NCBI RefSeq assembly: GCF_006494655.1
Contig: NZ_VHIM01000002.1
Location: 248,001-312,000 of the forward strand
DNA from: Arthrobacter agilis
GTDB taxonomy: Bacteria > Actinomycetota > Actinomycetes > Actinomycetales > Micrococcaceae
Length of the DNA stretch: 64,000 nucleotides
Reading direction: 5' to 3'
Part shown: positions 1 through 64,000 of the stretch, piece after piece
Numbering within the stretch: the stretch's first letter is position 1
Layout: each line of letters begins with the position of its first letter
Program-made: the position numbers and the translations under genes
The notes under the pieces: generated by a model
The model's database searches: none
Seen by the model: the letters and a program-made list of their open reading frames with translations, nothing else
What the model was told of the DNA's origin: nothing

Positions 1-918
1 TGCAGTGGCGACACGCGTTCGCATGCGCAGCTGGGGCGTCCCGTCCGCGTCGCCCAGATCCAGCCGGACGACGACGGCGGTGCCTGCGAGCGAGGTGAGA
101 TGGGTCCCGCCGCACGGGATCTCGGCGAGCTCTCCGGGCAGTGCGCATACCCACCTGCGCCGATCGGTCAGTCCCGGACCGTCCGTCCTGATCGAGATCG
201 GCGCGCCGGTCGCCGTCCACGTCGCCAACGTCGTGTTCACCGTGGCCGCGAGGGCGTCCCGATCGAGCCCGTCGACCGTGAAACCCTTCCTGCGCAGGGA
301 TTTGCCCAGCCGGTAGAGGTCGACGGAGCCGAACTCGCCGATGACCGTGGTGTCGATGGCGAGCGCGTCGAAGTTCGGGGCGCCCAGCGCGTCGGGCGCC
401 ACCTCCTTCTTCCACCGATCCGCCAGCGCGCGGTTGAGGGCCAACGATGCAAGATGGCACCCCGTGTGCCCTGCGGACACCGCGGCGCGGTGGGCCGCAT
501 CGACTTGCACGACGACGTCGTCCCCCTCAGCCGGTAGCGCGGTTGCGTCCAGGTCATCGGGACCACCGGTCGCGTCCGCATCCAGACCGGCGTATGCCTG
601 CCCGATCAGATGCACGACGACGAAGGCCCAGCCTTCCGTGCCCTTCCGGACCGGCGATTCGTCACCCAGATGGAGTGCCGTACCGTCGGTTGCACCGACC
701 ACGCAGTCGGAGACCGTCCACGAGCGGCCGCCGGCCCGGAGGGCTCCCCGATCCGCTCCCTGGTCCGGCCAGGCGGCATCCACGGGATGGAACGCGGTGG
801 TGTCCAGCAGGACGGCGACCCGGCCGTCGTCGCGCCGCTCGACGTGGATCACCCGCGACGACGATTCCGTGTCGCCTGCGGGATAGGTGACGAGGGTGTC
901 AGCGGTGGGAAGGGTCAT
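1..918 (-). CDS. Alanyl-tRNA editing protein, AlaX-like (C-terminus beyond window)
   Basis: This reading frame runs off the left edge of the window, so its C-terminus is missing. The 306 visible residues carry the two halves of the tRNA_SAD zinc site of alanyl-tRNA editing domains: an HTGCH motif at about 151-155 and a CGGTH motif at about 269-273. Free-standing AlaX proteins hydrolyse Ser- or Gly-tRNA(Ala) made in error by alanyl-tRNA synthetase. No synthetase catalytic domain precedes the motifs, so this is a trans-editing factor and not AlaRS. The ATG start has a good GAGGAG ribosome site about eight bases upstream. It lies 105 bp downstream of an Lrp/AsnC regulator on the same strand and may be co-transcribed with it. 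The family call is firm; the exact substrate is inferred. Confidence 0.82.
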   Translation of the reverse strand, partial: MTLPTADTLVTYPAGDTESSSRVIHVERRDDGRVAVLLDTTAFHPVDAAWPDQGADRGALRAGGRSWTVSDCVVGATDGTALHLGDESPVRKGTEGWAFVVVHLIGQAYAGLDADATGGPDDLDATALPAEGDDVVVQVDAAHRAAVSAGHTGCHLASLALNRALADRWKKEVAPDALGAPNFDALAIDTTVIGEFGSVDLYRLGKSLRRKGFTVDGLDRDALAATVNTTLATWTATGAPISIRTDGPGLTDRRRWVCALPGELAEIPCGGTHLTSLAGTAVVVRLDLGDADGTPQLRMRTRVATA

Positions 919-1023
919 GATGGTCTCCTCGTGAGGTGGGGGGTCTCGGGGGTCTCGGAAATAGTGAGGGCCGGCGGGTGAGCCGGTCACGGTGGCACCC
1001 CGGTGGGTCAGGACTCGGGTGGG

Positions 1024-1506
1024 TCAGTTATCGGGTGGGCGCTGGGCGAGCCGCTCGAGCAGTGGCTCGGTGCGGTACGGGATGTGCTCGTGCAGCGCGA
1101 GGACGGTCTCCGTGCGGATGACGCCCTTGATGCGCAGCACCGAGCGCAGCGCCGCCTGGAGATTGTGCGTATCGGTGGCGGCGATCCGGCACCACACATC
1201 TCCCCGGCCGGAGATCTCGTGGACCTCGAGCACCTGGGTCAGCGTGCGCAGTCCGGCGATCACGCCGTCGAGTTCGCGGTGCGCCACCTCGATCGTGATG
1301 AAGGCGACGACGTCGTAGCCGAGCGCCTCGAGGTCCAGGTCCCGGCCGTTGTGCCGCAGCGTCCCGGCGCGCAGCATGCGCCGGATCCTCGTCTGCGCAG
1401 TGTTGCGCGCCACACCGAGGCGCTCACTGAGGTCGCTCACCTGCACGCGGGGGTCCCGCACGAGCTCCAGCAGCAGGCGCAGGTCCAGTTTGTCCAGATT
1501 GCTCAT
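1024..1506 (-). CDS. Lrp/AsnC-family transcriptional regulator
   Basis: A 160-residue protein with an N-terminal winged helix-turn-helix (about residues 20-45, containing SDLSERLGV and a recognition helix rich in Arg) and a C-terminal RAM/AsnC ligand-binding domain. The size is standard for the family, whose members form octamers and respond to amino acids. GTG codons lie three and one codons upstream of the chosen ATG. The ATG was chosen because a GGAAAG ribosome site sits ten bases before it and would be too close to the GTGs. The gene is divergent from an MFS exporter and upstream of the alanyl-tRNA editing gene, so it may control one or both. The effector cannot be read from the sequence. 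Confidence 0.9.
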   Translation of the reverse strand: MSNLDKLDLRLLLELVRDPRVQVSDLSERLGVARNTAQTRIRRMLRAGTLRHNGRDLDLEALGYDVVAFITIEVAHRELDGVIAGLRTLTQVLEVHEISGRGDVWCRIAATDTHNLQAALRSVLRIKGVIRTETVLALHEHIPYRTEPLLERLAQRPPDN

Positions 1507-1676
1507 CACGATCACTTTCCGTCAGTCCGCACGACGTCTGTTGCGCACGCTGCTCAAAAGCGGCACAAGAAGCGCAGCAGTACGAGCAGTCGGCTCCATT
1601 CTATAGAGAAACGGGCCGAATGCTGCCCGGAGGGAGCGCCTACTCTGGGCGCGTGGGTGCGAGGAGAAGCGGCGGC

Positions 1677-2918
1677 ATGAGCGTCATCAACGAGCTGCGG
1701 ATGCGAGCTCCCCTGGCCGAGCGCCGCAGCTGGGATGCGTCCCTTGCCGTGCGGCTCGCGCTCGCGGTGACGGTCATCTCGACGCTGCTCATCGGCGCGA
1801 ACCTCGCCACGCCCATCTACCCGCTCATCCAGGCCGACCTGCACCTGAGCTCCTTCGCCGTCACGGTCGCCTTCGCCTCCTACGTGGTGGCGCTGATCGC
1901 GGGACTCGTGCTGGCCGGCCACTGGTCGGACCACATCGGTCGCCGCGCCGCGCTCGTCCTCGCTGTCGTCCTCGGCCTGCTCGGCGCTGCGCTGTTCGCG
2001 GTCGCCACGTCGCTGCCCATGCTGGCGGCAGGTCGAGCCCTCCAGGGAGGTGCCGTCGCGCTGGCGACCGGCGCCAGCGCTGCGGCGCTGCGCGATCTGC
2101 TGCCGAGCCGCCCGGATTGGGCGTCGCGCTTCACCCTCATGGCCTCGGCAGGTGGAGTCGCGGCGGGGCCGGTCATCGGCGGCCTCCTCTCCCTGCTGCC
2201 CGTCCCGACCCGCACACCGTTCATCCTGTACCTCGGGGTGCTCGCCAGTCTCCTGATCCCGCTGGTCCTTCTCCGGGCACGGCCGGCCATCAAAGCGGCG
2301 GCTGCCGTCAATCCGCTCTCGGCCCTCCGGCCGAGGCGCCCCGCGGTCTCACCGGACGCGCGCCGATCCTTCTGGACGGCTGCCTCCGTAGGCTTCCTGA
2401 GCTTCGCGGTCTTCGGATTCACGCTGAGCCTCGCACCCACCTGGTTCGCCGAGATCGCCGGGACGTCCTCCAGGCCACTGATCGGTCTCCTCGCGGCGCT
2501 GGTGCTCGGCTCCTCGGCAGTGAGCCAACTGATCTCGCCGCGCGGCCGGTTCGTCGTACCGGTCGGCCTGGCCGCCATGGCCGTCGGCGTGGGGCTGCTC
2601 CCTGCTGCGGAGGTGACCGGGAGCCTCCCGCTGCTCGTCGGCGCCTGTCTGGTCGCGGGGTTCGGGCAGGGCATGGCATTCCGCGTCGTGTTCAACGAGG
2701 TGTCCGTCCGGGTGGACCCGTCGCTGCACGCACAGACGATCAGCGCCGTGTACGTGATCACCTACCTCGGCAGCGCCGTCCCCGTGCTCGGCCTCGGTGC
2801 GGCGGCCGGAATCTGGGGACTGAATGTCTCCGTGACCGTCTTCGCGCTGACGATCGCCGGAATCTGCTCGGTCCTCGCGGTCGGGTCCCTCGTCCGCAGG
2901 CATCGCCCGGTGCGCTGA
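1677..2918 (+). CDS. MFS transporter (12 TM, probable efflux)
   Basis: A 413-residue major facilitator protein with about twelve membrane segments. The loop after TM2 carries the MFS motif A (GHWSDHIGRR, residues 81-90). Length and motif match drug/metabolite:H+ antiporters of the Bcr/EmrD/YnfM kind. An in-frame ATG 19 codons earlier was rejected because the chosen one has GAGGAG ten bases upstream. A TACTCT box at 1641-1646 could be its -10 element, giving a leader of about 25 bases. It is divergent from the Lrp-type regulator, an arrangement common for amino-acid or drug exporters controlled by Lrp proteins. That regulatory link is inferred and the substrate is unknown. Confidence 0.85.
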   Translation: MSVINELRMRAPLAERRSWDASLAVRLALAVTVISTLLIGANLATPIYPLIQADLHLSSFAVTVAFASYVVALIAGLVLAGHWSDHIGRRAALVLAVVLGLLGAALFAVATSLPMLAAGRALQGGAVALATGASAAALRDLLPSRPDWASRFTLMASAGGVAAGPVIGGLLSLLPVPTRTPFILYLGVLASLLIPLVLLRARPAIKAAAAVNPLSALRPRRPAVSPDARRSFWTAASVGFLSFAVFGFTLSLAPTWFAEIAGTSSRPLIGLLAALVLGSSAVSQLISPRGRFVVPVGLAAMAVGVGLLPAAEVTGSLPLLVGACLVAGFGQGMAFRVVFNEVSVRVDPSLHAQTISAVYVITYLGSAVPVLGLGAAAGIWGLNVSVTVFALTIAGICSVLAVGSLVRRHRPVR

Positions 2919-3027
2919 CCGCGCGCAGCCACCCGGATCCAGGGGGCGTCGATCGAGTGGTAGCCCCGGCGGCGTGGTTCCGGCGGTGGGGGCCCGGAGG
3001 CGTCGCCTGGACGGGCCGAGCGCTTTG

Positions 3028-3033
3028 TAGGCT
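3028..3033 (+). promoter_or_regulatory. -10 box of a leaderless start (TAGGCT)
   Basis: TAGGCT is followed by exactly six bases and then the ATG of the BadF/GlcNAc-kinase-like gene. Transcription would begin at the A of the ATG, and no Shine-Dalgarno sequence is present. Confidence 0.5.
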
Positions 3034-3039
3034 GTAGGC

Positions 3040-4008
3040 ATGCCTGATTCTCTCGAGTCCCCACCACCCGCCGCCCGGGACGAGCGGGACGAGCGGGACG
3101 ACTGGGGCGTCGTGCCGCCGGGTCCCCTCGTCGTCGGGCTCGACATCGGCGGCTCCAAGACCCACGGCGCTGTGTGGGCGGGCGGTACCCTCGTGGCGGA
3201 AGCCAGGTCGGGCAGTGCCAACGTGCAGAACGTGACGCCGGATGACGCCGCGCGCAGCCTGACTCAGCTCTTCCACGACCTCCTGCCGGGAGAACATCGC
3301 GGGGTATCCCGTGTCGTCACCGGCTCCGGGGGAGTGGACACCGCAGCGGACGCGGAGCGGCTCCGCGAACTCATCGCTCCGCATGCGCCCGGAGCCGCCG
3401 TCGACGTCGTCCACGACACACGCCTGATCCTGGCGGCGGGAGGAGCGCGGACCGGAATCGCCGTCATCGTGGGCACGGGGTCCGTGGCGTGGGGTGTGGG
3501 GGAGGACGGTCGGGAAGCCCGCTCCGGCGGCTGGGGCTACCTGCTCGGGGACGAGGGCAGCGGGTACTGGGTAGCACGCGAGGCCGTGCGCCGCGCCCTG
3601 CACCGGCACGATCTCGGGCAGCACCCTGATGCCCTCGACACCGCCGTGCTCGCACTCAACAAAGTCTCCACGCCCACCGAGCTCATCGGCCTCTTCCATT
3701 CGGGTGCGGGGCGCACCTATTGGGCGTCCCAGTCGCGCGCCGTCTTCGACGCCGCGCTGGGCGGCCACTCCGATGCCCAGGGCATCATTCAGCGGGCTGC
3801 AGTCGATCTCACGCGGCTCGTGCTCGACGTCGTCACCGTGATCGGCCTCCCGGGCCCCGTGGTGCTCGGCGGCGGGCTCGCCATGCATCAGCCGGACCTG
3901 CAGGCACGCCTCGTGGCACTGCTCCACGACGAGGGAATCACCGACGTCGTGTTCCTCGACACGGACCCCGTCATGGGCGTCCGCTTCCTCGTGGACGAGG
4001 CGTCCTAG
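3040..4008 (+). CDS. BadF/BadG/BcrA/BcrD-type ATPase, N-acetylglucosamine kinase-like
   Basis: A 322-residue sugar kinase of the ASKHA fold. It shows the phosphate-1 loop DIGGSKT (residues 35-41), a GTGS turn (145-148) and the stretch GGWGYLLGDEGSGYW (163-177) that is characteristic of N-acetylglucosamine kinases of the BadF/BadG group. The expected reaction is ATP-dependent phosphorylation of GlcNAc or a related amino sugar at C6, feeding cell-wall sugar recycling. The first 28 residues are an acidic/Arg-rich, probably disordered tail. No ribosome site precedes the ATG, which sits six bases after a TAGGCT box, so the mRNA is probably leaderless. The gene appears to be transcribed alone. The kinase fold is clear; the sugar substrate is inferred. 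Confidence 0.82.
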   Translation: MPDSLESPPPAARDERDERDDWGVVPPGPLVVGLDIGGSKTHGAVWAGGTLVAEARSGSANVQNVTPDDAARSLTQLFHDLLPGEHRGVSRVVTGSGGVDTAADAERLRELIAPHAPGAAVDVVHDTRLILAAGGARTGIAVIVGTGSVAWGVGEDGREARSGGWGYLLGDEGSGYWVAREAVRRALHRHDLGQHPDALDTAVLALNKVSTPTELIGLFHSGAGRTYWASQSRAVFDAALGGHSDAQGIIQRAAVDLTRLVLDVVTVIGLPGPVVLGGGLAMHQPDLQARLVALLHDEGITDVVFLDTDPVMGVRFLVDEAS

Positions 4009-4270
4009 CGTTCCGGCTGCGCCCGAACCTTTCGGCGCCCACGCGGCGGCCGGCGAGGGGCGTAGGAATCGCCGACGAGACGCACTCGTGACCCAGACGG
4101 AATCCTCACCGCTCCGAAGACATGGTTAGACTCAGAACCTCCGACAGCTTGAACTGACCGCTGCGCGCCCCGCCCAGCGAACAACCAGACGGCAAGCCGG
4201 ACCCGTACCTGGTACGGACCCGCGGGCGCAGCCCGGCCGAGAAGCTCCTGCCCGGAAAGGCACAGCTGCC
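4009..4270 (+). promoter_or_regulatory. Leader and candidate promoter of the osmoprotectant operon
   Basis: A TAGACT box at 4127-4132 is the best -10 candidate and would leave a leader of about 130 bases before opuCA. The leader contains a small inverted repeat (CCGTAC-CTG-GTACGG, 4203-4217) and a GGAAAGG ribosome site at about 4254-4260. No convincing -35 hexamer was found. Whether the leader is regulatory cannot be told from sequence. Confidence 0.35.
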
Positions 4271-5425
<1,155 letters not shown>

Positions 5426-5427
5426 GC

Positions 5428-6135
5428 GTGGACTGGATCCAGGGCGTCATCGACTACGTCCCCGCCAACGCGGCGCTGCTGCGCGAACTCACCGGCAACC
5501 ACCTCGTCCAGTCGATCCTGCCGATCGTGTTCGGAGTGATCATCGCCGTACCCCTCGCGCAGATCGCCCGCCTCAACCGGTCGGCGGGCGCGGTCATGCT
5601 GACCGCGTCGTCGCTCCTCTACACCATCCCCTCGCTCGCGATGTTCGTCTTCCTGCCGCTGGTGCTCGGCACCAGCATCCTCAGCATGGTCAACGTGGTG
5701 GTGGCCCTGACGATCTACGCCGTCGCGCTCCTGATGCGCTCCACCGTCGACGCCCTGAACTCGATCGACGACGGCGTCCGACAGGCCGCCGTCGCCATGG
5801 GGTACACGCCGCTGCGCCGGTTCCTGACCGTCGACCTCCCGCTGGCCGTCCCCGTGCTCATCGCGGGGATACGCGTCATCTCCGTCACCAACATCTCGAT
5901 GGTCAGCGTCGGCGCGCTGATCGGCGTCCCGAGTCTGGGGCGCCTCTTCACCGACGGCCTGACGCGCAACTACCCGGAGCAGATCGCCGTCGGCATCATC
6001 GCGACCCTGCTGCTGGCCCTTGTCCTGGACCTCCTGCTGGTGCTCCTGGAACGAGTCCTGACCCCGTGGACACGCGCCACGTCCTCGCGCACCGCACGCG
6101 CGGCGGCCCTCGACGCACGGACGGTGGCCGCCTGA
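5428..6135 (+). CDS. opuCB: Osmoprotectant ABC transporter permease 1
   Basis: A 235-residue integral membrane protein with about five or six transmembrane helices and the binding-protein-dependent permease loop (around residues 110-135, with RQAAVAMG followed by hydrophobic residues). Size and motif match OpuCB/ProW-type subunits. The start is a GTG two bases after the opuCA stop, the only start that fits the family length and removes a long non-membrane extension read from within opuCA. Its stop overlaps the next start by one base (TGATG), so translation of the two permeases is probably coupled. It forms the membrane channel together with the second permease. Confidence 0.88.
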   Translation: MDWIQGVIDYVPANAALLRELTGNHLVQSILPIVFGVIIAVPLAQIARLNRSAGAVMLTASSLLYTIPSLAMFVFLPLVLGTSILSMVNVVVALTIYAVALLMRSTVDALNSIDDGVRQAAVAMGYTPLRRFLTVDLPLAVPVLIAGIRVISVTNISMVSVGALIGVPSLGRLFTDGLTRNYPEQIAVGIIATLLLALVLDLLLVLLERVLTPWTRATSSRTARAAALDARTVAA

Positions 6136-6887
6136 TGGACTACTCGAGCAGCAATCTCTTCGTCCAGATGGGCGAGTGGCTGTCGGATCCGACGAACTGG
6201 AGCGGAGCGCGCGGCATCCCCATGCGTGTCCTCGAGCACCTCGGCTACGTGGGCCTGACCATGCTGATCGCCTGCGCCATCGCCGTGCCGCTCGGGATGT
6301 ACGTCGGCCACACCGGGCGCGGACGGGTCCTGATCGTCTCCGGTATCGGCATCCTGCGGGCGCTGCCCACCCTCGGCATGGTGTTCCTGTTCGCCCTGCT
6401 CTTCTACCGCGGCGTCCTGCCCTCGGTGTGGGCGCTGGTCCTGCTCGCCGTGCCGCCCGTCCTCAGCGGGGTGTACGCGGGCATCTCGTCGGTCAACCGC
6501 ACCGTCGTCGACGCAGCCCGCAGCATGGGGCTGACCGAAGCGCAGATCCTGTTCCGCGTCGAGGTGCCCAACGGACTCCACGTCATGATCGGCGGTGTCC
6601 GCGCCGGCATCCTGCAGGTCGTCGCGACCGCCACGGTCGTGGCGTACGCGAAAGCGGACGGACTGGGCGTGTTCCTCGTCGAGGGCACGCAGATCAACGA
6701 CAACGGGCGGCTCTTCGGGGGCGCGGTGGTGATCGCGGTCCTCGCGATCGCCGTCGACGGCCTGATGGCGCTCATCCAAAAGTTTGCGATCTCGCCGGGG
6801 CTGCGTGCCACGCCGCCGCCCGCGGGATCGTCGGAAGAATCTGGCCGGCAAGAGGCCGTCGCCAGTGCACAAGGAGGAACAACATGA
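6135..6887 (+). CDS. opuCD: Osmoprotectant ABC transporter permease 2
   Basis: A 250-residue permease with about six membrane helices and an EAA-type loop (around residues 130-150, with DAARSMGLTEAQ) that docks on the ATPase. It begins with ATG overlapping the stop of the first permease, and its stop overlaps the ATG of the binding protein by three bases. Two different permease genes plus one ATPase and one binding protein are the hallmark of OpuC-like systems, in contrast to the ProU type with one permease. The C-terminal 25 residues are hydrophilic and partly encode the ribosome site (AAGGAGG) of the next gene. Confidence 0.87.
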   Translation: MDYSSSNLFVQMGEWLSDPTNWSGARGIPMRVLEHLGYVGLTMLIACAIAVPLGMYVGHTGRGRVLIVSGIGILRALPTLGMVFLFALLFYRGVLPSVWALVLLAVPPVLSGVYAGISSVNRTVVDAARSMGLTEAQILFRVEVPNGLHVMIGGVRAGILQVVATATVVAYAKADGLGVFLVEGTQINDNGRLFGGAVVIAVLAIAVDGLMALIQKFAISPGLRATPPPAGSSEESGRQEAVASAQGGTT

Positions 6888-7846
6888 AGAACCTGTCACA
6901 CCCGCGCGCCGGACGGCGCGCCATGATGGGACTGGCCGGCGGCCTGACGGCCATGCTGGCGTTGACTGCCTGCGGTGCCAACAGCGACCCGCAGGGGGAG
7001 ACCGAGAGCGCCGGACCCGCAGGGTCCATCGTGGTCGGCTCAGCTGACTTCCCGGAGAGCCAGATCATCGCGGAGATCTACGCCGGTGCCTTGAACGGCG
7101 CCGGTATCGAGGCCAGCACGAAGCCGAACATCGGCTCCCGTGAGATCTACTACCAGGCGATGGAGGACGGGTCCATCAACGTCATCCCCGAGTACAGCGG
7201 CAACCTGCTGCTCCTCGCGGACCCCGAGGCCACCGCTGCGTCCGCCGAGGACATCATGGCAGCACTGCCGGACGCCCTCGACGCCAAGTCCCCGGACGCC
7301 AGCCTCGGCGTCCTGGAGCCCAGCGAGGCGGAGGACAAGGACGCGCTCGTCGTCACCGCGGCCACGGCCGAGGAGTACGGCCTCGAGTCCATCGCGGATC
7401 TCGCCGAGGTCTGCGGCGAGATCACCATCGGCGCCCCGAGCACATTCCAGGAGCGGGCCTACGGACTTCCCGGCCTCAAGGAGAAGTACAACTGCGAGCC
7501 CGGCGGCTTCGAGGCCCTGAACGACGGCGGTGGGGAACTGACACTGCAGGCCCTGCTGAACGACGACGTGCAGGTGGCAGACATCTACACGACGACGCCG
7601 TCCATCGAGGACAACGATCTCGTGGTCCTCGAGGACCCCGAGGACAACTTCATCGCGCAGCAGGTTCTGCCGCTCATCAACACGGACACCGTGAGCGAGG
7701 AGGCGCAGAACGTCCTCAACGAGGTGTCGGCGCAGCTCACCACGGAGGATCTCCTCTCGCTCAACCGCGAGGTCAGCGGCGACGAGAAGCGCGCCCCGGC
7801 CGACGCGGCAGCGGACTGGCTGGCGGACAAGGGCCTCGCGGGCTAG
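6884..7846 (+). CDS. opuCC: Osmoprotectant ABC transporter substrate-binding lipoprotein
   Basis: A 320-residue extracellular binding protein. The signal peptide (residues 1-30) has two Arg residues, a hydrophobic core and the lipobox LTAC, so Cys30 is the lipidated N-terminus. The mature part belongs to the OpuAC/OpuCC family that binds glycine betaine, carnitine or choline with an aromatic cage; the stretch around GSREIYYQAMEDG and PEYSG is typical. AAGGAGG lies seven bases before the ATG. It is last in the operon and is followed by a strong hairpin terminator. Base composition matches its neighbours. Confidence 0.9.
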   Translation: MKNLSHPRAGRRAMMGLAGGLTAMLALTACGANSDPQGETESAGPAGSIVVGSADFPESQIIAEIYAGALNGAGIEASTKPNIGSREIYYQAMEDGSINVIPEYSGNLLLLADPEATAASAEDIMAALPDALDAKSPDASLGVLEPSEAEDKDALVVTAATAEEYGLESIADLAEVCGEITIGAPSTFQERAYGLPGLKEKYNCEPGGFEALNDGGGELTLQALLNDDVQVADIYTTTPSIEDNDLVVLEDPEDNFIAQQVLPLINTDTVSEEAQNVLNEVSAQLTTEDLLSLNREVSGDEKRAPADAAADWLADKGLAG

Positions 7847-7873
7847 TTCCGCGGACCCCCGGTTCCAGCTGTG

Positions 7874-7917
7874 AGGGGCCCGGTGCGCGGCATTGCTATC
7901 CCGCGCACCGGGCCCCT
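7874..7917 (+). terminator. Terminator of the osmoprotectant operon
   Basis: A perfect 17-bp stem (7874-7890 pairing with 7901-7917) closes a 10-base loop 27 bases after the last gene. It has no T-run, as is usual for high-GC actinobacterial terminators. The next gene starts only 20 bases later, so its promoter must overlap the hairpin. Confidence 0.75.
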
Positions 7918-7936
7918 GCTGTGGCATCCTGAACCA

Positions 7937-9154
7937 ATGGCCACCTACAAGCAGTCGGATAAGCTCCGTAACGTCCTCTACGACATCAGGGGGCCGCTGC
8001 TCGAACACGCCATGGCGATGGAGGCCCAGGGCCACCGCATCCTGAAACTCAACATCGGCAACCCCGCACCCTTCGGGTTCGAGGCACCGGACGCCATCCT
8101 CGTGGACATGATCCGCAACCTGCCGAAGGCCCAGGGCTACAGCGACTCCCGCGGCATCTACTCCGCGCGCACCGCCGTCGTGCAGTACTACCAGAGCCGC
8201 GGCATCAACTCGATCGACGTCGACGACGTCTACCTCGGCAACGGGGTCAGCGAGCTCATCACGCTCTCCATGCAGGCGCTCCTGAACGCGGGCGACGAGG
8301 TCCTCATCCCCACCCCGGACTACCCACTGTGGACGGCGTCCGTCGCGCTCGCCAGCGGAACCCCTGTGCACTACCTGTGCAACGAGGACGAGCACTGGTG
8401 GCCGGACCTCGAGGACATGGCCTCGAAGATCACGCCGAACACCAAGGGCATCGTCCTCATCAACCCGAACAATCCGACGGGCGCGGTCTACCCGAAAGCG
8501 GTCCTCGAGGGGATCGTGCGGCTTGCCCGGGAGCACGGGCTGATCCTGTTCGCGGACGAGATCTACGAGAAGATCCTGTACGACGACGCCGTGCACATCA
8601 ATGCCGCGTCCGTGGCGGGTGACGACGTCCTGTGCCTCACGTTCAGCGGGCTGTCGAAGGCCTACCGGATCGCCGGGTTCCGCAGCGGCTGGATGGCCAT
8701 CTCGGGGCCCAAGCGCGAGGCGGCCAACTACATCGAGGGCATCAACCTCCTCGCCAACATGCGGCTCTGCGCGAATGTTCCCGCCCAGCACGCCATCCAG
8801 ACGGCCCTCGGCGGCTATCAGAGCATCAACGACCTCATCCTCCCGGGCGGCCGGTTGAAGCAGCAGCGCGATAAGGCGGCGCAGATGCTCAACGCCATTC
8901 CCGGCGTCAGCTGCGAGGTGGCGCAGGGTGCGCTGTACCTCTTCCCGAAGCTGGACCCCGAGGTGTATCCGATCCGCGACGACGAGAAGTTCGCGCTGGA
9001 CCTCCTGAAGCAGCAGAAGATCCTGATCTCCCACGGCAGTGCGTTCAACTGGGTGAACACCGACCACTTCCGCATGGTGACCCTGCCGAGTGTGGAGGTC
9101 ATCGAGGACGCCATCGGTCGCCTCGCCGACTTCCTCTCCAGCTACAAGCCCTGA
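7937..9154 (+). CDS. alaA: PLP-dependent alanine aminotransferase AlaA
   Basis: A 405-residue class I/II aminotransferase. It contains NNPTG (178-182), DEIY (207-210) and SGLSKAYRIAG with the pyridoxal-phosphate Schiff-base Lys at 241. The N-terminal stretch with DIRGP and LKLNIGNPAPFGF and the CANVPAQHAIQTALGGYQS segment follow E. coli AlaA (YfbQ) closely along the whole length. AlaA transfers an amino group from glutamate to pyruvate to make alanine. No ribosome site precedes the ATG; a CATCCT sequence ends six bases before it, so a leaderless start is possible. It is followed after 47 bases by the PPK2 gene. Confidence 0.92.
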   Translation: MATYKQSDKLRNVLYDIRGPLLEHAMAMEAQGHRILKLNIGNPAPFGFEAPDAILVDMIRNLPKAQGYSDSRGIYSARTAVVQYYQSRGINSIDVDDVYLGNGVSELITLSMQALLNAGDEVLIPTPDYPLWTASVALASGTPVHYLCNEDEHWWPDLEDMASKITPNTKGIVLINPNNPTGAVYPKAVLEGIVRLAREHGLILFADEIYEKILYDDAVHINAASVAGDDVLCLTFSGLSKAYRIAGFRSGWMAISGPKREAANYIEGINLLANMRLCANVPAQHAIQTALGGYQSINDLILPGGRLKQQRDKAAQMLNAIPGVSCEVAQGALYLFPKLDPEVYPIRDDEKFALDLLKQQKILISHGSAFNWVNTDHFRMVTLPSVEVIEDAIGRLADFLSSYKP

Positions 9155-9201
9155 CGACCTACAAGCCCTGACCACGCCCGGCCCCGATCACAGGAGAACC
9201 C

Positions 9202-10056
9202 ATGGCACACGCACACGACAAGGTCACCGACCTGCGTCGGCTCCTCATGGCCGGTCCGGATCTCGCGCTGTCGGAGGTCGACCCCCGCTCGACGCCGGGA
9301 TTCGACGGCGGCAAGAAGAAGGGCAAAGCGGCGCTCGAGGCGGGCGCGGACGCTCTCTCCTCGCTGCAGGAGAAGCTGTTCGCCGAGAGCCGTGCCGGCA
9401 GTGAGATCTCCGTGCTGCTCGTCCTGCAGGGCATGGACACCTCCGGCAAGGGAGGTGTCGTCCGGCACGTCGTCGGACTCGTGGACCCGCAGGGTGTGCA
9501 GCACCACGCTTTCAAGGCGCCCACCGAGGAGGAGCGCAGTCACAACTTCCTCTGGCGCATCCGCCGTCAGCTGCCGAAGGCCGGCATGATCGGCGTGTTC
9601 GACCGGTCGCACTACGAGGACGTCCTGATCCACCGGGTACGGGGACTCTCACCCGCCGAGGAGATCGAGAAGCGCTACGCCGCCATCAGGACCTTCGAGG
9701 CGAAGGTGGTGGCCTCGGGCACCAGGGTGCTCAAGGTCATGCTGCACATCAGCAAGGACGAGCAGAAGGACCGCCTCGCCGAGCGACTCGATCGCAAGGA
9801 CAAATTCTGGAAGTACAACCCCGGCGACGTCGACGAGCGGGGCTACTGGGAGCAGTACCAGGAGGCATACGACGTCGCGATCGCCCGGACCAGCACCCCG
9901 GACACGCCCTGGTTCGTGGTTCCTGCCGATCGCAAGTGGTACGCACGGCTGGCGGTCCAGCAGCTGCTCACCGCCACGCTCGAGGACATGCAGCTGAGCT
10001 GGCCGAGGGCGGACTTCGATGTCGAGGCGGAGAAAGCCCGATTGGCGGCCACCTGA
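9202..10056 (+). CDS. ppk2: Polyphosphate kinase 2 family protein
   Basis: A 284-residue PPK2. The P-loop GMDTSGKGG (77-85), the Walker B-like FDRSHYEDV (133-141) and the lid RKDKFWKYNPGD (198-209) are all present. PPK2 enzymes move phosphate between inorganic polyphosphate and nucleotides, mostly making NDPs or NTPs from polyphosphate. One-domain length and the lid pattern match subfamilies that use polyphosphate to phosphorylate AMP/ADP or other nucleotides, but the class cannot be fixed by eye. An AGGAGA ribosome site precedes the ATG. The FNT-type membrane protein follows 58 bp downstream and may share the transcript. Confidence 0.92.
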   Translation: MAHAHDKVTDLRRLLMAGPDLALSEVDPRSTPGFDGGKKKGKAALEAGADALSSLQEKLFAESRAGSEISVLLVLQGMDTSGKGGVVRHVVGLVDPQGVQHHAFKAPTEEERSHNFLWRIRRQLPKAGMIGVFDRSHYEDVLIHRVRGLSPAEEIEKRYAAIRTFEAKVVASGTRVLKVMLHISKDEQKDRLAERLDRKDKFWKYNPGDVDERGYWEQYQEAYDVAIARTSTPDTPWFVVPADRKWYARLAVQQLLTATLEDMQLSWPRADFDVEAEKARLAAT

Positions 10057-10114
10057 TGTCCCCCAAAACGGGATCGGCTGCTCCCGGCCGGGTCCAGGAC
10101 GAGGAAGGACGGCC

Positions 10115-10951
10115 ATGAGCGAAGAGCGCAGACGTGAACTCGGGGACTCCGACGCACCAGTCGAGGACGAGCTGAAGGAATCATTCGACAAGACGGTCAC
10201 CGAGGGCGCCGAGAGGCTGCAGCGGACCATGCGGAATATCCTGGTCACCGGGATCTTCGGCGGGTTCGAGATAGGTCTCGGCATCATGGCCTACCTGGCG
10301 GTGATGCACGAGACCGGCAACGAACTCCTGGCGGGCCTTGCCTTCGGCGTGGGACTGGTGGCGCTGCTGCTCGCCCACAGCGAGCTGTTCACCGAGAACT
10401 TCCTCATGCCCGTCGCGGCGGTCGTGGCGAAGGAGGGCAGCCTCGGGCAGCTGGCGAAGCTGTGGGGCGGGACGCTCGCGGCGAACCTCGCCGGTGGCTG
10501 GCTCTTCGTCTGGATCGTCATGCAGGCGTTCCCGCAGTGGGCGGCGACGGTGAGCGAGAGCGCCCACCACTACGTGGATGCTCCCTTCTCCCTGCAGAGC
10601 ATCGCCCTCGCGCTGCTGGGCGGCAGCACCATCACGCTGATGAGCCGCATGCAGCAGGGGACGGAGAACGACGTCGCACGCATCATCGCCACCATGATCG
10701 GCGGGTTCCTCCTGGCCGGGCTCCAGCTCTTCCACTCGATCCTCGACTCGCTCCTGATCTTCGGCGCCATCCAGTCGGGGGCGGATATCACGTACGGCCA
10801 GTGGCTCGGCTGGTTCGGGTACACCCTGCTCTTCAACGTGCTCGGCGGGCTCCTTCTCGTGACGCTGCTCCGCCTCGTCCGGACCAAGGAACTGATCAAT
10901 GCACGCCGGGAGGACGCGCCTGAGGATCCGGATGCGCCCCACGATCGATGA
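10115..10951 (+). CDS. Formate/nitrite transporter (FNT) family membrane protein
   Basis: A 278-residue protein with a charged N-terminal tail of about 40 residues followed by six membrane helices of the FNT/aquaporin-like fold (for example residues 48-68, 71-95, 110-135, 160-178, 185-210 and 230-255). It resembles the YfdC branch more than true FocA or NirC channels. GAGGAAGG lies five bases before the chosen ATG; an in-frame start further upstream would overlap the PPK2 gene. FNT channels carry small anions such as formate or nitrite; the physiological anion here is not evident. The C-terminus is acidic. Confidence 0.8.
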   Translation: MSEERRRELGDSDAPVEDELKESFDKTVTEGAERLQRTMRNILVTGIFGGFEIGLGIMAYLAVMHETGNELLAGLAFGVGLVALLLAHSELFTENFLMPVAAVVAKEGSLGQLAKLWGGTLAANLAGGWLFVWIVMQAFPQWAATVSESAHHYVDAPFSLQSIALALLGGSTITLMSRMQQGTENDVARIIATMIGGFLLAGLQLFHSILDSLLIFGAIQSGADITYGQWLGWFGYTLLFNVLGGLLLVTLLRLVRTKELINARREDAPEDPDAPHDR

Positions 10952-10958
10952 CCGGCCT

Positions 10959-11061
10959 GGACCTGCCCGGACCTGCCTGGAGCTGACAAGGGTGACGCGA
11001 CGGACCAGCCCGGACTTGTCTGGACCTGCCGGGACCTGATGTGGGTGACGTGACGCACCAG
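10959..11061 (+). repeat. Imperfect tandem repeat, two 50-bp copies, period 53 bp
   Basis: Bases 10959-11008 and 11012-11061 are two copies that agree at about 80 percent of positions. Each begins with GGACCTG or GGACTTG and ends with GACGGACCAG or GACGCACCAG. Within each copy the sequence GGACCTGCC or a close variant occurs again. The repeat fills the space between the FNT gene and xseB, which point toward each other. Confidence 0.6.
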
Positions 11062-11146
11062 CGCACGCAACGCACGCGGCGGTCCTTTCTGTGACGCCGA
11101 CGGCCGCGGCGTCCTGTGCGGCAGGTCCGGCCCCGGAAGCTGCGTT

Positions 11147-11383
11147 CTACTGCCCCTCGGCCCTGGTGCGTGCGGCGGCCAACCGGGCCTTCGCGCCCTC
11201 CAGCCAGCCCTCGCAGCGATCGGCCAGGGCCTCGCCACGCTCCCACAGCGCGAGCGACTCCTCCAGGCTCACGCCACCCGCTTCCAGGCGGGACACCACG
11301 GCGACCAACTCCTCGCGGGCCTGCTCGTAGGAGAGCGAATCGATATCGGCAGGCTTGGCTGCGCTGTGCGTGTTCTCGGTCAT
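11147..11383 (-). CDS. xseB: Exodeoxyribonuclease VII small subunit
   Basis: A 78-residue protein with the short coiled-coil pattern of Xse[20 protein letters not shown], then [19 protein letters not shown]. Several copies wrap around the large subunit XseA to form the enzyme that degrades single-stranded DNA from both ends. A GAGGGAG ribosome site lies seven bases before the ATG. It is downstream of xseA on the same strand with a 115-base gap, the usual pairing in actinobacteria. Confidence 0.93.
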
Positions 11384-11498
11384 GGGGTCTCCCTCATCTG
11401 GTGGTCCGACCGATTCCGGGCGGGATAGGTCTTCGTGCGGAGGGCACGGGCTCGGTACGCGGTTCCATGGGAACGGTGGATTCCCGCCACGGCGGGTC

Positions 11499-12833
11499 TC
11501 ACTCGCGCTCCGGGACGGCGAGGGTTTCCTCGGCGCGGACGGCGAACTGGCCGCCCGCGACCCGCACGTGCAGGGGTTCGTGCGATCCGACGTCGGCCGG
11601 GTCCCGGATCACCTGTCCGCCGATGGTCTGTACGACGGCGTAGCCGCGGTCGAGGGTCTTCTGCGGAGAGAGGGACCGTACCCTTTGTCGAAGATGGAGG
11701 ACGGCGTCCGCCTCCCTGTCCACGGCCGCCGTCACGCATCGCAGGGCCCGCGATCGGAGGCGCTCGATGTCCGCCTCCCGCACGTCGATCATGCCCTCGG
11801 GCTTCGAGAGGGAGGGACGCGAGCGCAGGTTGGCGAGGCTGTCGCTCTCGCGGTGCACGAGCACCCGGATCGACCGCTCGAGCGCCGCGCGCGCCTGCCG
11901 GATCCGCGCCAGCTCCTCACCCACGTCGGGGACCACGCGCTTGGCCGCATCCGTCGGTGTGGAGGCACGCAGGTCGGCGACGTCGTCGAGCAGCGGGCGA
12001 TCGGCCTCGTGGCCGATGGCGCTGACCACGGGCGTGGCGGTGCCCGCGACCGCACGCACCAGGGACTCGTCGCTGAAGGGAAGAAGGTCCTCGAGCGCAC
12101 CACCTCCGCGGGCGATGATGATCACGTCGACCTGCTCGTGCGCGTCGAGTTCGGCCAGGGCCGCCGTCACCTGCGCGACGCTGCTGACACCCTGCACCGC
12201 CACCTCGCGCACCTCGAACTCGACGGCCGGCCATCGCAGGGCGGCGTTACGCATCACGTCCTTCATGGCGTCGGAATCGCGACCGGTGATCAGCCCGATG
12301 CGGTGGGGGAGCAGGGGCAGGGGCTTCTTGCGCGCGTCCGAGAAGAGACCCTCGCCCGCCAGAGCCTGCCGCAGCCGTTCGATGCGGGCCAGGAGATCGC
12401 CGATCCCGACCGGGCGGATGTCGATCGTCTGCATCGACAGGCGCCCGGTCTTCAGCCAGAAGTCGGGTTTCAGGCGGGCGACCACACGGGAGCCGCGCTC
12501 GAGCGGCGAGGAGGTCCTGTCCATCACGGTGCCGTAGACGGACAGCGAGAGCGAGACCTCGGAATCGACGTCCCGCAGCGTGATGTAGCACATGCTGGCG
12601 CGGCGATTCAGCTCGATCACCTGGCCCTCGACCCACGCCGCGGGCGCCCGCTCGATATGCGCCTTGAGTTTCTCGGACAGCAGGTGCAGCGGCCAGGGCG
12701 AGTCGGGTGATGTCTCGCCGGCCGTCGCCGGGAGGGTCGAGGGGGAGTCAGCTGTCGTCCGACCTGCTCCGGCAGGTACCGGCGTGCCCCGAGAGGCGGA
12801 CGGGGCAGGCGCCGTCGGTCCGTCGCTCGTCAT
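11499..12833 (-). CDS. xseA: Exodeoxyribonuclease VII large subunit
   Basis: A 444-residue XseA. An N-terminal OB fold (around residues 55-130, with [12 protein letters not shown]) is followed by the nuclease core containing [28 protein letters not shown] and [23 protein letters not shown], then a coiled-coil region and a C-terminal segment with LDRGYAVV. The chosen ATG has AAGAGG seven bases upstream; an in-frame ATG 45 bases earlier would add an unconserved tail. The first 45 residues are Ser/Pro/Ala-rich linker. With XseB it cuts single-stranded DNA during repair. Confidence 0.92.
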
Positions 12834-13021
12834 GGCGATCCTCTTCCCTGGCTGGCATTCACCCTTCATCTCTACCATTCCCGACCCCCTGAACAGGGCT
12901 CCACCACAGGTATGTGGGTTCTGCTCCTCGCCTCCTCCACGCCACGCGGTCGGCGGAGGCGAGCGCCGCCACCAGGCCGACCCGGCATAATCGTGACTTC
13001 CAGCCCCCGTCCAAGGAATAC

Positions 13022-13864
13022 ATGCGGACCATCATCTCTGCCCTGCTCGCTCTGCTCGCGCTCGCCATGACAGCCGCGGGTCTCGCCTCGGCGTGGGTCG
13101 ACGAGAACTTCGTGCAGGAGTCCGGTTTCGTCGCCCTCGCGGCCCCCCTGGCGGACGACGCCGGTTTCCAGGCGGAACTGTCGGACGCGCTGGTGGAAGA
13201 GGTGACCGGGTCGGTGGGGCTTCCCGAACAGCTCGACGGCGTCGTGGAGCCGCTCATCCGCAACGCCGCAGGAGCCGTCACGCGGTCCGCCGCCTACCCC
13301 GCCACCTGGACGGAGACGCTGGAGCTCTCCCACGCGCTGACCTTCGCGCGGGCCCCCGATCCCTCGGAGCCTGCTCCAGCGATCCTCGTGCTCGACCTCG
13401 GGCCCGTCGTGCACCTCGTGACGGACAGCGTCGGCGGAGGTCTCGGCCTGGAGATCCCTGCCCCGTCGGACACCACCGTGGGCATCGGGTCGATCGAGCG
13501 CGGCGGTCTGCTGAGCGGAATCGCCGACGTCGTCCAGCCCTGGCGGCTGTACCTCGTAGCCGCCGCGGTTCTCGCCCTCCTGGCGGTCGTGATTGCGCGA
13601 CGCCGAGGTACCACCCTCGCGCTGCTCGGGCTCGGGGTGGCGGGCATCGGCCTTCTCGGGCTGCTCGCGCGGCACTGGGTTCCTTCGCTGGCCGGGCAGA
13701 CGCCCGGAACCAACGCCATCGCGGACGTCTTCCTCACGGGACTGGCGACGCGTGCCGGAGCGGACATCGCCTCCGCGAGCCTCCCGGTGATCGTCGGAGG
13801 ACTCGTCGCGCTCGTCCTCGGGCTAGTGCTCCAGGTGGCTTTCGGACGCCGCCGTAGGGCTTAG
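13022..13864 (+). CDS. Integral membrane protein of unknown function
   Basis: I do not recognise a characterised family. The 280 residues start with a membrane helix or signal anchor (about 3-24), then an Ala/Glu-rich extracytoplasmic region of about 150 residues, two or three helices at about 178-220 and a last helix near 255-275, ending in FGRRRRA, a positive-inside tail. A CATAAT box (12986-12991) and an AAGGA ribosome site support this ATG. It is divergent from xseA and precedes ispH, a placement repeated in related genomes as far as I can recall. Function is unknown. Confidence 0.7.
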   Translation: MRTIISALLALLALAMTAAGLASAWVDENFVQESGFVALAAPLADDAGFQAELSDALVEEVTGSVGLPEQLDGVVEPLIRNAAGAVTRSAAYPATWTETLELSHALTFARAPDPSEPAPAILVLDLGPVVHLVTDSVGGGLGLEIPAPSDTTVGIGSIERGGLLSGIADVVQPWRLYLVAAAVLALLAVVIARRRGTTLALLGLGVAGIGLLGLLARHWVPSLAGQTPGTNAIADVFLTGLATRAGADIASASLPVIVGGLVALVLGLVLQVAFGRRRRA

Positions 13865-13914
13865 CTCACAGCGGAGCAGGTGGCGTATCAGCCGGTGGTC
13901 GGACGTCGACCCGG

Positions 13915-13920
13915 TAGAAT
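13915..13920 (+). promoter_or_regulatory. -10 box of a leaderless start (TAGAAT) for ispH
   Basis: TAGAAT is followed by six bases and then the ispH ATG, with no ribosome site. This is the clearest of the leaderless arrangements in the window. Confidence 0.6.
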
Positions 13921-13926
13921 CGCGGC

Positions 13927-15024
13927 ATGACCAGTACCACCGTTCAGGTCCCCATGCCCACCATCCCCCGCAGGCGCCGATCACCGGAGGACGTCCTCGC
14001 GGCTGCTCCCGTGGTGGGGGAGAAGAGGGTGCTGCTGGCGGCGCCCCGAGGGTATTGCGCGGGTGTGGACCGCGCGGTGATCGCCGTCGAGAAGGCTCTC
14101 GAGCATTACGGGCCCCCGGTCTACGTGCGCAAGCAGATCGTCCACAACCTGCATGTTGTGTCGACGCTCGAAGCGAAGGGCGCCATCTTCGTCGACGAGA
14201 CGGACGAGGTGCCCGAGGGGGCGCTGGTCGTCTTCTCCGCCCACGGCGTCTCCCCGGCCGTCGTGCAGTCCGCCGAGGATCGCGGACTCCGCACGATCGA
14301 CGCCACGTGCCCTCTCGTCACCAAGGTCCACAAGGAAGCGCAGCGATTCGCGCGCGACGACTTCGACATCCTCCTGATCGGCCACGAAGGGCATGAGGAA
14401 GTGGAAGGGACCGCAGGCGAGGCTCCGGAGCACATCCAGATCGTGAACGGTCCCGAGGACGTGGACAAGGTCCAGGTCCGCGATCCGGAACGGCTGATCT
14501 GGCTCTCGCAGACCACGCTCAGCGTGGACGAGACCATGCTGACGGTGAACCTCCTCAAGGAACGGTTCCCCACCCTGCAGGACCCTCCGAGCGACGACAT
14601 CTGCTATGCCACGTCCAATCGGCAGGCAGCCATCAAGAAGATCGCGCCGCAGACGGATGTCGTGATCGTGGTGGGTTCGGCGAACTCGTCGAATTCGGTC
14701 CGCCTGGTGGAGGTGGCCCTGGAGTACGGAGCCAAGGCGTCCTACCGTGTGGACTTCGCCAACGAGGTCGACGAGTCCTGGTTCGAGGGGGTCCGCACGG
14801 TCGGGATCTCGAGCGGTGCTTCCGTTCCGGAGAACCTGGTCCAGGACGTGCTGCGACTGCTGGCCGAGTACGGGTACGGCGAGGTCGAGGAAGTGGTGAC
14901 GGCCGAGGAGGACATCATCTTCTCGCTGCCGAAGGAGATCCGCTCGGCGTTGAAGGCGATGGGCGATTCCTCCCAGGGCCGTGGCGGGCGCGGACCGCGT
15001 CCGGACCGCTCCTCGCTCAACTGA
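13927..15024 (+). CDS. ispH: 4-hydroxy-3-methylbut-2-enyl diphosphate reductase
   Basis: A 365-residue IspH (LytB), the last enzyme of the MEP pathway, which reduces HMBPP to isopentenyl and dimethylallyl diphosphate. The three cluster cysteines are visible at Cys44 ([10 protein letters not shown]), Cys128 (ATCPLV) and Cys226 ([11 protein letters not shown]). The acid/His motif [10 protein letters not shown] and the serine-rich SANSSNS phosphate site are also present. The N-terminal 30 residues and the Gly/Arg-rich C-terminal 20 residues are typical actinobacterial extensions. The ATG appears leaderless. It is transcribed away from xseA and convergent with rmuC. Confidence 0.96.
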
Positions 15025-15115
15025 CGTCCCGACGCCGGCGGCGCTGACCACCCGCGCCTTGCGTCGGGCGGATGCTCCGACCGCCGGTTCGTCTCAGATG
15101 CCGCGGGGCCCCGGC

Positions 15116-16456
15116 TCACCCGGCGGTGCCGTCCAGCAGTTCGTGGGCGGTCAGGGACCTCGGGGTGGCATCGACCGTGGCAGCCACCGGACCCGGAGCA
15201 GGAGACGTACCGGCCCGGTGTGCCCGGGCCGTCCCCAGGCTGCTCACCTCGGCGGCCGCCTGGCCGGCCGTCGGTGCGTTCCCGTCCACGGCTGCATCGA
15301 CGACGTCGAGCGAGGCCGAGTCGAAGGCGCCGATGCGTCGCGCCGTGGGCAGCACCCTCGTCTCGAGGGCTCCGACAAAGGAGTTGTAGCGCTCCACCGA
15401 CGTCTTGAGCGAGGCGCCGAGTCTCGTCACATGGCCACCCATGGTGCCCAGGCGCTCGTAGAGCTGCTTGGAGAGGTCGAACAGTTCACGGGCATTGTCC
15501 GTGAGGACGGCCTGGCGCCAGCTGAACGCAGCACCCTTCAGGATGCCGAGGAGTGAGACAGGAGAGGCGAGCGCGACATTGCGCGAGAAGGCGTAGTCCA
15601 GCAGTTCGGGGTCGGCGCGGAGCGCCTCGGAGAGGACCGATTCGACGGGAATGAAGCAGATGACCAGTTCCGGAGAGTTGGCGGCGCCCTCCCAGTACTT
15701 CTTCTTCGCCAGCGCGTCGACGTGGGCACGCAGTGCCTTCCCGTGCTGGCGGAGCAGCTCCACACGGCGGGCCTCCGTGGCCGAGGCGTCGGCGTCCGTT
15801 CGGCCGACCGCTGACCCGTCCAGCTCCTGAGCGGCCAGGAAGGCGCTCAGCGGCACCTTCGCGTCGATCACGAGCTGCTTGTCCCCGGGCAGCTGCACCA
15901 CCATGTCGGGCCGTGACCGTTCACCGCCGTCGGCCGCCGCATAGGAGACCTGCTCCAGGAAGTCCACCCGGGAGAGCATTCCCGCGGCCTCGACGACGCG
16001 CCTGAGCTGCACTTCGCCCCACTGCCCGCGGGCGCTGGTACTGCGCAGTGCTCCGGCCAGAGTGTGTGTGGTGGAGAGCAGGCGGGCGTCCACCTCGCGG
16101 GCCTCCTCGAGTTGCCGGGCGAGCTGCCCGTACTGCTCCACCCGGTCGCGTTCGAGCAGGCCGACCTGGCGCTGCACCTGCGACAGCTTCTCCGCGACCG
16201 GCGCGAGTGCGCGCAGCACCTCCTGGTCCGTCGACGTCTTGCCCGAGAGCTCCCTGTTGTGCTGCTGCAGGAGGTCGCGCTGCGCGGCCGCGGCCGCGAG
16301 TTCCGTCGTCGTCCTGCCCAGCCGCGCCGTGGCGTCGTCGAGCTCGGTCTGCAGTGTCTCGGCCCGCGATCGCAGGGTGCGAGCCACGAGGAAGGCACCG
16401 AGGACGCAGCCCATGACGAAAGCGAGGATGACCAGGAGGACGGCTGTGGTGCTCAT
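15116..16456 (-). CDS. rmuC: DNA recombination protein RmuC
   Basis: A 446-residue protein with one N-terminal membrane helix (residues 4-24), a long coiled coil (about 28-130) and the RmuC nuclease-like domain (about 150-380), including RGQWGEVQLRRVVEAAGM and VVQLPGDKQLVIDAKVPL. RmuC limits inversions and other rearrangements at short repeats. Two ATGs lie two codons apart. The downstream one was chosen because GACAGT, a weak -10-like box, ends six bases before it and neither has a ribosome site. The C-terminal 70 residues are low-complexity. It is divergent from ychF with overlapping control regions. Confidence 0.88.
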   Translation of the reverse strand: MSTTAVLLVILAFVMGCVLGAFLVARTLRSRAETLQTELDDATARLGRTTTELAAAAAQRDLLQQHNRELSGKTSTDQEVLRALAPVAEKLSQVQRQVGLLERDRVEQYGQLARQLEEAREVDARLLSTTHTLAGALRSTSARGQWGEVQLRRVVEAAGMLSRVDFLEQVSYAAADGGERSRPDMVVQLPGDKQLVIDAKVPLSAFLAAQELDGSAVGRTDADASATEARRVELLRQHGKALRAHVDALAKKKYWEGAANSPELVICFIPVESVLSEALRADPELLDYAFSRNVALASPVSLLGILKGAAFSWRQAVLTDNARELFDLSKQLYERLGTMGGHVTRLGASLKTSVERYNSFVGALETRVLPTARRIGAFDSASLDVVDAAVDGNAPTAGQAAAEVSSLGTARAHRAGTSPAPGPVAATVDATPRSLTAHELLDGTAG

Positions 16457-16526
16457 GGCCATACTGTCGCAGGAACCTCCGACATTCAGGCGGGGACGCA
16501 CCGCAGGGCGGCCTGCCCACGGCCGG

Positions 16527-16532
16527 TAGACT
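16527..16532 (+). promoter_or_regulatory. -10 box of a near-leaderless start (TAGACT) for ychF
   Basis: TAGACT ends eight bases before the GTG start of ychF, leaving at most one or two leader bases. No Shine-Dalgarno sequence is present. Confidence 0.5.
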
Positions 16533-16540
16533 TGTCTCCC

Positions 16541-17626
16541 GTGGCTCTTACTATCGGCATCGTCGGACTGCCCAACGTCGGCAAATCAACACTTTTCAAC
16601 GCACTGACGCGGAACAACGTCCTCGCGGCGAACTATCCGTTCGCAACGATCGAGCCGAATGTCGGGGTGGTCAGCCTGCCCGATCCGCGCCTGGCGAAGC
16701 TCGCCGAGGTCTTCAGCTCGAAGCAACTCCTTCCCGCCACCGTGTCCTTCGTCGACATCGCGGGGATCGTGAAGGGCGCGTCCGAGGGCGAGGGCCTCGG
16801 CAACCAGTTCCTCGCCAACATCCGCGAGGCCGAGGCGATCGCCCAGGTCATCCGCGTGTTCGACGATCCCGACGTCATTCACGTGGACGGCAAGGTGGAC
16901 CCGCGCTCCGACATGGAGACCATCAACACCGAGCTGATCCTCGCCGACCTGCAGACGCTCGAGAAGGCCATTCCGCGCGTCGAGAAGGAAGTGAAGATCA
17001 AGAAGCGCGAGGCCGCGCAGCTGACCGCGATGCAGGCCGCGCAGGCGGTCCTCGAGCGCGGCGACACCATCTTCTCGTCCGTCGCGAAGGACAAGCTGGA
17101 GATGGAGCACCTGCGGGAACTGAGCCTGCTCACCGCCAAGCCCTTCATCTACGTGTTCAACGTCGACGACGCCGTGCTCGGCAGCCCGGACCGCCAGCAG
17201 GAGCTCCGCGACCTCGTGGCGCCGGCGGACTCGATCTTCCTCGACGCCAAGCTCGAAGCCGACCTCGTGGAGCTCGACGAGGCCGAGGCCCGCGAGATGC
17301 TCGAGATGAACGGCCAGGAGGAGTCCGGCCTCGACCAGCTAGCGCGCGTCGGGTTCCACACCCTCGGACTGCAGACCTACCTCACGGCGGGTCCGAAGGA
17401 GAGCCGTGCCTGGACCATCAAGAAGGGTGCGACGGCGCCCGAGGCCGCGGGGGTCATCCACTCCGATTTCCAGCGAGGGTTTATCAAGGCCGAGGTGGTC
17501 TCCTTCGACGACCTCGTCGACGCCGGTTCCATGAGCGAGGCGAAGTCCCGCGGCAAGGTCCGCATCGAGGGCAAGGAATACGTCATGTCCGACGGCGACG
17601 TGGTGGAATTCAGATTCAATGTTTAG
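16541..17626 (+). CDS. ychF: Redox-regulated ATPase YchF (Obg-like)
   Basis: A 361-residue Obg-family P-loop protein with the G1 motif GLPNVGKS (9-16), [16 protein letters not shown] for switch II, a coiled-coil insert (about 130-200) and a C-terminal TGS domain ending in [10 protein letters not shown]. YchF binds ATP more than GTP, associates with ribosomes and is linked to oxidative stress response. The GTG start gives the conserved N-terminus beginning VALTIGIVG; longer in-frame readings would run through the rmuC promoter. It is the last core gene before an accessory region. Confidence 0.95.
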
Positions 17627-17636
17627 TTCGACATAC

Positions 17637-17843
17637 GTACGTGCGTTGTCCGAATAAGCGGAACATAAGTAAAACCCCGGCTCTGAGGATTACTGGGTAG
17701 CCGGCCTGATAAGGCACCAACGACATACTCGACCTGATCCACCTGGGTGAATCGTCCTGGGGGGGAACTTCTTCTGTTGGCGAAGGGGACTCTCATGGGT
17801 CGATTCTTGGGCCTTCACAGCGGGGGCGCGTGATTCTGGCTTG
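17637..17843. other. Intergenic sequence with no recognisable gene
   Basis: This stretch is lower in G+C than the flanks and probably holds the degraded upstream part of the IS3-like element. No reading frame of family character was found in it, and only scattered start and stop codons are present. Confidence 0.4.
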
Positions 17844-18077
17844 CTGGCCTCGACGGGTCGCATCGGTGATTGTCGCGACAACCCAAAGATCGAGTCGTTC
17901 TGGTCATGGATGCAGGCCGAGCTCCTGAACCGGTAGACGCTGAACACCCGGCTCGAACGGGCGAATGTGATGTTCGACAACCTAGAGATCTGGCGCAGTA
18001 GTAAGCGTCGTCATAGCAAGCTGGGTAGGCTCAGCCCTATACGGTTTCAGCGCAATCGCGCCATCACCGTGGCATGA
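17844..18077 (+). pseudogene. Decayed IS3-family transposase (OrfB C-terminus)
   Basis: Reading 17844-18077 in one frame gives the integrase C-terminal pattern of IS3 OrfB: GRIGDCRDNPKIESFW, then MQAELLNR, RLERANVMF, EIW and RRHSKLGRLSPIRF. An in-frame TAG at 17934-17936 interrupts it, most simply from a Trp codon. The catalytic N-terminal half is not recoverable in the 200 bases upstream, so only about the last 75 residues remain. No intact terminal repeats or target duplication could be recognised. It marks an old insertion just downstream of ychF, at the border of the accessory region. Confidence 0.75.
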
Positions 18078-18207
18078 GAATCCGAGTAATTCGGACTATG
18101 CGAAAGCTGGGATACACCACCGACTCCACGGAACTCGGGGCATGTCGTCTCCAACGAACTCTGGGCAGTTTACTCCGACGTCCGGGACGTCCGGGACATT
18201 GGAGGTC

Positions 18208-18251
18208 GACAACGACAGGTTAGGGCGGGGCCGCCCTAACCTGTCGTTGTC
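18208..18251. terminator. 21-bp perfect inverted repeat (bidirectional terminator or element end)
   Basis: Bases 18208-18228 are the exact reverse complement of 18231-18251, with two bases between. It lies 30 bases beyond the stop of the minus-strand MFS gene and would terminate that operon. A direct repeat of GACGTCCGGG precedes it at about 18176-18195. There is no T-run. Confidence 0.6.
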
Positions 18252-18281
18252 AGTTCGGCGTACCGCGGAAGGGAACGAGCA

Positions 18282-19694
18282 TCACGCGAGGGTGTCCGTG
18301 CGGCGGCGGTGCGCTTCGATCGCGACTTTCTCGTCCTTGTTGATGATCGCGAAGAACACAACCGTGATCACGACGAAGACGAGCAACATGATGAAGGTGA
18401 CGTCCCAGCCGAAGTTCTGCACCACCAGGCCGATCCCCGACGAGGCGAGCGTTGCCCCGATGACGTAGCCGAACAATCCGGTGAACCCGGCCGCGGTACC
18501 GGCGACGCGACGCGGCGAGAGGTCCAGTGCCTGAAGCCCGATGAGCATGACGGGCCCGTAGATCAACCCACCGATGAAGGTCACTGCGACAAGCGAGACC
18601 CACAGGGGTGATGACTCAGGCGTGAGCCAGTAGACGGCCACGGCGAGACCGACGGCCACCATGAAGGCGATACCCGTGATCGAGCGGTTCCCCCGGAATA
18701 TCCTGTCCGACGCCCATCCGCACAGGAGCGTTCCGACGATTCCTGCGAGTTCGAACAGTGAGAAGCCTGCGATGCCGCCAGCCAGTGACGCTCCGCGCAC
18801 CTGGGAGAGGTAGATCGGCGTCCACGTCAGGACGCCGTACCGCAGCGCGTAGACGAAGACATTGGCGAGCGCGAGAAGGACCATCGTCCGATTGCGGAGC
18901 ACGTGCTTCCGGACCACGGCCCACATGCTCAGCTCCGCGTCGGCGGCGTCGTCCTCGACCTTGGCGGGATCGTCGCGGTACTCCTCGATCGTCGGCAGCC
19001 CCTGGGATTCGGGTGTGTCGCGGATGAGGAAGAAGGCGATGACGGCCACGACGATCGCCACGAGTGCGGGCAGCCAGAAGACCGCCGTCCAGTCGTTGTC
19101 CGTGAGCGAGAGGCCGAGGGCCGCGAGTACTCCGACGGCGAACCCGCCGACGTTGTGCGCGACATTCCAGATCGAGGTCTTGATACCGCGCTCGTTGGTC
19201 GAGAACCAGTGGACGAGGACCCGGCCACAGGGGGGCCATCCCATTCCCTGGAACCAGCCGTTGATGAACATGACGACAGCGAAGAGTGCCAGTGATGCCG
19301 AGACCGCGGGGACGAAGGCGACGACGAGGTTGGCCACGGCCGAGAGGAGAAGCCCGATCGGCAGGAAGTATCGTGCATTGGATCGATCGGACACGGTTCC
19401 CGAGAGGAACTTGGAGAACCCGTAGGCGATCAGTGCGGCGTTGGCGATGATGCCGATGCCCAGTTCGTCGAGCCGGCCTTCGTCGATGAGCAATGACCCG
19501 ACGAGCGGGATGTTGTTGCGGATCAGGTAGAAGCCGGCATACCCGATGAAGATGCCCATGAACACCTGGAGTCGCAGCTTGGGGTAGCGCTTCGCCACGG
19601 TCGTGTCGTCGAGACGTTCGGTGGGTGGGGGCGCGGCGAGGAACATCATGGGTCCCTTGTCAGCCCCGGTGCCATTTGTCGTGGATTGAGTCAT
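18282..19694 (-). CDS. Organophosphate:phosphate antiporter-family MFS transporter (GlpT/UhpT/PgtP-like)
   Basis: A 470-residue MFS protein with about twelve helices. The segment INGWFQGMGWPPCGRVLVHW followed by STNERG is the family signature of the OPA group (glycerol-3-phosphate, hexose-6-phosphate and phosphoglycerate carriers, and the UhpC sensor). The Arg residues expected to bind the phosphate group are in place. These carriers exchange a sugar phosphate for inorganic phosphate. The ATG was chosen over a GTG two codons upstream, which is too close to the GAAAG ribosome site. It is the last gene of a run with an AfuABC-like ABC transporter and a two-component system, so it is either a second route for the same substrate or a UhpC-like sensor. 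Substrate is inferred. Confidence 0.85.
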   Translation of the reverse strand: MTQSTTNGTGADKGPMMFLAAPPPTERLDDTTVAKRYPKLRLQVFMGIFIGYAGFYLIRNNIPLVGSLLIDEGRLDELGIGIIANAALIAYGFSKFLSGTVSDRSNARYFLPIGLLLSAVANLVVAFVPAVSASLALFAVVMFINGWFQGMGWPPCGRVLVHWFSTNERGIKTSIWNVAHNVGGFAVGVLAALGLSLTDNDWTAVFWLPALVAIVVAVIAFFLIRDTPESQGLPTIEEYRDDPAKVEDDAADAELSMWAVVRKHVLRNRTMVLLALANVFVYALRYGVLTWTPIYLSQVRGASLAGGIAGFSLFELAGIVGTLLCGWASDRIFRGNRSITGIAFMVAVGLAVAVYWLTPESSPLWVSLVAVTFIGGLIYGPVMLIGLQALDLSPRRVAGTAAGFTGLFGYVIGATLASSGIGLVVQNFGWDVTFIMLLVFVVITVVFFAIINKDEKVAIEAHRRRTDTLA

Positions 19695-19754
19695 GATCAC
19701 TGTCTTTCGATGATGCTGCGTGGGGTGGTGCAGGTGTGGGGTGGTGCAGGTAGG

Positions 19755-20918
19755 TCAGTCCTCGGCGGGAAGCAGCCAGGCTCGGTCCTGTTCGAAGGAG
19801 ACCCGGACGAAGGTGCCATGGTCCAGGATGTCTCCCGGCGCTGGATCGTAGATGACGGCCGTGACATTGCCGTCCACGGTCTCGATCTCGTACTCGACCC
19901 AAGCCCCGTAGAAGACGGACTTGAGGACGCGTCCTTCGTCGCCGGACACCTCGCGTGCGTCCGGTGCCGGCGCCAGGACGACGGACTCGGGCCGGACCAT
20001 CAAGCAGACCTGGCTGCTGGCGTCGATTCCGTCATGGGCGGGGACCGTGTAGTTGGTGCCGAGGGCCCGGACGGTGGCGCGGGCGCCGTCGGCGTGAAGG
20101 GTCAGGTGCCCGATCGACGTGTCTAGGAAATTTGCGCGGCCGATGAAGTCGGCGACGAACACCGACGCCGGTTTCCGGTAGACGATCTCCGGCGTGGCCA
20201 CTTGTTCGATCCGGCCCTGGCGCATTACGACGATCCGGTCCGAGAGGCTCATCGCCTCGTCCTGGTCGTGGGTGACGTAGACGCTGGTGATCCCGAGCTT
20301 GTGCTGGAGCGCGCGGATCTCGGTGCGCATCTGGACGCGGAGCTTGGCATCGAGGTTGGAAAGCGGCTCGTCGAAGAGCAGGACCTTGGGCTTCATGACC
20401 ATGGCGCGGGCAAGCGCGACCCGCTGCTGCTGGCCGCCGGAGAGCTGGTTTGGGGCGCGGTCGGCGAGTTTCGTCAGGCTCATGGAGGCCAGCGCGAAGT
20501 CGACCTCTTCCTGGACTCGCTTCTTCGGCAGCTTCTGGAGCCGCAGACCGTAGGCCACGTTGTCGAACACGCTCATGTGCGGGAAGAGGGCATAGGACTG
20601 GAACACCATTGCCATGGGCCGCTTGTCCGGGGTGAGAGCCACCATGTCCTCGCCATCGAGGGTCAGCGATCCGTGGGAGGGCGTCTCGAAGCCCGCGATC
20701 ATGCGCAGGGTGGTGGTCTTGCCGCACCCGGACGGGCCGAGCAGGGTGAGGAATTCGCCGGGCCGGATGTCGAGGTCGATGCCGGCGACCGCGGGCTCGG
20801 TGCTGGCGCCGCCGGGGTACTGCTTGACGAGGTTGTCGAGGTGCAGGCTGCCCGAGGGACCCGCCTGTGCGGTGGTGCCGCTGCTGGTACTGGTACTGGT
20901 GCTGGTGGTGGTTGCCAT
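19755..20918 (-). CDS. ABC transporter ATP-binding protein, AfuC/FbpC-like
   Basis: A 387-residue ATPase of the iron/sugar-phosphate/spermidine type. Walker A is GPSGCGKTT (about 59-67), the signature is LSGGQQQRVALARA, Walker B is VLLFDEPLSNLD, and the C-terminal third is a TOBE regulatory domain. The N-terminus is a Ser/Thr-rich run coded by repeated ACC/AGT-type codons (about residues 3-15), a low-complexity stretch that may be unstructured; a later start would still leave a complete ATPase. It follows the permease by 35 bases and should power the AfuA/AfuB-like uptake system. Confidence 0.88.
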   Translation of the reverse strand: MATTTSTSTSTSSGTTAQAGPSGSLHLDNLVKQYPGGASTEPAVAGIDLDIRPGEFLTLLGPSGCGKTTTLRMIAGFETPSHGSLTLDGEDMVALTPDKRPMAMVFQSYALFPHMSVFDNVAYGLRLQKLPKKRVQEEVDFALASMSLTKLADRAPNQLSGGQQQRVALARAMVMKPKVLLFDEPLSNLDAKLRVQMRTEIRALQHKLGITSVYVTHDQDEAMSLSDRIVVMRQGRIEQVATPEIVYRKPASVFVADFIGRANFLDTSIGHLTLHADGARATVRALGTNYTVPAHDGIDASSQVCLMVRPESVVLAPAPDAREVSGDEGRVLKSVFYGAWVEYEIETVDGNVTAVIYDPAPGDILDHGTFVRVSFEQDRAWLLPAED

Positions 20919-20953
20919 GGGTGTACTCCGTGTTCTACGGCAGGTGGAGGGAG

Positions 20954-22692
20954 TCAGTTGACGCGCGCAGGAGTGCGGCGGTCCCGGATCAGGAGGTTCA
21001 TCAGTCCGATCACCCCGAGCACGATCGCGATGAGGATCGTGCAGTAGGCGAAGGCGTTGCCGAATCGGCCGGAATCGACCTCGGACAGGATCTGCGAGGT
21101 CATGATCTTCGTCTGCGGCGTGGTGATGAAGATGATCGGGGAGAGGGTGGTCATGGCCCGGGCGAACGCGTAGGTCAGCCCGGAGAGCAGCGCGGGCCGG
21201 ATCAGGGGGAGAGTGATGCTGCGGAAGGTCCGCAGCCCTGATGCCCCCAGGGAGGTGGACGCCTCGTCGATCGCGGGATCGATCTGCTGCAGCGCGGCGA
21301 TCCCGGAGCGCTGCCCGGACGGCATGGACCGGATGACGTAGACCATGACGATCGCCAAGGCGCCGCCGAAGATGGCACCGCCCCCGGCCAGTGCCGGCAG
21401 AAGCTGGATGTTGCCGATGATGAAGGGCTTGTTGAAGGCCAGGGCGTACCCGATGCCGAGCACGGTGCCCGGCACGGCCAGGCCCAGCATCCCCAGGAAG
21501 TCCAGGGCGCCGCGGCCCCGCCGGACCTTCCGGACCACGAGCCAGGCCAGGATCATCCCGAGGACACCGGCCACCGGGGTGGCGATCAGCGCGAGGATGG
21601 TGGTGGTGAACATGGCGTCCGACCCGATGCCCGAGAGCACGTATCGGTAGTTCGCGAGCGTGAACGTGTTGTTGACCCCGAGGATCGCGGTGAAGGCACC
21701 TACGAAGACGGTGACGTAGATGGCCACGATCAGGGCCGTGATCGCGAGGACCACCGTGAGCAGCGGGATCCGGGCCAGGGGCGAGCGCAGCAGGGTGATG
21801 TTGCCGGACGGCTTGCCGGTCACCGACACCACGCTGCGCCGCTCGGCCCAGTAGCGCTGCACGAGGAAGACGAGGAGTCCCGGCAGCAGGAGGACCAGGG
21901 AGTACGCCGCGCCGCTCGCGACGTCGTACTCGCCCGTGATGGCGATGTAGGCGCGGGAGGACAAGACCGTGAAGTCGCCGCCGATCACGGGGGGTTCGCC
22001 AGGTCCGCGATCGCCTCGACGAAGAGCAGCAGGAAGCAGCTCGCGAATCCCGGGATGAGCATGGGGATGGTGACGCTGCGGAAGATCTTCCAGCGGTTGG
22101 CGCCGAGGCTGGACGCGGCCTCGTCCGTGGCGGGGTCCAGGCTGCGCAGCATGCCGAGGAGGTTCATGTATGCCACGGGGAAGAAGGACAGGGACAGCAC
22201 CAGGGTCAGGCCGGTGAGCCCGTAGATGTTGTAGTCCAGGCCCAGCATCTTGTTAGTGACGAGCCCGCTCCGCCCGAAGAGGGTGATGACGGCGGTGGCG
22301 ACCGCGAAAGGCGGCGAGACGATGGGCAGGAGCGCTATCAGGTGGAGCAGCTTCTTGCCCCGAAAGTCGAGCCTGGCCTGCGCGTAGGCGAAGGCGAAGC
22401 CGATCGCCGTGCCGACCGCGCCCACGAGCACGCCCAGCACCACGGTGTTCAGCAGCACCGCCCGGTTGGCCGGTGAAGTCGCGATGTTCCGCAGCGTCTC
22501 GAGGCCCTCCGCGCCGAAGGCCTGGGTCAGGATCCGCACCAGCGGATAGCCGATGAGGATCGCGAGGATGAGGACGACGGCGGTGATCACCAGCTTGGTG
22601 ACGGTGTCCATCCTCGCCCCGCCCTGGCGGGACCCTCTGCGGGGTGGCGGGGCGGCCGGCAGGGCGGCGGCGGGGAGCGTGTCGAGGCTCAC
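20954..22692 (-). pseudogene. AfuB/FbpB-type fused ABC permease broken by a one-base frameshift
   Basis: Two overlapping reading frames, 21985-22692 and 20954-21988, together encode one fused permease. The first ends in FVEAIADLANPP and the second begins with a continuation of the same conserved segment (IGGDFTVLSSRAY). The break falls between the fifth and sixth helices of the first half, not between domains, so it is not a natural gene split. It sits in a run of six C on the coding strand (21989-21994). Adding one C restores an open frame of 579 residues through NPPVIGGDF. Each half carries an EAA loop (EAASSLGANRWKIFRSVTIP and DEASTSLGASGLRTFRS). The start is a GTG with GAAGGAG upstream. 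Either a sequencing error, a recent mutation or a slippage-prone site. Confidence 0.85.
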
Positions 22693-22741
22693 GGGGAACT
22701 CCTTCGGCGGGGGAGGGTTGCGGTCGGCGAGAGGGTGCCGG

Positions 22742-23800
22742 CTATTCGCGCGGCTGAGCCGCGATCTCCTCGTCGAAGCGCGTGGTGAGCTCCTTCTTGG
22801 CCGCAGCTGCAGCCTCGAAGTCGTAGTCCACGAGGTTGGTGGTCTCGAGGTCGATCATGCGGTCGTCCTGCACCGACTCGGGATTGGTGAGCACCTGGTA
22901 GGAGCCCACCGTGGGGCCGATGTCCTGCGCCTCGGGGGTGAGCGACCAGTCGATGTAGGCCTCCGCCGCCGCGAGGTTGTCGGTGCCCTTCACGATCCCC
23001 ACGCCGCCCACCTCGTAGCCGGTGCCCTCCTCGGGCAGGGAGACCTCGAGGTCGTTCATGCCCGCCTCCTTGTACTTGACGCAGTCGTGGGTGAACACCA
23101 GGCCCACCGCCACCTCGCCGCGTCCCGCCGCCTGGCCCGGCGCGGTGCCGCTCTTGGAGTACTGCAGGACGTTGTTGTGGAGTCCGCGCATGTAGTCGAA
23201 CGCGGCGTCCTCGTCGCCCCCGGCCAGGGTGACCTGCGTCCACAGGGTGGTGAACGCGGTGCCCGAGGTCGAGGGGTGTGCCGTCGACACCTGGCCCTTG
23301 AGCTCGGGGACCAGCAGGTCCGACCACGCCGTCGGCACGTCGACGCCAAGGGCGTCGAGCTTCGCCGCATTGGAGCAGAAGCCGAGGGCTCCGACATAGA
23401 CGCCTGTCCAGTAGTCGTCCTCGTCCCGGTACTTCTCGGGGATCTGGGCCGCGTTCGGGGACTCGTACTGCTCCAGCAGCCCGGCGGCGGCAGCCGTGCC
23501 GTAGCCGTCGGCGGGACCGCCGTGCCACACGTCGAACTCGGGTGAGTCCTTGGCCGCCTCGAGGCGGGCCACCGTCTCGCCGGAGGAGAGCCGGACGAAG
23601 TCCGTCTGGACACCCGTCTTCTCGGTGAATGCGGTGGTCATGGCCTGGCACCAGTCCTCCATGGCCCCACAGGCCACGGTGAGCGTGCCGCCGAGTTCGC
23701 CGTCCGCCGATGCCTGCTGGGTGTCGTCGACCACGCAGCCGGAGAGTCCGAGGGTGGCGGAGCCGAGGAGGGCCGCGGTGAGCGCTGCGGTGCGCTTCAT
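22742..23800 (-). CDS. AfuA-like ABC substrate-binding lipoprotein (probable sugar phosphate)
   Basis: A 352-residue binding protein with a signal peptide and the lipobox LSGC (lipidated Cys22). The mature protein follows the hexose-phosphate-binding protein AfuA of Actinobacillus along its length, including the region HPSTSGTAFTTLW and the downstream EGTGYEVGGVGIVKG segment. AfuA was once grouped with ferric-iron binding proteins but binds glucose-6-phosphate and related sugar phosphates. It heads a run with permease, ATPase and an organophosphate antiporter, which supports a phosphorylated-sugar substrate over iron. GAAAGG precedes the ATG. The exact ligand is inferred. Confidence 0.85.
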   Translation of the reverse strand: MKRTAALTAALLGSATLGLSGCVVDDTQQASADGELGGTLTVACGAMEDWCQAMTTAFTEKTGVQTDFVRLSSGETVARLEAAKDSPEFDVWHGGPADGYGTAAAAGLLEQYESPNAAQIPEKYRDEDDYWTGVYVGALGFCSNAAKLDALGVDVPTAWSDLLVPELKGQVSTAHPSTSGTAFTTLWTQVTLAGGDEDAAFDYMRGLHNNVLQYSKSGTAPGQAAGRGEVAVGLVFTHDCVKYKEAGMNDLEVSLPEEGTGYEVGGVGIVKGTDNLAAAEAYIDWSLTPEAQDIGPTVGSYQVLTNPESVQDDRMIDLETTNLVDYDFEAAAAAKKELTTRFDEEIAAQPRE

Positions 23801-23910
23801 GGGCTTGCCTTTCGTGGGGGGAAGCGTCGTCGCTGCCCGTCGGCCACCCGGATGCCGGGTGGAGGATGCACTTCACCGTATCGACCGGTGACAGGCCGTA
23901 ACGCGGACGA

Positions 23911-23938
23911 CGGTCACGGTCGGTCACAGCCCTGTGAC
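23911..23938. promoter_or_regulatory. Candidate response-regulator binding site upstream of the AfuA-like gene
   Basis: CGGTCAC occurs at 23911-23917 and again at 23921-23927, exactly ten bases (one helical turn) apart, as OmpR-type regulators prefer. The second copy forms an inverted repeat, GTCACAG-CC-CTGTGAC (23923-23938). The site lies in the 192-bp gap between the response-regulator stop and the binding-protein start. Confidence 0.45.
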
Positions 23939-23992
23939 ATTCATGCCCTGAACCTGCCACAGCCGCTGAGCGGTCGTTGTGCAGGCGAACCC

Positions 23993-24682
23993 TCAGTCGC
24001 GCCCGGGGCGGGGAAGCTCGTAGCCGACTCCCCTGACGGCCCGAATGGCCCTCGGTATCCCCTCACCCTGCAGCGTTTTGCGGACGCGATACAGCGCCGT
24101 TTTCAACATCTCGCGGCCACCTGGCCCTTCGTCGATCTGCCAACCGGACAGGAGCAGGTCGCGAAAGGAGACGGGCTGGCCCTGCGCGCTGGCGAGTCGA
24201 CGCAAGAGCCTTAGCTCCAGGGCGGACAGATGCAGGTACCGTCCGTGAACGGTCGCGCCGTCCTGCCCGATGCGCAGCGGTCCGTGCACCAGTTCCGCAT
24301 GCGCGGATGTGACCGTGGTGCGGCGTACGATCGCCTCGGCACGGAGGGCGAGCTCGCGCGGATGGAACGGCTTGGTGACGTAATCGTCCGCCCCAGCCTC
24401 GAGGCCGGCAATCCGGTCCTGCACGCCGCTTTTGGCCGTGAGTAGGAGCACGGGCACGGAGCTCACCTCACGAATGCGGCGGCACAGCGAAAGACCTGAG
24501 GACTGCGGGAGCATCACATCCAGCACCACCAGATCGAACTGGCGGGTCCGGAAAACGCTCCATGCGAACTCGGCGTCCTTCGCGGAGACGCTCGAAAAGC
24601 CCTGGGTTTCGAGGGCGAACGTAACGATGTCCAGCATTTGCGGTTCATCGTCGACCACCAGGGCGAGGTGCGGATGGTCCAT
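23993..24682 (-). CDS. OmpR/PhoB-family response regulator
   Basis: A 229-residue two-domain regulator. The receiver shows the acidic pair Asp11-Asp12, the phosphorylation site Asp55 (VVLDVMLP), Thr82 and Lys104 (DDYVTKPFHP). The C-terminal half is a winged helix-turn-helix of the Trans_reg_C type, ending in IRAVRGVGYELPRPGRD. Its ATG shares one base with the stop of the histidine-kinase frame (TGATG), so the pair is co-translated. The nearest downstream genes are the sugar-phosphate transporter genes on the same strand, which are the likely regulon. Confidence 0.93.
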   Translation of the reverse strand: MDHPHLALVVDDEPQMLDIVTFALETQGFSSVSAKDAEFAWSVFRTRQFDLVVLDVMLPQSSGLSLCRRIREVSSVPVLLLTAKSGVQDRIAGLEAGADDYVTKPFHPRELALRAEAIVRRTTVTSAHAELVHGPLRIGQDGATVHGRYLHLSALELRLLRRLASAQGQPVSFRDLLLSGWQIDEGPGGREMLKTALYRVRKTLQGEGIPRAIRAVRGVGYELPRPGRD

Positions 24683-25660
24683 CAGCTGGCCGCCGCCACT
24701 CGTGGGAGTGCCATACCCGGAGCTCGTTCCGGCAGACTGAACAGCATGGTGGTCCCCCGCCCAGGGGTGCTGTCGACGAACACGTCACCCCCATGCATCT
24801 GGACGATCTGGCGCGTGATCACCAACCCAAGTCCTGTGCCGTCTTGCAGCGGCCTGCCACTCGAGAACCGGGTGAATAACTCTTTGCGCTGGGCCTCCGG
24901 CATGCCGTCGCCATCGTCGCTCACGGAAATGAGAACCTGGTCGTCGGCGTTGACGATTCGCACCGTGATGAGGCTGGCGTTAGCCGCATGGGCCACCGCG
25001 TTGTTGATGAGGTTGGTCATGGCTTGCCGGATCAGGGCGTCGTCTGCCCAAACTCTCGGTGGAGCACCGGGGCAGTCGAGGGCGAACTGAATAGTGTGCA
25101 ACTGTTGAAGCTCGCTGATTGCCGTGGAGGCTAGCGTGCGCAGGTTAACGCGATGGAGATGAAGTTCGAACATGCCAGCGTCGATTCGCGCTTGAGTCAG
25201 CAAATCCTCAGCCAGGGCAATCACCGTGTGGCAATTACCGCTGATCGTGGAAACAAATCGGGCCTGATTGTCGGTCAACGGTCCGGGCGACCGCTCGGCG
25301 AGGAGATCCGCCGCGCCACGAATCAGTGCGAGGGGGGGTACGGATCTCATGACTCACTACGGAGATCTGATCTGCGTTCCGCTGCGCAATGCTGCGAAGA
25401 CGGCTGATTTCGGCACGATCCGCGAGCCAAGACCCCACAATAAGAAACAGCGCGATCATGGATCCGATTGCCAGCGTGTCAAAAGTGAAGGCCGCAAGGG
25501 TGTCCCCTGACGGGACGATACCGCTGAGGAGGAACAGCCCAGCGAGAAAGGCAAAGAAGGCAGCTGCAAGAACCCGGACGATGGGCGGTAGTGGCATCCT
25601 GCTCACCAGGAACAGACCGAGCACCGCTCCTGCGGCCGAGCAGTAGTAAAGCCAGTTCAC
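24682..25660 (-). pseudogene. Sensor histidine kinase broken by a one-base frameshift at the H-box
   Basis: Frame one (from 25660) encodes about three membrane helices (residues 3-20, 28-50, 60-80) and runs into the H-box, QISVVSHEIRTP, with the phospho-accepting His104. It then leaves frame. The second frame (24682-25350) continues with LALIRGAADLLAE and carries the ATPase domain: N-box TNLINNAVAHA, G1 SDDGDGMPEA and GTGLGLVITRQIV. The switch point is a run of seven C on the coding strand (25332-25338); with six C the gene is one open frame of 325 residues. The GTG start lies six bases after a TACACT box, so it is probably leaderless. There is no large extracytoplasmic sensor domain, so signal sensing may be membrane-based or through a partner protein. 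Confidence 0.85.
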
Positions 25661-25666
25661 CTAAGC

Positions 25667-25672
25667 AGTGTA
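25667..25672 (-). promoter_or_regulatory. -10 box of a leaderless start (TACACT) for the histidine kinase
   Basis: On the minus strand TACACT is followed by six bases and then the GTG start, with no ribosome site. Confidence 0.45.
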
Positions 25673-25786
25673 GAGGTCATGGAACCTACTAATTGTGGCG
25701 CACGGGTTACTGCACCGATCGGTGGTCCTTTGACGTGACCCATGGTTCGGCTTCCATCACGCCTCGCTGGCTGATGGCCCTGGTTG

Positions 25787-25792
25787 TAGCGT
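25787..25792 (+). promoter_or_regulatory. -10 box of a leaderless start (TAGCGT) for the aldo/keto reductase
   Basis: TAGCGT ends exactly six bases before the GTG start and there is no ribosome site. Confidence 0.45.
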
Positions 25793-25798
25793 TGGCGT

Positions 25799-26611
25799 GT
25801 GATTACTTTTCCGGACGGCACTGTGGTTCCTGCTCTGGGGCAGGGAACGTGGAACCTGGGTGAGTCTCCTGCCAGCCGGAACGCTGAGATCGAGGCGCTG
25901 CGCACAGGTATCGATCTGGGTCTGACCGTGATCGATACCGCCGAAATGTACGGTAGTGGGCGCAGTGAGGACCTGGTCGGAGAAGCCATCAGCGGTAGGC
26001 GGGATGAGGTTTTCCTGGTGAGCAAGGTCCTGCCCTCGAACGCCTCCGCATCAGGGACGATCGAGGCCTGTCACGCAAGCCTGGACCGTCTGGGCACCGA
26101 CTGCCTGGACCTGTACCTCCTGCATTGGCGGGGGAGATTCCCCTTCGAGGAGACCGTCGCGGCGTTCGAGTCCCTCATCGACGAGGGCTCGATCCGTGCG
26201 TGGGGTGTGAGTAACCTCGACACCGACGAGCTCCAGAGTCTGCCGGAGGGGTGCCAGACCGATCAGGTGCTGTACAACCTGACCCGTCGCGGTCCGGAGT
26301 TCGACCTGATGCCATGGTCCGCTTCGAAGAAAATGCCCGTGATGGCCTATTCACCCGTGGAGCAGGGACGACTACTCGGCAACCCGGATCTGACGCAGAT
26401 CGCACGTGAGCTCGGCGCGACGCGCGCGCAGGTCGCTCTGGCGTGGACGATGCGCACCAGTAGTGTGCTCGCCATCCCGAAGGCTTCGACCGCCGAGCAT
26501 GTGCTCGAGAACGCCGCCGCCCGCGACGTTCACCTCAGCGACACCGATCTCGAGCGCCTCGATCGCGCTTTCCCCCCGCCGACACACCCAGAACCCTTCG
26601 AAATGCTGTGA
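25799..26611 (+). CDS. Aldo/keto reductase
   Basis: A 270-residue TIM-barrel NADPH-dependent oxidoreductase. The catalytic Asp and Tyr are in VIDTAEMYGSG, Lys in VSKVLP and His in LLHWRG. The C-terminal NADP-binding segment has VLAIPKASTAEHV. It resembles the bacterial YeaE-like AKR group, which reduces small aldehydes such as methylglyoxal. The start is a GTG without a ribosome site, probably leaderless. The gene is divergent from the histidine kinase with 138 bp between starts. The substrate is not evident. Confidence 0.9.
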   Translation: MITFPDGTVVPALGQGTWNLGESPASRNAEIEALRTGIDLGLTVIDTAEMYGSGRSEDLVGEAISGRRDEVFLVSKVLPSNASASGTIEACHASLDRLGTDCLDLYLLHWRGRFPFEETVAAFESLIDEGSIRAWGVSNLDTDELQSLPEGCQTDQVLYNLTRRGPEFDLMPWSASKKMPVMAYSPVEQGRLLGNPDLTQIARELGATRAQVALAWTMRTSSVLAIPKASTAEHVLENAAARDVHLSDTDLERLDRAFPPPTHPEPFEML

Positions 26612-26927
26612 TACCCGTTGCCTTCGGGATCACCGCCAACGCGACCGCTGGATGGTGGAGGTCATGCCGTTCCTGCGCTCGATGATCCGGTGGGCACTAG
26701 CTCTGCTAGCTCTAGTTCACCCCCGAGCCAGTGTCGAGGTTCGTACTGCGATTGCACAGGACCATGGCTTCCTGACAGGAGGGAAGAGGATCTCGCCCTC
26801 CAAGGTAGTTCGGCTACGGAACATAGTTGAATACAGGTTCAACACGTACGACCGGTCCGGTTCAGGTCGTGAAAAAGGCTCGGAATGCTGTGACATTCTG
26901 AAGCCTTTCATTTCCCTGAGGTGTGTA
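26612..26927. other. 316-bp gap with two small inverted repeats
   Basis: No gene is seen. GTTGAA-TACAGG-TTCAAC (26826-26843) looks like an operator. Around 26874-26908 an imperfect hairpin combines AAGGCT/AGCCTT and GAATG/CATTC arms and could be a terminator for the aldo/keto reductase or an operator for the next gene. The region is clearly lower in G+C than the core genes. Confidence 0.35.
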
Positions 26928-27440
26928 ATGGCTGCATCGGAAGGTGCCCGGCACGTCCAGAGCGACGAAGTCTGGGAATGCGTTAACCTGAACGGCGTGG
27001 ACCGAAGAGACATTGATGACGCTGCAACGCTCATGACCGTGCTGCGTCATTCGAAGCACCCTTCGTCGATCAGGTCGATTCTGTCGGGGTGGGACATGCT
27101 GCAGGTCGACGTTCCCTCACGGGAACAAGTAGAGACTGCAATATCGATCTTGGTCGGTTCCGGTCTTGCCGAGGTCGACTCTTCCTGGGGGATGCGGATT
27201 ACGGAGCAAGGCGGACAGCTCAGGCGGTCGGTGAAAGGCAGTCAGGGGATGCGGTCGATCCCGATCGCGATGAGTGATCTGCTGGCAGGATGCGAGTTGA
27301 GCCGTGCACCGTTGGCCTTGCCTCAGTCTGTCTATGGTCCGGCGCGCGAGGACTACTTCGACGCGGCCCGACGCAGGGAGGAGCGCCAATCGCGGCATCG
27401 CTGGTGGTGGCCCGATCCATTCAGGCGCCCCCGCCAGTGA
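26928..27440 (+). CDS. Hypothetical protein, possible winged-helix fold
   Basis: I do not recognise this 170-residue protein. Its first 100 residues alternate helices and turns in a way that resembles a winged-helix DNA-binding or PadR/MarR-like core: TLMTVLRHSK, then SREQVETAISILVGSGLAEVDSSWGMRITEQG, where a short beta pair follows a helix. The C-terminal 40 residues are Arg/Trp-rich (REERQSRHRWWW). The ATG has GAGG seven bases upstream; longer in-frame readings would overlap the aldo/keto reductase. Codon usage is less GC-biased than in the core genes, hinting at acquisition. Function is unknown. Confidence 0.55.
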   Translation: MAASEGARHVQSDEVWECVNLNGVDRRDIDDAATLMTVLRHSKHPSSIRSILSGWDMLQVDVPSREQVETAISILVGSGLAEVDSSWGMRITEQGGQLRRSVKGSQGMRSIPIAMSDLLAGCELSRAPLALPQSVYGPAREDYFDAARRREERQSRHRWWWPDPFRRPRQ

Positions 27441-27782
27441 CGCTGCCGGGAGAGGGTGGTCAGCCCGCTCCCGTGCCCGACGCGGTGAAGGAAGTAGTCG
27501 CCGTAGCCGGCCGCATGGCCTCGAAGCCTGCGTGCTGTGCGTTCCTGACGACGTCGTGAAGGTCCCGCCCTAGGGAATCGTCCGAGCGCCCCTGATCGTA
27601 TGGAGCAGTTGCGTGGACGATCGGACTCGGCGACGCTGCACCCGAAGTCATGGTTCCCAGGTGGAGTAGGGGATGGCTTTGTGAGGTACTGGAATGAGCC
27701 CAGCCCGTTGGAAACAGCGCTAAGGGCAGTCTGAACGTTTCGGCTCGAGCAGTGGCTCGATGGGTAGAAGGACGGGTTTTCC
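27441..27782. other. 342-bp gap, possible 44-residue frame
   Basis: No supported gene. A 44-codon frame at 27600-27734 (starting MEQLRGRSD, ending PLETALRAV) contains a plausible peptide but has no ribosome site and matches nothing I know. A candidate AGAAGGA ribosome site for fabF lies at 27766-27772. Confidence 0.3.
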
Positions 27783-29003
27783 GTGATGACAAACGTGCCT
27801 GGGGTAGCGGTGACCGGGATGGGTGCCATGACGCCCGTCGGAGGGACGGTCACGCAGACGTGGGACAGCCTCATTGCGGGTAGGTCCGGTATTCGGGGGA
27901 TAGACGAACCGTGGGCGCAGGACTTGCCGGTCCGGATTGCCGGGCTCGTCACCACCGAGCCGGCAGCGTCGCTGTCCACCCGGGAGTACCGGCGGATGGA
28001 TCGCTGTGGGCACCTGGCACTGATCGCCTCGCGGGAGGCGTGGGCGCAGGCCGGCATGCCGGCTGTTGAACCTGACCGGCTCGGTGTCGTGATCGGGTCC
28101 GGCTACGGGGGTTTGGGCACGGTGTTGTCCCAGGTTCGGGTCCTGGATGATGTGGGTCCTCGTCGGGTCTCTCCGCACACGCTTACCCAGATCATGGTGA
28201 ATGGGCCGTCGGCGTGGGTGTCGATGGACATCGGCGCGCAGGGAGGGGCCCGCACCCCTGTGAGTGCCTGCGCCTCCGGGGCCGAGGCGATTGCCCAGGG
28301 TGTCGAGATGATTGCCGCTGGAATAGTGGATGTCATCGTGGCCGGGGGAGTGGATGCCTGCGTCAATGACCTGGCGATCAGCGGTTTCGCTCAGCTCCGG
28401 GCCCTGTCCACGAGTCAGGGGGACCCGGCCGCGGCTTCACGACCGTTCGACCGTGACCGGAACGGGTTCGTGATGGGCGAGGGAGCCGGGATCATCGTCC
28501 TCGAGCGGGAGGACTTTGCCCGGGCGAGGGGAGCCGACATACTCGGGCGCATCGCCGGGACCGCCGTGACCTCCGATGCAGGGGACATCGTGGCCGCCGA
28601 TCAGGCCATTCAGCAGCGAGTGATGCAGAAAGCTCTTGCGGCCGCAGGGCTCGCAGGGTCGGACATCGACTTCGTCCACGCACACGCCACCTCCACCCCT
28701 GTCGGCGATCTCCTCGAGGCCGGTGCGATCAGCGCCGTGGTCGGCAACGATGTGTCCGTGACCTCTACCAAGTCCATGACAGGGCACCTGCTAGGGGGTG
28801 CCGGGGCGCTGGGTGCCATCGTGGCCCTTCAGGCCCTCCGGACAGAACGGCTTCCCGGGACCCTCAACCATGAGAACCCGGACCCGGACATCCACCTCAA
28901 TATCGTCGGCACGACGACCGGCTGCGCCGGATCGAAAGCTGCCATCGCCAACGCTTTCGGATTCGGCGGCCACAGCACTGCCCTGGTCATCACCGCGGTC
29001 TGA
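27783..29003 (+). CDS. Beta-ketoacyl-ACP synthase II (FabF-like), stand-alone
   Basis: A 406-residue thiolase-fold condensing enzyme with the catalytic triad of FabF: Cys163 (VSACASGAEAI), His301 (HATSTPVGD) and His335 (KSMTGHLLGGAGA, with Lys330). The substrate gate and GFGGHS motif at the C-terminus are also in place. It elongates acyl chains with malonyl-ACP. The usual partners (fabD, fabH, acpP) are absent, so this is probably a second copy with a specialised product. GTG at 27783 and ATG at 27786 are both possible starts; the GTG is better spaced from AGAAGGA. Which acyl chain it serves cannot be told. Confidence 0.88.
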   Translation: MMTNVPGVAVTGMGAMTPVGGTVTQTWDSLIAGRSGIRGIDEPWAQDLPVRIAGLVTTEPAASLSTREYRRMDRCGHLALIASREAWAQAGMPAVEPDRLGVVIGSGYGGLGTVLSQVRVLDDVGPRRVSPHTLTQIMVNGPSAWVSMDIGAQGGARTPVSACASGAEAIAQGVEMIAAGIVDVIVAGGVDACVNDLAISGFAQLRALSTSQGDPAAASRPFDRDRNGFVMGEGAGIIVLEREDFARARGADILGRIAGTAVTSDAGDIVAADQAIQQRVMQKALAAAGLAGSDIDFVHAHATSTPVGDLLEAGAISAVVGNDVSVTSTKSMTGHLLGGAGALGAIVALQALRTERLPGTLNHENPDPDIHLNIVGTTTGCAGSKAAIANAFGFGGHSTALVITAV

Positions 29004-29110
29004 CGATGCCCCCACGCGGTGACCGCACGTCGACATCGATGTCTTACCTTTGTCATCACGCGGCGTCGCTCATCAGCAGTCCGATATCCGGCAGGAGATC
29101 GATGGGCGTG

Positions 29111-30370
29111 CTACACATTCATTTTCTGAGGGCTCGCTGAGCTCAGCGTGGGTAGGGGAAGGTCGGAGAAGACGGATTGTGCAACGAGTAGTGCGAGTCC
29201 GATGACGCCGGCCTGCTTGCCTTGGGTGGCGCCGACGATTTGGATCCTGCGGGTGGCAAGAGGAAGTGAGCGGCGGTATACGGCGCTCCTGATCCCGGCG
29301 AAGAGGTAGTCGTCAGCCGCGGCGAGCTGCCCCCCGATGACGACCACTTGGGGGTTGAAGAGGTTCACCGTGACGGCGATCGCTTCGCCCAGGAGTTGAC
29401 TGGCGTTGCGTGCCAGCCGAACCGCATCCCGGTTGCCGCTGCGCAGCAGTCGGACGGCGTCGTCCACGGAATCGGCGTCGATGCCGAGGGCCTGCAGATC
29501 ACGCAGAATTGCCCAGCCGCCCGCGTAGGCTTCCAAGCAGCCGATGTTGCCGCACCGGCACTCGGGCTCGTCCTGCACAGAGGCGGGTTTGGGGACATAG
29601 TTGTGGCCGATGTCCCCTGCGGCGCCGTCGGCGCCGTGGTGCAGCCGCCCGTCGGAGATGAGACCAGAGCCGACTCCCGTACCCACCTTCACCATCAGCA
29701 GGTGCTGGATGTGCGGGTGGGAGACCTGCTGTTCACCGAACGCCATGGCGTTGGCGTCCTTCTCCACGACGACAGGGCAGTCATAGCTGCGGGTGAACCA
29801 GCCAGGAATGTCGTACTGGTCCCAACCGGTCATGATCGGCGGATGCACGACCTGTCCGGAGGCGGTGTCCACTGGGCCGGGCACGCTGACTCCAATGCCC
29901 ACCACGGAATCGGGGAAGGCATCGGCGCCGTCCAACAGCGTGGCGAACTCGTCCGCCACCAGACCGAGGACGACGTCGGGCCCCTCTGTGACGGAGATGG
30001 TCAGCTCCACTTCGGCCAGGATGGTTCCCGCCAGATCACAGAGGCCGACGCGCATGCCGGTGGCACCGATGTCGGCGACCAACAGATGCCCGCCCGTGCG
30101 GTTGAAGGCGAAGGACTCCGCGGGGCGCCCTTTTGTGGATTCTGCTCCTGACGGGACCACGAGGTGCGTCTCAAGGAGGGTGTCGATGCGCTGGTTGATC
30201 GTGGACCGGGAAAGCCCTGTGCGTGCAGCGACTTCTGATTTCGTGAGCACAAGTCCCGAGCGAAGGAGCTGCAGGATCTCGACGGTGCCACCAGCTGCAC
30301 CGCTTGCGGCCGGTGGTGCGTACGGATTGTCGACCACTGTCGCCCCTTCGTTGCGGACTCTGCTTGCCAT
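29111..30370 (-). CDS. ROK-family transcriptional regulator
   Basis: A 419-residue repressor of the NagC/XylR type. A winged helix-turn-helix at about residues 35-75 (TKSEVAARTGLSRSTINQRIDTL) is followed by a sugar-kinase-like ROK domain with an ATP-like loop (DIGATGMRVG), ligand motif GDIGH and the zinc site CRCGNIGCLEAYAGG. The chosen ATG is the one adjacent to the mapped promoter; an in-frame start 12 codons upstream overlaps the -10. It is divergent from the sugar ABC operon and almost certainly controls it, releasing the operator when it binds the operon's sugar. Its own transcript is nearly leaderless. Confidence 0.92.
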   Translation of the reverse strand: MASRVRNEGATVVDNPYAPPAASGAAGGTVEILQLLRSGLVLTKSEVAARTGLSRSTINQRIDTLLETHLVVPSGAESTKGRPAESFAFNRTGGHLLVADIGATGMRVGLCDLAGTILAEVELTISVTEGPDVVLGLVADEFATLLDGADAFPDSVVGIGVSVPGPVDTASGQVVHPPIMTGWDQYDIPGWFTRSYDCPVVVEKDANAMAFGEQQVSHPHIQHLLMVKVGTGVGSGLISDGRLHHGADGAAGDIGHNYVPKPASVQDEPECRCGNIGCLEAYAGGWAILRDLQALGIDADSVDDAVRLLRSGNRDAVRLARNASQLLGEAIAVTVNLFNPQVVVIGGQLAAADDYLFAGIRSAVYRRSLPLATRRIQIVGATQGKQAGVIGLALLVAQSVFSDLPLPTLSSASPQKMNV

Positions 30371-30379
30371 GTTAACCCG

Positions 30380-30408
30380 ATTCGACCTCGTAGTTGCGTG
30401 CGTCACAA
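30380..30408 (-). promoter_or_regulatory. Promoter of the ROK regulator gene
   Basis: On the minus strand TTGTGA (30403-30408) and TCGAAT (30380-30385) are separated by 17 bases. The start of transcription would be about three bases before the ATG, beside a GTTAAC palindrome (30371-30376). Confidence 0.55.
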
Positions 30409-30425
30409 CCTGTAGTTATGCTAAC
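30394..30425 (+). promoter_or_regulatory. Promoter and operator of the ketose-uptake operon
   Basis: TTGCGT (30394-30399) and TATGCT (30417-30422) are 17 bases apart. GTTA-TGC-TAAC (30415-30425) is an inverted repeat overlapping the -10 and is a likely ROK-repressor site. This promoter is interleaved with the divergent regulator promoter: each -35 lies in the spacer of the other. Confidence 0.6.
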
Positions 30426-30477
30426 ACCCAACGTTACTTCGACGTACATATGGTTTTCAAAGTCAGAAGGGGCAATG

Positions 30478-31485
30478 ATGCCACAGCTACGGAATACCTT
30501 GATCGTTCTCGCCGCCACTACTGCAGGGGCTCTTTCCCTCGCCGGCTGCAGTACCACCGCTACGACCCCTGCTTCATCCGAGGGTGCGGAGGCAAAGACG
30601 GCCGCCGTGATCAAGGGCCTGGACAACCCGTTCTTCCAGTCGATGGAGGAGGGCATCAAGGCGGCGGACGATTCCATCACCGTGCAGGCAGCGCAGGACA
30701 TCACCGATACGAGTGGACAGGCGGACCGGCTGGCATCGCTGGCGGGGCAGGATTTCAGTTGCTTCATCATCAATCCGATCAGTGGGAACAACCTGCTGCA
30801 GGGAGTGGCGCAGCTGAAGTCCAGCGGCAAGACCGTCGTGAACATCGACAGCCCTGTCGATCCCGACGCCGCCGCGTCCGCGAATGCCACCCCCGACACC
30901 TACATCGGCACCGACAATGTCTCGGCAGGCAACCTCGCCGGCGAACATATGGCGAGCCTCATCGAGGATGGAGCGAAGGTGGCGGTGATCGGCGGTATCG
31001 CCGGTGATGTCACCAGCGGGGACCGCGTGACGGGGTTCACTGAAGGTCTCGGCGACAAGGGCGAGGTGCTGGAAACCGTCTCTGCGGACTGGGACCGGCA
31101 GGTGGCCCTGACGAAGGCCGGCGACCTGTTGCGGGCCAACCCGGACATCGCCGGTTTCTTCGTTGCCAACGATGTCATGGGCCTTGGCGTTGCCCGTGCC
31201 GTCGCTGATGCCGGATTGACCGGAGAGGTGTCCATCATCAGCGTCGACGGGGTTCCCGAAGGCCTCTCCGGCGTCGAGTCCGGTGAACTGACGGCGACCG
31301 TTGCACAGTACCCCTACGCCATCGGCGAGATGGGCGCGCAGGCCTGTGCGGCAGCTGCTGCAGGTGACGAACTCCCCGAGAACGTCGAGGCCCCGGTTGC
31401 CCTGGTGACCAAGGACAACGTCTCCGACGCCCTCGCCGCCGCGCCTGCGCCCTTCGAAGAATACGAAAACCCGTTCGCCCAGTAG
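30478..31485 (+). CDS. Sugar ABC transporter substrate-binding lipoprotein (FrcB/RbsB-like)
   Basis: A 335-residue periplasmic-binding-protein-like domain of the ribose/fructose cluster (Peripla_BP_4). A signal peptide with the lipobox LAGC precedes the mature protein. It has the family segments KGLDNPFFQSMEEG, then INPISGNNL, NIDSPVDPDA and GFFVANDVMGLG. Two adjacent ATGs occur; the second has better spacing to AGAAGGGG. It is first in an operon whose order (binding protein, permease, ATPase, enzyme, kinase) matches frcBCAK fructose-uptake systems. A ketohexose ligand is inferred from the downstream epimerase. Confidence 0.88.
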   Translation: MPQLRNTLIVLAATTAGALSLAGCSTTATTPASSEGAEAKTAAVIKGLDNPFFQSMEEGIKAADDSITVQAAQDITDTSGQADRLASLAGQDFSCFIINPISGNNLLQGVAQLKSSGKTVVNIDSPVDPDAAASANATPDTYIGTDNVSAGNLAGEHMASLIEDGAKVAVIGGIAGDVTSGDRVTGFTEGLGDKGEVLETVSADWDRQVALTKAGDLLRANPDIAGFFVANDVMGLGVARAVADAGLTGEVSIISVDGVPEGLSGVESGELTATVAQYPYAIGEMGAQACAAAAAGDELPENVEAPVALVTKDNVSDALAAAPAPFEEYENPFAQ

Positions 31486-31517
31486 CCGTTCAGGCCCGAC
31501 CAAGGAAGCCAGGCGCC

Positions 31518-32555
31518 ATGTCCTCCGTTCCGCATACATCCCCGCCCCCGGTAGCGAAGACACCGCCGGCAACCACTACACAACGGACCACCAGCCCGGA
31601 CGCGCCGCAGGGCGACCGCTGGCACACCAGCCTGCGGCGTATCGGGTTCTGGGCCGACCACGCTGCCATCATCGGCCTCGTGTTGCTCGTCCTCGTCTTC
31701 ACCGCTCTGAACCCGGTCTTCCTGACCCTCGGGAACGTCCAATCAATTCTCGTCGCAGCGTCCATCCTGATGGTCCTGACGGTCGGTCAGGCCTTCGTGA
31801 TCCTCAGTGACGGCATCGATCTTTCCGTTGCGTCAACCATGACCCTCGGGGTGATCGCCTTCGGTATCGCCTTCTCCCAGGGAGCAGGACTGCTCGTCAG
31901 CATGCTCTCAGCGGTCGTAGCCAGCGCACTGATCGGGCTGATCAACGGGATCCTGGTGGCCAAGGGAAAGATCACCGACTTCATCGTGACCCTGGGATCC
32001 CTCTCCGTGGCGTCCGGGCTTGCCCTGGTGCTGTCCGACGGCAAGCCAATCTCGGTCTTCAGCGTCGGTCTCGTCAATTTCTCCACGCATGGCCTGCTGA
32101 TCTTCGGCTTTCCGTTCGTCGTCGCCGCGGTGATCGCCGTCCTGGCCCACGTTCTGCTGTTCAGGACGAGGTTCGGAACGCACCTGTTCGCGACAGGCGG
32201 GTCGAAGGAGGCAGCGCAGGCGACCGGTATCAGCACGGCACGCATCAAGATCGCGGTCTACACCATCTCCGGGGTGCTTGCGGGAATCGCGGCCATCATG
32301 CTCATCGCACGCGTGGGCGCCTCGGAACCGGCAGCGAACACCACGTTCCTGCTGAACTCGGTCGCCGCGGTCGTGCTTGGAGGAGTGAGCCTCACCGGCG
32401 GAAAAGGAAACATCTTCGGCCCCATCGTGGGTGCACTGCTCCTCACCGTGCTCACCAACGGGCTCACCCTGATGAACGTGTCGCAGTTCTACCAGCCCCT
32501 GGCCGTCGGCATCGTCGTCATCCTCGCCGCCCTACTCTCGAGGTTCCAAAAATGA
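31518..32555 (+). CDS. Sugar ABC transporter permease (FrcC/RbsC-like)
   Basis: A 345-residue permease of the BPD_transp_2 family with about ten helices after a hydrophilic 50-residue N-terminus. The conserved segments LSDGIDLSVAS and GRVG/TGGSKEAAQATGISTARIK-like loop and GGVSLTGGKGNIFGPIVGALL are those of RbsC. An AGGAAG ribosome site precedes the ATG. Its stop overlaps the ATPase start by four bases, so the two subunits are translated together. Confidence 0.9.
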   Translation: MSSVPHTSPPPVAKTPPATTTQRTTSPDAPQGDRWHTSLRRIGFWADHAAIIGLVLLVLVFTALNPVFLTLGNVQSILVAASILMVLTVGQAFVILSDGIDLSVASTMTLGVIAFGIAFSQGAGLLVSMLSAVVASALIGLINGILVAKGKITDFIVTLGSLSVASGLALVLSDGKPISVFSVGLVNFSTHGLLIFGFPFVVAAVIAVLAHVLLFRTRFGTHLFATGGSKEAAQATGISTARIKIAVYTISGVLAGIAAIMLIARVGASEPAANTTFLLNSVAAVVLGGVSLTGGKGNIFGPIVGALLLTVLTNGLTLMNVSQFYQPLAVGIVVILAALLSRFQK

Positions 32556-33310
32556 CCACCACCAGCACCAGGCCCATCGTCGACGTCCGCGATGTGTGCC
32601 TGTCCTTCGGCAATGTCAAAGCACTCCAGAACGTCAGCCTGACCCTCGCGCCGGGCGAGATCACCGCGATCGTAGGAGATAACGGCGCAGGTAAGTCCAC
32701 CCTCGTCCGCTGCATCTCGGGGATCCACCGCGCCCAGTCGGGCACCATCGAATTCGATGGCGAGAAGACGCACTTCCGGAGCCCGGAAGATGCCCGGGAA
32801 AAGGGCATCGAGACGGTGCACCAAAACCTGGCATTGGTCGATGACCTCACGGTCTGGCAAAACCTTTTCCTCAACCGTGAGCTCACCCGCGGCATCGGAC
32901 CGATCCGCTTCCTCGATCGCAAAGCCATGCGCGAGGAAGCCGACCGCATGGTCTCCACCCTTGCCGTCAACGTCCCGGCCGTGAAGTCCAAGGTCCGGCG
33001 CCTGTCCGGTGGTCAGCGCCAGGCCGTGTCCATCTGCCGCGCCGCAGGCTTCAGCTCCAAGCTCGTCATCATGGACGAACCCACAGCCGCCCTGGGGGTC
33101 CAGGAGACCGCGAAAGTCGAGCAACTGATCCTCAAACTGCGCGACGACGGACACTCGGTGCTCCTCATCAGCCACAACTTCAGCCAGGTCATGCGTCTCA
33201 GCGACCAGGTCTGGGTCATGCGCGCCGGGCGCTGCGTCGCCGGCCGACGCACCACCGACACCACCGGCGACGAGATCGTCGCCCTCATCACCGGCTCCCG
33301 CGAGCAGTAG
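32552..33310 (+). CDS. Sugar ABC transporter ATPase, single-domain (FrcA-like)
   Basis: A 252-residue ATPase with one nucleotide-binding domain: Walker A GDNGAGKST (about 41-49), signature LSGGQRQAVSICRA and Walker B VIMDEPTAALG. Ribose-type systems normally use a duplicated ATPase of about 500 residues (RbsA). The single-domain form is typical of FrcA from fructose-uptake systems, and must act as a homodimer. It overlaps the permease by four bases. Confidence 0.9.
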   Translation: MTTTSTRPIVDVRDVCLSFGNVKALQNVSLTLAPGEITAIVGDNGAGKSTLVRCISGIHRAQSGTIEFDGEKTHFRSPEDAREKGIETVHQNLALVDDLTVWQNLFLNRELTRGIGPIRFLDRKAMREEADRMVSTLAVNVPAVKSKVRRLSGGQRQAVSICRAAGFSSKLVIMDEPTAALGVQETAKVEQLILKLRDDGHSVLLISHNFSQVMRLSDQVWVMRAGRCVAGRRTTDTTGDEIVALITGSREQ

Positions 33311-33330
33311 AGCAAAGGAAACCACAGAAC

Positions 33331-34206
33331 ATGGCCACCACGAATCCCCTCGGAGTCCACGCCCTCGTCTGGGCGGGGGACACCTCCCGCGAGTCCGTCG
33401 AAACCGTCATCACCCGTACCGCAGCAGCCGGCTACGATCTGGTCGAATTCTCCCTGCACGATTCCCTCAACCTCGACGTCGACCACGCCAGGAAGCTCCT
33501 CACCGACAACAACCTCGGCGTCGTCTGCTCGCGCGGACTCGCCTTCGACGCGGACGTCTCCAGCGACGACATCGCGACCGTGGAGCGTGGAGCGAAACTG
33601 CTGCAGGACTCCCTGCAAATCACTCACGAACTCGGCGGCACCCACTTCACCGGCGCCCTTTTCAGTGCCCTCGGCAAATACGGGGCACCCATGACAGCCG
33701 CTGGCAGGGACAACGTGGTGAAGGTCCTCAAGGAACTCGCCGCCGAAGCCCAGTCGCGCTCGATGACACTCGGACTGGAAATCTGCAACCGGTACGAGAC
33801 CAACGTCATCAACACCGCACACGACGCACTACGTCTGGCCGACGACATAGGCGCCGACAACGTCCTGATCCACCTCGACACCTATCACATGAACATCGAG
33901 GAGAATGATCTCGTCACCCCGGTCTACGAGGTCGGGGAGCGGCTCGGCTACGTCCACATCGGAGAGAACCACCGCGGCTACCTCGGGTCAGGGCACCTCG
34001 ATTTCACCTCGTTCTTCCACGCCCTCGAAGGCATCAACTACACGGGCCCGATCACCTTCGAGAGCTTCTCCTCCGCCGTCGTCGCCCGGGGTCTGTCCAA
34101 CGACCTCGCCGTGTGGCGGAACCTGTGGACCGACAGCGAGGACCTCGCCGTCCATGCACGGACCTTCATGGAGAATCAGCTGCATGCGAACCAGGTGAAC
34201 CGGTGA
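33331..34206 (+). CDS. Ketose 3-epimerase (D-tagatose/D-allulose 3-epimerase family)
   Basis: A 291-residue TIM-barrel sugar epimerase. The metal ligands of the family fall exactly at Glu150 (GLEICNRYET), Asp183 (HLDTYHMNIEE), His209 (YVHIGENHRGYLGSG) and Glu244 (TFESFSS), the same numbering as in Agrobacterium D-psicose 3-epimerase. These Mn/Co enzymes invert C3 of free ketohexoses, for example D-allulose to D-fructose or D-tagatose to D-sorbose. The C-terminal region (WRNLWTD) also matches Arthrobacter allulose epimerases. It stands between the transporter genes and a kinase, so it acts on the imported sugar. The precise ketose is not known. Confidence 0.88.
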   Translation: MATTNPLGVHALVWAGDTSRESVETVITRTAAAGYDLVEFSLHDSLNLDVDHARKLLTDNNLGVVCSRGLAFDADVSSDDIATVERGAKLLQDSLQITHELGGTHFTGALFSALGKYGAPMTAAGRDNVVKVLKELAAEAQSRSMTLGLEICNRYETNVINTAHDALRLADDIGADNVLIHLDTYHMNIEENDLVTPVYEVGERLGYVHIGENHRGYLGSGHLDFTSFFHALEGINYTGPITFESFSSAVVARGLSNDLAVWRNLWTDSEDLAVHARTFMENQLHANQVNR

Positions 34207-34859
34207 CATCGGAGGACCTCCTCCAGCGGATCGAGCACCTCCAGAAGGAGCACACCGGCCCGGTGATCATCGGGGTGGTAGGGGCACCCGGGGCTGGGAA
34301 GACGACCCTTGTCGAGCAGCTCATGAAGCGCCTGATGGCTGAGCAGGAGATATCCGCTCAGCAGCACTACGCGCACGTGCCGATGGACGGGTATCACCTT
34401 GCCGACGTCGAACTCTCCCGACTGGGCAGGCTCGACCGGAAAGGCGCACCCGACACCTTCGACGCCCACGGTTATGCGTCGCTCCTGCGACGTCTACGAG
34501 AACCACGCAACGCCGTCGTCCACGCCCCCGGGTTCGAACGCACCATCGAGCAACCCATCGCAGGGGCCATCCCGGTTTACCCGTCGGCGAGCACAATCCT
34601 CACCGAGGGCAACTACCTCCTGCTGGACGAGCCGGGCTGGCGTGAGGTGCGGAAGCAGTGCACGGAGATCTGGTACTGCGAGCAGGATGACGAGCTCCGG
34701 GTGGAACGCCTGATCGCCCGCCACATCCGCTTCGGGAAAAGTCCTCTTGCTGCCGCCAAGTGGGTAGCCGAAGTCGACGAGCCAAACGGACGACTCATCG
34801 GCACCACCAGGGACCGAGCGGACCTCGTCATCACGCTCGAAGAAGTTGCCGCCGGCTGA
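34203..34859 (+). CDS. P-loop kinase, FrcK/pantothenate-kinase-like
   Basis: A 218-residue nucleoside/pantothenate-kinase-fold protein with P-loop GAPGAGKTT (27-35), substrate motif PMDGYHL and the stretch LTEGNYLLLDEPGW typical of the PRK/CoaA superfamily. Similar small kinases are found as FrcK at the end of frcBCAK operons. The GTG start overlaps the epimerase stop by four bases. It probably phosphorylates the imported ketose or its epimer; that reaction is inferred from position and not from sequence alone. Confidence 0.8.
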   Translation: MTSEDLLQRIEHLQKEHTGPVIIGVVGAPGAGKTTLVEQLMKRLMAEQEISAQQHYAHVPMDGYHLADVELSRLGRLDRKGAPDTFDAHGYASLLRRLREPRNAVVHAPGFERTIEQPIAGAIPVYPSASTILTEGNYLLLDEPGWREVRKQCTEIWYCEQDDELRVERLIARHIRFGKSPLAAAKWVAEVDEPNGRLIGTTRDRADLVITLEEVAAG

Positions 34860-35006
34860 CCTCATGGATTCTCAATCCGTGACACTGAACGCGTGGCTTC
34901 CCCGACGACCGCTCGAGGCGTCCTGAGAAGGGCATCCAAGCCATCGACACGGAGCTGTCGCCTGTCACACCTGCGACAGGGAGGTCACGCTCCGCTCGCG
35001 CCAGGC

Positions 35007-35040
35007 CGCCCGAACCTCAGCGATAGGCGGGGTTCGGGCG
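35007..35040. terminator. Hairpin between convergent genes
   Basis: A 10-bp perfect stem (35007-35016 pairing with 35031-35040) with a 14-base loop lies between the kinase gene and the minus-strand hypothetical gene and can end transcripts from both sides. Confidence 0.5.
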
Positions 35041-35047
35041 CTCGTTG

Positions 35048-35362
35048 TCACCACATGCGGCTGTTCGTCTCCGAGAGGAAGCCGCGTCCGTCCGAGAACC
35101 AGTGGACCGTCGGACTGGTCCGTGCCGTCGGCGTGGTGAGCTCGGCGAAGAGATCCGCGTTGAACCGGTTGTTGAGTTCGGGCGAACTCAGCACGGTGTC
35201 CCTGGTGATCACGAAGACCGGCCCCTTGAGCCCCTTGCTCTGGATCGAGAGGTGAACCTCCGCGTGCTGGTCCAGCCGGACTTTGAGGGCGCCGATCGCT
35301 GCCTGCACGTTCGCGTCGTCGTCCCACACTGCCGCGTGCTTGTCGACGAACAGCCAGGCCAT
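35048..35362 (-). CDS. Hypothetical 104-residue protein
   Basis: I do not recognise a family. The protein starts MAWLFVDKHAAVWDDDANVQ and looks like a compact alpha/beta domain without signal peptide or membrane segments. A conserved-looking core is LKGPVFVITRDTV followed by an ELNNRFNADLFAELTTP helix. GAGGAGC lies four bases before the ATG; longer readings upstream are Arg/Pro-rich and not protein-like. It is monocistronic, between the ketose operon and the first peptide transporter. Confidence 0.6.
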   Translation of the reverse strand: MAWLFVDKHAAVWDDDANVQAAIGALKVRLDQHAEVHLSIQSKGLKGPVFVITRDTVLSSPELNNRFNADLFAELTTPTARTSPTVHWFSDGRGFLSETNSRMW

Positions 35363-35804
35363 CGTGCTCCTCAGTGATCCGTGCACTCCGCCCCGGACCA
35401 CCGTCCACGACGCCGTCGGCGCTCCGGCGCCCGGTCGACCAAGCAAAGCATCGCGGCGTCGGACGGACAAGCGGGAACGGGCCGACGTCGTCGTGCGCGA
35501 CAAACCCGCGGCAGCGTGCCAGAGCCGGTGGACCGCCCCCGCGCGTCTGGCAGCCCGGCTCGGCGGTCCGCGGGGTGGGCGGGGCGGCCGCCCTGCCGGA
35601 GGGAGCGCTCGGCAGGGGAGTGACGGGAGGTCTTTGGTTGCAGCTCGGTAACAACACGAAACTGCCTCTGTCGATGGATACCTGTTGGTAACAATGTGCA
35701 CCTAGGCTTTTGCGCACGTGAGTGACGTCACCCTCAAGGGTCGCGTATCGGCTGTCGCGCAACACCGCGTGACGCTGGAACCACACTGAGAAATAGGAGG
35801 CGGA
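35363..35804. other. 442-bp gap holding the leader of the first peptide-binding protein gene
   Basis: No gene is seen. GGTAACAA occurs at 35647-35654 and 35687-35694. TTGGTAAC (35685-35692) recurs inverted as GTTACCAA (43005-43012) upstream of the second binding protein, a possible shared regulator site. The last 20 bases before the coding region (from TAGGAGG through the ATG) equal those of the second copy. No clear promoter was fixed. Confidence 0.35.
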
Positions 35805-37601
35805 ATGCGTTTCGGACGTACTTCCAAGGCTTTGGGGGTCGCTGCTGTCGCAGCACTCGCATTGAGCGCCTGCGCTGCCAACACGGGAACTGAAACTCCC
35901 GAGGAGAGCACCGAGGGCGAAGCAACGGGTGGAAACATCCGCGTTGTAGAAGTGAATGCCTTCAGCTCGTTCAACTCGAACAGCTCCGAGGGCAACGTGG
36001 ACATCAACGGAAAGATCGCCTACGCGACCCACTCCGGCTTCAACTACATCAACAACGACCTCGAGGTCGTTGCGAACGAGGACTTCGGAACGATCGAGGT
36101 GCTCTCCGAGGACCCCCTGAGCGTGAAGTACACGGTCAACGAGGGCGTCAACTGGTCCGATGGCGAACCGGTCGACGGCGGAGACCTCCTGCTGTCCTGG
36201 GCGATCGGCTCGGGCTACTTCAACGACGCCAAGACCGACGATGCCGGCGAGGTCGTCTCGGGTACCACCTACTTCGACTACGCGGGTGACACGGGCGGAC
36301 TCGCGCTGACGGAACTCCCGGAGATCGGCGACGACGGCCGTTCCATCACCCTCAACTACTCGGAGCCCTTCGCGGACTACGAAGTGGCCTTCGGCACCAT
36401 GACCGAGGGCGGAATCTCGACTCCGGCCCACGTCCTGGCAGAGAAGGGCGGACTCGCCGACGAGGACGCCCTGATCGAGCTGATCGAGACCGCACCCGCG
36501 GGCGATCCGGAGAACCCCGAGGAGCGCCCCGAGGTCCAGGCACTCGCGGACTTCTGGAACACCGGCTTCGACACCAAGTCACTGCCGTCCGACACCTCGC
36601 TGTTCCTCTCGAACGGTCCGTTCATCGCCTCGGCCATCACACCGGACCAGTCGATGACCCTGACCAGGAACGCGGACTACAGCTGGGGCCCCGAAGCCAA
36701 CGTGGACGAGATCACCGTCCGCTACATCGGTGAGGCACCCGCCCAGGTCCAGGCGCTGCAGAACGGCGAAGTCGACATCATCGCCCCGCAGGCGTCGGCG
36801 GACACGGTGGAGCAGCTCGAAGCCCTCGAGGGCGTCACGGTGGAGCAGGGCAACCAGCTCTCCTACGACCACATCGACCTCAACTACAGCGGCGTCTTCG
36901 AGGACGAGAACGTGCGCGAGGCGTTCATGAAGACGATCCCGCGCGAGCAGATCGTCGAGACGATCGTCAGGAAGATCAACCCGGATGCGGAGCCGCTGGA
37001 TTCCCAGCTGTTCCTGGCCGACCAGGCACCGTACGAGGAGTCCGCCGCGAACAACGGCTCGGACGCCTTCGCCGAGGTCGACATCGAGGGTGCGCGCGAA
37101 CTGCTCGACGGCGCCACTCCCGAGGTGCGCATCATGTACAACCGCGACAACCCGAACCGCCTCAACTCGTACACCCTGATCGCCGAGTCCGCATCGCAGG
37201 CCGGCTTCAAGGTCGTCGACGGCGGACTGGGGGCCTCCGACTGGGGTTCCGCGCTCGGTAACGGCACCTACGATGCCACCATCTTCGGCTGGATCAACTC
37301 GGGAGTGGGCGTCTCTGGTGTGCCGCAGATCTTCCGCACCGGCAACGGTTCCAACTTCAACGGGTTCTCGAGCCCCGAGGCCGATGAGCTGATGGACGAG
37401 CTCATCGTCACCACGGACCCCGACGAGCAGGACGCCCTGCAGGTCCAGATCGACAAGCTGATCTGGGACTCGAAGTACGGACTGCCCCTGTTCCAGGTGC
37501 CCGGCGTCGACGCGTACAGCGACAACGTCACCGGCATCGTCTACATGCCCAACCAGACCGGCGTCTGGTGGAACTTCTGGGATTGGCAGGTTGTGCAGTA
37601 G
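35805..37601 (+). CDS. Peptide/nickel ABC transporter substrate-binding lipoprotein (family 5), copy 1
   Basis: A 598-residue extracellular solute-binding protein of family 5 (OppA/DppA). The signal peptide ends in a lipobox LSAC with Cys23. The mature protein shows the family pattern of GVNWSDGEPVDGGDLLLSW, then LNYSGVFEDENVREAFMKTI and a C-terminal GIVYMPNQTGVWWNFWDW. Family members bind oligopeptides, dipeptides, nickel or some sugars, so the ligand is uncertain. AGGAGGCGG precedes the ATG. It starts a cluster with two permeases and a fused ATPase, and a hairpin directly after it should give excess binding protein. Confidence 0.9.
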   Translation: MRFGRTSKALGVAAVAALALSACAANTGTETPEESTEGEATGGNIRVVEVNAFSSFNSNSSEGNVDINGKIAYATHSGFNYINNDLEVVANEDFGTIEVLSEDPLSVKYTVNEGVNWSDGEPVDGGDLLLSWAIGSGYFNDAKTDDAGEVVSGTTYFDYAGDTGGLALTELPEIGDDGRSITLNYSEPFADYEVAFGTMTEGGISTPAHVLAEKGGLADEDALIELIETAPAGDPENPEERPEVQALADFWNTGFDTKSLPSDTSLFLSNGPFIASAITPDQSMTLTRNADYSWGPEANVDEITVRYIGEAPAQVQALQNGEVDIIAPQASADTVEQLEALEGVTVEQGNQLSYDHIDLNYSGVFEDENVREAFMKTIPREQIVETIVRKINPDAEPLDSQLFLADQAPYEESAANNGSDAFAEVDIEGARELLDGATPEVRIMYNRDNPNRLNSYTLIAESASQAGFKVVDGGLGASDWGSALGNGTYDATIFGWINSGVGVSGVPQIFRTGNGSNFNGFSSPEADELMDELIVTTDPDEQDALQVQIDKLIWDSKYGLPLFQVPGVDAYSDNVTGIVYMPNQTGVWWNFWDWQVVQ

Positions 37602-37631
37602 CCTCACGGCGACACGAGGTACGCCTCCAGG

Positions 37632-37673
37632 AAAGGCGCCGGGACCGGGGAACTCGCCCGTCCCGGCGCCTTT
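37632..37673 (+). terminator. Intrinsic terminator/attenuator after binding protein 1
   Basis: A 14-bp perfect stem (37632-37645 pairing with 37660-37673) runs into a T-tract (TTTTT at 37671-37675). It lies between the binding-protein gene and its permeases and should reduce downstream transcription. Confidence 0.8.
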
Positions 37674-37832
37674 TTCTGTGGCACTCCGCCGAACGGCACA
37701 CCCCGTAGCCGGCGCTCTCCGCCCGCCTGGGCATGAGGGGTGCGTCCTTCGCCTGCCACTCGGATGCGCTGCACTACACTTCTGCGAAAGTACGGGAACA
37801 CCCACCCGATCCAACATTGAGGCTTCAAACCC

Positions 37833-39374
37833 ATGGTGACCTACATCGTTCGGCGTCTTGTGACGGCCGTCCTCATCCTGTTCGGTGCGTCCTTCGTCGT
37901 CTATCAGCTCACGGCACTGTCCGGTGACCCGCTCGAGGACCTGAGGGCCAGCAACGCGCCCAACCGGGAGCAGCTCATCCAGGCGCGCACCGAACTGCTG
38001 GATCTCAACACCCCGGCGCCCCTGCGCTATTTCGGGTGGCTCGCCGGTGCAGCCAAGTGCCTCGTGCCGTTCGCGGCGACGTGCGACCTGGGTACCAGCA
38101 TCCAGGGTGAGGCGGTCACGACGGCGCTCGCCCGGGCGATGGGCAACACCATCACGCTCGTCACCACGGCCACGGTGCTCGCGATCATCATCGGCGTCTC
38201 ACTCGGCATCATCACGGCGCTTCGCCAGTACAGCGGGCTCGATTACGGGGTCACCTTCCTGTCCTTCCTGTTCTTCTCCCTGCCGATCTTCTGGCTCGCC
38301 GTGCTGCTCAAGGAGTTCGGCGCCATCGGCTTCAACAACTTCCTGGCGGACCCGGATATCCCGCCCACCACCATCGTCGTGGTCGCGATCGCGAGCGGCC
38401 TCATCTGGTCCCTCTTCGCGAGCCGTTCCTGGAAACGCAAGGGCATCGCTTTCCTCCTCGGAGCGGTGGCCGCCGCAGCGCTCCTGTTCCTGCTCGATCT
38501 CGCTGACTGGTTCACCAGCCCGGGCCTCGGACCGATCGTCATCCTGGTCACCGGCGTCGGTATCGCCTTCGGCGTCGTGCTGCTCACCGCGGGGCTGCGC
38601 AACCGCAAGGCGCTGTACGCGTCGCTCATCATGGTGGCCCTCGGCCTCGTGGCGTACTACGTGGTCAACCCGATCCTCAACGGGGCCACCGTCTGGATGA
38701 TCATCATCCTCGCGGTGATCACGATCCTGGTGGGCATGGGCGTCGGCTTCCTCCTGGGCGGCTACGACCGCGGCCAGAGCATGCGGGCGGCGGCCCTCAC
38801 GGGCGTGTTCATGGGCCTGCTCATCGTGATCGACCGGTTCATGGTCACCTGGCCCGCCTACGTGGGCAACTCGCGCGTGCGCGGGCGCCCGATAGCCACC
38901 GTCGGTGCGGAGACGCCCGGACTGGACGGCACCTTCTGGATCAACGGACTGGACACCTTCACCCACCTCCTCCTGCCGACGCTGGCGCTCCTCCTGGCAT
39001 CGCTCGCGAGCTACAGCCGGTACTCCCGTGCCTCGATGCTCGAGATCATGAATATGGACTACATCCGCACCGCGAGGGCAAAGGGGCTGAGCGAGCGGAC
39101 CGTCGTGATGCGCCACGCGTTCCGCAATGCGCTCATCCCGCTCGCCACGCTGGTGGCATTCGACATCGGAGCGCTGATAGGCGGCGCCATCATCACCGAG
39201 CAGGTGTTCGCCTTCGCCGGGATGGGGCAGCTGTTCGTCCAGGCGCTCCGACGGACGGACCCCGACCCGATCATGGGCTTCTTCCTCGTGGCAGGCATCC
39301 TGGCGCTCGTGTTCAACCTCGTCGCGGATATCGTCTACTCCTTCCTCGACCCACGCGTAAGGGTGAAAGCATGA
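37833..39374 (+). CDS. DppB-like ABC permease with large internal insertion, copy 1
   Basis: A 513-residue permease. The N-terminal 170 residues and the last 150 match DppB/OppB, including the EAA loop (around MLEIMNMDYIRTARAKGLSERTVV) and the C-terminal YSFLDPRVRVKA. Usual members have 310-330 residues. Here about 170 extra residues (roughly 175-345) with four or five additional hydrophobic segments separate the family's third and fourth helices. The frame is open and shows no sign of a fused pseudogene. Its stop overlaps the next gene by four bases. What the insertion does is unknown. Confidence 0.85.
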   Translation: MVTYIVRRLVTAVLILFGASFVVYQLTALSGDPLEDLRASNAPNREQLIQARTELLDLNTPAPLRYFGWLAGAAKCLVPFAATCDLGTSIQGEAVTTALARAMGNTITLVTTATVLAIIIGVSLGIITALRQYSGLDYGVTFLSFLFFSLPIFWLAVLLKEFGAIGFNNFLADPDIPPTTIVVVAIASGLIWSLFASRSWKRKGIAFLLGAVAAAALLFLLDLADWFTSPGLGPIVILVTGVGIAFGVVLLTAGLRNRKALYASLIMVALGLVAYYVVNPILNGATVWMIIILAVITILVGMGVGFLLGGYDRGQSMRAAALTGVFMGLLIVIDRFMVTWPAYVGNSRVRGRPIATVGAETPGLDGTFWINGLDTFTHLLLPTLALLLASLASYSRYSRASMLEIMNMDYIRTARAKGLSERTVVMRHAFRNALIPLATLVAFDIGALIGGAIITEQVFAFAGMGQLFVQALRRTDPDPIMGFFLVAGILALVFNLVADIVYSFLDPRVRVKA

Positions 39375-40405
39375 CCATCCAGAATTCTCCGGACCTCCCG
39401 GAAGGCGAAGCGGCGACCGTCACCGGTCCCACCCACCCCGTGCCCGAGACCGAGGCGAAGGGCCTCTCCCAGGGGCAGATCGTCCGCCGGAAGTTCTTCG
39501 ACAACACCGCGGCGATCGTCAGCCTCGTGATCTTCGCGATCATCTTCGTCCTGGCGTTCACCTCCGTCGGTTTCGCCGGCATCCCCGGGTGGTGGAAGTA
39601 CAACCACACCGAGTTCGTGCCACTGCTCGACGGCGGCGTCCCGACGATCACGGGCCCTTTCAGCTGGGGTGAGCACCCCTTCGGCCAGGACTCGATCGGC
39701 CGTGACTACTTCGCGATGACCATGCGGGGGACCCAGAACTCCCTCATCATCATGTTCATCATCGGAGCCCTCGCCGGGCTCGTGGGTGTGGTCGTGGGAG
39801 CCTGCTCGGGTTACTTCCGCGGCTGGCCCGAGGCCGTGCTCATGCGCTTCACCGACGTCATCATCATCATCCCCGTGGTGCTCGCCGCCGCGACGCTCGG
39901 CGAGGCCGTCAACCGTTTCGTCGGTGCCGGTGCCCAGATCTGGCTCCTCGGTCTCTTCCTCGGGCTCGTGCTGTGGACCGGACTCGCCCGACTGGTCCGC
40001 GGTGAGTTCCTCAGCCTGCGCGAGCGGGAGTTCGTCGATGCCGCGAAGATCGCGGGAGCCTCCAACACCCGGATCATCTTCAAGCACATCCTGCCGAACG
40101 CCGTGGGCGTCATCATCGTGAACACCACGCTGCTGATGTCATCGGCAATCCTCCTGGAGACGGCCCTGAGCTACATCGGCTTCGGCGTGAAAGCTCCCGA
40201 CGTGTCCCTCGGCCTGATCATCAGCCAGAACCAGGAGGCCTTCCAGACCCGCCCCTGGCTGTTCTGGTTCCCGGGCCTCTTCATCGTGCTGATCTGCCTC
40301 TGCATCAACTTCATCGGCGACGGCCTGCGCGATGCCTTCGACCCGCGGCAGAAGAAGTTCAACGCAGGCCGGGTCAAGGATGCCCGGAAGCCGGCAGCGG
40401 CGTGA
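39371..40405 (+). CDS. DppC-like ABC permease, copy 1
   Basis: A 344-residue permease with an N-terminal hydrophilic tail (about 45 residues), six helices and the EAA loop (FVDAAKIAGASNTRIIFKHI). The segment GQDSIGRDYFAM is the typical OppC/DppC lead into the second helix. It overlaps the preceding permease by four bases and pairs with it to form the channel. It is followed eight bases later by the stop of an antisense gene. Confidence 0.92.
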   Translation: MTIQNSPDLPEGEAATVTGPTHPVPETEAKGLSQGQIVRRKFFDNTAAIVSLVIFAIIFVLAFTSVGFAGIPGWWKYNHTEFVPLLDGGVPTITGPFSWGEHPFGQDSIGRDYFAMTMRGTQNSLIIMFIIGALAGLVGVVVGACSGYFRGWPEAVLMRFTDVIIIIPVVLAAATLGEAVNRFVGAGAQIWLLGLFLGLVLWTGLARLVRGEFLSLREREFVDAAKIAGASNTRIIFKHILPNAVGVIIVNTTLLMSSAILLETALSYIGFGVKAPDVSLGLIISQNQEAFQTRPWLFWFPGLFIVLICLCINFIGDGLRDAFDPRQKKFNAGRVKDARKPAAA

Positions 40406-40413
40406 GGGGCCTC

Positions 40414-41043
40414 CTAGAGGGACGGACCGCCCAGCGTGGTCGCGGCGATGCCGCCGATCACCAGCAGCAGTACGGCGATCGCCGGCCAGTTCCACGAGCG
40501 GCGGGCATGGTCGGGATGATCCACATCGATTGCGCCCGTCTCGACGAGGTCCTGCCAGCGGGACCGCACGACGTACGCGGCGTAGCCGGAGTCGGTGTTC
40601 TTCAGGTCGCCGGGGCGGACGGAACCGCCGGGACCGTAGCTCGTGGCGGGCAGGTTCGTCAGGTGCTCGACCTTCCCCGCGTGCGTGCCCCACACGCCGG
40701 GCGCGGGTGCCGCCCACGCGGTGAACGAACCCGTCGGAGTGACCAGCTTGAGAGCGTACTTCGTGTCGACGTCGATCAGCGCGGCCCACGGCACCTGCAC
40801 GGTGGCGAGGGGATTGCGCAGCGTGACGGCGTCGGCCGCGAACACCACGGACGGATACCAGAACAACCACCAGCCGGCGAAGGCCACGGCGACGAAGGGC
40901 CATGCGGCCGGGAGTCCCGACGGACCGTCCGTCGCGGCGATCGACACGATGCCGCCGATCGCGACGAGCAGGGCGATACCCGTGAACCAGCCACTGGTGC
41001 GGGATCTGAAGACGGTGGCCACCGCCACCCCGGAGCTTTCCAT
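40414..41043 (-). CDS. PH-domain-containing membrane protein, antisense in the peptide operon
   Basis: A 209-residue protein with two N-terminal helices (about 20-36, 45-64), a bacterial PH-like beta domain (about 65-180, with VTLRNPLATVQVPWAALIDVDTKYALKLVTPTG) and a C-terminal helix (about 188-205). Such proteins are widespread in actinobacteria, with unknown roles. It lies on the opposite strand between the DppC-like permease and the fused ATPase of the first peptide transporter, so it breaks that gene run. The ATG has no strong ribosome site. Confidence 0.75.
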   Translation of the reverse strand: MESSGVAVATVFRSRTSGWFTGIALLVAIGGIVSIAATDGPSGLPAAWPFVAVAFAGWWLFWYPSVVFAADAVTLRNPLATVQVPWAALIDVDTKYALKLVTPTGSFTAWAAPAPGVWGTHAGKVEHLTNLPATSYGPGGSVRPGDLKNTDSGYAAYVVRSRWQDLVETGAIDVDHPDHARRSWNWPAIAVLLLVIGGIAATTLGGPSL

Positions 41044-41132
41044 GGCTCCATCGTCCCAGTACCGCAGCCGACCGCTGCAATCGAGGAGACCCCGCGCACA
41101 GGCGGACGATCCATCACGAAGGAGAACCGTTC

Positions 41133-42956
41133 ATGAGCACTCAGGTCATCGGTGGCACGGGGGACGCAGGCGCCGATCAGCCGGCGTCACAGGGACCGGT
41201 GCTCGAGGTCCGGAACCTCAGCGTCGATTTCGGCGTGGACAAGCAGTGGGTTCCCGCAGCGATCGACCTCACCTACCACGTGAATGCGGGGGAGGTCCTG
41301 GCGATCGTGGGGGAATCCGGTTCGGGCAAGAGTGCCAGCTCCATGTCACTGCTCGGGCTCCTTCCGTCGAACAGTCGGGTGAGCGGCGAGGTGCTGCTGA
41401 ACGGCAAATCGGTCCTGACCATGTCGCCCGCGAGGATGCGGCAGATCCGCGGCAACGACGTCGCCGTGATCTTCCAGGAGCCGATGACGGCTCTGAATCC
41501 TGTGTACACCGTCGGGTTCCAGATCGTCGAGACCCTCCGCCTGCACAACGAGATCTCGCCGGACGAGGCGAAGCAGCGTGCCTTGCGGCTGCTGCAGATG
41601 GTCGAGCTGCCGGATCCCGACAAGGCCTTCCGCTCCTATCCCCACCAGCTGTCCGGGGGCCAACGTCAGCGCGCGATGATCGCGCAGTCGCTGTCCTGCG
41701 ATCCGAAGCTGCTGATCGCCGATGAGCCCACCACGGCCCTCGACGTCACCGTCCAGGCCGAGATCCTCGACCTGATGCGCAACCTGCGCAGCCAGCTCAA
41801 CAGTGCGATCGTCCTCATCACGCACGACATGGGCGTGGTGGCGGACCTAGCCGACCGGATCGCCGTGATGCGCAAGGGCCGCATCGTGGAGACGGGGACG
41901 GCGGACGCGATCTTCAACAACCCGCAGCACGAGTACACGAGGGCGCTGCTCGCGGCCGTACCCCACCTCGGCCAGCGCGGCGGGAACGACGGCGTCGACA
42001 TCACCGCGGCACTCGCGGCGGCGACGCACACCGAGTTGCAGTCGATCGACCCTGCGGAACTCGAGCGGCGTGAGCACGAGGTCCTCGCGCGCGCGACCAG
42101 CGCCGTGACGCGCCCTGACGCCGATCCCGTCCTCGAGCTCGACGACGTCGCCATCGAGTACCCGAAGCAGGGACGCGTACCCGCGTTCCGGGCGGTGGAG
42201 GGCGCGAATCTGACGGTATATCCGGGCCAGGTGATCGGCCTCGTGGGAGAGTCGGGCTCGGGCAAGACGACCATCGGGCGTGCCGCCGTGGGGCTCCTGC
42301 CCGTCGCGGCCGGCTCGCTGAGGGTCGTCGGGACCGACATCTCGGGGTTCCGCCCGTCCTCCAAGGAGCTGGGCGCCGTCCGCCGGCACGTCGGCATGGT
42401 GTTCCAGGACCCGTCGTCCTCCCTGAACCCCCGGCTCCCGATCGGCGAGAGCATCGGCGAGCCGATGTTCCTCGCGGGTGAGGCCAAGGGCAACGACCTG
42501 CAGAAGCGCATCGAGACGCTCCTCGACCAGGTGGAGCTCCCACGCTCCTACCGGAACAGATACCCGCACGAGCTCTCCGGCGGGCAGAAGCAGCGCGTCG
42601 GGATCGCCCGGGCGCTGTCGCTCCGGCCCAAGCTGATGGTCGCCGACGAGCCGACGTCGGCACTGGACGTCTCCGTGCAGGCCAAGGTCCTGGAGCTGTT
42701 CCAGAACCTCCAGCGGGAACTGGGCTTCGCGTGCCTCTTCGTCACGCACGACCTCGCAGTGGTGGACGTGCTCGCCGACTACATCTGTGTCATGAAGCGT
42801 GGCCGGATCGTGGAGCAGGGCAGCCGCGACCAGATCCTGCGGAGCCCGCAGGACCCGTACACGCAGCGCCTGCTGGCGGCCGTGCCGCTGCCCGATCCTG
42901 CCAAGCAGCGGGAGCGGCGGGAGTTGCGCGCCAAACTCCTCGCGACGTCGGATTGA
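41133..42956 (+). CDS. Fused OppD-OppF-type ABC ATPase, copy 1
   Basis: A 607-residue protein with two complete ATPase domains. Domain one (about 22-270) has GESGSGKSAS, LSGGQRQRAMIAQ and LLIADEPTTALD; domain two (about 330-580) has GESGSGKTTIGRA, LSGGQKQRVGIARA and LMVADEPTSALD. Each is followed by an oligopeptide/dipeptide C-terminal element (QHEYTRALLAAVP and QDPYTQRLLAAVP). The fusion replaces the separate DppD and DppF of Gram-negative bacteria. GAAGGAGAA precedes the ATG. It powers the first peptide transporter despite being separated from it by an antisense gene. Confidence 0.92.
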   Translation: MSTQVIGGTGDAGADQPASQGPVLEVRNLSVDFGVDKQWVPAAIDLTYHVNAGEVLAIVGESGSGKSASSMSLLGLLPSNSRVSGEVLLNGKSVLTMSPARMRQIRGNDVAVIFQEPMTALNPVYTVGFQIVETLRLHNEISPDEAKQRALRLLQMVELPDPDKAFRSYPHQLSGGQRQRAMIAQSLSCDPKLLIADEPTTALDVTVQAEILDLMRNLRSQLNSAIVLITHDMGVVADLADRIAVMRKGRIVETGTADAIFNNPQHEYTRALLAAVPHLGQRGGNDGVDITAALAAATHTELQSIDPAELERREHEVLARATSAVTRPDADPVLELDDVAIEYPKQGRVPAFRAVEGANLTVYPGQVIGLVGESGSGKTTIGRAAVGLLPVAAGSLRVVGTDISGFRPSSKELGAVRRHVGMVFQDPSSSLNPRLPIGESIGEPMFLAGEAKGNDLQKRIETLLDQVELPRSYRNRYPHELSGGQKQRVGIARALSLRPKLMVADEPTSALDVSVQAKVLELFQNLQRELGFACLFVTHDLAVVDVLADYICVMKRGRIVEQGSRDQILRSPQDPYTQRLLAAVPLPDPAKQRERRELRAKLLATSD

Positions 42957-43225
42957 CCCGGACACGCGCCTGACGCACGGTTGACGGGGCATCCTCAGGG
43001 ATTCGTTACCAAGGCGTGACCTCCATCTACGTCGCGCGCTGGTCTGCGTCTTCGTGCGGATCCCTCGGCGCGCCCCGAGGTTCCACTCTCCCTTCCGCAT
43101 CCCTGATGTTCAGGGAAGCAACAAAACGGGCATATGATCTTGCGGTGTGAGTTGGCTCTCGCTCTCTGCGGAGTCACCAGACCGGCCACATCAGCGCCGG
43201 GAGAACCCAATACCTAGGAGGCGGA
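42957..43225 (+). promoter_or_regulatory. Leader region of the second peptide transporter
   Basis: A 269-bp gap with GTTACCAA (43005-43012), the inverse of TTGGTAAC upstream of copy 1, and TAGGAGGCGG immediately before the start codon. It is likely to contain the promoter for the second operon, but no unambiguous -10/-35 pair was found. Confidence 0.35.
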
Positions 43226-44863
43226 ATGCGTTTCACGCGCACTTCCAAAATGCTCAGCGTCGCGGCCATCGCCGCGCTGTCGCTGAGTGCATGCGGCGGC
43301 GGAAGCAATGAATCCGGCACGAGCGAGGGCACCACCGATGCCGTCATCGTGGTGGACGGATCCGAGCCCCAGAACCCGCTGATCCCCACCAGCACCAACG
43401 AGGTGGGCGGCGGGGCGATCCTCGACCTGGTCTTCGCCGGGCTCCTCAGCTACGACGCCGAGGGCAAGCCGCAGAACGAGATGGCGGAGTCCATCGAGAC
43501 CGAGGACGCACAGAACTACACGATCACGCTCAAGGAGGGTAAGACCTTCACCAACGGTGACCCCGTCACCGCGAGCTCTTTCGTGGACGCATGGAACTAC
43601 GGAGCGGCTGCGAAGAACGCACAGCTCTCCAGCTACTTCTTCGAGAGCATCGAAGGGTACGACGAGGCGAGCGCCGAGGGATCCACCGTGGAGACCATGA
43701 GCGGTCTCGAGGTCGTCGACGACCGCACCTTCACGGTCAAGCTGTCCCAGCCCGAGTCCGACTGGCCCCTGCGCCTCGGCTACAGCGCGTTCTACCCGCT
43801 GCCCGCCGTCGCCTTCGAGGATCCGGCCGCTTTCGGTGAGAACCCGATCGGCAACGGACCGTACATGTTCGCCTCCGAGGGTGCCTGGCAGCACAACCAG
43901 CAGATCGAGCTCGTCCCGAACGACGAGTACGAGGGCCCGCAGGAAGCGCAGAACGCCGGCGTGACGTTCAAGATCTACCAGAACGACACGACCGCCTACC
44001 AGGACCTCATCTCGGACAACCTCGATGTCCTGAAGACGATCCCGACGAGCGACATCAAGAACTTCAAGAACGACCTCGGTGAGCGTTCGATCGAGTCGCC
44101 GTACGCGGGTAACCAGACGATCGCCATCCCGTACTACCTCCCGAACTGGGACGGCGAGGCGGGCAAGCTCCGCCGCCAGGCAATCTCGATGGCGATCAAC
44201 CGCGACGAGATCACCGACGTCATCTTCAACGGTGGTCGCGAGCCCGCCAAGGACTTCACCGCCCCCGTCCTCGACGGCTACAACGCTGACCTGCCCGGCA
44301 GCGAGAACCTCGAGTACAACCCGGACGAGGCCAAGAAGCTCTGGGCCGAGGCCGAGAAGATCACGCCCTACGACGAGTCGGAGCCCCTCACGATCGGCTA
44401 CAACGCCGACAAGGGCGATCACAAGACGTGGGTCGAGGCCGTGGTGAACAACATCAAGAACAACCTCGGCATCGAGGTTGCGGGCAAGCCCTACGCGACG
44501 TTCAAGGAAGCACGCACAGAAGCCACGGAGGAGACCCTCACCGGTGCCCTGCGCGCCGGCTGGCAGGCCGACTACCCGTCGCTGTACAACTTCCTCGGGC
44601 CGATCTACGCCACGGGTGCCGGTTCCAACGACGCCCGCTACTCGAACCCCGACTTCGACCAGCAGCTGACCGACGGACTCGCCGCCAGCACTGTCGAGGA
44701 GGGCAACGAGGCCATGAACACGGCACAGGAGGAGCTTCTCGAAGACCTCCCGGCCATCCCGCTGTGGTACCAGGTCGCCCAGGGCGGCTGGAGCAGCAAC
44801 GTGGACAACGTCGAGTTCGGCTGGAACGGCGTTCCGCTCTACTACGCCATCACCGGCAAGTAA
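43226..44863 (+). CDS. Peptide/nickel ABC transporter substrate-binding lipoprotein (family 5), copy 2
   Basis: A 545-residue family-5 binding protein. The signal peptide (MRFTRTSKML to LSLSAC, Cys23) is nearly the same as in copy 1, and 20 bases around the start codon are identical. The mature part is closer to OppA/peptide-binding members than copy 1, with VTASSFVDAWNYGA and LRRQAISMAINRDEITD. The acidic surface is typical of the high-GC Gram-positive forms. A strong hairpin follows. Its ligand is not identifiable from sequence. Confidence 0.9.
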   Translation: MRFTRTSKMLSVAAIAALSLSACGGGSNESGTSEGTTDAVIVVDGSEPQNPLIPTSTNEVGGGAILDLVFAGLLSYDAEGKPQNEMAESIETEDAQNYTITLKEGKTFTNGDPVTASSFVDAWNYGAAAKNAQLSSYFFESIEGYDEASAEGSTVETMSGLEVVDDRTFTVKLSQPESDWPLRLGYSAFYPLPAVAFEDPAAFGENPIGNGPYMFASEGAWQHNQQIELVPNDEYEGPQEAQNAGVTFKIYQNDTTAYQDLISDNLDVLKTIPTSDIKNFKNDLGERSIESPYAGNQTIAIPYYLPNWDGEAGKLRRQAISMAINRDEITDVIFNGGREPAKDFTAPVLDGYNADLPGSENLEYNPDEAKKLWAEAEKITPYDESEPLTIGYNADKGDHKTWVEAVVNNIKNNLGIEVAGKPYATFKEARTEATEETLTGALRAGWQADYPSLYNFLGPIYATGAGSNDARYSNPDFDQQLTDGLAASTVEEGNEAMNTAQEELLEDLPAIPLWYQVAQGGWSSNVDNVEFGWNGVPLYYAITGK

Positions 44864-44877
44864 CCCCTAGCGGTGAC

Positions 44878-44903
44878 GGGGCCTGCCCGGCAGGGCAGGC
44901 CCC
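44878..44903 (+). terminator. Intrinsic terminator/attenuator after binding protein 2
   Basis: An 11-bp perfect GC-rich stem (44878-44888 pairing with 44893-44903) with a four-base loop is followed by TTTT. It separates the binding protein from its permeases, as in copy 1. Confidence 0.8.
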
Positions 44904-44993
44904 TTTTCCGTGCTCCAACGAAAAGGCTTCCCACCTCATGAGCAACCCCCACATGCGTCCCGTCCGGATGCCCGTCCCGGGAGGTAGGCGCTG

Positions 44994-45920
44994 ATGGTCT
45001 GGTACATCGTCCGGCGCTTCCTCCAGCTGATCCCCGTCTTCCTCGGCGCCACCCTGCTGGTGTACTTCCTCGTCTTCAGTCTTCCCGGAGACGCCACGGC
45101 GGCGATCTGCGGAGAGCGCGGCTGCACACCCGGCGTGGTCGCCGGCCTCCGCGAGCAGTACAACCTCGACCAGCCCTTCTGGATCCAGTACCTCCTCTAC
45201 CTGAAGGGTGTCCTGACCTTCGATCTCGGAACCAACTTCTCGGGCCGGCCCATCGCCACGATCATCGCCGAGGTCTTCCCGACCACGGCGAAGCTCGCCG
45301 TGATGGCCCTGGTGATCGAGGCGTTCTTCGGCATCGTGTTCGGCCTCGTCGCCGGTCTCCGCAAGGGGAAGATCTTCGACTCGTCCGTCCTCGTGCTCTC
45401 GCTGATCGTGATCGCCGTCCCGATCTTCGTGCTCGGCTTCCTCATGCAGTTCCTCATCGGCGTGAAGCTGCAGTGGACCAATCCGACCGTGAGCGGGGAT
45501 GCGACCTTCACCGAGCTGCTCCTGCCCGCCGTGGTCCTGGGGCTCGTCTCCTTCGCCTACGTCCTCCGCCTCACCCGGACGAGCATCATCGAGAACGTCA
45601 ACGCGGACTACGTGCGCACCGCGACCGCCAAGGGCCTCAGCCGGCGCCGCGTGGTCGTCGTGCACGTCCTGCGCAACTCCCTCATCCCCGTCGTCACCTT
45701 CCTGGGAGCCGATCTCGGCGCGCTCATGGGTGGGGCGATCGTGACCGAGGGCATCTTCAACGTCAACGGCGTCGGCAACACCCTCTACCGGGCCGTGCTC
45801 AACGGTGACGGGCCGATGGTCGTCTCGATCGTCACGTTCCTGATCCTCATCTTCTGCCTCGCGAACCTGCTGGTGGATCTTCTGTACGCGTGGCTGGACC
45901 CAAGGATTCGATATGCCTGA
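44994..45920 (+). CDS. DppB-like ABC permease, copy 2
   Basis: A 308-residue permease of normal length, with six helices and the loop VNADYVRTATAKGLSRRRVVV before the last two. The N-terminus (MVWYIVRRFLQLIPVFLGATLL) matches OppB/DppB. It lacks the insertion seen in copy 1. The next gene starts inside its last codons (overlap of eight bases). Confidence 0.92.
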   Translation: MVWYIVRRFLQLIPVFLGATLLVYFLVFSLPGDATAAICGERGCTPGVVAGLREQYNLDQPFWIQYLLYLKGVLTFDLGTNFSGRPIATIIAEVFPTTAKLAVMALVIEAFFGIVFGLVAGLRKGKIFDSSVLVLSLIVIAVPIFVLGFLMQFLIGVKLQWTNPTVSGDATFTELLLPAVVLGLVSFAYVLRLTRTSIIENVNADYVRTATAKGLSRRRVVVVHVLRNSLIPVVTFLGADLGALMGGAIVTEGIFNVNGVGNTLYRAVLNGDGPMVVSIVTFLILIFCLANLLVDLLYAWLDPRIRYA

Positions 45921-46923
45921 ACCAACACACACCCCCCTCGGAGCGCAGTCTCCTGCGCCCCGGGGGCGCACCAAGACCTCCGCCTATCCGATCGAGCACT
46001 TCGTCGCCGATCCCGACGAGACCCCCGTCCGCGCGACCGACAGCGCCGTCACCGACGCCGCTCCCCGGAGCCTGTGGGGCGAGGCCTGGCGGAGCCTGCG
46101 ACGCCAGCCGCTGTTCATCATCAGCGCGCTCCTGATCCTCGCGGTGATCTTCGTGGCGCTGTTCCCCGGTGTCTTCACCAACGAGCCGCCGAACGAGAAC
46201 TGCCTGCTCGAGAACTCCGACGGCGGGCCCGCTCCCGGACACCCGCTCGGCTTCACCGTCCAGGGCTGCGACATCCTCTCGCGCGTGGTGTACGGAACGC
46301 AGTCGTCCCTCACGGTCGGGCTGTTCGCAACCCTCGGGGTGGTCCTGATCGGCGGCCTCATCGGTGCCCTCGCCGGCTTCTTCGGAGGCTGGGTGGACGC
46401 GATCCTCGCCCGCATCGGTGACATCTTCTTCGCGCTCCCGCTCATTCTCGGGGCGATCGTCGTCGTGCAGCTGCCCGCGTTCCAGCAGAACCGCAACGTG
46501 TGGACGCTCGTCGTCATCCTCGTCACGTTCGGCTGGCCGCAGATAGCCCGCATCACCCGGGCGGCGGTGATCGAGGTGCGCAACGCGGACTTCGTGACCG
46601 CGGCGCGGTCGCTCGGGGTGTCGCCGCTCGGCGCGCTCGTCAAGCACGTCATCCCCAACGCCCTGGCGCCGGTGATCGTGATCGCGACCATCTCGCTCGG
46701 AACCTTCATCGTGGCCGAGTCCACGCTCTCGTTCCTCGGCATCGGGCTGCCCCCCGACGTCATGTCCTGGGGCAACGACATCTTCTCGGCGAAGCCCTCG
46801 CTGCGGAGCAACCCGATGGCCATCTTCTGGCCGGGCCTCGCCCTGTCCATCACCGTTCTGAGCTTCATCATGCTGGGTGACGCCCTGCGTGACGCTCCCG
46901 ACCCGAAGGCGCGCAAGCGATGA
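45913..46923 (+). CDS. DppC-like ABC permease, copy 2
   Basis: A 336-residue permease with a hydrophilic 60-residue N-terminus, six helices and the EAA loop (VRNADFVTAARSLGVSPLGALVKH). The sequence GFTVQGCDILSRVVYGTQSS is the DppC counterpart of the family's entry motif. It overlaps both neighbours (eight bases before, four after), so the three genes are translated as a unit. Confidence 0.92.
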   Translation: MPEPTHTPLGAQSPAPRGRTKTSAYPIEHFVADPDETPVRATDSAVTDAAPRSLWGEAWRSLRRQPLFIISALLILAVIFVALFPGVFTNEPPNENCLLENSDGGPAPGHPLGFTVQGCDILSRVVYGTQSSLTVGLFATLGVVLIGGLIGALAGFFGGWVDAILARIGDIFFALPLILGAIVVVQLPAFQQNRNVWTLVVILVTFGWPQIARITRAAVIEVRNADFVTAARSLGVSPLGALVKHVIPNALAPVIVIATISLGTFIVAESTLSFLGIGLPPDVMSWGNDIFSAKPSLRSNPMAIFWPGLALSITVLSFIMLGDALRDAPDPKARKR

Positions 46924-48620
46924 GCCACAGCACCAGCAACGAGCCGACCGGCACACCCCAGCCCCTCCTGGAGCTCCGGGACCTCGCCATCACCTTCTCG
47001 ACGTCGAACGGGGACGTCCCTGCGGTCCGCAATGCGCACCTGACCGTGATGCCCGGCGAGACCGTGGCGATCGTGGGGGAGTCCGGGTCCGGCAAGTCGA
47101 CGACGGCGCTGGCCGCGATCGGCCTCCTGCCCGGCAACGGACGCGTGTCCAACGGCAGCATCATCTTCGACGGGGAGGACATCACCCACGCCTCGGAGAA
47201 GCGCATCGTCGAGCTTCGCGGCTCGTCGATCGGGATGGTGCCCCAGGACCCGATGTCCAACCTCAACCCCGTGTGGAAGATCGGGTTCCAGGTGAAGGAG
47301 ACGCTGAAGGCCAACGGCCTGCCCAGCGGACCCCAGGATGTCGCCAAGGTCCTGTCGGAAGCCGGACTGCCGGACGCGGCATCGCGCGCCAACCAGTACC
47401 CGCACGAGTTCTCGGGCGGTATGCGCCAGCGCGCGCTGATCGCCATCGGGCTCTCCTGCAGGCCCCGCCTGCTCATCGCGGACGAGCCGACGTCGGCACT
47501 GGACGTGACGGTGCAGCGCCAGATCCTCGACCACCTGGACACCATGACGGAGCAACTCGGCACCGCAGTGCTCCTGATCACGCACGATCTCGGCCTCGCT
47601 GCCGAGCGCGCGCACAAGGTGGTCGTCATGTACAAGGGACAGGTCGTGGAAGCCGGACCGGCCCTCGAGCTGCTGACCAACCCCCGCCACCCGTACACGC
47701 AGAAGCTCGTGGCCTCGGCGCCGTCCATCGCGTCGCGCCGCATCGAGACGGCCGTGAAGACCGGGGTCGAGACCCACGAGCGGCTGGCGCCGAACGGTGA
47801 GGTAACGGACGGTACCGACACCGTGATCGAGGTCGAGGACCTGACGAAGGTCTACAAGATCCGCGGGAGCTGGGGGAAGTCCACCGACTTCACCGCCGTG
47901 GACAACGTGTCCTTCTCGATCGCGCGCGGCACCACCACCGCCGTCGTCGGCGAGTCCGGTTCGGGCAAGTCGACGGTCGCGAAGATGGTCCTCGGGCTCG
48001 AGGGTGCGACGTCGGGCAGTATCCGTTTCGACGGCGTGGACATCACCACGCTGGGGCGCAAGGAGATGTTCGACTTCCGGCGACGCGTGCAGCCGATCTT
48101 CCAGGACCCGTACGGTTCCCTCGACCCGATGTACAACATCTACCGGACCATCGAGGAGCCACTGCGGGTCCACGGCGTGGGCAACGCGACGTCCCGCGAG
48201 AAGAAGGTCCGTGAGCTGCTCGACCAGGTGGCCCTGCCGTCCGCGATGATGCAGCGCTTCCCGAACGAGCTCTCCGGCGGGCAGCGCCAGCGCGTGGCGA
48301 TCGCCCGCGCGCTGGCCCTCGACCCGGAGGTCGTCATCTGCGACGAGGCCGTCTCGGCGCTCGACGTGCTGGTGCAGGCGCAGATCCTCAACCTGCTCGC
48401 CGACCTGCAGTCCGAGCTCGGGCTGAGCTACCTCTTCATCACGCACGACCTCGCGGTGGTCCGTCAGATCGCCGACCACGTGGCCGTCATGGAGAAGGGC
48501 ACCCTCGTGGAGCAGGGTGCCACGAACGACGTGTTCGACAGCCCGAAGACCGCCTACACGCAGGCCCTGCTCGCGGCGATCCCCGGTGCCGGGCTCGTGC
48601 TGCCGCCCGAGGTGGCGTAG
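46920..48620 (+). CDS. Fused OppD-OppF-type ABC ATPase, copy 2
   Basis: A 566-residue protein with two ATPase domains: GESGSGKST and FSGGMRQRALIAIG in the first, GESGSGKSTVAKM and LSGGQRQRVAIARA in the second, with Walker B LLIADEPTSALD and VVICDEAVSALD. In the second domain the usual Pro after DE is replaced by Ala (DEAVS), which is seen in many OppF-like domains. It overlaps the permease by four bases and ends the second operon. Confidence 0.92.
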   Translation: MSHSTSNEPTGTPQPLLELRDLAITFSTSNGDVPAVRNAHLTVMPGETVAIVGESGSGKSTTALAAIGLLPGNGRVSNGSIIFDGEDITHASEKRIVELRGSSIGMVPQDPMSNLNPVWKIGFQVKETLKANGLPSGPQDVAKVLSEAGLPDAASRANQYPHEFSGGMRQRALIAIGLSCRPRLLIADEPTSALDVTVQRQILDHLDTMTEQLGTAVLLITHDLGLAAERAHKVVVMYKGQVVEAGPALELLTNPRHPYTQKLVASAPSIASRRIETAVKTGVETHERLAPNGEVTDGTDTVIEVEDLTKVYKIRGSWGKSTDFTAVDNVSFSIARGTTTAVVGESGSGKSTVAKMVLGLEGATSGSIRFDGVDITTLGRKEMFDFRRRVQPIFQDPYGSLDPMYNIYRTIEEPLRVHGVGNATSREKKVRELLDQVALPSAMMQRFPNELSGGQRQRVAIARALALDPEVVICDEAVSALDVLVQAQILNLLADLQSELGLSYLFITHDLAVVRQIADHVAVMEKGTLVEQGATNDVFDSPKTAYTQALLAAIPGAGLVLPPEVA

Positions 48621-48666
48621 CCCCTTCGCCGTCGACACCTGCACAGGCACCACAGAAACACGACGA

Positions 48667-48698
48667 AAAAACGGCCCCCGGCAACGGGTGCCGTTTTT
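48667..48698 (+). terminator. Terminator of the second peptide-transport operon
   Basis: AAAAACGGC (48667-48675) pairs with GCCGTTTTT (48690-48698) around a GC-rich imperfect loop, ending in a T-run. It follows the fused ATPase stop by 46 bases. Confidence 0.7.
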
Positions 48699-48984
48699 CG
48701 TGGTCCTGGGACACCCCCACGTCCAGCCGAGATAACGATTGACCCACGATGCGTTCCTGCGATATGACGGTCACGTCAGCCGCTGTGATCGTTGCGCTCA
48801 TGCGCATCCGACGGAATCCTCCGACGGCCTACTGTGTTTTCCCTCACGCGGCGGCCCGCTGCAACAGCCTTTTCTCCGGGTCTTGACACCCAGGCCGTCT
48901 GTAGGCTTGGTATCCGTCATCCTGTCCGGAGTGCGGGCCGGAAGAGTCGTCACGCCCGCCACGCATCAACGAAGGAGAACTTCC
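48699..48984. other. Leader of the BCCT gene
   Basis: No gene is seen. TTGACA (48883-48888) is a good -35 but no -10 at normal spacing follows; TAGGCT (48902-48907) is 13 bases away. GAAGGAGAA lies before the GTG start. Confidence 0.3.
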
Positions 48985-50753
48985 GTGAGCATCAAATCGA
49001 GGGAAGAGGCAGCTACCAGCCCGCCCCCAGCAGGAGATCCGGTCCCTCGAGCGAGGCCGGAGCACAAAGCGCGACTGGCGCTCCCCGTCTTCATCCCGGC
49101 CGCGGCACTGATCGTGCTGTTCGTGGCGTACGCGCTGATCGCGCCGGACTCCGCCTCCGCGCTCTTCGCCGGTATTCAGCAGAACGTCATCGGTGCCTTC
49201 GGCTGGTACTACGTGGCCCTCGTCGCCTTCTTCGTCGTCTTCTCCCTGTGGGTCGGCTTCAGCCGCTACGGTGACATCAGGCTGGGGAAGGACGACGACA
49301 AGCCCGAGTTCTCCCTCATGTCCTGGTTCGCACTGCTGTTCGCGGCAGGCATGGGCATCGGCCTCGTCTTCTGGGGTGTCGCGGAGCCGCTCAACCACTT
49401 CGCGAGCCCCCGCCCCGGTGTCTCCGGTACGGATGTCCAGCTGGGTCAGCAGGCATCACCCAGACCTTCCTGCACTGGGGACTGCACGCCTGGAGCATCT
49501 ACGTGGTGGTCGGCCTGTCGATCGCCTACGCCGTGCACCGGCGCGGGCGTCCCATCTCGATCCGCTGGACCCTCGAACCGCTCCTCGGCGACCGCGTCAA
49601 GGGCGGCTGGGGTCACGCGATCGACGTCGTCGCCCTCGTGGGCACGCTCTTCGGTGTCGCCACGTCGCTGGGGCTCGGTGTCCTGCAGATCTCGTCGGGT
49701 CTCGACACAGCAGGCATCCTGGCAGCGACGAAGGCCACCCAGGTGGGCCTGATCCTCTGCATCACGGCGCTGACCATCGTGTCGGTCATCTCGGGTGTCG
49801 GCAAGGGCATGAAGTGGCTGTCCAACATCAACCTGGTGCTCGCCGGGCTGCTGCTGCTCGTGGTGCTGTTCGCCGGACCCACCCTCTTCCTCCTGCGCGA
49901 GTTCGTGCAGTCCATCGGTAACTACCTGCAGAACGTGGTGGGGCTGACCTTCAACACCCTGGCGTTCTCCGGCGCCGAGGGCGAGGCCTGGCAGGCCGCC
50001 TGGACCACGTTCTACTGGGGCTGGTGGATGTCCTGGGCTCCCTTCGTCGGGATCTTCATCGCCCGGATCTCCAAGGGCCGTACCGTGCGCGAGTTCGTGG
50101 CGGGCGTGCTGCTGGTGCCCACCACGCTCGGGTTCCTCTGGTTCTCCGTCCTCGGGGGCTCCGCCATCTACCGCGAGATCTTCGGTCAGGGTGGCCTGAT
50201 CGCGGAGGACGGCTCGGTGCAGACCGAGAACGCCCTGTTCGGGCTCCTCGGGGACCTGCCGGGCGGGCCTGCGCTGCTCATCGGCGCCATCCTGCTCATC
50301 GCCATCTTCTTCATCACCTCCGCAGATTCGGGTGCCCTGGTGATGAGCATGATCTCCACGGGTGGAGATCCCAATCCGAAGAACTGGGTGCGGGTCTTCT
50401 GGGCGGCTCTCGCCGCGCTCGTCGCCATCTCCCTGCTGCTGGTGGGGGACACCGGCCTGAGCTCCATCCAGACCGCCGCCATCCTGACCGCGCTGCCGTT
50501 CAGCATCGTCATGCTGCTGATGTGCATCGCGACGGCGAAGGCCTTCCACGGCGAGCACCAGGCCTGGCAGGCAGCCCAGCGCAAGGCTGCGGCCGCGGCC
50601 ATGGCGGACCGCGTCAGTGACCAGGTCAGCGAGTCGATGTCGGGCCAGGTGGAACGCCAGGTCCAGGAACACCTCGCCGACTACTCGAGTGAGCAGCCCG
50701 CCGCGCCCGGCGGGCCCGTGACGGGCGACCGGCGCAGCGGTCGGGAACTCTGA
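48985..50753 (+). pseudogene. BCCT-family betaine/choline/carnitine transporter broken by a one-base frameshift
   Basis: The GTG start (VSIKSREEAA, with GAAGGAG upstream) opens a protein that shows helices 1-3 and the SWFALLFAAGMGIGLVFWGVAE segment of BCCT carriers. It leaves frame near 49454. The second frame resumes with GITQTFLHWGLHAWSIY, the conserved BCCT helix 4 entry, and continues to 50753 with WTTFYWGWWMSWAPFVGIFIARISKGRT, the aromatic betaine-binding signature, and a long C-terminal tail (VSDQVSESM...VQEHLADYS) that would be a coiled-coil osmosensor. Adding one base near GCATC gives one open frame of 589 residues. The carrier would import glycine betaine or choline with Na+ or H+. 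Confidence 0.85.
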
Positions 50754-50799
50754 TCGGCCGGTCCGACCAACGCCGGCACCCCTGACGCCCCTGCGTCCG

Positions 50800-50833
50800 C
50801 GACGGCGGTCCTCCACCCGGAGGGCCGCCGTCG
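50800..50833 (+). terminator. Terminator after the BCCT gene
   Basis: A 15-bp stem with one G-U pair (50800-50814 pairing with 50819-50833) and a four-base loop lies 46 bases after the stop codon. Confidence 0.65.
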
Positions 50834-50975
50834 GCGCGTCCGGGAGTAGAGGCCACCCGGCCATTGACAGGGCGCATTAGGTCTGTTTTTGCCGCGTCCC
50901 CTAGACTGGTAAGAGGGCGTGCAGTGCAGCCGCCGTCATTTTCCCCGCAGTAGATACCGAATTGAGTCATTACGC

Positions 50976-52892
50976 ATGTCTGAAACCACAGGCAACACCG
51001 CTGTCCGCAGCGATCTCCGCAACGTAGCCATCGTGGCTCACGTTGACCACGGAAAAACCACCCTGGTCGACGCCATGCTCAAGCAGACCAATTCGTTCGC
51101 TGCCCACGGCGACGTGGCGGATCGCGTCATGGACTCGGGCGACCTCGAGCGTGAAAAGGGCATCACCATCCTCGCGAAGAACACCACGGTGTTCTACGAC
51201 GGCCCGTCCGCCAAGGGCGAGACGATCACCATCAACGTCATCGACACCCCGGGCCACGCCGACTTCGGCGGCGAGGTGGAGCGCGGCCTGTCCATGGTCG
51301 ACGGCGTCGTCCTCCTCGTCGACGCGTCCGAGGGCCCGCTGCCCCAGACCCGCTTCGTCCTCCGCAAGGCCCTCGCGGCCAAGCTCCCCGTGGTCCTGCT
51401 GGTCAACAAGACCGACCGCCCCGACTCCCGCATCGAGGAGGTCGTCAGCGAGTCGATGGACCTCCTCCTCGGCCTCGCCTCCGACCTCGCGGACGAGGTC
51501 CCCGACCTCGACCTCGACGCGATCCTCAACGTTCCCGTCGTCTACGCCGCCGCCCGCGCGGGCGCCGCGTCACTCGAGCAGCCTGCGGACGGTACCGTGC
51601 CGTCGAACGACAACCTGGAGCCCCTGTTCCAGACGATCATCGAGCACATCCCCGCACCCCGCTACAACCCCGAGGGTGTCCTGCAGGCACACGTGACCAA
51701 CCTGGACGCCTCGCCGTTCCTCGGCCGTCTCGCCCTGCTGCGCATCTTCAACGGCACGCTGCGCAAGGGTCAGACCGTCGCCTGGGCCCGCCAGAACGGT
51801 GAGCTGAAGTCCGTCAAGATCACGGAGCTCCTCGCCACCAAGGCACTGGACCGCGTCCCGACCGATTCCGCCGGACCCGGCGAGATCGTGGCCGTCGCCG
51901 GTATCGAGGGCATCACCATCGGCGAGACGCTCACCGACGTCGACAACCCCCAGCCGCTGCCGCTCATCACGGTCGACGATCCCGCGATCTCCGTGACCAT
52001 CGGTATCAACACCTCGCCGCTCGCCGGCAAGGTCAAGGGTGCCAAGGTCACGGCCCGCCAGGTCAAGGACCGCCTCGACAAGGAGCTCATCGGCAACGTG
52101 TCGCTGCGCGTCCTGCCCACCGCGCGTCCCGACGCGTGGGAGGTCCAGGGCCGTGGCGAGCTCGCGCTGGCCATCCTCGTGGAGCAGATGCGCCGCGAGG
52201 GCTTCGAGCTCACGGTCGGCAAGCCCCAGGTGGTCACCAGGACCATCGACGGCAAGATCCACGAGCCGATGGAGCACATGACCATCGACGTGCCCGAGGA
52301 GTACCTCGGCGGCGTCACGCAGCTCATGGCCGCCCGCAAGGGCCGCATGACCAACATGGCCAACCACGGCACCGGCTGGGTCCGCATGGAGTTCATCGTC
52401 CCGGCACGAGGCCTGATCGGCTTCCGCACCCGCTTCCTGACCGACACCCGCGGTGCCGGCATCGCGGCGTCGATCTCCGAGGGCTACGAGCCGTGGGCCG
52501 GTGACATCGAGTACCGCACCAACGGGTCGATGATCGCGGACCGTGCCGGCGTCGTGACCCCGTTCGCCATGATCAACCTGCAGGAGCGCGGTTCCTTCTT
52601 CGTGCAGCCCACGTCCGAGGTGTACGAGGGCATGATCGTCGGCGAGAACTCGCGTGCCGATGACATGGAGATCAACATCACGAAGGAGAAGAAGCTCACC
52701 AACATGCGTGCAGCGTCCTCCGACACGTTCGAGAACCTGACCCCGCCGCGCAACCTCACGCTCGAGGAATCGCTCGAGTTCGCCCGCGAGGACGAGTGCG
52801 TGGAGGTTACGCCGGAGAGCATCCGTATCCGCAAGGTCATCCTCGACGCCAACGAGCGGATGCGCGCATCCCGCTCGCGGGCCCGCGCATAA
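50976..52892 (+). CDS. typA: GTP-binding ribosome-associated protein TypA/BipA
   Basis: A 638-residue translational GTPase of the EF-G/EF4 group. G1 is AHVDHGKTT, then DTPGHADFGGE (G3), NKTDRP (G4), with domains II, III and V following and the unique C-terminal TypA domain (for example ELTSEVY-like region near MIVGENSRADDMEINITKEKKLTNMRA). TypA binds 70S ribosomes and helps growth in the cold and under stress. A TAGACT box at 50902-50907 is the likely -10. The chosen ATG gives the conserved MSETTGN start; a longer in-frame form would be out of line with the family. Confidence 0.95.
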   Translation: MSETTGNTAVRSDLRNVAIVAHVDHGKTTLVDAMLKQTNSFAAHGDVADRVMDSGDLEREKGITILAKNTTVFYDGPSAKGETITINVIDTPGHADFGGEVERGLSMVDGVVLLVDASEGPLPQTRFVLRKALAAKLPVVLLVNKTDRPDSRIEEVVSESMDLLLGLASDLADEVPDLDLDAILNVPVVYAAARAGAASLEQPADGTVPSNDNLEPLFQTIIEHIPAPRYNPEGVLQAHVTNLDASPFLGRLALLRIFNGTLRKGQTVAWARQNGELKSVKITELLATKALDRVPTDSAGPGEIVAVAGIEGITIGETLTDVDNPQPLPLITVDDPAISVTIGINTSPLAGKVKGAKVTARQVKDRLDKELIGNVSLRVLPTARPDAWEVQGRGELALAILVEQMRREGFELTVGKPQVVTRTIDGKIHEPMEHMTIDVPEEYLGGVTQLMAARKGRMTNMANHGTGWVRMEFIVPARGLIGFRTRFLTDTRGAGIAASISEGYEPWAGDIEYRTNGSMIADRAGVVTPFAMINLQERGSFFVQPTSEVYEGMIVGENSRADDMEINITKEKKLTNMRAASSDTFENLTPPRNLTLEESLEFAREDECVEVTPESIRIRKVILDANERMRASRSRARA

Positions 52893-52912
52893 CTCCTGCC
52901 GACGGGCAGCAC

Positions 52913-53407
52913 ATGACACACGACGACGCCGGTTCCTCCCCAGCAGGGGAGGGCCGGCGTTCGGCGTTCGCGCCACCCGCGGGATCAGGCCGGGCGGGGC
53001 ATGGTCCCGCTGCTCCGCGGCGGCCGGTGGCGGTCGTGGCAGCCGTCGCTGCCGGGGTCGTGGCCGCCGTCTTCGGGACGGTCCTGCACGGCCAGCTGCT
53101 CTACGTCGGCGGCACGGCCCTGCCCGTGGGGGCACTCGGTGCGCTGGTCCTCTCGGCGAGCCTGTTCCTGCTCTGCGGATTGTGGGCGCGGAACGTCATG
53201 CTGTCGGCCGTGGCCGGAGCCGTGGCGTACGGAGTGGTGGCGATGCTATCGACGTCGTCGAAGACCCTGATCCTCACGGGGACGTCGGAGGTGTCGCCGG
53301 GTACCGCCCTGGCGGGAAACCTCTGGCTCTTCGGCGTCCTGGTGGTGACGCTCGCCGCCGTCGTGGGGGGAACGGTCCTGCTGCGGCCGCGACGCGCGGG
53401 GATCTGA
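52913..53407 (+). CDS. Four-helix membrane protein, unknown
   Basis: A 164-residue protein with a Ser/Gly/Pro-rich cytoplasmic tail (residues 1-38) and four membrane helices (about 40-58, 64-84, 88-113 and 137-157). I do not recognise a family. It lies 20 bases after typA and may share its transcript. No catalytic motif is visible. A PPR/coiled region is absent; it may be a small scaffold or transporter subunit. Confidence 0.6.
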   Translation: MTHDDAGSSPAGEGRRSAFAPPAGSGRAGHGPAAPRRPVAVVAAVAAGVVAAVFGTVLHGQLLYVGGTALPVGALGALVLSASLFLLCGLWARNVMLSAVAGAVAYGVVAMLSTSSKTLILTGTSEVSPGTALAGNLWLFGVLVVTLAAVVGGTVLLRPRRAGI

Positions 53408-53431
53408 TACAGGAGGCCCGGTTCGTGTGCG

Positions 53432-53926
53432 TCAGCCTGCCGTGCGGTCGAGGTGGTGCGCGAGCATGATGGACGTCGCCGTGCCATCGGCGTCCGGCTC
53501 GCGGCGGGCGTAGTCCTCGAGGACCTCGCGGATGCGTCCCATCATCTCGTCGCGGTGCGCGTCGTTGAGTTTCACGCCGAGACGCCACACATCGATCTCC
53601 GACGGCTGGAGGCCCTCGATCTCCTGCAGGAACGTCTCCACGAGGACGGGAGCCGCGTTGGGGATCCGGCTGGTCCACGAGAGGCCCGTGGCGCGGTAGG
53701 GGATCTCCTTCGCGCCGCGATTGCCGCTCCGGGCATCATCGGCGGCAAGGAATCCGGTGGACAGCAGGGTCCGCACATGGTGGAGGGAGGTCGCGGGATT
53801 CAGCTCGAGGGTCTGCGCGATCTCCTTGTTGGTCCTCGGCCGGTGCAGGCACAGGCGGAGGATACGGAGCCGGACCGGGGAGCTGAGCGCCCTGCCGCGG
53901 GCCTGGAGGTCCTCGTCACTATCCAT
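53432..53926 (-). CDS. ArsR-type winged-helix transcriptional regulator
   Basis: A 164-residue regulator with an N-terminal winged helix-turn-helix (about 14-75, TNKEIAQTLELNPATSLHHVRTL is the recognition unit) and a C-terminal all-helical extension, resembling ArsR/DUF-type helix-turn-helix proteins that lack metal Cys residues. The ATG is leaderless: TATCAT (53933-53938) ends six bases before it. A 6-8-6 inverted repeat (53955-53974) overlaps its -35 region, suggesting autoregulation. The effector is unknown. Confidence 0.8.
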   Translation of the reverse strand: MDSDEDLQARGRALSSPVRLRILRLCLHRPRTNKEIAQTLELNPATSLHHVRTLLSTGFLAADDARSGNRGAKEIPYRATGLSWTSRIPNAAPVLVETFLQEIEGLQPSEIDVWRLGVKLNDAHRDEMMGRIREVLEDYARREPDADGTATSIMLAHHLDRTAG

Positions 53927-53954
53927 CCCCCGATGATACGGGAGGAGCGTCCAA

Positions 53955-53974
53955 TGATTGACAGGTGCCAATCA
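53955..53974. promoter_or_regulatory. Operator-like inverted repeat upstream of the ArsR-type gene
   Basis: TGATTG and CAATCA are separated by eight bases. The left arm overlaps the -35 region of the leaderless promoter of the regulator gene, so it is a plausible autoregulatory site. Confidence 0.4.
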
Positions 53975-53999
53975 CTGTGACGCCTCGTGTCCCGGTGCC

Positions 54000-54230
54000 T
54001 CACCGGGAGCGGGGTGCGCGACGGGGCGGCGCCGGAGGGACGGTCTTCGCGGCAGTCACCTCCGCCAGGAGCACGACGTCGTCGCCACGGCGCGTCCGCA
54101 CCGTGCAGGTGGTGCTGTTCCGGGCCACGAGGTCGCCGAGCGAATCGGTGACGCCGTCCCCGAACCGGCGGCGGACGACGACCCGGGTGCCCAGGGGGAG
54201 GGAGGCCAGGAGGGCGACGGGAGTCTGCAC
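54000..54230 (-). CDS. Small SH3-like domain protein (Rv0428c-type N-terminal domain)
   Basis: A 76-residue frame with LPLGTRVVVRRRFGDGVTDSLGDL and VRTRRGDDVVLLAEVTAAK, resembling the small beta barrel that precedes the GNAT domain in mycobacterial Rv0428c-like acetyltransferases. No acetyltransferase domain follows the stop, so it is either a free-standing barrel or a cut-down relic. The GTG start is six bases after a TACCCT box (54237-54242), without ribosome site, consistent with a leaderless mRNA. It lies between the ArsR-type regulator and fdxA. Confidence 0.55.
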   Translation of the reverse strand: MQTPVALLASLPLGTRVVVRRRFGDGVTDSLGDLVARNSTTCTVRTRRGDDVVLLAEVTAAKTVPPAPPRRAPRSR

Positions 54231-54348
54231 CCGTCAAGGGTAGGCCCTGCCGACCGGCCCGGTCAGGTCCGCGCGAGCCGTTGCGTTAAGCTGGAATCCG
54301 TACCCCCGGGTGCGTCAGCCGACCCAGTCACCAGGAAAGGCGTGGGAA

Positions 54349-54696
54349 GTGACCTACGTAATCGCGCAGCCATGCGTGGATGTCAAGGACAAGGCCTGTA
54401 TCGAGGAATGCCCTGTCGACTGCATCTATGAGGGCGAGCGATCGCTCTACATCCACCCCGACGAGTGCGTGGACTGCGGCGCCTGCGAGCCCGTGTGCCC
54501 GGTGGAGGCCATCTACTACGAGGACGACACCCCCGAGCAGTGGGCCGAGTACTACAAGGCGAACGTCGAGTTCTTCGACGTTCCGGCGCCCACCGGGGAC
54601 GCTCTCGGTTCGCCCGGCGGCGCCGCGAAGGTCGGCAACGCCGGCTTCGACCACCCGATCATCGCGGCCCTCCCGCCCCAGAACCAGCCGGCGTAG
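54349..54696 (+). CDS. fdxA: Seven-iron ferredoxin FdxA
   Basis: A 115-residue ferredoxin. The Cys ligands appear in PCVDVKDKACIEECPVDC and in DECVDCGACEPVCPVEA, the pattern of a 3Fe-4S plus 4Fe-4S protein of the high-GC Gram-positive FdxA type. The GTG start is supported by AGGAAAGG upstream and by the conserved VTYVIAQPC N-terminus; a longer in-frame form is not. It carries electrons to cytochromes P450 and other oxidoreductases. dapC begins directly after its stop, as in other actinobacteria. Confidence 0.93.
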   Translation: MTYVIAQPCVDVKDKACIEECPVDCIYEGERSLYIHPDECVDCGACEPVCPVEAIYYEDDTPEQWAEYYKANVEFFDVPAPTGDALGSPGGAAKVGNAGFDHPIIAALPPQNQPA

Positions 54697-55851
54697 GTGG
54701 GTCCCGGCGAGCCGGAGGTCACCGGCCTGAACCTGCCGGAGTACCCGTGGGACGCCATGGCGCCCTATCAGGCCATCGCGGCGAAGCATCCCGACGGCGT
54801 GGTCGATCTCTCCATCGGGACGCCCGTCGATCCGACACCGGGCCTCATCCAGGCCGCCCTCGCCTCGGCTGCGGATGCCCACGGGTACCCGACCACGCAC
54901 GGCACGCTCGCGCTCCGCACCGCGATCGGGCAGTGGTTCGCCCGTAGACGCGGGGTTCCGGGCCTCGACCCGCAGGACATCCTGCCGACGGTCGGCTCGA
55001 AGGAACTCGTCGCCTGGCTGCCGCTCCTGCTCGGGCTGGGCGCAGGCGACGTCGTCGTGCGTCCCACCGTCGCCTATCCCACCTACGACATCGGTGCCCA
55101 CCTCGCAGGGGCCACGCCCGTAGCGGCGGATTCGCTCGCCGACCTCCCGGCGGACGTCCGCGGCAGGGTGAGGCTCGTCTGGATCAACTCACCCGGCAAT
55201 CCGACGGGGAACGTACTGGGCGTGGACACGCTCCGGACGATCGTGGGGGAAGCCCGCGCGCTCGGCGCCGTCGTCGCCTCCGACGAGTGCTACGGCGAGC
55301 TGGGCTGGGGTGCCTGGGACCCGGCCGACGGCGGCGAGGCGGTCCCGAGCGTGCTCGACCCTCGCGTCTCCGGCGGCTCGCACCGCGGACTCCTGGCCGT
55401 GTACTCCCTGAGCAAGCAGTCCAACCTGGCAGGGTACCGTGCGGCCTTCACCGCGGGGGATCCGGACCTCATCCGGAGCCTCGTGAACTCGCGCAAGCAT
55501 GCCGGGATGATCGTGCCCTATCCCGTCCAGGAGGCCATGCGGGTCGCCGTCGCCGACGACGCCCACGTCGCGGCCCAGAAGGACGTGTACCGACGGCGCC
55601 GCGCCCTGCTCGTACCCGCGCTGGAAGCGGCGGGCTTCACGATCGAGCAGTCCGTGGCCGGTCTCTACCTGTGGGCCTCCAACGGCAGGTCCACCTGGGA
55701 GACGATCGGCCGCCTCGCGGAGCGCGGGATCCTCGCCGGACCAGGGGTGTTCTACGGTGCGGCGGGAGAGGGTTTCATCCGGGTGGCGCTGACCGGCAGC
55801 GACGAGAGGATCCGCGCTGCCGTCGACCGGCTGGCAGACGCCCCACGCTGA
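54697..55851 (+). CDS. dapC: Succinyldiaminopimelate transaminase
   Basis: A 384-residue class I aminotransferase. It has NSPGNPTG, SDECYGELG and YSLSKQSNLAGYR with the pyridoxal-phosphate Lys. DapC moves an amino group from glutamate to N-succinyl-2-amino-6-oxopimelate in the succinylase branch of lysine and diaminopimelate synthesis. The GTG start is in the base directly after the fdxA stop. The dapD and dapE genes for adjacent steps are a few kilobases downstream in the same window. The acyl group (succinyl) is inferred from these neighbours. Confidence 0.93.
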   Translation: MGPGEPEVTGLNLPEYPWDAMAPYQAIAAKHPDGVVDLSIGTPVDPTPGLIQAALASAADAHGYPTTHGTLALRTAIGQWFARRRGVPGLDPQDILPTVGSKELVAWLPLLLGLGAGDVVVRPTVAYPTYDIGAHLAGATPVAADSLADLPADVRGRVRLVWINSPGNPTGNVLGVDTLRTIVGEARALGAVVASDECYGELGWGAWDPADGGEAVPSVLDPRVSGGSHRGLLAVYSLSKQSNLAGYRAAFTAGDPDLIRSLVNSRKHAGMIVPYPVQEAMRVAVADDAHVAAQKDVYRRRRALLVPALEAAGFTIEQSVAGLYLWASNGRSTWETIGRLAERGILAGPGVFYGAAGEGFIRVALTGSDERIRAAVDRLADAPR

Positions 55852-56013
55852 GGTCCCTGCCATTGCTGTTCGACAACGAAGCCCGGCAGGATTAGCGATG
55901 GAGGGCTACCGGACGGTAGCGTTTCAGCTGACTGTGCGATTGCCGGAGACGCGTGTCCTCCTGCGTAGCGATGATTGTGGCGACCCCTCGCTCCAGCTCC
56001 TGAAGGAGAATCA
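55852..56013 (+). promoter_or_regulatory. Promoter region of gltA
   Basis: TAGCGT at 55917-55922 is a likely -10, giving a leader of about 85 bases. GAAGGAGA lies six bases before the ATG. Confidence 0.4.
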
Positions 56014-57297
56014 ATGACAGAGCAGAATGCTGCCTCCCTGCACTATGACGGCGGGGAACTCAGCCTGCCACTGGTGCCCGCGGCCGAAGGCAACAACGGC
56101 TACGACGTCTCGAAGCTGCTGAAGCAGACGGGCCAGGTCACCTTCGACCCCGGGTTCATGAACACCGCGGCCACCACGTCCGCCATCACCTACATCGACG
56201 GTGACGCCGGGATCCTGCGCTACCGCGGCTACCCCATCGAGGAACTGGCCAAGAACTCGAGCTTCCTCGAGGTCTCCTACCTCCTCATCTACGGCAACCT
56301 GCCCACGCCCGAGGAGCTCTCGGGGTTCGACGGCCGCATCCGCCGCCACACGCTGCTCCACGAGGAGCTCAAGGGCTTCTTCGGCGGCTTCCCACGGGAC
56401 GCGCACCCCATGCCCGTGCTGTCCTCCGCGGTCTCGGCGCTGTCCACGTTCTACCAGGACTCCCTCGATCCGTTCGACGACGAGCAGGTGGAGCTCTCCA
56501 CGTTCCGCCTCATGGCGAAGCTGCCCGTCATCGCCGCCTACGCGCACAAGAAGTCCATCGGCCAGCCGATGCTCTACCCGGACAACTCCATGAACCTGGT
56601 GGAGAACTTCCTGCGGCTCTCGTTCGGTCTTCCCGCCGAGCCGTACGACCTCGATCCGATGATGGTCAAGGCACTCGACCTGCTGCTCATCCTGCACGCC
56701 GATCACGAGCAGAACTGCTCGACGTCGACCGTCCGCCTCGTCGGCAGTTCGAACGCGAACATGTTCGCGTCCGTGTCGGCCGGCATCAACGCCCTTTTCG
56801 GCCCGCTGCACGGCGGCGCGAACGAGGCCGTGCTGAACATGCTCCGCGACATCAAGGCCAAGGGCATGCAGCCCGAGGACTTCATGGAGAAGGTCAAGAA
56901 CAAGGAAGACGGCGTGAAGCTCATGGGCTTCGGACACCGCGTCTACAAGAACTACGATCCGCGCGCGAAGATCGTGAAGGCCACGGCGCACGACATCCTC
57001 AGCAAGCTCGGCGGCAACGACGAGCTGCTGGACATCGCCATGCGGCTCGAGGAGAAGGCGCTGGCGGACGACTACTTCATCGAGCGCAAGCTGTACCCGA
57101 ACGTGGACTTCTACACGGGCCTCATCTACAAGGCCATGGGATTCCCGGAGAAGATGTTCACCGTCCTGTTCGCCATCGGACGCCTGCCGGGCTGGATCGC
57201 GCAGTGGCGCGAGATGATGCAGGACCCCCAGACGAAGATCGGTCGTCCGCGGCAGCTCTACACGGGTGAGGGCGAACGCCACTACCCCGCGAGCTAG
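56014..57297 (+). CDS. gltA: Citrate synthase
   Basis: A 427-residue type II citrate synthase. The catalytic residues are His in HADHEQNCSTST, His in GFGHRVYKNYD and Asp in PNVDFYTG. The NADH/AMP-sensing N-terminal extension typical of hexameric Gram-negative GltA is only partly present, and the protein ends in ERHYPAS. It condenses oxaloacetate with acetyl-CoA in the TCA cycle. The ATG has GAAGGAGA in good position; an in-frame ATG 13 codons upstream is unlikely. It is convergent with galE and separated by a 25-bp hairpin. Confidence 0.95.
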   Translation: MTEQNAASLHYDGGELSLPLVPAAEGNNGYDVSKLLKQTGQVTFDPGFMNTAATTSAITYIDGDAGILRYRGYPIEELAKNSSFLEVSYLLIYGNLPTPEELSGFDGRIRRHTLLHEELKGFFGGFPRDAHPMPVLSSAVSALSTFYQDSLDPFDDEQVELSTFRLMAKLPVIAAYAHKKSIGQPMLYPDNSMNLVENFLRLSFGLPAEPYDLDPMMVKALDLLLILHADHEQNCSTSTVRLVGSSNANMFASVSAGINALFGPLHGGANEAVLNMLRDIKAKGMQPEDFMEKVKNKEDGVKLMGFGHRVYKNYDPRAKIVKATAHDILSKLGGNDELLDIAMRLEEKALADDYFIERKLYPNVDFYTGLIYKAMGFPEKMFTVLFAIGRLPGWIAQWREMMQDPQTKIGRPRQLYTGEGERHYPAS

Positions 57298-57310
57298 CAG
57301 CTCGGCCCGA

Positions 57311-57364
57311 CCGGTACGACGACGGCCGCCCACCTCTGCAGGTGGGCGGCCGTCGTCGTACCGG
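57311..57364. terminator. 25-bp perfect hairpin between gltA and galE
   Basis: Bases 57311-57335 pair completely with 57340-57364 around a four-base loop. It serves both convergent genes (gltA stop 57297, galE stop 57371). This is one of the longest perfect stems in the window. Confidence 0.85.
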
Positions 57365-57370
57365 TGTGGG

Positions 57371-58399
57371 TCAGGAGTCCTCGGGCGCGGTCGCGTATCC
57401 CTGCGGGTTGTTCCTCTGCCAGCGCCAGTGGTCCTCGCACATCTCGGCGAGCGTGCGGGTGGCGGACCAACCGAGATCGGCGAGGGCGGACGACGGGTCG
57501 GCGTAGCTCACGGCTGCGTCGCCCGGGCGTCGGGGGGCGAACTCGTAGGGGACCTCTCGACCTACCGCGGCGGAGAAGGCGGCGAGGACCTCGAGGACCG
57601 AGGAGCCGTTGCCCGTGCCGAGGTTCCACGTATGCACACCGCCGTACGCCACGAGGTAGTCGAGGGCCGCGAGGTGGCCCGCAGCCAGGTCGACGACGTG
57701 GATGTAGTCGCGCACACCCGTCCCGTCGGGCGTCGGGTAGTCGTTGCCGAACACCAGGACCTTCTCCCGGCGTCCCACGGCCACCTGCGCCACGAACGGC
57801 AGGAGATTGTTGGGGACGCCGGTGGGGTCCTCCCCGATGGTGCCGGAGGCGTGGGCGCCCACGGGGTTGAAGTAGCGCAGCAGGGCGATGCTCCAGCGGG
57901 GATCGGCCGCGCCGAGGTCGCTCAGGATGTCCTCGATCTGCTCCTTCGTGCGCCCGTACGGGTTCACGGCGTCGAGCGGCAGCTTCTCCGTCAGCGGTAC
58001 CTCCTCCGAGGCGCCGTACACGGTGGCGGACGAACTGAACACGATGGTGCGGACGCCGGCGTCGTCCATGACGCGCAGCAGATTCAGCGTGCCGCCCACG
58101 TTGTTGTGGTAGTAGTACAGCGGCTTGTCCACCGACTCCCCGACGGCCTTGAGCCCCGCGAAATGGATGACGGCGTCCACCTCCTCCGCCGCGAAGATCT
58201 CCCGCAGTGCCGCCTCGTCGAGGAGGTCCGCCCGGTAGAAGACCGGTGCCCGGCCTGCCAGATCCGTGACGCGCCGAAGCGAGGTCTCGGTGGAGTTGAG
58301 CAGGTTGTCGACCACAACCACGTCGTGGCCGTTCTCGAGCAGTGTCAGGACGGTGTGCGAGCCGATATAGCCGCTGCCACCGGTAACGAGGATTCTCAT
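57371..58399 (-). CDS. galE: UDP-glucose 4-epimerase
   Basis: A 342-residue short-chain dehydrogenase-like epimerase. It shows the NAD-binding GGSGYIGSH (7-15), the catalytic Ser in SSSATVYG and the YGRTK pair (Tyr/Lys). It interconverts UDP-glucose and UDP-galactose. The ATG is leaderless: TAGGAT (58406-58411, minus strand) ends six bases before it. It stands alone between gltA and an unknown gene. Confidence 0.95.
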   Translation of the reverse strand: MRILVTGGSGYIGSHTVLTLLENGHDVVVVDNLLNSTETSLRRVTDLAGRAPVFYRADLLDEAALREIFAAEEVDAVIHFAGLKAVGESVDKPLYYYHNNVGGTLNLLRVMDDAGVRTIVFSSSATVYGASEEVPLTEKLPLDAVNPYGRTKEQIEDILSDLGAADPRWSIALLRYFNPVGAHASGTIGEDPTGVPNNLLPFVAQVAVGRREKVLVFGNDYPTPDGTGVRDYIHVVDLAAGHLAALDYLVAYGGVHTWNLGTGNGSSVLEVLAAFSAAVGREVPYEFAPRRPGDAAVSYADPSSALADLGWSATRTLAEMCEDHWRWQRNNPQGYATAPEDS

Positions 58400-58405
58400 G
58401 ATCCC

Positions 58406-58411
58406 ATCCTA
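58406..58411 (-). promoter_or_regulatory. -10 box of a leaderless start (TAGGAT) for galE
   Basis: On the minus strand TAGGAT is followed by six bases and the ATG. No ribosome site is present. Confidence 0.5.
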
Positions 58412-58525
58412 GGTGGGCTCCGGGACGGCTCCGGGGAGCGACTCCTCCGACCGCTCCCCGGCCTCTGGAGCGCCGCCGGTCCGGGGTCTACTGTAGGAGC
58501 AGCCTGACCGGTATGAAGGAGGCCC

Positions 58526-59140
58526 ATGTCGTACACCGAGTCCGGATACAGCACGTACTTCACCGTCGACACCTCGGAAGTACTGCTCGTGGCCCTGTAC
58601 CTCCGCGACAGCGCCGGACTCCGCGGCGCGGGCAGGCCGGCGTTGCCACCCCTCATCCCCGCGGTCCGCAGGGTGGAGACGAGGCGCCTCACGGAGCCCG
58701 TCGGCGGGCAGGCGGCCCTGCGGGTCGAATGGGAGGCGTGGTGGCACGAGCTGCTGCGCCACCGCGTGTACGACGCCGTCCTGCCCGCGCCGCCGCTCTT
58801 CGAGGCGCTGAACGGCATGGAGTCCCTGAAGGCACTGCTGCGGGCACACTTCGGCGCGGCGATGGCGTGGGCGCAGGAGAGATGTGCCGAATACGCGCTG
58901 CACGCCGGGTCGCGCGGCGCGGAGAGCATGGAATACCTCCTCGCGCGCATCATCCAGGAACGGGAACTCGAACTGGGCCGTGCCTCGCGCCGCTTCACGC
59001 TCCAGGTGGTGGAGTTGCCGCTCGGCGTGCGGCGCGCCTGGTGGGTGGAACCGGAGACACTGCTCATGTGCCAGGAGCTGTTCGACGACGAGCGGTCCTT
59101 CCGGAGCTACGTGGAACCCGTCGTCAGGATGCTGGCCTGA
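58526..59140 (+). CDS. Hypothetical protein, 204 residues
   Basis: I do not recognise a characterised family. The protein begins MSYTESGYSTYFTVDTSEVL, with helical stretches such as VEWEAWWHELLRHRVYDAVL and a C-terminal helix (EPVVRMLA). There are no signal peptide, membrane or catalytic motifs. GGAGG six bases before the ATG supports the start. It is divergent from galE and convergent with the secreted protein that follows. Likely a conserved actinobacterial protein of unknown role. Confidence 0.6.
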   Translation: MSYTESGYSTYFTVDTSEVLLVALYLRDSAGLRGAGRPALPPLIPAVRRVETRRLTEPVGGQAALRVEWEAWWHELLRHRVYDAVLPAPPLFEALNGMESLKALLRAHFGAAMAWAQERCAEYALHAGSRGAESMEYLLARIIQERELELGRASRRFTLQVVELPLGVRRAWWVEPETLLMCQELFDDERSFRSYVEPVVRMLA

Positions 59141-59170
59141 GCAGGAGCAGGAGCAGGAGGCGCACGGTCG

Positions 59171-60049
59171 TCAGGGCGTGACGCCCGCGACCTCGACGGT
59201 GAGGACGCCCGGTTCCGAGGCCGTCTGGGACCAGCCGCCCTCCGCGCGGTCCCAGGCGAGACCGGAGTACGCCACCGAGGTGATGTGCAGCATCGAGGCA
59301 TTCGCGACGGCCCACTGTGCGGTCGCCCAGCCGAGTGTCCCCGAGACGTCGAGCGTGAGTCGCGTGCCGTCCACGGCGCCGCCGAGCGGGCCGAAGATCT
59401 CGTCGGCCGCTGTCGACACGGCCAGGGCGTCCCCGGCTCCCGTGGGCGCGCGCAGGGTGCAGTTCATCGAGGCGGGGGAGTTGCCCGTCAGGGCGGAGGC
59501 GAAGGCACGCCCCTCCGGCTCGTGGTCCGCGTACGCCTCCGGATAGGCCGAGCGCTGCACGGTCTGCGCTGCCTCCGTGATCGGGAGCGTCTCGTACCCC
59601 GGGACCTGGACGAGTGCATCGTAGAAGGCGCTCGTGGCGTAGAGCGGCGTCATGACCTGTTCCTCGGTGCCCCAGCCCTGAGAGGGTCGCTGCTGGAAGA
59701 GTCCGCGGGAGTCCGGTCCGGCGTCGTCCCCGTAGTCGATGTTCTCGAGCCGGGACTCCTGGATGGCGGTGGCGATCGCGATCGACGCCGCCCGCGCCGG
59801 GAGCCCGCGGTTCACGGCGACCCCCGAGATCAATGCGGCGTTGCCGGTCTGCTCCGGCGTCAGTTCGAAGGTGTCCGGCCCGACCGTCGCGCTGCAGCGT
59901 TCGCGGACCAGGATCTCGCTGCGGTCGAGCTGTCCGAGCGCGACCACCGAGCCCCCGACGACGACCGCGGCGAGGGCGGTGAGCATGGCTCCCGTGCGGA
60001 GCCGACGCCTGCGCCGACGGACGGCGGCGGAGGGCTGCCTGGGGGACAT
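59171..60049 (-). CDS. Secreted/anchored lysozyme-like protein
   Basis: A 292-residue protein with a highly basic N-terminus (residues 9-17) and one membrane anchor (about 22-39), then an extracytoplasmic domain with the stretch ATAIQESRLENIDYGDDAGPDSRGLFQQRPSQGWG, where the Glu is placed as in lysozyme/transglycosylase-like folds. The remainder has repeated aromatic/Gly-rich motifs. A peptidoglycan-cleaving role is probable but not proven. It starts three bases after the dapD stop on the same strand and lacks its own ribosome site, suggesting coupled translation. Confidence 0.65.
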   Translation of the reverse strand: MSPRQPSAAVRRRRRRLRTGAMLTALAAVVVGGSVVALGQLDRSEILVRERCSATVGPDTFELTPEQTGNAALISGVAVNRGLPARAASIAIATAIQESRLENIDYGDDAGPDSRGLFQQRPSQGWGTEEQVMTPLYATSAFYDALVQVPGYETLPITEAAQTVQRSAYPEAYADHEPEGRAFASALTGNSPASMNCTLRAPTGAGDALAVSTAADEIFGPLGGAVDGTRLTLDVSGTLGWATAQWAVANASMLHITSVAYSGLAWDRAEGGWSQTASEPGVLTVEVAGVTP

Positions 60050-60052
60050 GCG

Positions 60053-61033
60053 TCAGTTGGCGTGCAGGGCCGGGTTGAGCGCGATGCCCTCTCCCGTGCG
60101 GGGCCGCGCCTCGACGGCACCCGTGGTGGAGTTCCGCAGGAAGAGGATGCCCGCTTCCCCGGAGAGCGCCGTGGCCTTGACGATGGCGCCGTCCTGCAGG
60201 GTCACCTTCGTGCCCGCCGTCAGGTAGAGCCCGGCCTCCACGACGCAATCGTCGCCGAGGGAGATCCCGACCCCGGATTCGGCCCCGAGCAGGCAGCGTT
60301 CACCGATGGTGATGCGCTGCTTCCCGCCACCCGAGAGGGTGCCCATGATCGAGGCGCCGCCGCCGACGTCGGAACCATCACCGACCACCACCCCGGCGGA
60401 GATGCGGCCCTCCACCATGGAGTGGCCGAGGGTGCCCGCGTTGAAGTTCACAAATCCCTCGTGCATGACGGTGGTGCCCTCGGCGAGGTGCGCTCCGAGT
60501 CGTACGCGATCGGCGTCGGCGATGCGGACTCCCGCGGGGACCACGTAGTCGGCCATGCGCGGGAACTTGTCGATGCCGTGGACGGCGACGGGGCCACGCG
60601 ACCGGAGGGCTGCACGGACGGTCTCGAAGCCGTCGACGGCGGCAGGACCGTGGTTCGTCCAGACCACGGTGGCGAGGAGCCCGAAGACGCCGTCGAGATT
60701 GACGGTATTGGGCTGCACGAGCCGGTGGGAGAGGAGGTGGAGCCTGAGGTACGCGTCCTCCGTGCCGGTCGGCGCGGCATCGGGATCGATGGTCAGGTCG
60801 ACGACTCGCTGGGAGACGTTGCGGGCGTCGTCCGTCCCTGCCGACGCAAGGTCCTCGAGGGTCGTGCGGAGCGCGCCGCGGCCGCCGGCGTCGAGGGCGT
60901 CCTCGCCGATCCACGGCGCCGGGAACCAGGTGTCGAGGACCGTGCCGTCCGGCGTGACGGTCGCGAGACCCAGGCCGCCGGCCGTCCGCCGTCGGGTTTC
61001 GGGCATGGGGGAGTCCGGGGAGGAAGGCGTCAT
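60053..61033 (-). CDS. dapD: 2,3,4,5-tetrahydropyridine-2,6-dicarboxylate N-succinyltransferase
   Basis: A 326-residue actinobacterial DapD. An N-terminal domain of about 150 residues is followed by the left-handed beta-helix built of hexapeptide repeats (for example [20 protein letters not shown], then [17 protein letters not shown] and [16 protein letters not shown]). It adds a succinyl group to tetrahydrodipicolinate in lysine/diaminopimelate synthesis. The ATG is seven bases after TAGACT and has no ribosome site, so the mRNA is probably leaderless. It is divergent from dapE with only 33 bases between the start codons. Confidence 0.93.
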
Positions 61034-61066
61034 GGGCAGCAGTCTACCGAGGGATAGGGTGGCAGC
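61034..61066. promoter_or_regulatory. Overlapping divergent promoters of dapD and dapE
   Basis: The dapD -10 is TAGACT (61041-61046, minus strand) and the dapE -10 is TAGGGT (61055-61060, plus strand). With 17-base spacers the -35 of each promoter falls on the other gene's start codon. Both transcripts appear leaderless. No TTGACA-like -35 is present on either side. Confidence 0.5.
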
Positions 61067-62158
61067 ATGATTCAGACACCCTCCGCGGAGCTCGATCTGA
61101 CCTCCGACGTGGCCCACCTGACAGCGGTCCTCCTCGATATCGAGAGCGTGTCGGGTGACGAGCGGGGGATCGCCGACGCGATCGAGCGGGCCCTCCGCCC
61201 GCTCGCCCACCTCGAGGTGGTCCGGGACGGTGATTGCGTCATGGCGCGAACGTCGCTCGGACGAAGCGAACGGGTGATCCTCGCCGGCCACATCGACACC
61301 GTCCCCCTCCCGTCGACGGCCGGTTCCAGGGGCACCGTCCCCTCGGTGTGGGACGGCGAGGTCCTCTTCGGTCGGGGTGCGACGGACATGAAGGGCGGCG
61401 TGGCAGTGCAGCTGGCGCTCGCCTCCGCCCTGACCGAGCCGACGCGCGACATCACGTACGTCTTCTACGACCACGAAGAGGTCGAGGCCTCCCTCAGCGG
61501 CCTCGGTCGGGTCGCCGATTCCCATCCGGACTGGCTGGTCGCCGATTTCGCCGTCCTGCTGGAACCGACGGACGGCACGGTGGAAGGCGGCTGCAACGGG
61601 ACCGCGCGGTTCGAGGTCCGCACCGCGGGCAAGGCCTCCCATTCGGCGCGTGCGTGGATGGGTGTGAATGCCATCCACGGTGCAGCCGAGGTCCTCGTGC
61701 GCCTGCGGGACCACGAGCCGGCCACGGTCCACGTCGACGGGCTGGACTACCGGGAGAGCCTCAATGCCGTGAAGATCGTGGGCGGGACCGCGGGCAACGT
61801 CATTCCCGACAGTGCGGTGATCGAGGTCAACTACCGTTTTGCTCCGGACAAGGGACCGGAGCAGGCCGAGGAGTACGTGCGGCAGCTGCTCGAGGGATTC
61901 GACGTCCGGCGGACGGATGTCGCCGCCGGCGCCCGCCCCGGGTTGCAGCATCCGGCCGCAGCCGCCTTCGTCGCGGCCGTCGGAGCGGACCCGAAGCCCA
62001 AGTACGGCTGGACGGACGTGGCGCGGTTCAGTGCCCTCGGCATCCCGGCCGTCAATTTCGGGCCCGGCGACGCTCTCCTCGCGCACACCGACGACGAGCA
62101 CGTCCACGCCGACGCTGTTCGGGCCTGTCTCCGCGCGCTGGTGACCTGGTTGTCCTGA
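61067..62158 (+). CDS. dapE: Succinyl-diaminopimelate desuccinylase
   Basis: A 363-residue M20 metallopeptidase. The metal ligands are in LAGHIDTVP (His), GATDMKGG (Asp), DHEEVE (Glu pair), and near the C-terminus in [16 protein letters not shown] (His). DapE removes the succinyl group from N-succinyl-LL-diaminopimelate. The ATG is six bases after TAGGGT, with no ribosome site. It is divergent from dapD, its partner from an earlier step. The C-terminus ends in LRALVTWLS. Confidence 0.94.
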
Positions 62159-62213
62159 GGCGTCGCCCTGCTCGGGCCCTCCCTACCGTCGGTCTCAGCC
62201 TCCCGCGGGGGCG

Positions 62214-63083
62214 TCAGCTCGAGCTGGCGTCCATGGCCAGTGCTTCCCGCGCCACCGGCTTCTGGCCCTTCGCCCTGAAGCTGAGGAGGACCGACAGGCG
62301 GGTCGCGAGGGTGGACAGAGCGAAGTTGATCACGATGAAGATCGTCGCTGCGACAAGCAGCGAGGGGATCACATTGCCCTCGCCGACACCGAGGCGCCGG
62401 GTGTACTGCAGCAGCTCGGGGTAGGTGATGATGAAGCCCAGTGCCGAGTCCTTGAGGATCACGACGAACTGGCTGACCAGGGCCGGCAGCATGGCGACCA
62501 GCGCCTGGGGCACCTCGATGGTGCGCAGCGACTGCGACCGCGTGAGGCCGATCGCCATGCCGGCTTCCCGCTGGCCCCTGGGCAGACCGTGGACCCCCGA
62601 CCGCACCAGTTCGGCGATGACCGAACCGTTGTAGAGGGTCAGGGCGATGATCACGGCGATGAACGGGGCGTCCTGCGGCTGCACCACACCGGACCTGCCG
62701 AGCGCGAGCCAAAAGAAGATCATCATCAGCAGCACGGGCACGGCTCGGAAGAACTCGACGACGGTGCCCGCGATCCACCGGACGGGCGCCAGGTTCGAAA
62801 GGCGGCCGACGCCGAACACCAGGCCGAACGCGACGGCCGTGACGATCGAGATGCCCGCGGCCTGGAGGGTGTTGAGCAGTCCGGGAAGAATGAAGAACTG
62901 CCATGTCCTCGATTCGAGGAAGGGGGACCACATGCTGCCTGTGAGCTGACCGCGCTCGGCAAGGGCCGCGACAACCCACCAGAGGATCGCGAGGGCGATC
63001 AGGACGCCGACGATGTTCCCGATCAGGATGACGCGCCTGGCCCGGGGGCCCGGTGCGTCGAAGAGGACCTGCTGTGCGCTCAT
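62214..63083 (-). CDS. gluD: Glutamate ABC transporter permease GluD
   Basis: A 289-residue amino-acid permease of the HisM type with a hydrophilic N-terminus (about 18 residues), five or six helices and the EAA-like loop (REAGMAIGLTRSQSLRTIEVP). The C-terminal tail is hydrophilic. It is the last gene of the gluBCD run on the minus strand; its ATG overlaps the gluC stop by four bases. With GluC it imports glutamate in corynebacteria and relatives, and by family and order that substrate is likely here. Confidence 0.9.
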   Translation of the reverse strand: MSAQQVLFDAPGPRARRVILIGNIVGVLIALAILWWVVAALAERGQLTGSMWSPFLESRTWQFFILPGLLNTLQAAGISIVTAVAFGLVFGVGRLSNLAPVRWIAGTVVEFFRAVPVLLMMIFFWLALGRSGVVQPQDAPFIAVIIALTLYNGSVIAELVRSGVHGLPRGQREAGMAIGLTRSQSLRTIEVPQALVAMLPALVSQFVVILKDSALGFIITYPELLQYTRRLGVGEGNVIPSLLVAATIFIVINFALSTLATRLSVLLSFRAKGQKPVAREALAMDASSS

Positions 63084-63757
63084 CGGGCCACCGCCAGTTT
63101 CCGTGAGGCCCAGGTGGTGAGGAGGCCGATCGGGATCACGAGGATCACGAACCCCAGGGCGAAGGTGAGGAAGATCGGGATCACGAGGTCCGAGCGGAAC
63201 TCGATCATGGTCTTCATGAGGCTGGAGGACTCGGTCGCCACCGAGCCGGCGGCAGCGACGGTCGAATTCTTGATGAGGGCGATCAGCACATTGCCGAGCG
63301 GGGCGATGGCCCCCCGGAAGGCCTGCGGGAGGATGACGAGGCGGGCCGCGGGGAGGAAGCCGAGACCGATCGCCCGGGCTGCCTCTGCCTGGCCGAGCGG
63401 AACGGTGTTGACACCGCTGCGGATGGCCTCGCACACGAAGGCGGCGTGGTAGAGCGCCAGACCCACGATCGCGATGCGGAACAGGCTGGCGTTCAGGTCA
63501 CCTGCGAGGCTGACCTGCATCACGGAGAACAGCCCGAGGAAGCCGAAGGCCAGGATGATCGTCAACGGGGTATTGCGGAAGATGTTCACGTACGCCGCAC
63601 CGAACCACTGGAGGCTCGGGATCGGGGAGATGCGGAACAGCGCCAGGACGGTGCCGATCACGAGCGCGAAGATCGCCGCCCAGAACGACAGCTGGATGTT
63701 GACCCAGAACGCGGCCGGCACGTCGTAGGTCTCGAACAGCGACAGGTAGTTCTCCAC
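63080..63757 (-). CDS. gluC: Glutamate ABC transporter permease GluC
   Basis: A 225-residue permease with about five helices and the loop EAARAIGLGFLPAARLVILPQAFRG. Size and order match GluC. The ATG is preceded by GAAAGAGG. It sits between gluB (upstream) and gluD, and a stem-loop separates it from gluB. Confidence 0.9.
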   Translation of the reverse strand: MENYLSLFETYDVPAAFWVNIQLSFWAAIFALVIGTVLALFRISPIPSLQWFGAAYVNIFRNTPLTIILAFGFLGLFSVMQVSLAGDLNASLFRIAIVGLALYHAAFVCEAIRSGVNTVPLGQAEAARAIGLGFLPAARLVILPQAFRGAIAPLGNVLIALIKNSTVAAAGSVATESSSLMKTMIEFRSDLVIPIFLTFALGFVILVIPIGLLTTWASRKLAVAR

Positions 63758-63786
63758 GCTTCACCTCTTTCCTGGTGGGAACACGG

Positions 63787-63825
63787 CATTGGTGGGGCAG
63801 CCCTGAGCGGACCACCCCACCAATG
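63787..63825 (-). terminator. Intercistronic stem-loop between gluB and gluC
   Basis: An 11-bp perfect inverted repeat (63787-63797 pairing with 63815-63825) closes a 17-base loop in the gap between the binding-protein gene and the first permease. Such hairpins usually raise the amount of binding protein relative to the permeases. Confidence 0.6.
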
Positions 63826-63834
63826 GAAGCGATG

Positions 63835-64000
63835 CTAGGCGCAGGGCGCCGGCGTCGGTGGGTTCAGGTCCGCGTTGTACTCGTAGTCGGCACCCTCGGT
63901 GTTGTTGGTGATCGCGTCTTCCCAGGCACCCTCGTCGATCATCTTGGTGATCGCTTCGTTGATCTCCTCGCAACGATCGGTGCTGCCCTTGGGCAGGCCC
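63835..64000 (-). CDS. gluB: Glutamate-binding protein GluB (C-terminal part, cut by window)
   Basis: The last 55 codons of the amino-acid binding protein are read before the window ends; the N-terminus is beyond the right edge. The visible part contains LPKGSTDRCEEINEAITKM, then EGAWEDAITNNTEGADY and a Pro-rich end (NPPTPAPCA). Position before gluC and gluD, and the segment EGAWEDAI, match GluB-like proteins. The ATPase gene gluA would be expected further upstream, outside the window. Confidence 0.85.
   Translation of the reverse strand, partial: GLPKGSTDRCEEINEAITKMIDEGAWEDAITNNTEGADYEYNADLNPPTPAPCA

Follow-up and report, generated by a model that had tools for sequence, protein, structure and literature searches.

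An actinobacterial operon of a CUT2-type transporter, a ketose epimerase and a FrcK-like kinase, with a possible role in D-allulose catabolism

Background

D-Allulose is the C3 epimer of D-fructose and a commercial low-calorie sugar. The described systems closest to the locus presented here are the following, as given in the excerpts of the cited papers on which this account draws. The frcBCAK locus of S. meliloti encodes a CUT2 transporter, with the kinase FrcK in the operon, a divergent regulator, and a promoter of its own for frcB (PMC10433430). In the als operon of E. coli (alsRBACEK), which is for D-allose, phosphorylation comes first, AlsE acts on allulose 6-phosphate, and the end point is fructose 6-phosphate (PMC5893763). 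The psiR-psiA region of Rhizobiales has a sugar operon under a divergent, D-psicose-responsive repressor (PMC7445875), and a D-psicose utilisation locus of K. pneumoniae supports growth on D-psicose, as shown by deletion of a permease gene (PMC6020474). The ketose 3-epimerases of the family concerned have a broad substrate range, and L-ribulose is preferred over D-allulose by AgDAE (121.3 versus 77.0 U/mg) and MlLRE (230 versus 5.3), L-ribulose being the preferred substrate of MetLRE also (PMC8167858).

The window analysed is a stretch of 64,000 nucleotides from Arthrobacter agilis (contig NZ_VHIM01000002.1, positions 248,001 to 312,000).

Results and discussion

Organisation of the operon and comparison with known systems

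All five plus-strand open reading frames that the initial annotation had placed at 30478-34859 are present (Table 1), with family scores far above the cut-offs: 155.4 bits versus 35.1 for the binding protein, 128.5 versus 26.8 for the permease, 115.6 versus 25 for the ATPase (one domain) and 129 versus 31.1 for the epimerase. The binding-protein gene begins with ATGATG, so that a start at 30475 is equally possible, and its product has the lipobox LAGC. Four-base overlaps join the permease to the ATPase gene and the epimerase to the kinase gene. The proposal of a single regulated operon for a transporter, a ketose epimerase and a FrcK-like kinase is supported, and the ATPase is indeed a single-domain protein.

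Table 1. Features of the operon and its upstream region (window coordinates)
Feature	Coordinates	Strand	Basis and remarks
Divergent transcriptional regulator of the ROK family with winged HTH; probable repressor	29111..30406	-	PF00480 + PF13412
Conserved region, putative promoter/operator	30413..30472	none	Alignment of five intergenic regions
Sugar-binding lipoprotein, D-allose-binding-protein-like	30478..31485	+	PF13407
CUT2-type permease	31518..32555	+	PF02653
Single-domain ABC ATPase, 252 aa	32552..33310	+	PF00005; 4-base overlap with permease gene
Ketose epimerase; metal ligands E150, D183, H209, E244; substrate-side E156, H186, R215; clade-specific H43	33331..34206	+	PF01261
FrcK-like P-loop kinase, pantothenate/uridine kinase fold, GTG start	34203..34859	+	NF006743; GTGA overlap with epimerase stop

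The 252-residue one-domain ATPase, the PF02653 permease, the PF13407 binding protein and the FrcK-family kinase are traits of the FrcBCAK type; FrcA also has a single domain. The S. meliloti locus shares with the window a CUT2 transporter, a FrcK-family kinase and a divergent regulator, but the excerpts of its description name no epimerase (PMC10433430), and the window's binding protein has its best matches among D-allose-binding proteins. The E. coli als operon has a D-allose-binding protein, to which that of the window is related, and unites transporter, epimerase and kinase under one repressor (PMC5893763). In the window, however, a PF01261 epimerase of the free-ketose type precedes the kinase, and the kinases are of different superfamilies. 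AlsA has two ATPase domains (model of 510 positions), whereas the window's ATPase has one, its NF007253 match spanning only 3-244. The combination of an AlsE-type epimerase with a ROK allose kinase was not found in the operon, the epimerase belonging to PF01261 and the kinase being non-ROK. The rhizobial psi regulon resembles the window in its divergent regulator, which is the LacI-family PsiR there and a ROK protein with HTH_24 here (PMC7445875).

The operon is real and conserved in actinobacteria, and it represents a new arrangement of known parts and not a new kind of system. Among the open-literature matches listed, no paper describes the combination of transporter, epimerase and FrcK-like kinase. 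The statement that such a combination is little described holds for this arrangement, but the D-psicose loci of K. pneumoniae and Rhizobiales (psiR-psiA) and the E. coli als operon are in print. The operon probably imports one sugar, inverts one carbon of it by the epimerase, and phosphorylates the product. The most likely sugar is D-allulose, which would be inverted at C3 to D-fructose and then phosphorylated; in our judgement this reading has about an even chance.

Binding protein

The best sequence and profile matches of the binding protein are D-allose-binding proteins, which also top the fold list. The profile gives 296-313 bits on these proteins (305-313 on the natural ones), versus 166-219 on ribose-binding proteins and 176 on 4wut. 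In this comparison, which covered D-allose-binding proteins, ribose-binding proteins and 4wut, the nearest solved relatives are D-allose-binding proteins, which amends the assignment to the fructose type. Identity to the E. coli D-allose-binding protein is 35.1%, and NF007254 gives 166 bits (cut-off 335).

Equivalents in the family were assigned for the presumed D-allose contacts of the D-allose-binding protein; since most presumed numbers beyond residue 91 misfit the chain count, the contacts were matched by motif. On this basis six contact residues (Lys, Asp, Arg, Trp, Asp, Gln) are kept throughout the 42 members of the family, and a seventh, Asn, in 41 of them. Phe stands in place of Trp16 in the window protein and in 39 of the 42.

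In the fold comparison, the ribose-binding proteins are only 1-2 Z behind the D-allose-binding ones. Their closeness would suit an operon for a ketopentose, in which L-ribulose (or D-ribulose) is imported, C3-epimerised to xylulose and phosphorylated at C5. We consider such an operon unlikely, and the wide gap between the profile scores on natural D-allose-binding and on ribose-binding proteins speaks against it.

Epimerase

The metal ligands of the epimerase, Glu150, Asp183, His209 and Glu244 in its own numbering, are exactly those claimed in the initial annotation, and the catalytic or substrate-side residues are all kept. As the mark of a D-psicose 3-epimerase, however, the ligands fail, because all 85 members of the epimerase cluster share them with AgDAE and MetLRE; moreover, the NCBIfam equivalog for D-psicose 3-epimerase (NF051856) gives 154.7 bits, below its cut-off of 300. 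Ligand identity was accordingly rejected as proof of this activity.

AgDAE (5zfs), MetLRE (7cj9) and MlLRE (3vyl) agree with the window epimerase in fold family, metal ligands and catalytic residues, and the identity is 46.8% to AgDAE and 47.5% to MetLRE. We take 7cj9 to be a form of MetLRE, its residues agreeing with the published numbering at each position compared. In a tree that leaves out MlLRE and whose long branches make the deep joins unsure, AgDAE and MetLRE group with the tandem-type epimerases (15 rows, 89/97), and the window epimerase falls in a separate group. The O4-facing pocket has His43 in the window's clade (73 of the 75 members with 50% identity or more, the other two having gaps), in contrast to Leu in MetLRE and Met in AgDAE. 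No solved structure within the clade was found among the matched chains. Judged by sequence, the epimerase belongs to an uncharacterised branch that is the sister clade of AgDAE and MetLRE.

The preference of all three characterised enzymes for L-ribulose (PMC8167858) favours a ketopentose as the substrate and counts against D-allulose, but the window epimerase lies outside the AgDAE/MetLRE clade. The broad range of the family (PMC8167858), together with the name D-tagatose 3-epimerase borne by several of the matched structure chains, would agree with an operon for D-tagatose and D-sorbose, which C3 inversion interconverts, the kinase acting on either of these and not on fructose. Given the D-allose-type binding protein, and an operon with no tagatose-phosphate kinase, epimerase or aldolase, this is improbable. 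The suggested uptake, C3 inversion and phosphorylation of a rare ketose is plausible as to the rare ketose, but the substrate is not fixed by the ligands and the binding protein is of the D-allose type.

Recurrence of the gene set

Among the 80 nearest epimerase loci, 40 combine the ROK gene (minus strand) with the genes for binding protein, permease, ATPase, epimerase and kinase. Nine of these 40 have a second epimerase gene between the ATPase and epimerase genes, and the set is also found in further genomes. Such recurrence indicates that the grouping is not due to chance. Genes at the related loci were called by codon scoring, except at two of lower G+C, where an ORF list (L062) or tblastn only (L088) was used. 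In an even sample of 394 genomes of the class, the epimerase is present in 17 (E <= 1e-80), versus 152 for the kinase (E <= 1e-30). The two genes adjoin in five of the seven closest genomes of the sample, in one of which (G031) the kinase gene has a one-base frameshift; in the other two (G375 and G501) no kinase was found at E <= 1e-30 or beside the epimerase. On a scan of viral contigs no relatives were found. Two plasmid loci (H2 and H15, PLSDB) have epimerases of less than 48% identity and other ABC sets, with no kinase annotated in the PLSDB gene tables, which are incomplete.

A kinase homologue follows the epimerase at 65 of the 80 loci, even where the transporter differs: an SSF symporter takes its place at four loci, and a two-domain ABC transporter in some Burkholderiaceae. 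Since the kinase is kept where the transporter is swapped, it appears to be there the partner of the epimerase and not of the transporter. This pairing, and the excess of kinase over epimerase genomes, led us to reject an obligate association of the kinase with the FrcBCA transporter. The pairing also weighs against a system for fructose uptake whose kinase would tune the transporter instead of serving as a sugar kinase, with the epimerase as an accessory that scavenges allulose made from fructose. So do eight kinase loci with no full epimerase beside the kinase: their surroundings yielded no homologue of the binding protein, the permease or the ROK regulator, and at one of them (L108) there is a weak match to the ATPase at a distance of 4.8 kb. 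The single-domain ATPase and the kinase do resemble the frc set, and in S. meliloti, where frk is the fructokinase gene, frcK mutants lose about half of their fructose uptake and the authors suggest a possible effect of FrcK on the transporter (PMC10433430); on balance, we regard a tuning role as rather improbable.

Tandem epimerases, one from each of the two clades side by side, are found at 10 of the 80 loci, which argues against the same job for the two. A nucleoside hydrolase gene is inserted between the ATPase and epimerase genes in four relatives, and one adjoins the ROK gene in a fifth; at two Mesorhizobium loci a deaminase gene comes directly after the epimerase gene, and a homologue of the nucleoside hydrolase lies at a greater distance. 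From these genes one may draw a further, quite doubtful explanation: the epimerase would found a branch with a specificity of its own, serving primarily for the ketose moiety of psicofuranosyl nucleosides (psicofuranine/angustmycin type), the window operon would be a monosaccharide version taking leftover D-allulose, and the tandem epimerases of Microbacteriaceae would perform two different inversions in one pathway. If the nucleoside link is true, it would reveal a way in which nucleoside antibiotics of the psicofuranine type are catabolised. No paper treating both psicofuranine and nucleoside hydrolase was found in the open literature. The literature found on psicofuranine-type nucleosides concerns biosynthesis.

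Kinase

The description of the kinase as FrcK-like is confirmed by NF006743 (275.8 bits versus a cut-off of 227), the best Pfam matches being under the cut-off or weak, and by 3c8u, a 'putative fructose transport system kinase', which is the closest structure in both sequence and fold (Z 25.9, 203 aligned, rmsd 1.9). The fold is common to uridine kinases, pantothenate kinases and phosphoribulokinases. The uridine kinase and phosphoribulokinase relatives phosphorylate at C5, and the fold is thus in line with a ketopentose substrate, but the operon contains no pentulose-phosphate gene.

In the excerpts of the S. meliloti study, the role of FrcK is called unclear and FrcK is not demonstrated as a fructokinase; plasmid-borne frcK did not rescue the frk mutant, the same plasmid also failing to restore the frcK mutant (PMC10433430). 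The A. agilis genome also encodes 1-phosphofructokinase-like and fructokinase-like PfkB proteins, and therefore the FrcK-like kinase need not be the sole route.

Proposed D-allulose pathway

If the sugar is D-allulose, its path may be as follows. D-Allulose would be bound by the AlsB-like lipoprotein and imported through the permease with its single-domain ATPase, their families being those of transport. The epimerase, which has the residues for the metal-dependent two-glutamate mechanism of ketose 3-epimerases, would invert C3 of the free sugar to give D-fructose. The kinase would then phosphorylate D-fructose, or a pool equilibrating with it, and the resulting fructose phosphate would enter glycolysis. 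Other contexts of the kinase suggest D-fructose as the end point: three of the operons with a nucleoside hydrolase have a GH32-like gene downstream (Pfam-tested at L050 only), and the second kinase of G031 adjoins a gene that on visual inspection is mannitol-dehydrogenase-like. The S. meliloti frc locus and 3c8u suggest the same end point.

The recurrence of the gene set, the kept metal and catalytic residues, the D-allose-type binding protein and the partnership of kinase and epimerase count in favour of D-allulose. Besides the L-ribulose preference noted above, the separate His43 clade, the tandem occurrence of epimerases of the two clades, the replacement of Trp16 by Phe, the close ribose-binding folds, the two genomes without the kinase, the frameshifted kinase gene of G031, the status of FrcK in S. 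meliloti and the PfkB alternatives count against it.

In the papers found, D-allulose consumption by soil actinobacteria is little documented. With the operon come epimerases of an untested clade and a matched pair of receptor and regulator for use in biosensors, and its kinase could show cleanly what the FrcK family phosphorylates, a question left open in S. meliloti (PMC10433430).

Regulator and intergenic region

The ROK regulator scores 201 bits with PF00480 and 23.9 bits with PF13412 (HTH_24), both above the cut-off, and 122.6 bits with the allose kinase model (cut-off 253); a divergent ROK homologue is found at 54 of the 80 related loci. Without the sugar, this protein would repress the promoter region that it shares with the operon, and the sugar or its product would relieve the repression. 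A palindrome search across 40 intergenic regions found no common operator. Alignment of the intergenic regions of five close relatives reveals the invariant columns TAGTTA..CTA, CGTTA.TTC and CATATG..TTTCAAA in the conserved region, which terminates in the Shine-Dalgarno-like AGAAGGGG.

The operon and its conservation

The operon is real and conserved. The five genes named in the initial annotation are present as stated, all reading frames having been located with scores above their Pfam or NCBIfam family cut-offs. The epimerase and kinase genes share a GTGA overlap, and the intergenic region between the ROK and binding-protein genes is kept in an alignment of five relatives including the window. 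The source genome comprises 3.24 Mb in 48 contigs; among the matches listed, from which records of this genome itself may be omitted, the nearest named one is Arthrobacter cheniae, with an epimerase 93% identical. About 0.9 kb past the kinase, at 35805-40405, lies a separate unit; by eye, it resembles two permeases with the binding protein of an oligopeptide-type ABC system.

Features of the operon and of variant loci (L, individual loci; NH, nucleoside hydrolase)
Feature	Locus	Position	Strand	Basis
ROK protein with winged HTH, divergent from operon	window	29111-30406	-	Pfam/NCBIfam
Binding protein	window	30478-31485	+	reading frame, over family cut-off
Permease	window	31518-32555	+	reading frame, over family cut-off
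ATPase	window	32552-33310	+	reading frame, over family cut-off
Epimerase	window	33331-34206	+	reading frame, over family cut-off
Kinase	window	34203-34859	+	reading frame, over family cut-off
Inserted NH homologue	L049	6989-7963		
Inserted NH homologue	L050	7009-8004		
Inserted NH homologue	L064	6974-7993		
Inserted NH homologue	L073	6983-7972		
Deaminase homologue	L061	8924-9409		
Deaminase homologue	L067	8952-9434		
Tandem epimerase	L041, L045, L046, L048, L052, L056, L060, L069, L070, L080			

A species-genome collection scanned with the epimerase alignment gave at least 590 matching stretches, of which 553 were confirmed as relatives and the best 80 kept; counts over these best 80 of 553 are biased to close relatives. 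Genes for ROK, binding protein, permease, ATPase and kinase occur together at 40 of the 80 loci (nine of the 40 with a second epimerase), a kinase lies within 3.5 kb downstream of the epimerase at 65, and a ROK gene is present at 54. At 12 of the 80, none of the sought operon genes was found at the thresholds used; among these, L063 is cut 165 bases before the gene, and L091-L094 carry other ABC genes.

In a class sample of 394 genomes, the epimerase (E ≤ 1e-80) is found in 17 genomes at 18 places, and the kinase (E ≤ 1e-30) in 152 genomes. Epimerases at least 65% identical occur in seven class genomes including the window's, and the kinase adjoins in five of the seven. Genomes G375 and G501 have the remaining operon genes, and no kinase was found there by the E ≤ 1e-30 search or in the neighbourhood. 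One of the five, G031, has a broken kinase frame; in this nearest relative an extra base at L018:6979-6981 splits the frame, by sequencing error or decay. By class-sample coordinates of the matches listed, no kinase neighbours any of the 11 epimerase places of 46-53% identity, and at least four of the ten genomes concerned carry a kinase elsewhere. In a family-level sample, six of 149 genomes, the window's included, have the epimerase (E ≤ 1e-40).

Epimerase and binding protein

The metal ligands proposed initially (Glu150, Asp183, His209 and Glu244) are all exact in the epimerase. In the PDB it matches 3-epimerases for D-allulose, L-ribulose and D-tagatose, most strongly 8yeb/5zfs (E ~1e-81), and by alignment it is 46.8% identical to AgDAE and 47.5% to MetLRE. 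In the epimerase tree, of which several deep joins are open or on long branches and the separation of groups alone is used, these two characterised enzymes fall with the tandem-type epimerases (89/97); the enzyme of the window joins the main body of the best-80 set. According to PMC8167858, the activities of the three nearest enzymes, AgDAE, MetLRE and MlLRE, favour L-ribulose. In the pocket of MetLRE, Leu45 is the position facing O4 of bound D-allulose. The aligned equivalent is His43 in the window enzyme; it is His in 73 of the 75 enzymes of the ≥60% and 50-60% identity groups (the remaining two gapped), and Pro, Ile or Val in ten tandem-type epimerases. On this evidence, the catalytic chemistry can be transferred to the window epimerase, but the substrate cannot. 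D-allulose is the favoured candidate substrate, with ketopentoses as the rival.

As a single sequence, the binding protein reaches 143-151 bits against D-allose-binding proteins, designed variants included, and 126 against a ribose-binding protein; its family profile, whose alignment contains two proteins of other ABC loci (L078 and L083), gives 296-313 bits for the former and 166-219 for ribose-binding proteins. At positions equivalent to what we take to be the D-allose contacts of D-allose-binding protein, Lys, Trp175, Arg, both Asp and Gln are kept in all 42 binding proteins compared (three of them from two-domain ABC loci) and Asn in 41, while Trp16 is Phe in 39. The four NH-associated binding proteins keep Lys and have Gly replacing Trp175. 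The top fold matches of the model (mean pLDDT 90.6) are D-allose-binding proteins and 5dte (Z 35.4-36.2), followed by ribose-binding proteins (Z 34) and other D-allose-binding forms (Z 32.6-33.7), so fold alone does not decide.

Kinase and proposed pathway

By both profile and fold, the best kinase match is 3c8u (Z 25.9, rmsd 1.9, 203 aligned), titled a putative fructose transport system kinase, with pantothenate and uridine kinases next. According to PMC10433430, S. meliloti frcK mutants show about half the fructose uptake and poorer growth on fructose, plasmid-borne frcK restores neither the frk nor the frcK mutant, and the authors call the role of FrcK unclear; the rescue test is weak, since the frcK mutant itself was not rescued.

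At eight loci the kinase has no full-length epimerase beside it (seven in genomes without a listed epimerase, plus the second kinase of G031), and no binding-protein, permease or ROK homologue was found nearby. At one of them, L107 (G175), a fragment of an epimerase, about 78 aa long (7151-7384, 77% identical), directly precedes the kinase and is perhaps an operon remnant. The second G031 kinase (L109) reads as a single frame, with a mannitol-dehydrogenase-like gene, by eye, alongside.

The window genome also encodes a 1-phosphofructokinase-family protein (271.1 bits; above the TIGR03168 cut-off of 216.4, below the TIGR03828 cut-off of 292). A PfkB protein of fructokinase-like type is encoded too, but its score is far below the cut-off (125.9 bits against 450). 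Contig C45 of this actinobacterial genome carries, about 5 kb apart, two HldE-like heptose kinase/adenylyltransferase genes (L120 and L121), scoring 355.9 and 284.5, both below the cut-off of 521.

Gene order, families, catalytic residues, conservation and the receptor relationship are observed. In the proposed pathway the ROK protein would repress the operon, and C3 inversion would come before phosphorylation; the sugar and the product are likewise predictions. The frc, GH32 and mannitol-dehydrogenase neighbourhoods of the kinases suggest fructose as the kinase substrate. If the kinase does use fructose, the epimer taken in would be D-allulose. D-allulose input is also consistent with an AlsB-like receptor in an operon that lacks an aldose isomerase gene.

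Relation to known systems

The operon would work much as the als operon does, except that its two final steps appear to be swapped; the ATPase and kinase are frc-like. It is not assigned to the als or frc type, because defining features are absent or unconfirmed. D-psicose loci as such are already published, from Klebsiella pneumoniae (PMC6020474) and, as psiR-psiA, from Rhizobiales (PMC7445875). Among the best-ranked matches listed from the open-access literature, no description of the exact gene set was found; the novelty would lie in the arrangement.

Variant operons

The NH-bearing and tandem-epimerase versions are the surprising part of the operon family. Ten loci have an additional, tandem epimerase, 37-40% identical to the window's enzyme, and the tree places the pairs in two clades, the first enzyme with AgDAE/MetLRE and the second with the window epimerase. 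At four loci an NH homologue stands between ATPase and epimerase, and the binding protein is of a different type; the L050 copy, the sole one of the four run through Pfam, is PF01156 (252 bits). GH32-like genes lie near the operon at L050, L064 and L073, and at L051 an NH gene (PF01156, 353.6 bits) adjoins the ROK gene.

The epimerase-kinase pair stays joined with other transporters, namely SSF symporters at four loci and two-domain ABC systems in some Burkholderiaceae. In Brucella (L062), families assigned by eye ahead of the epimerase are an AlsB-like binding protein, two-domain ATPase, permease, LacI and oxidoreductase. Two Mesorhizobium loci, L061 and L067, have no kinase; the gene directly after the epimerase encodes a homologue of deaminases (PF00383 in L061, the copy tested), and an NH homologue lies farther away on the opposite strand. 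About 3 kb upstream at L061 are an ABC ATPase and two permeases, nucleoside-type by eye.
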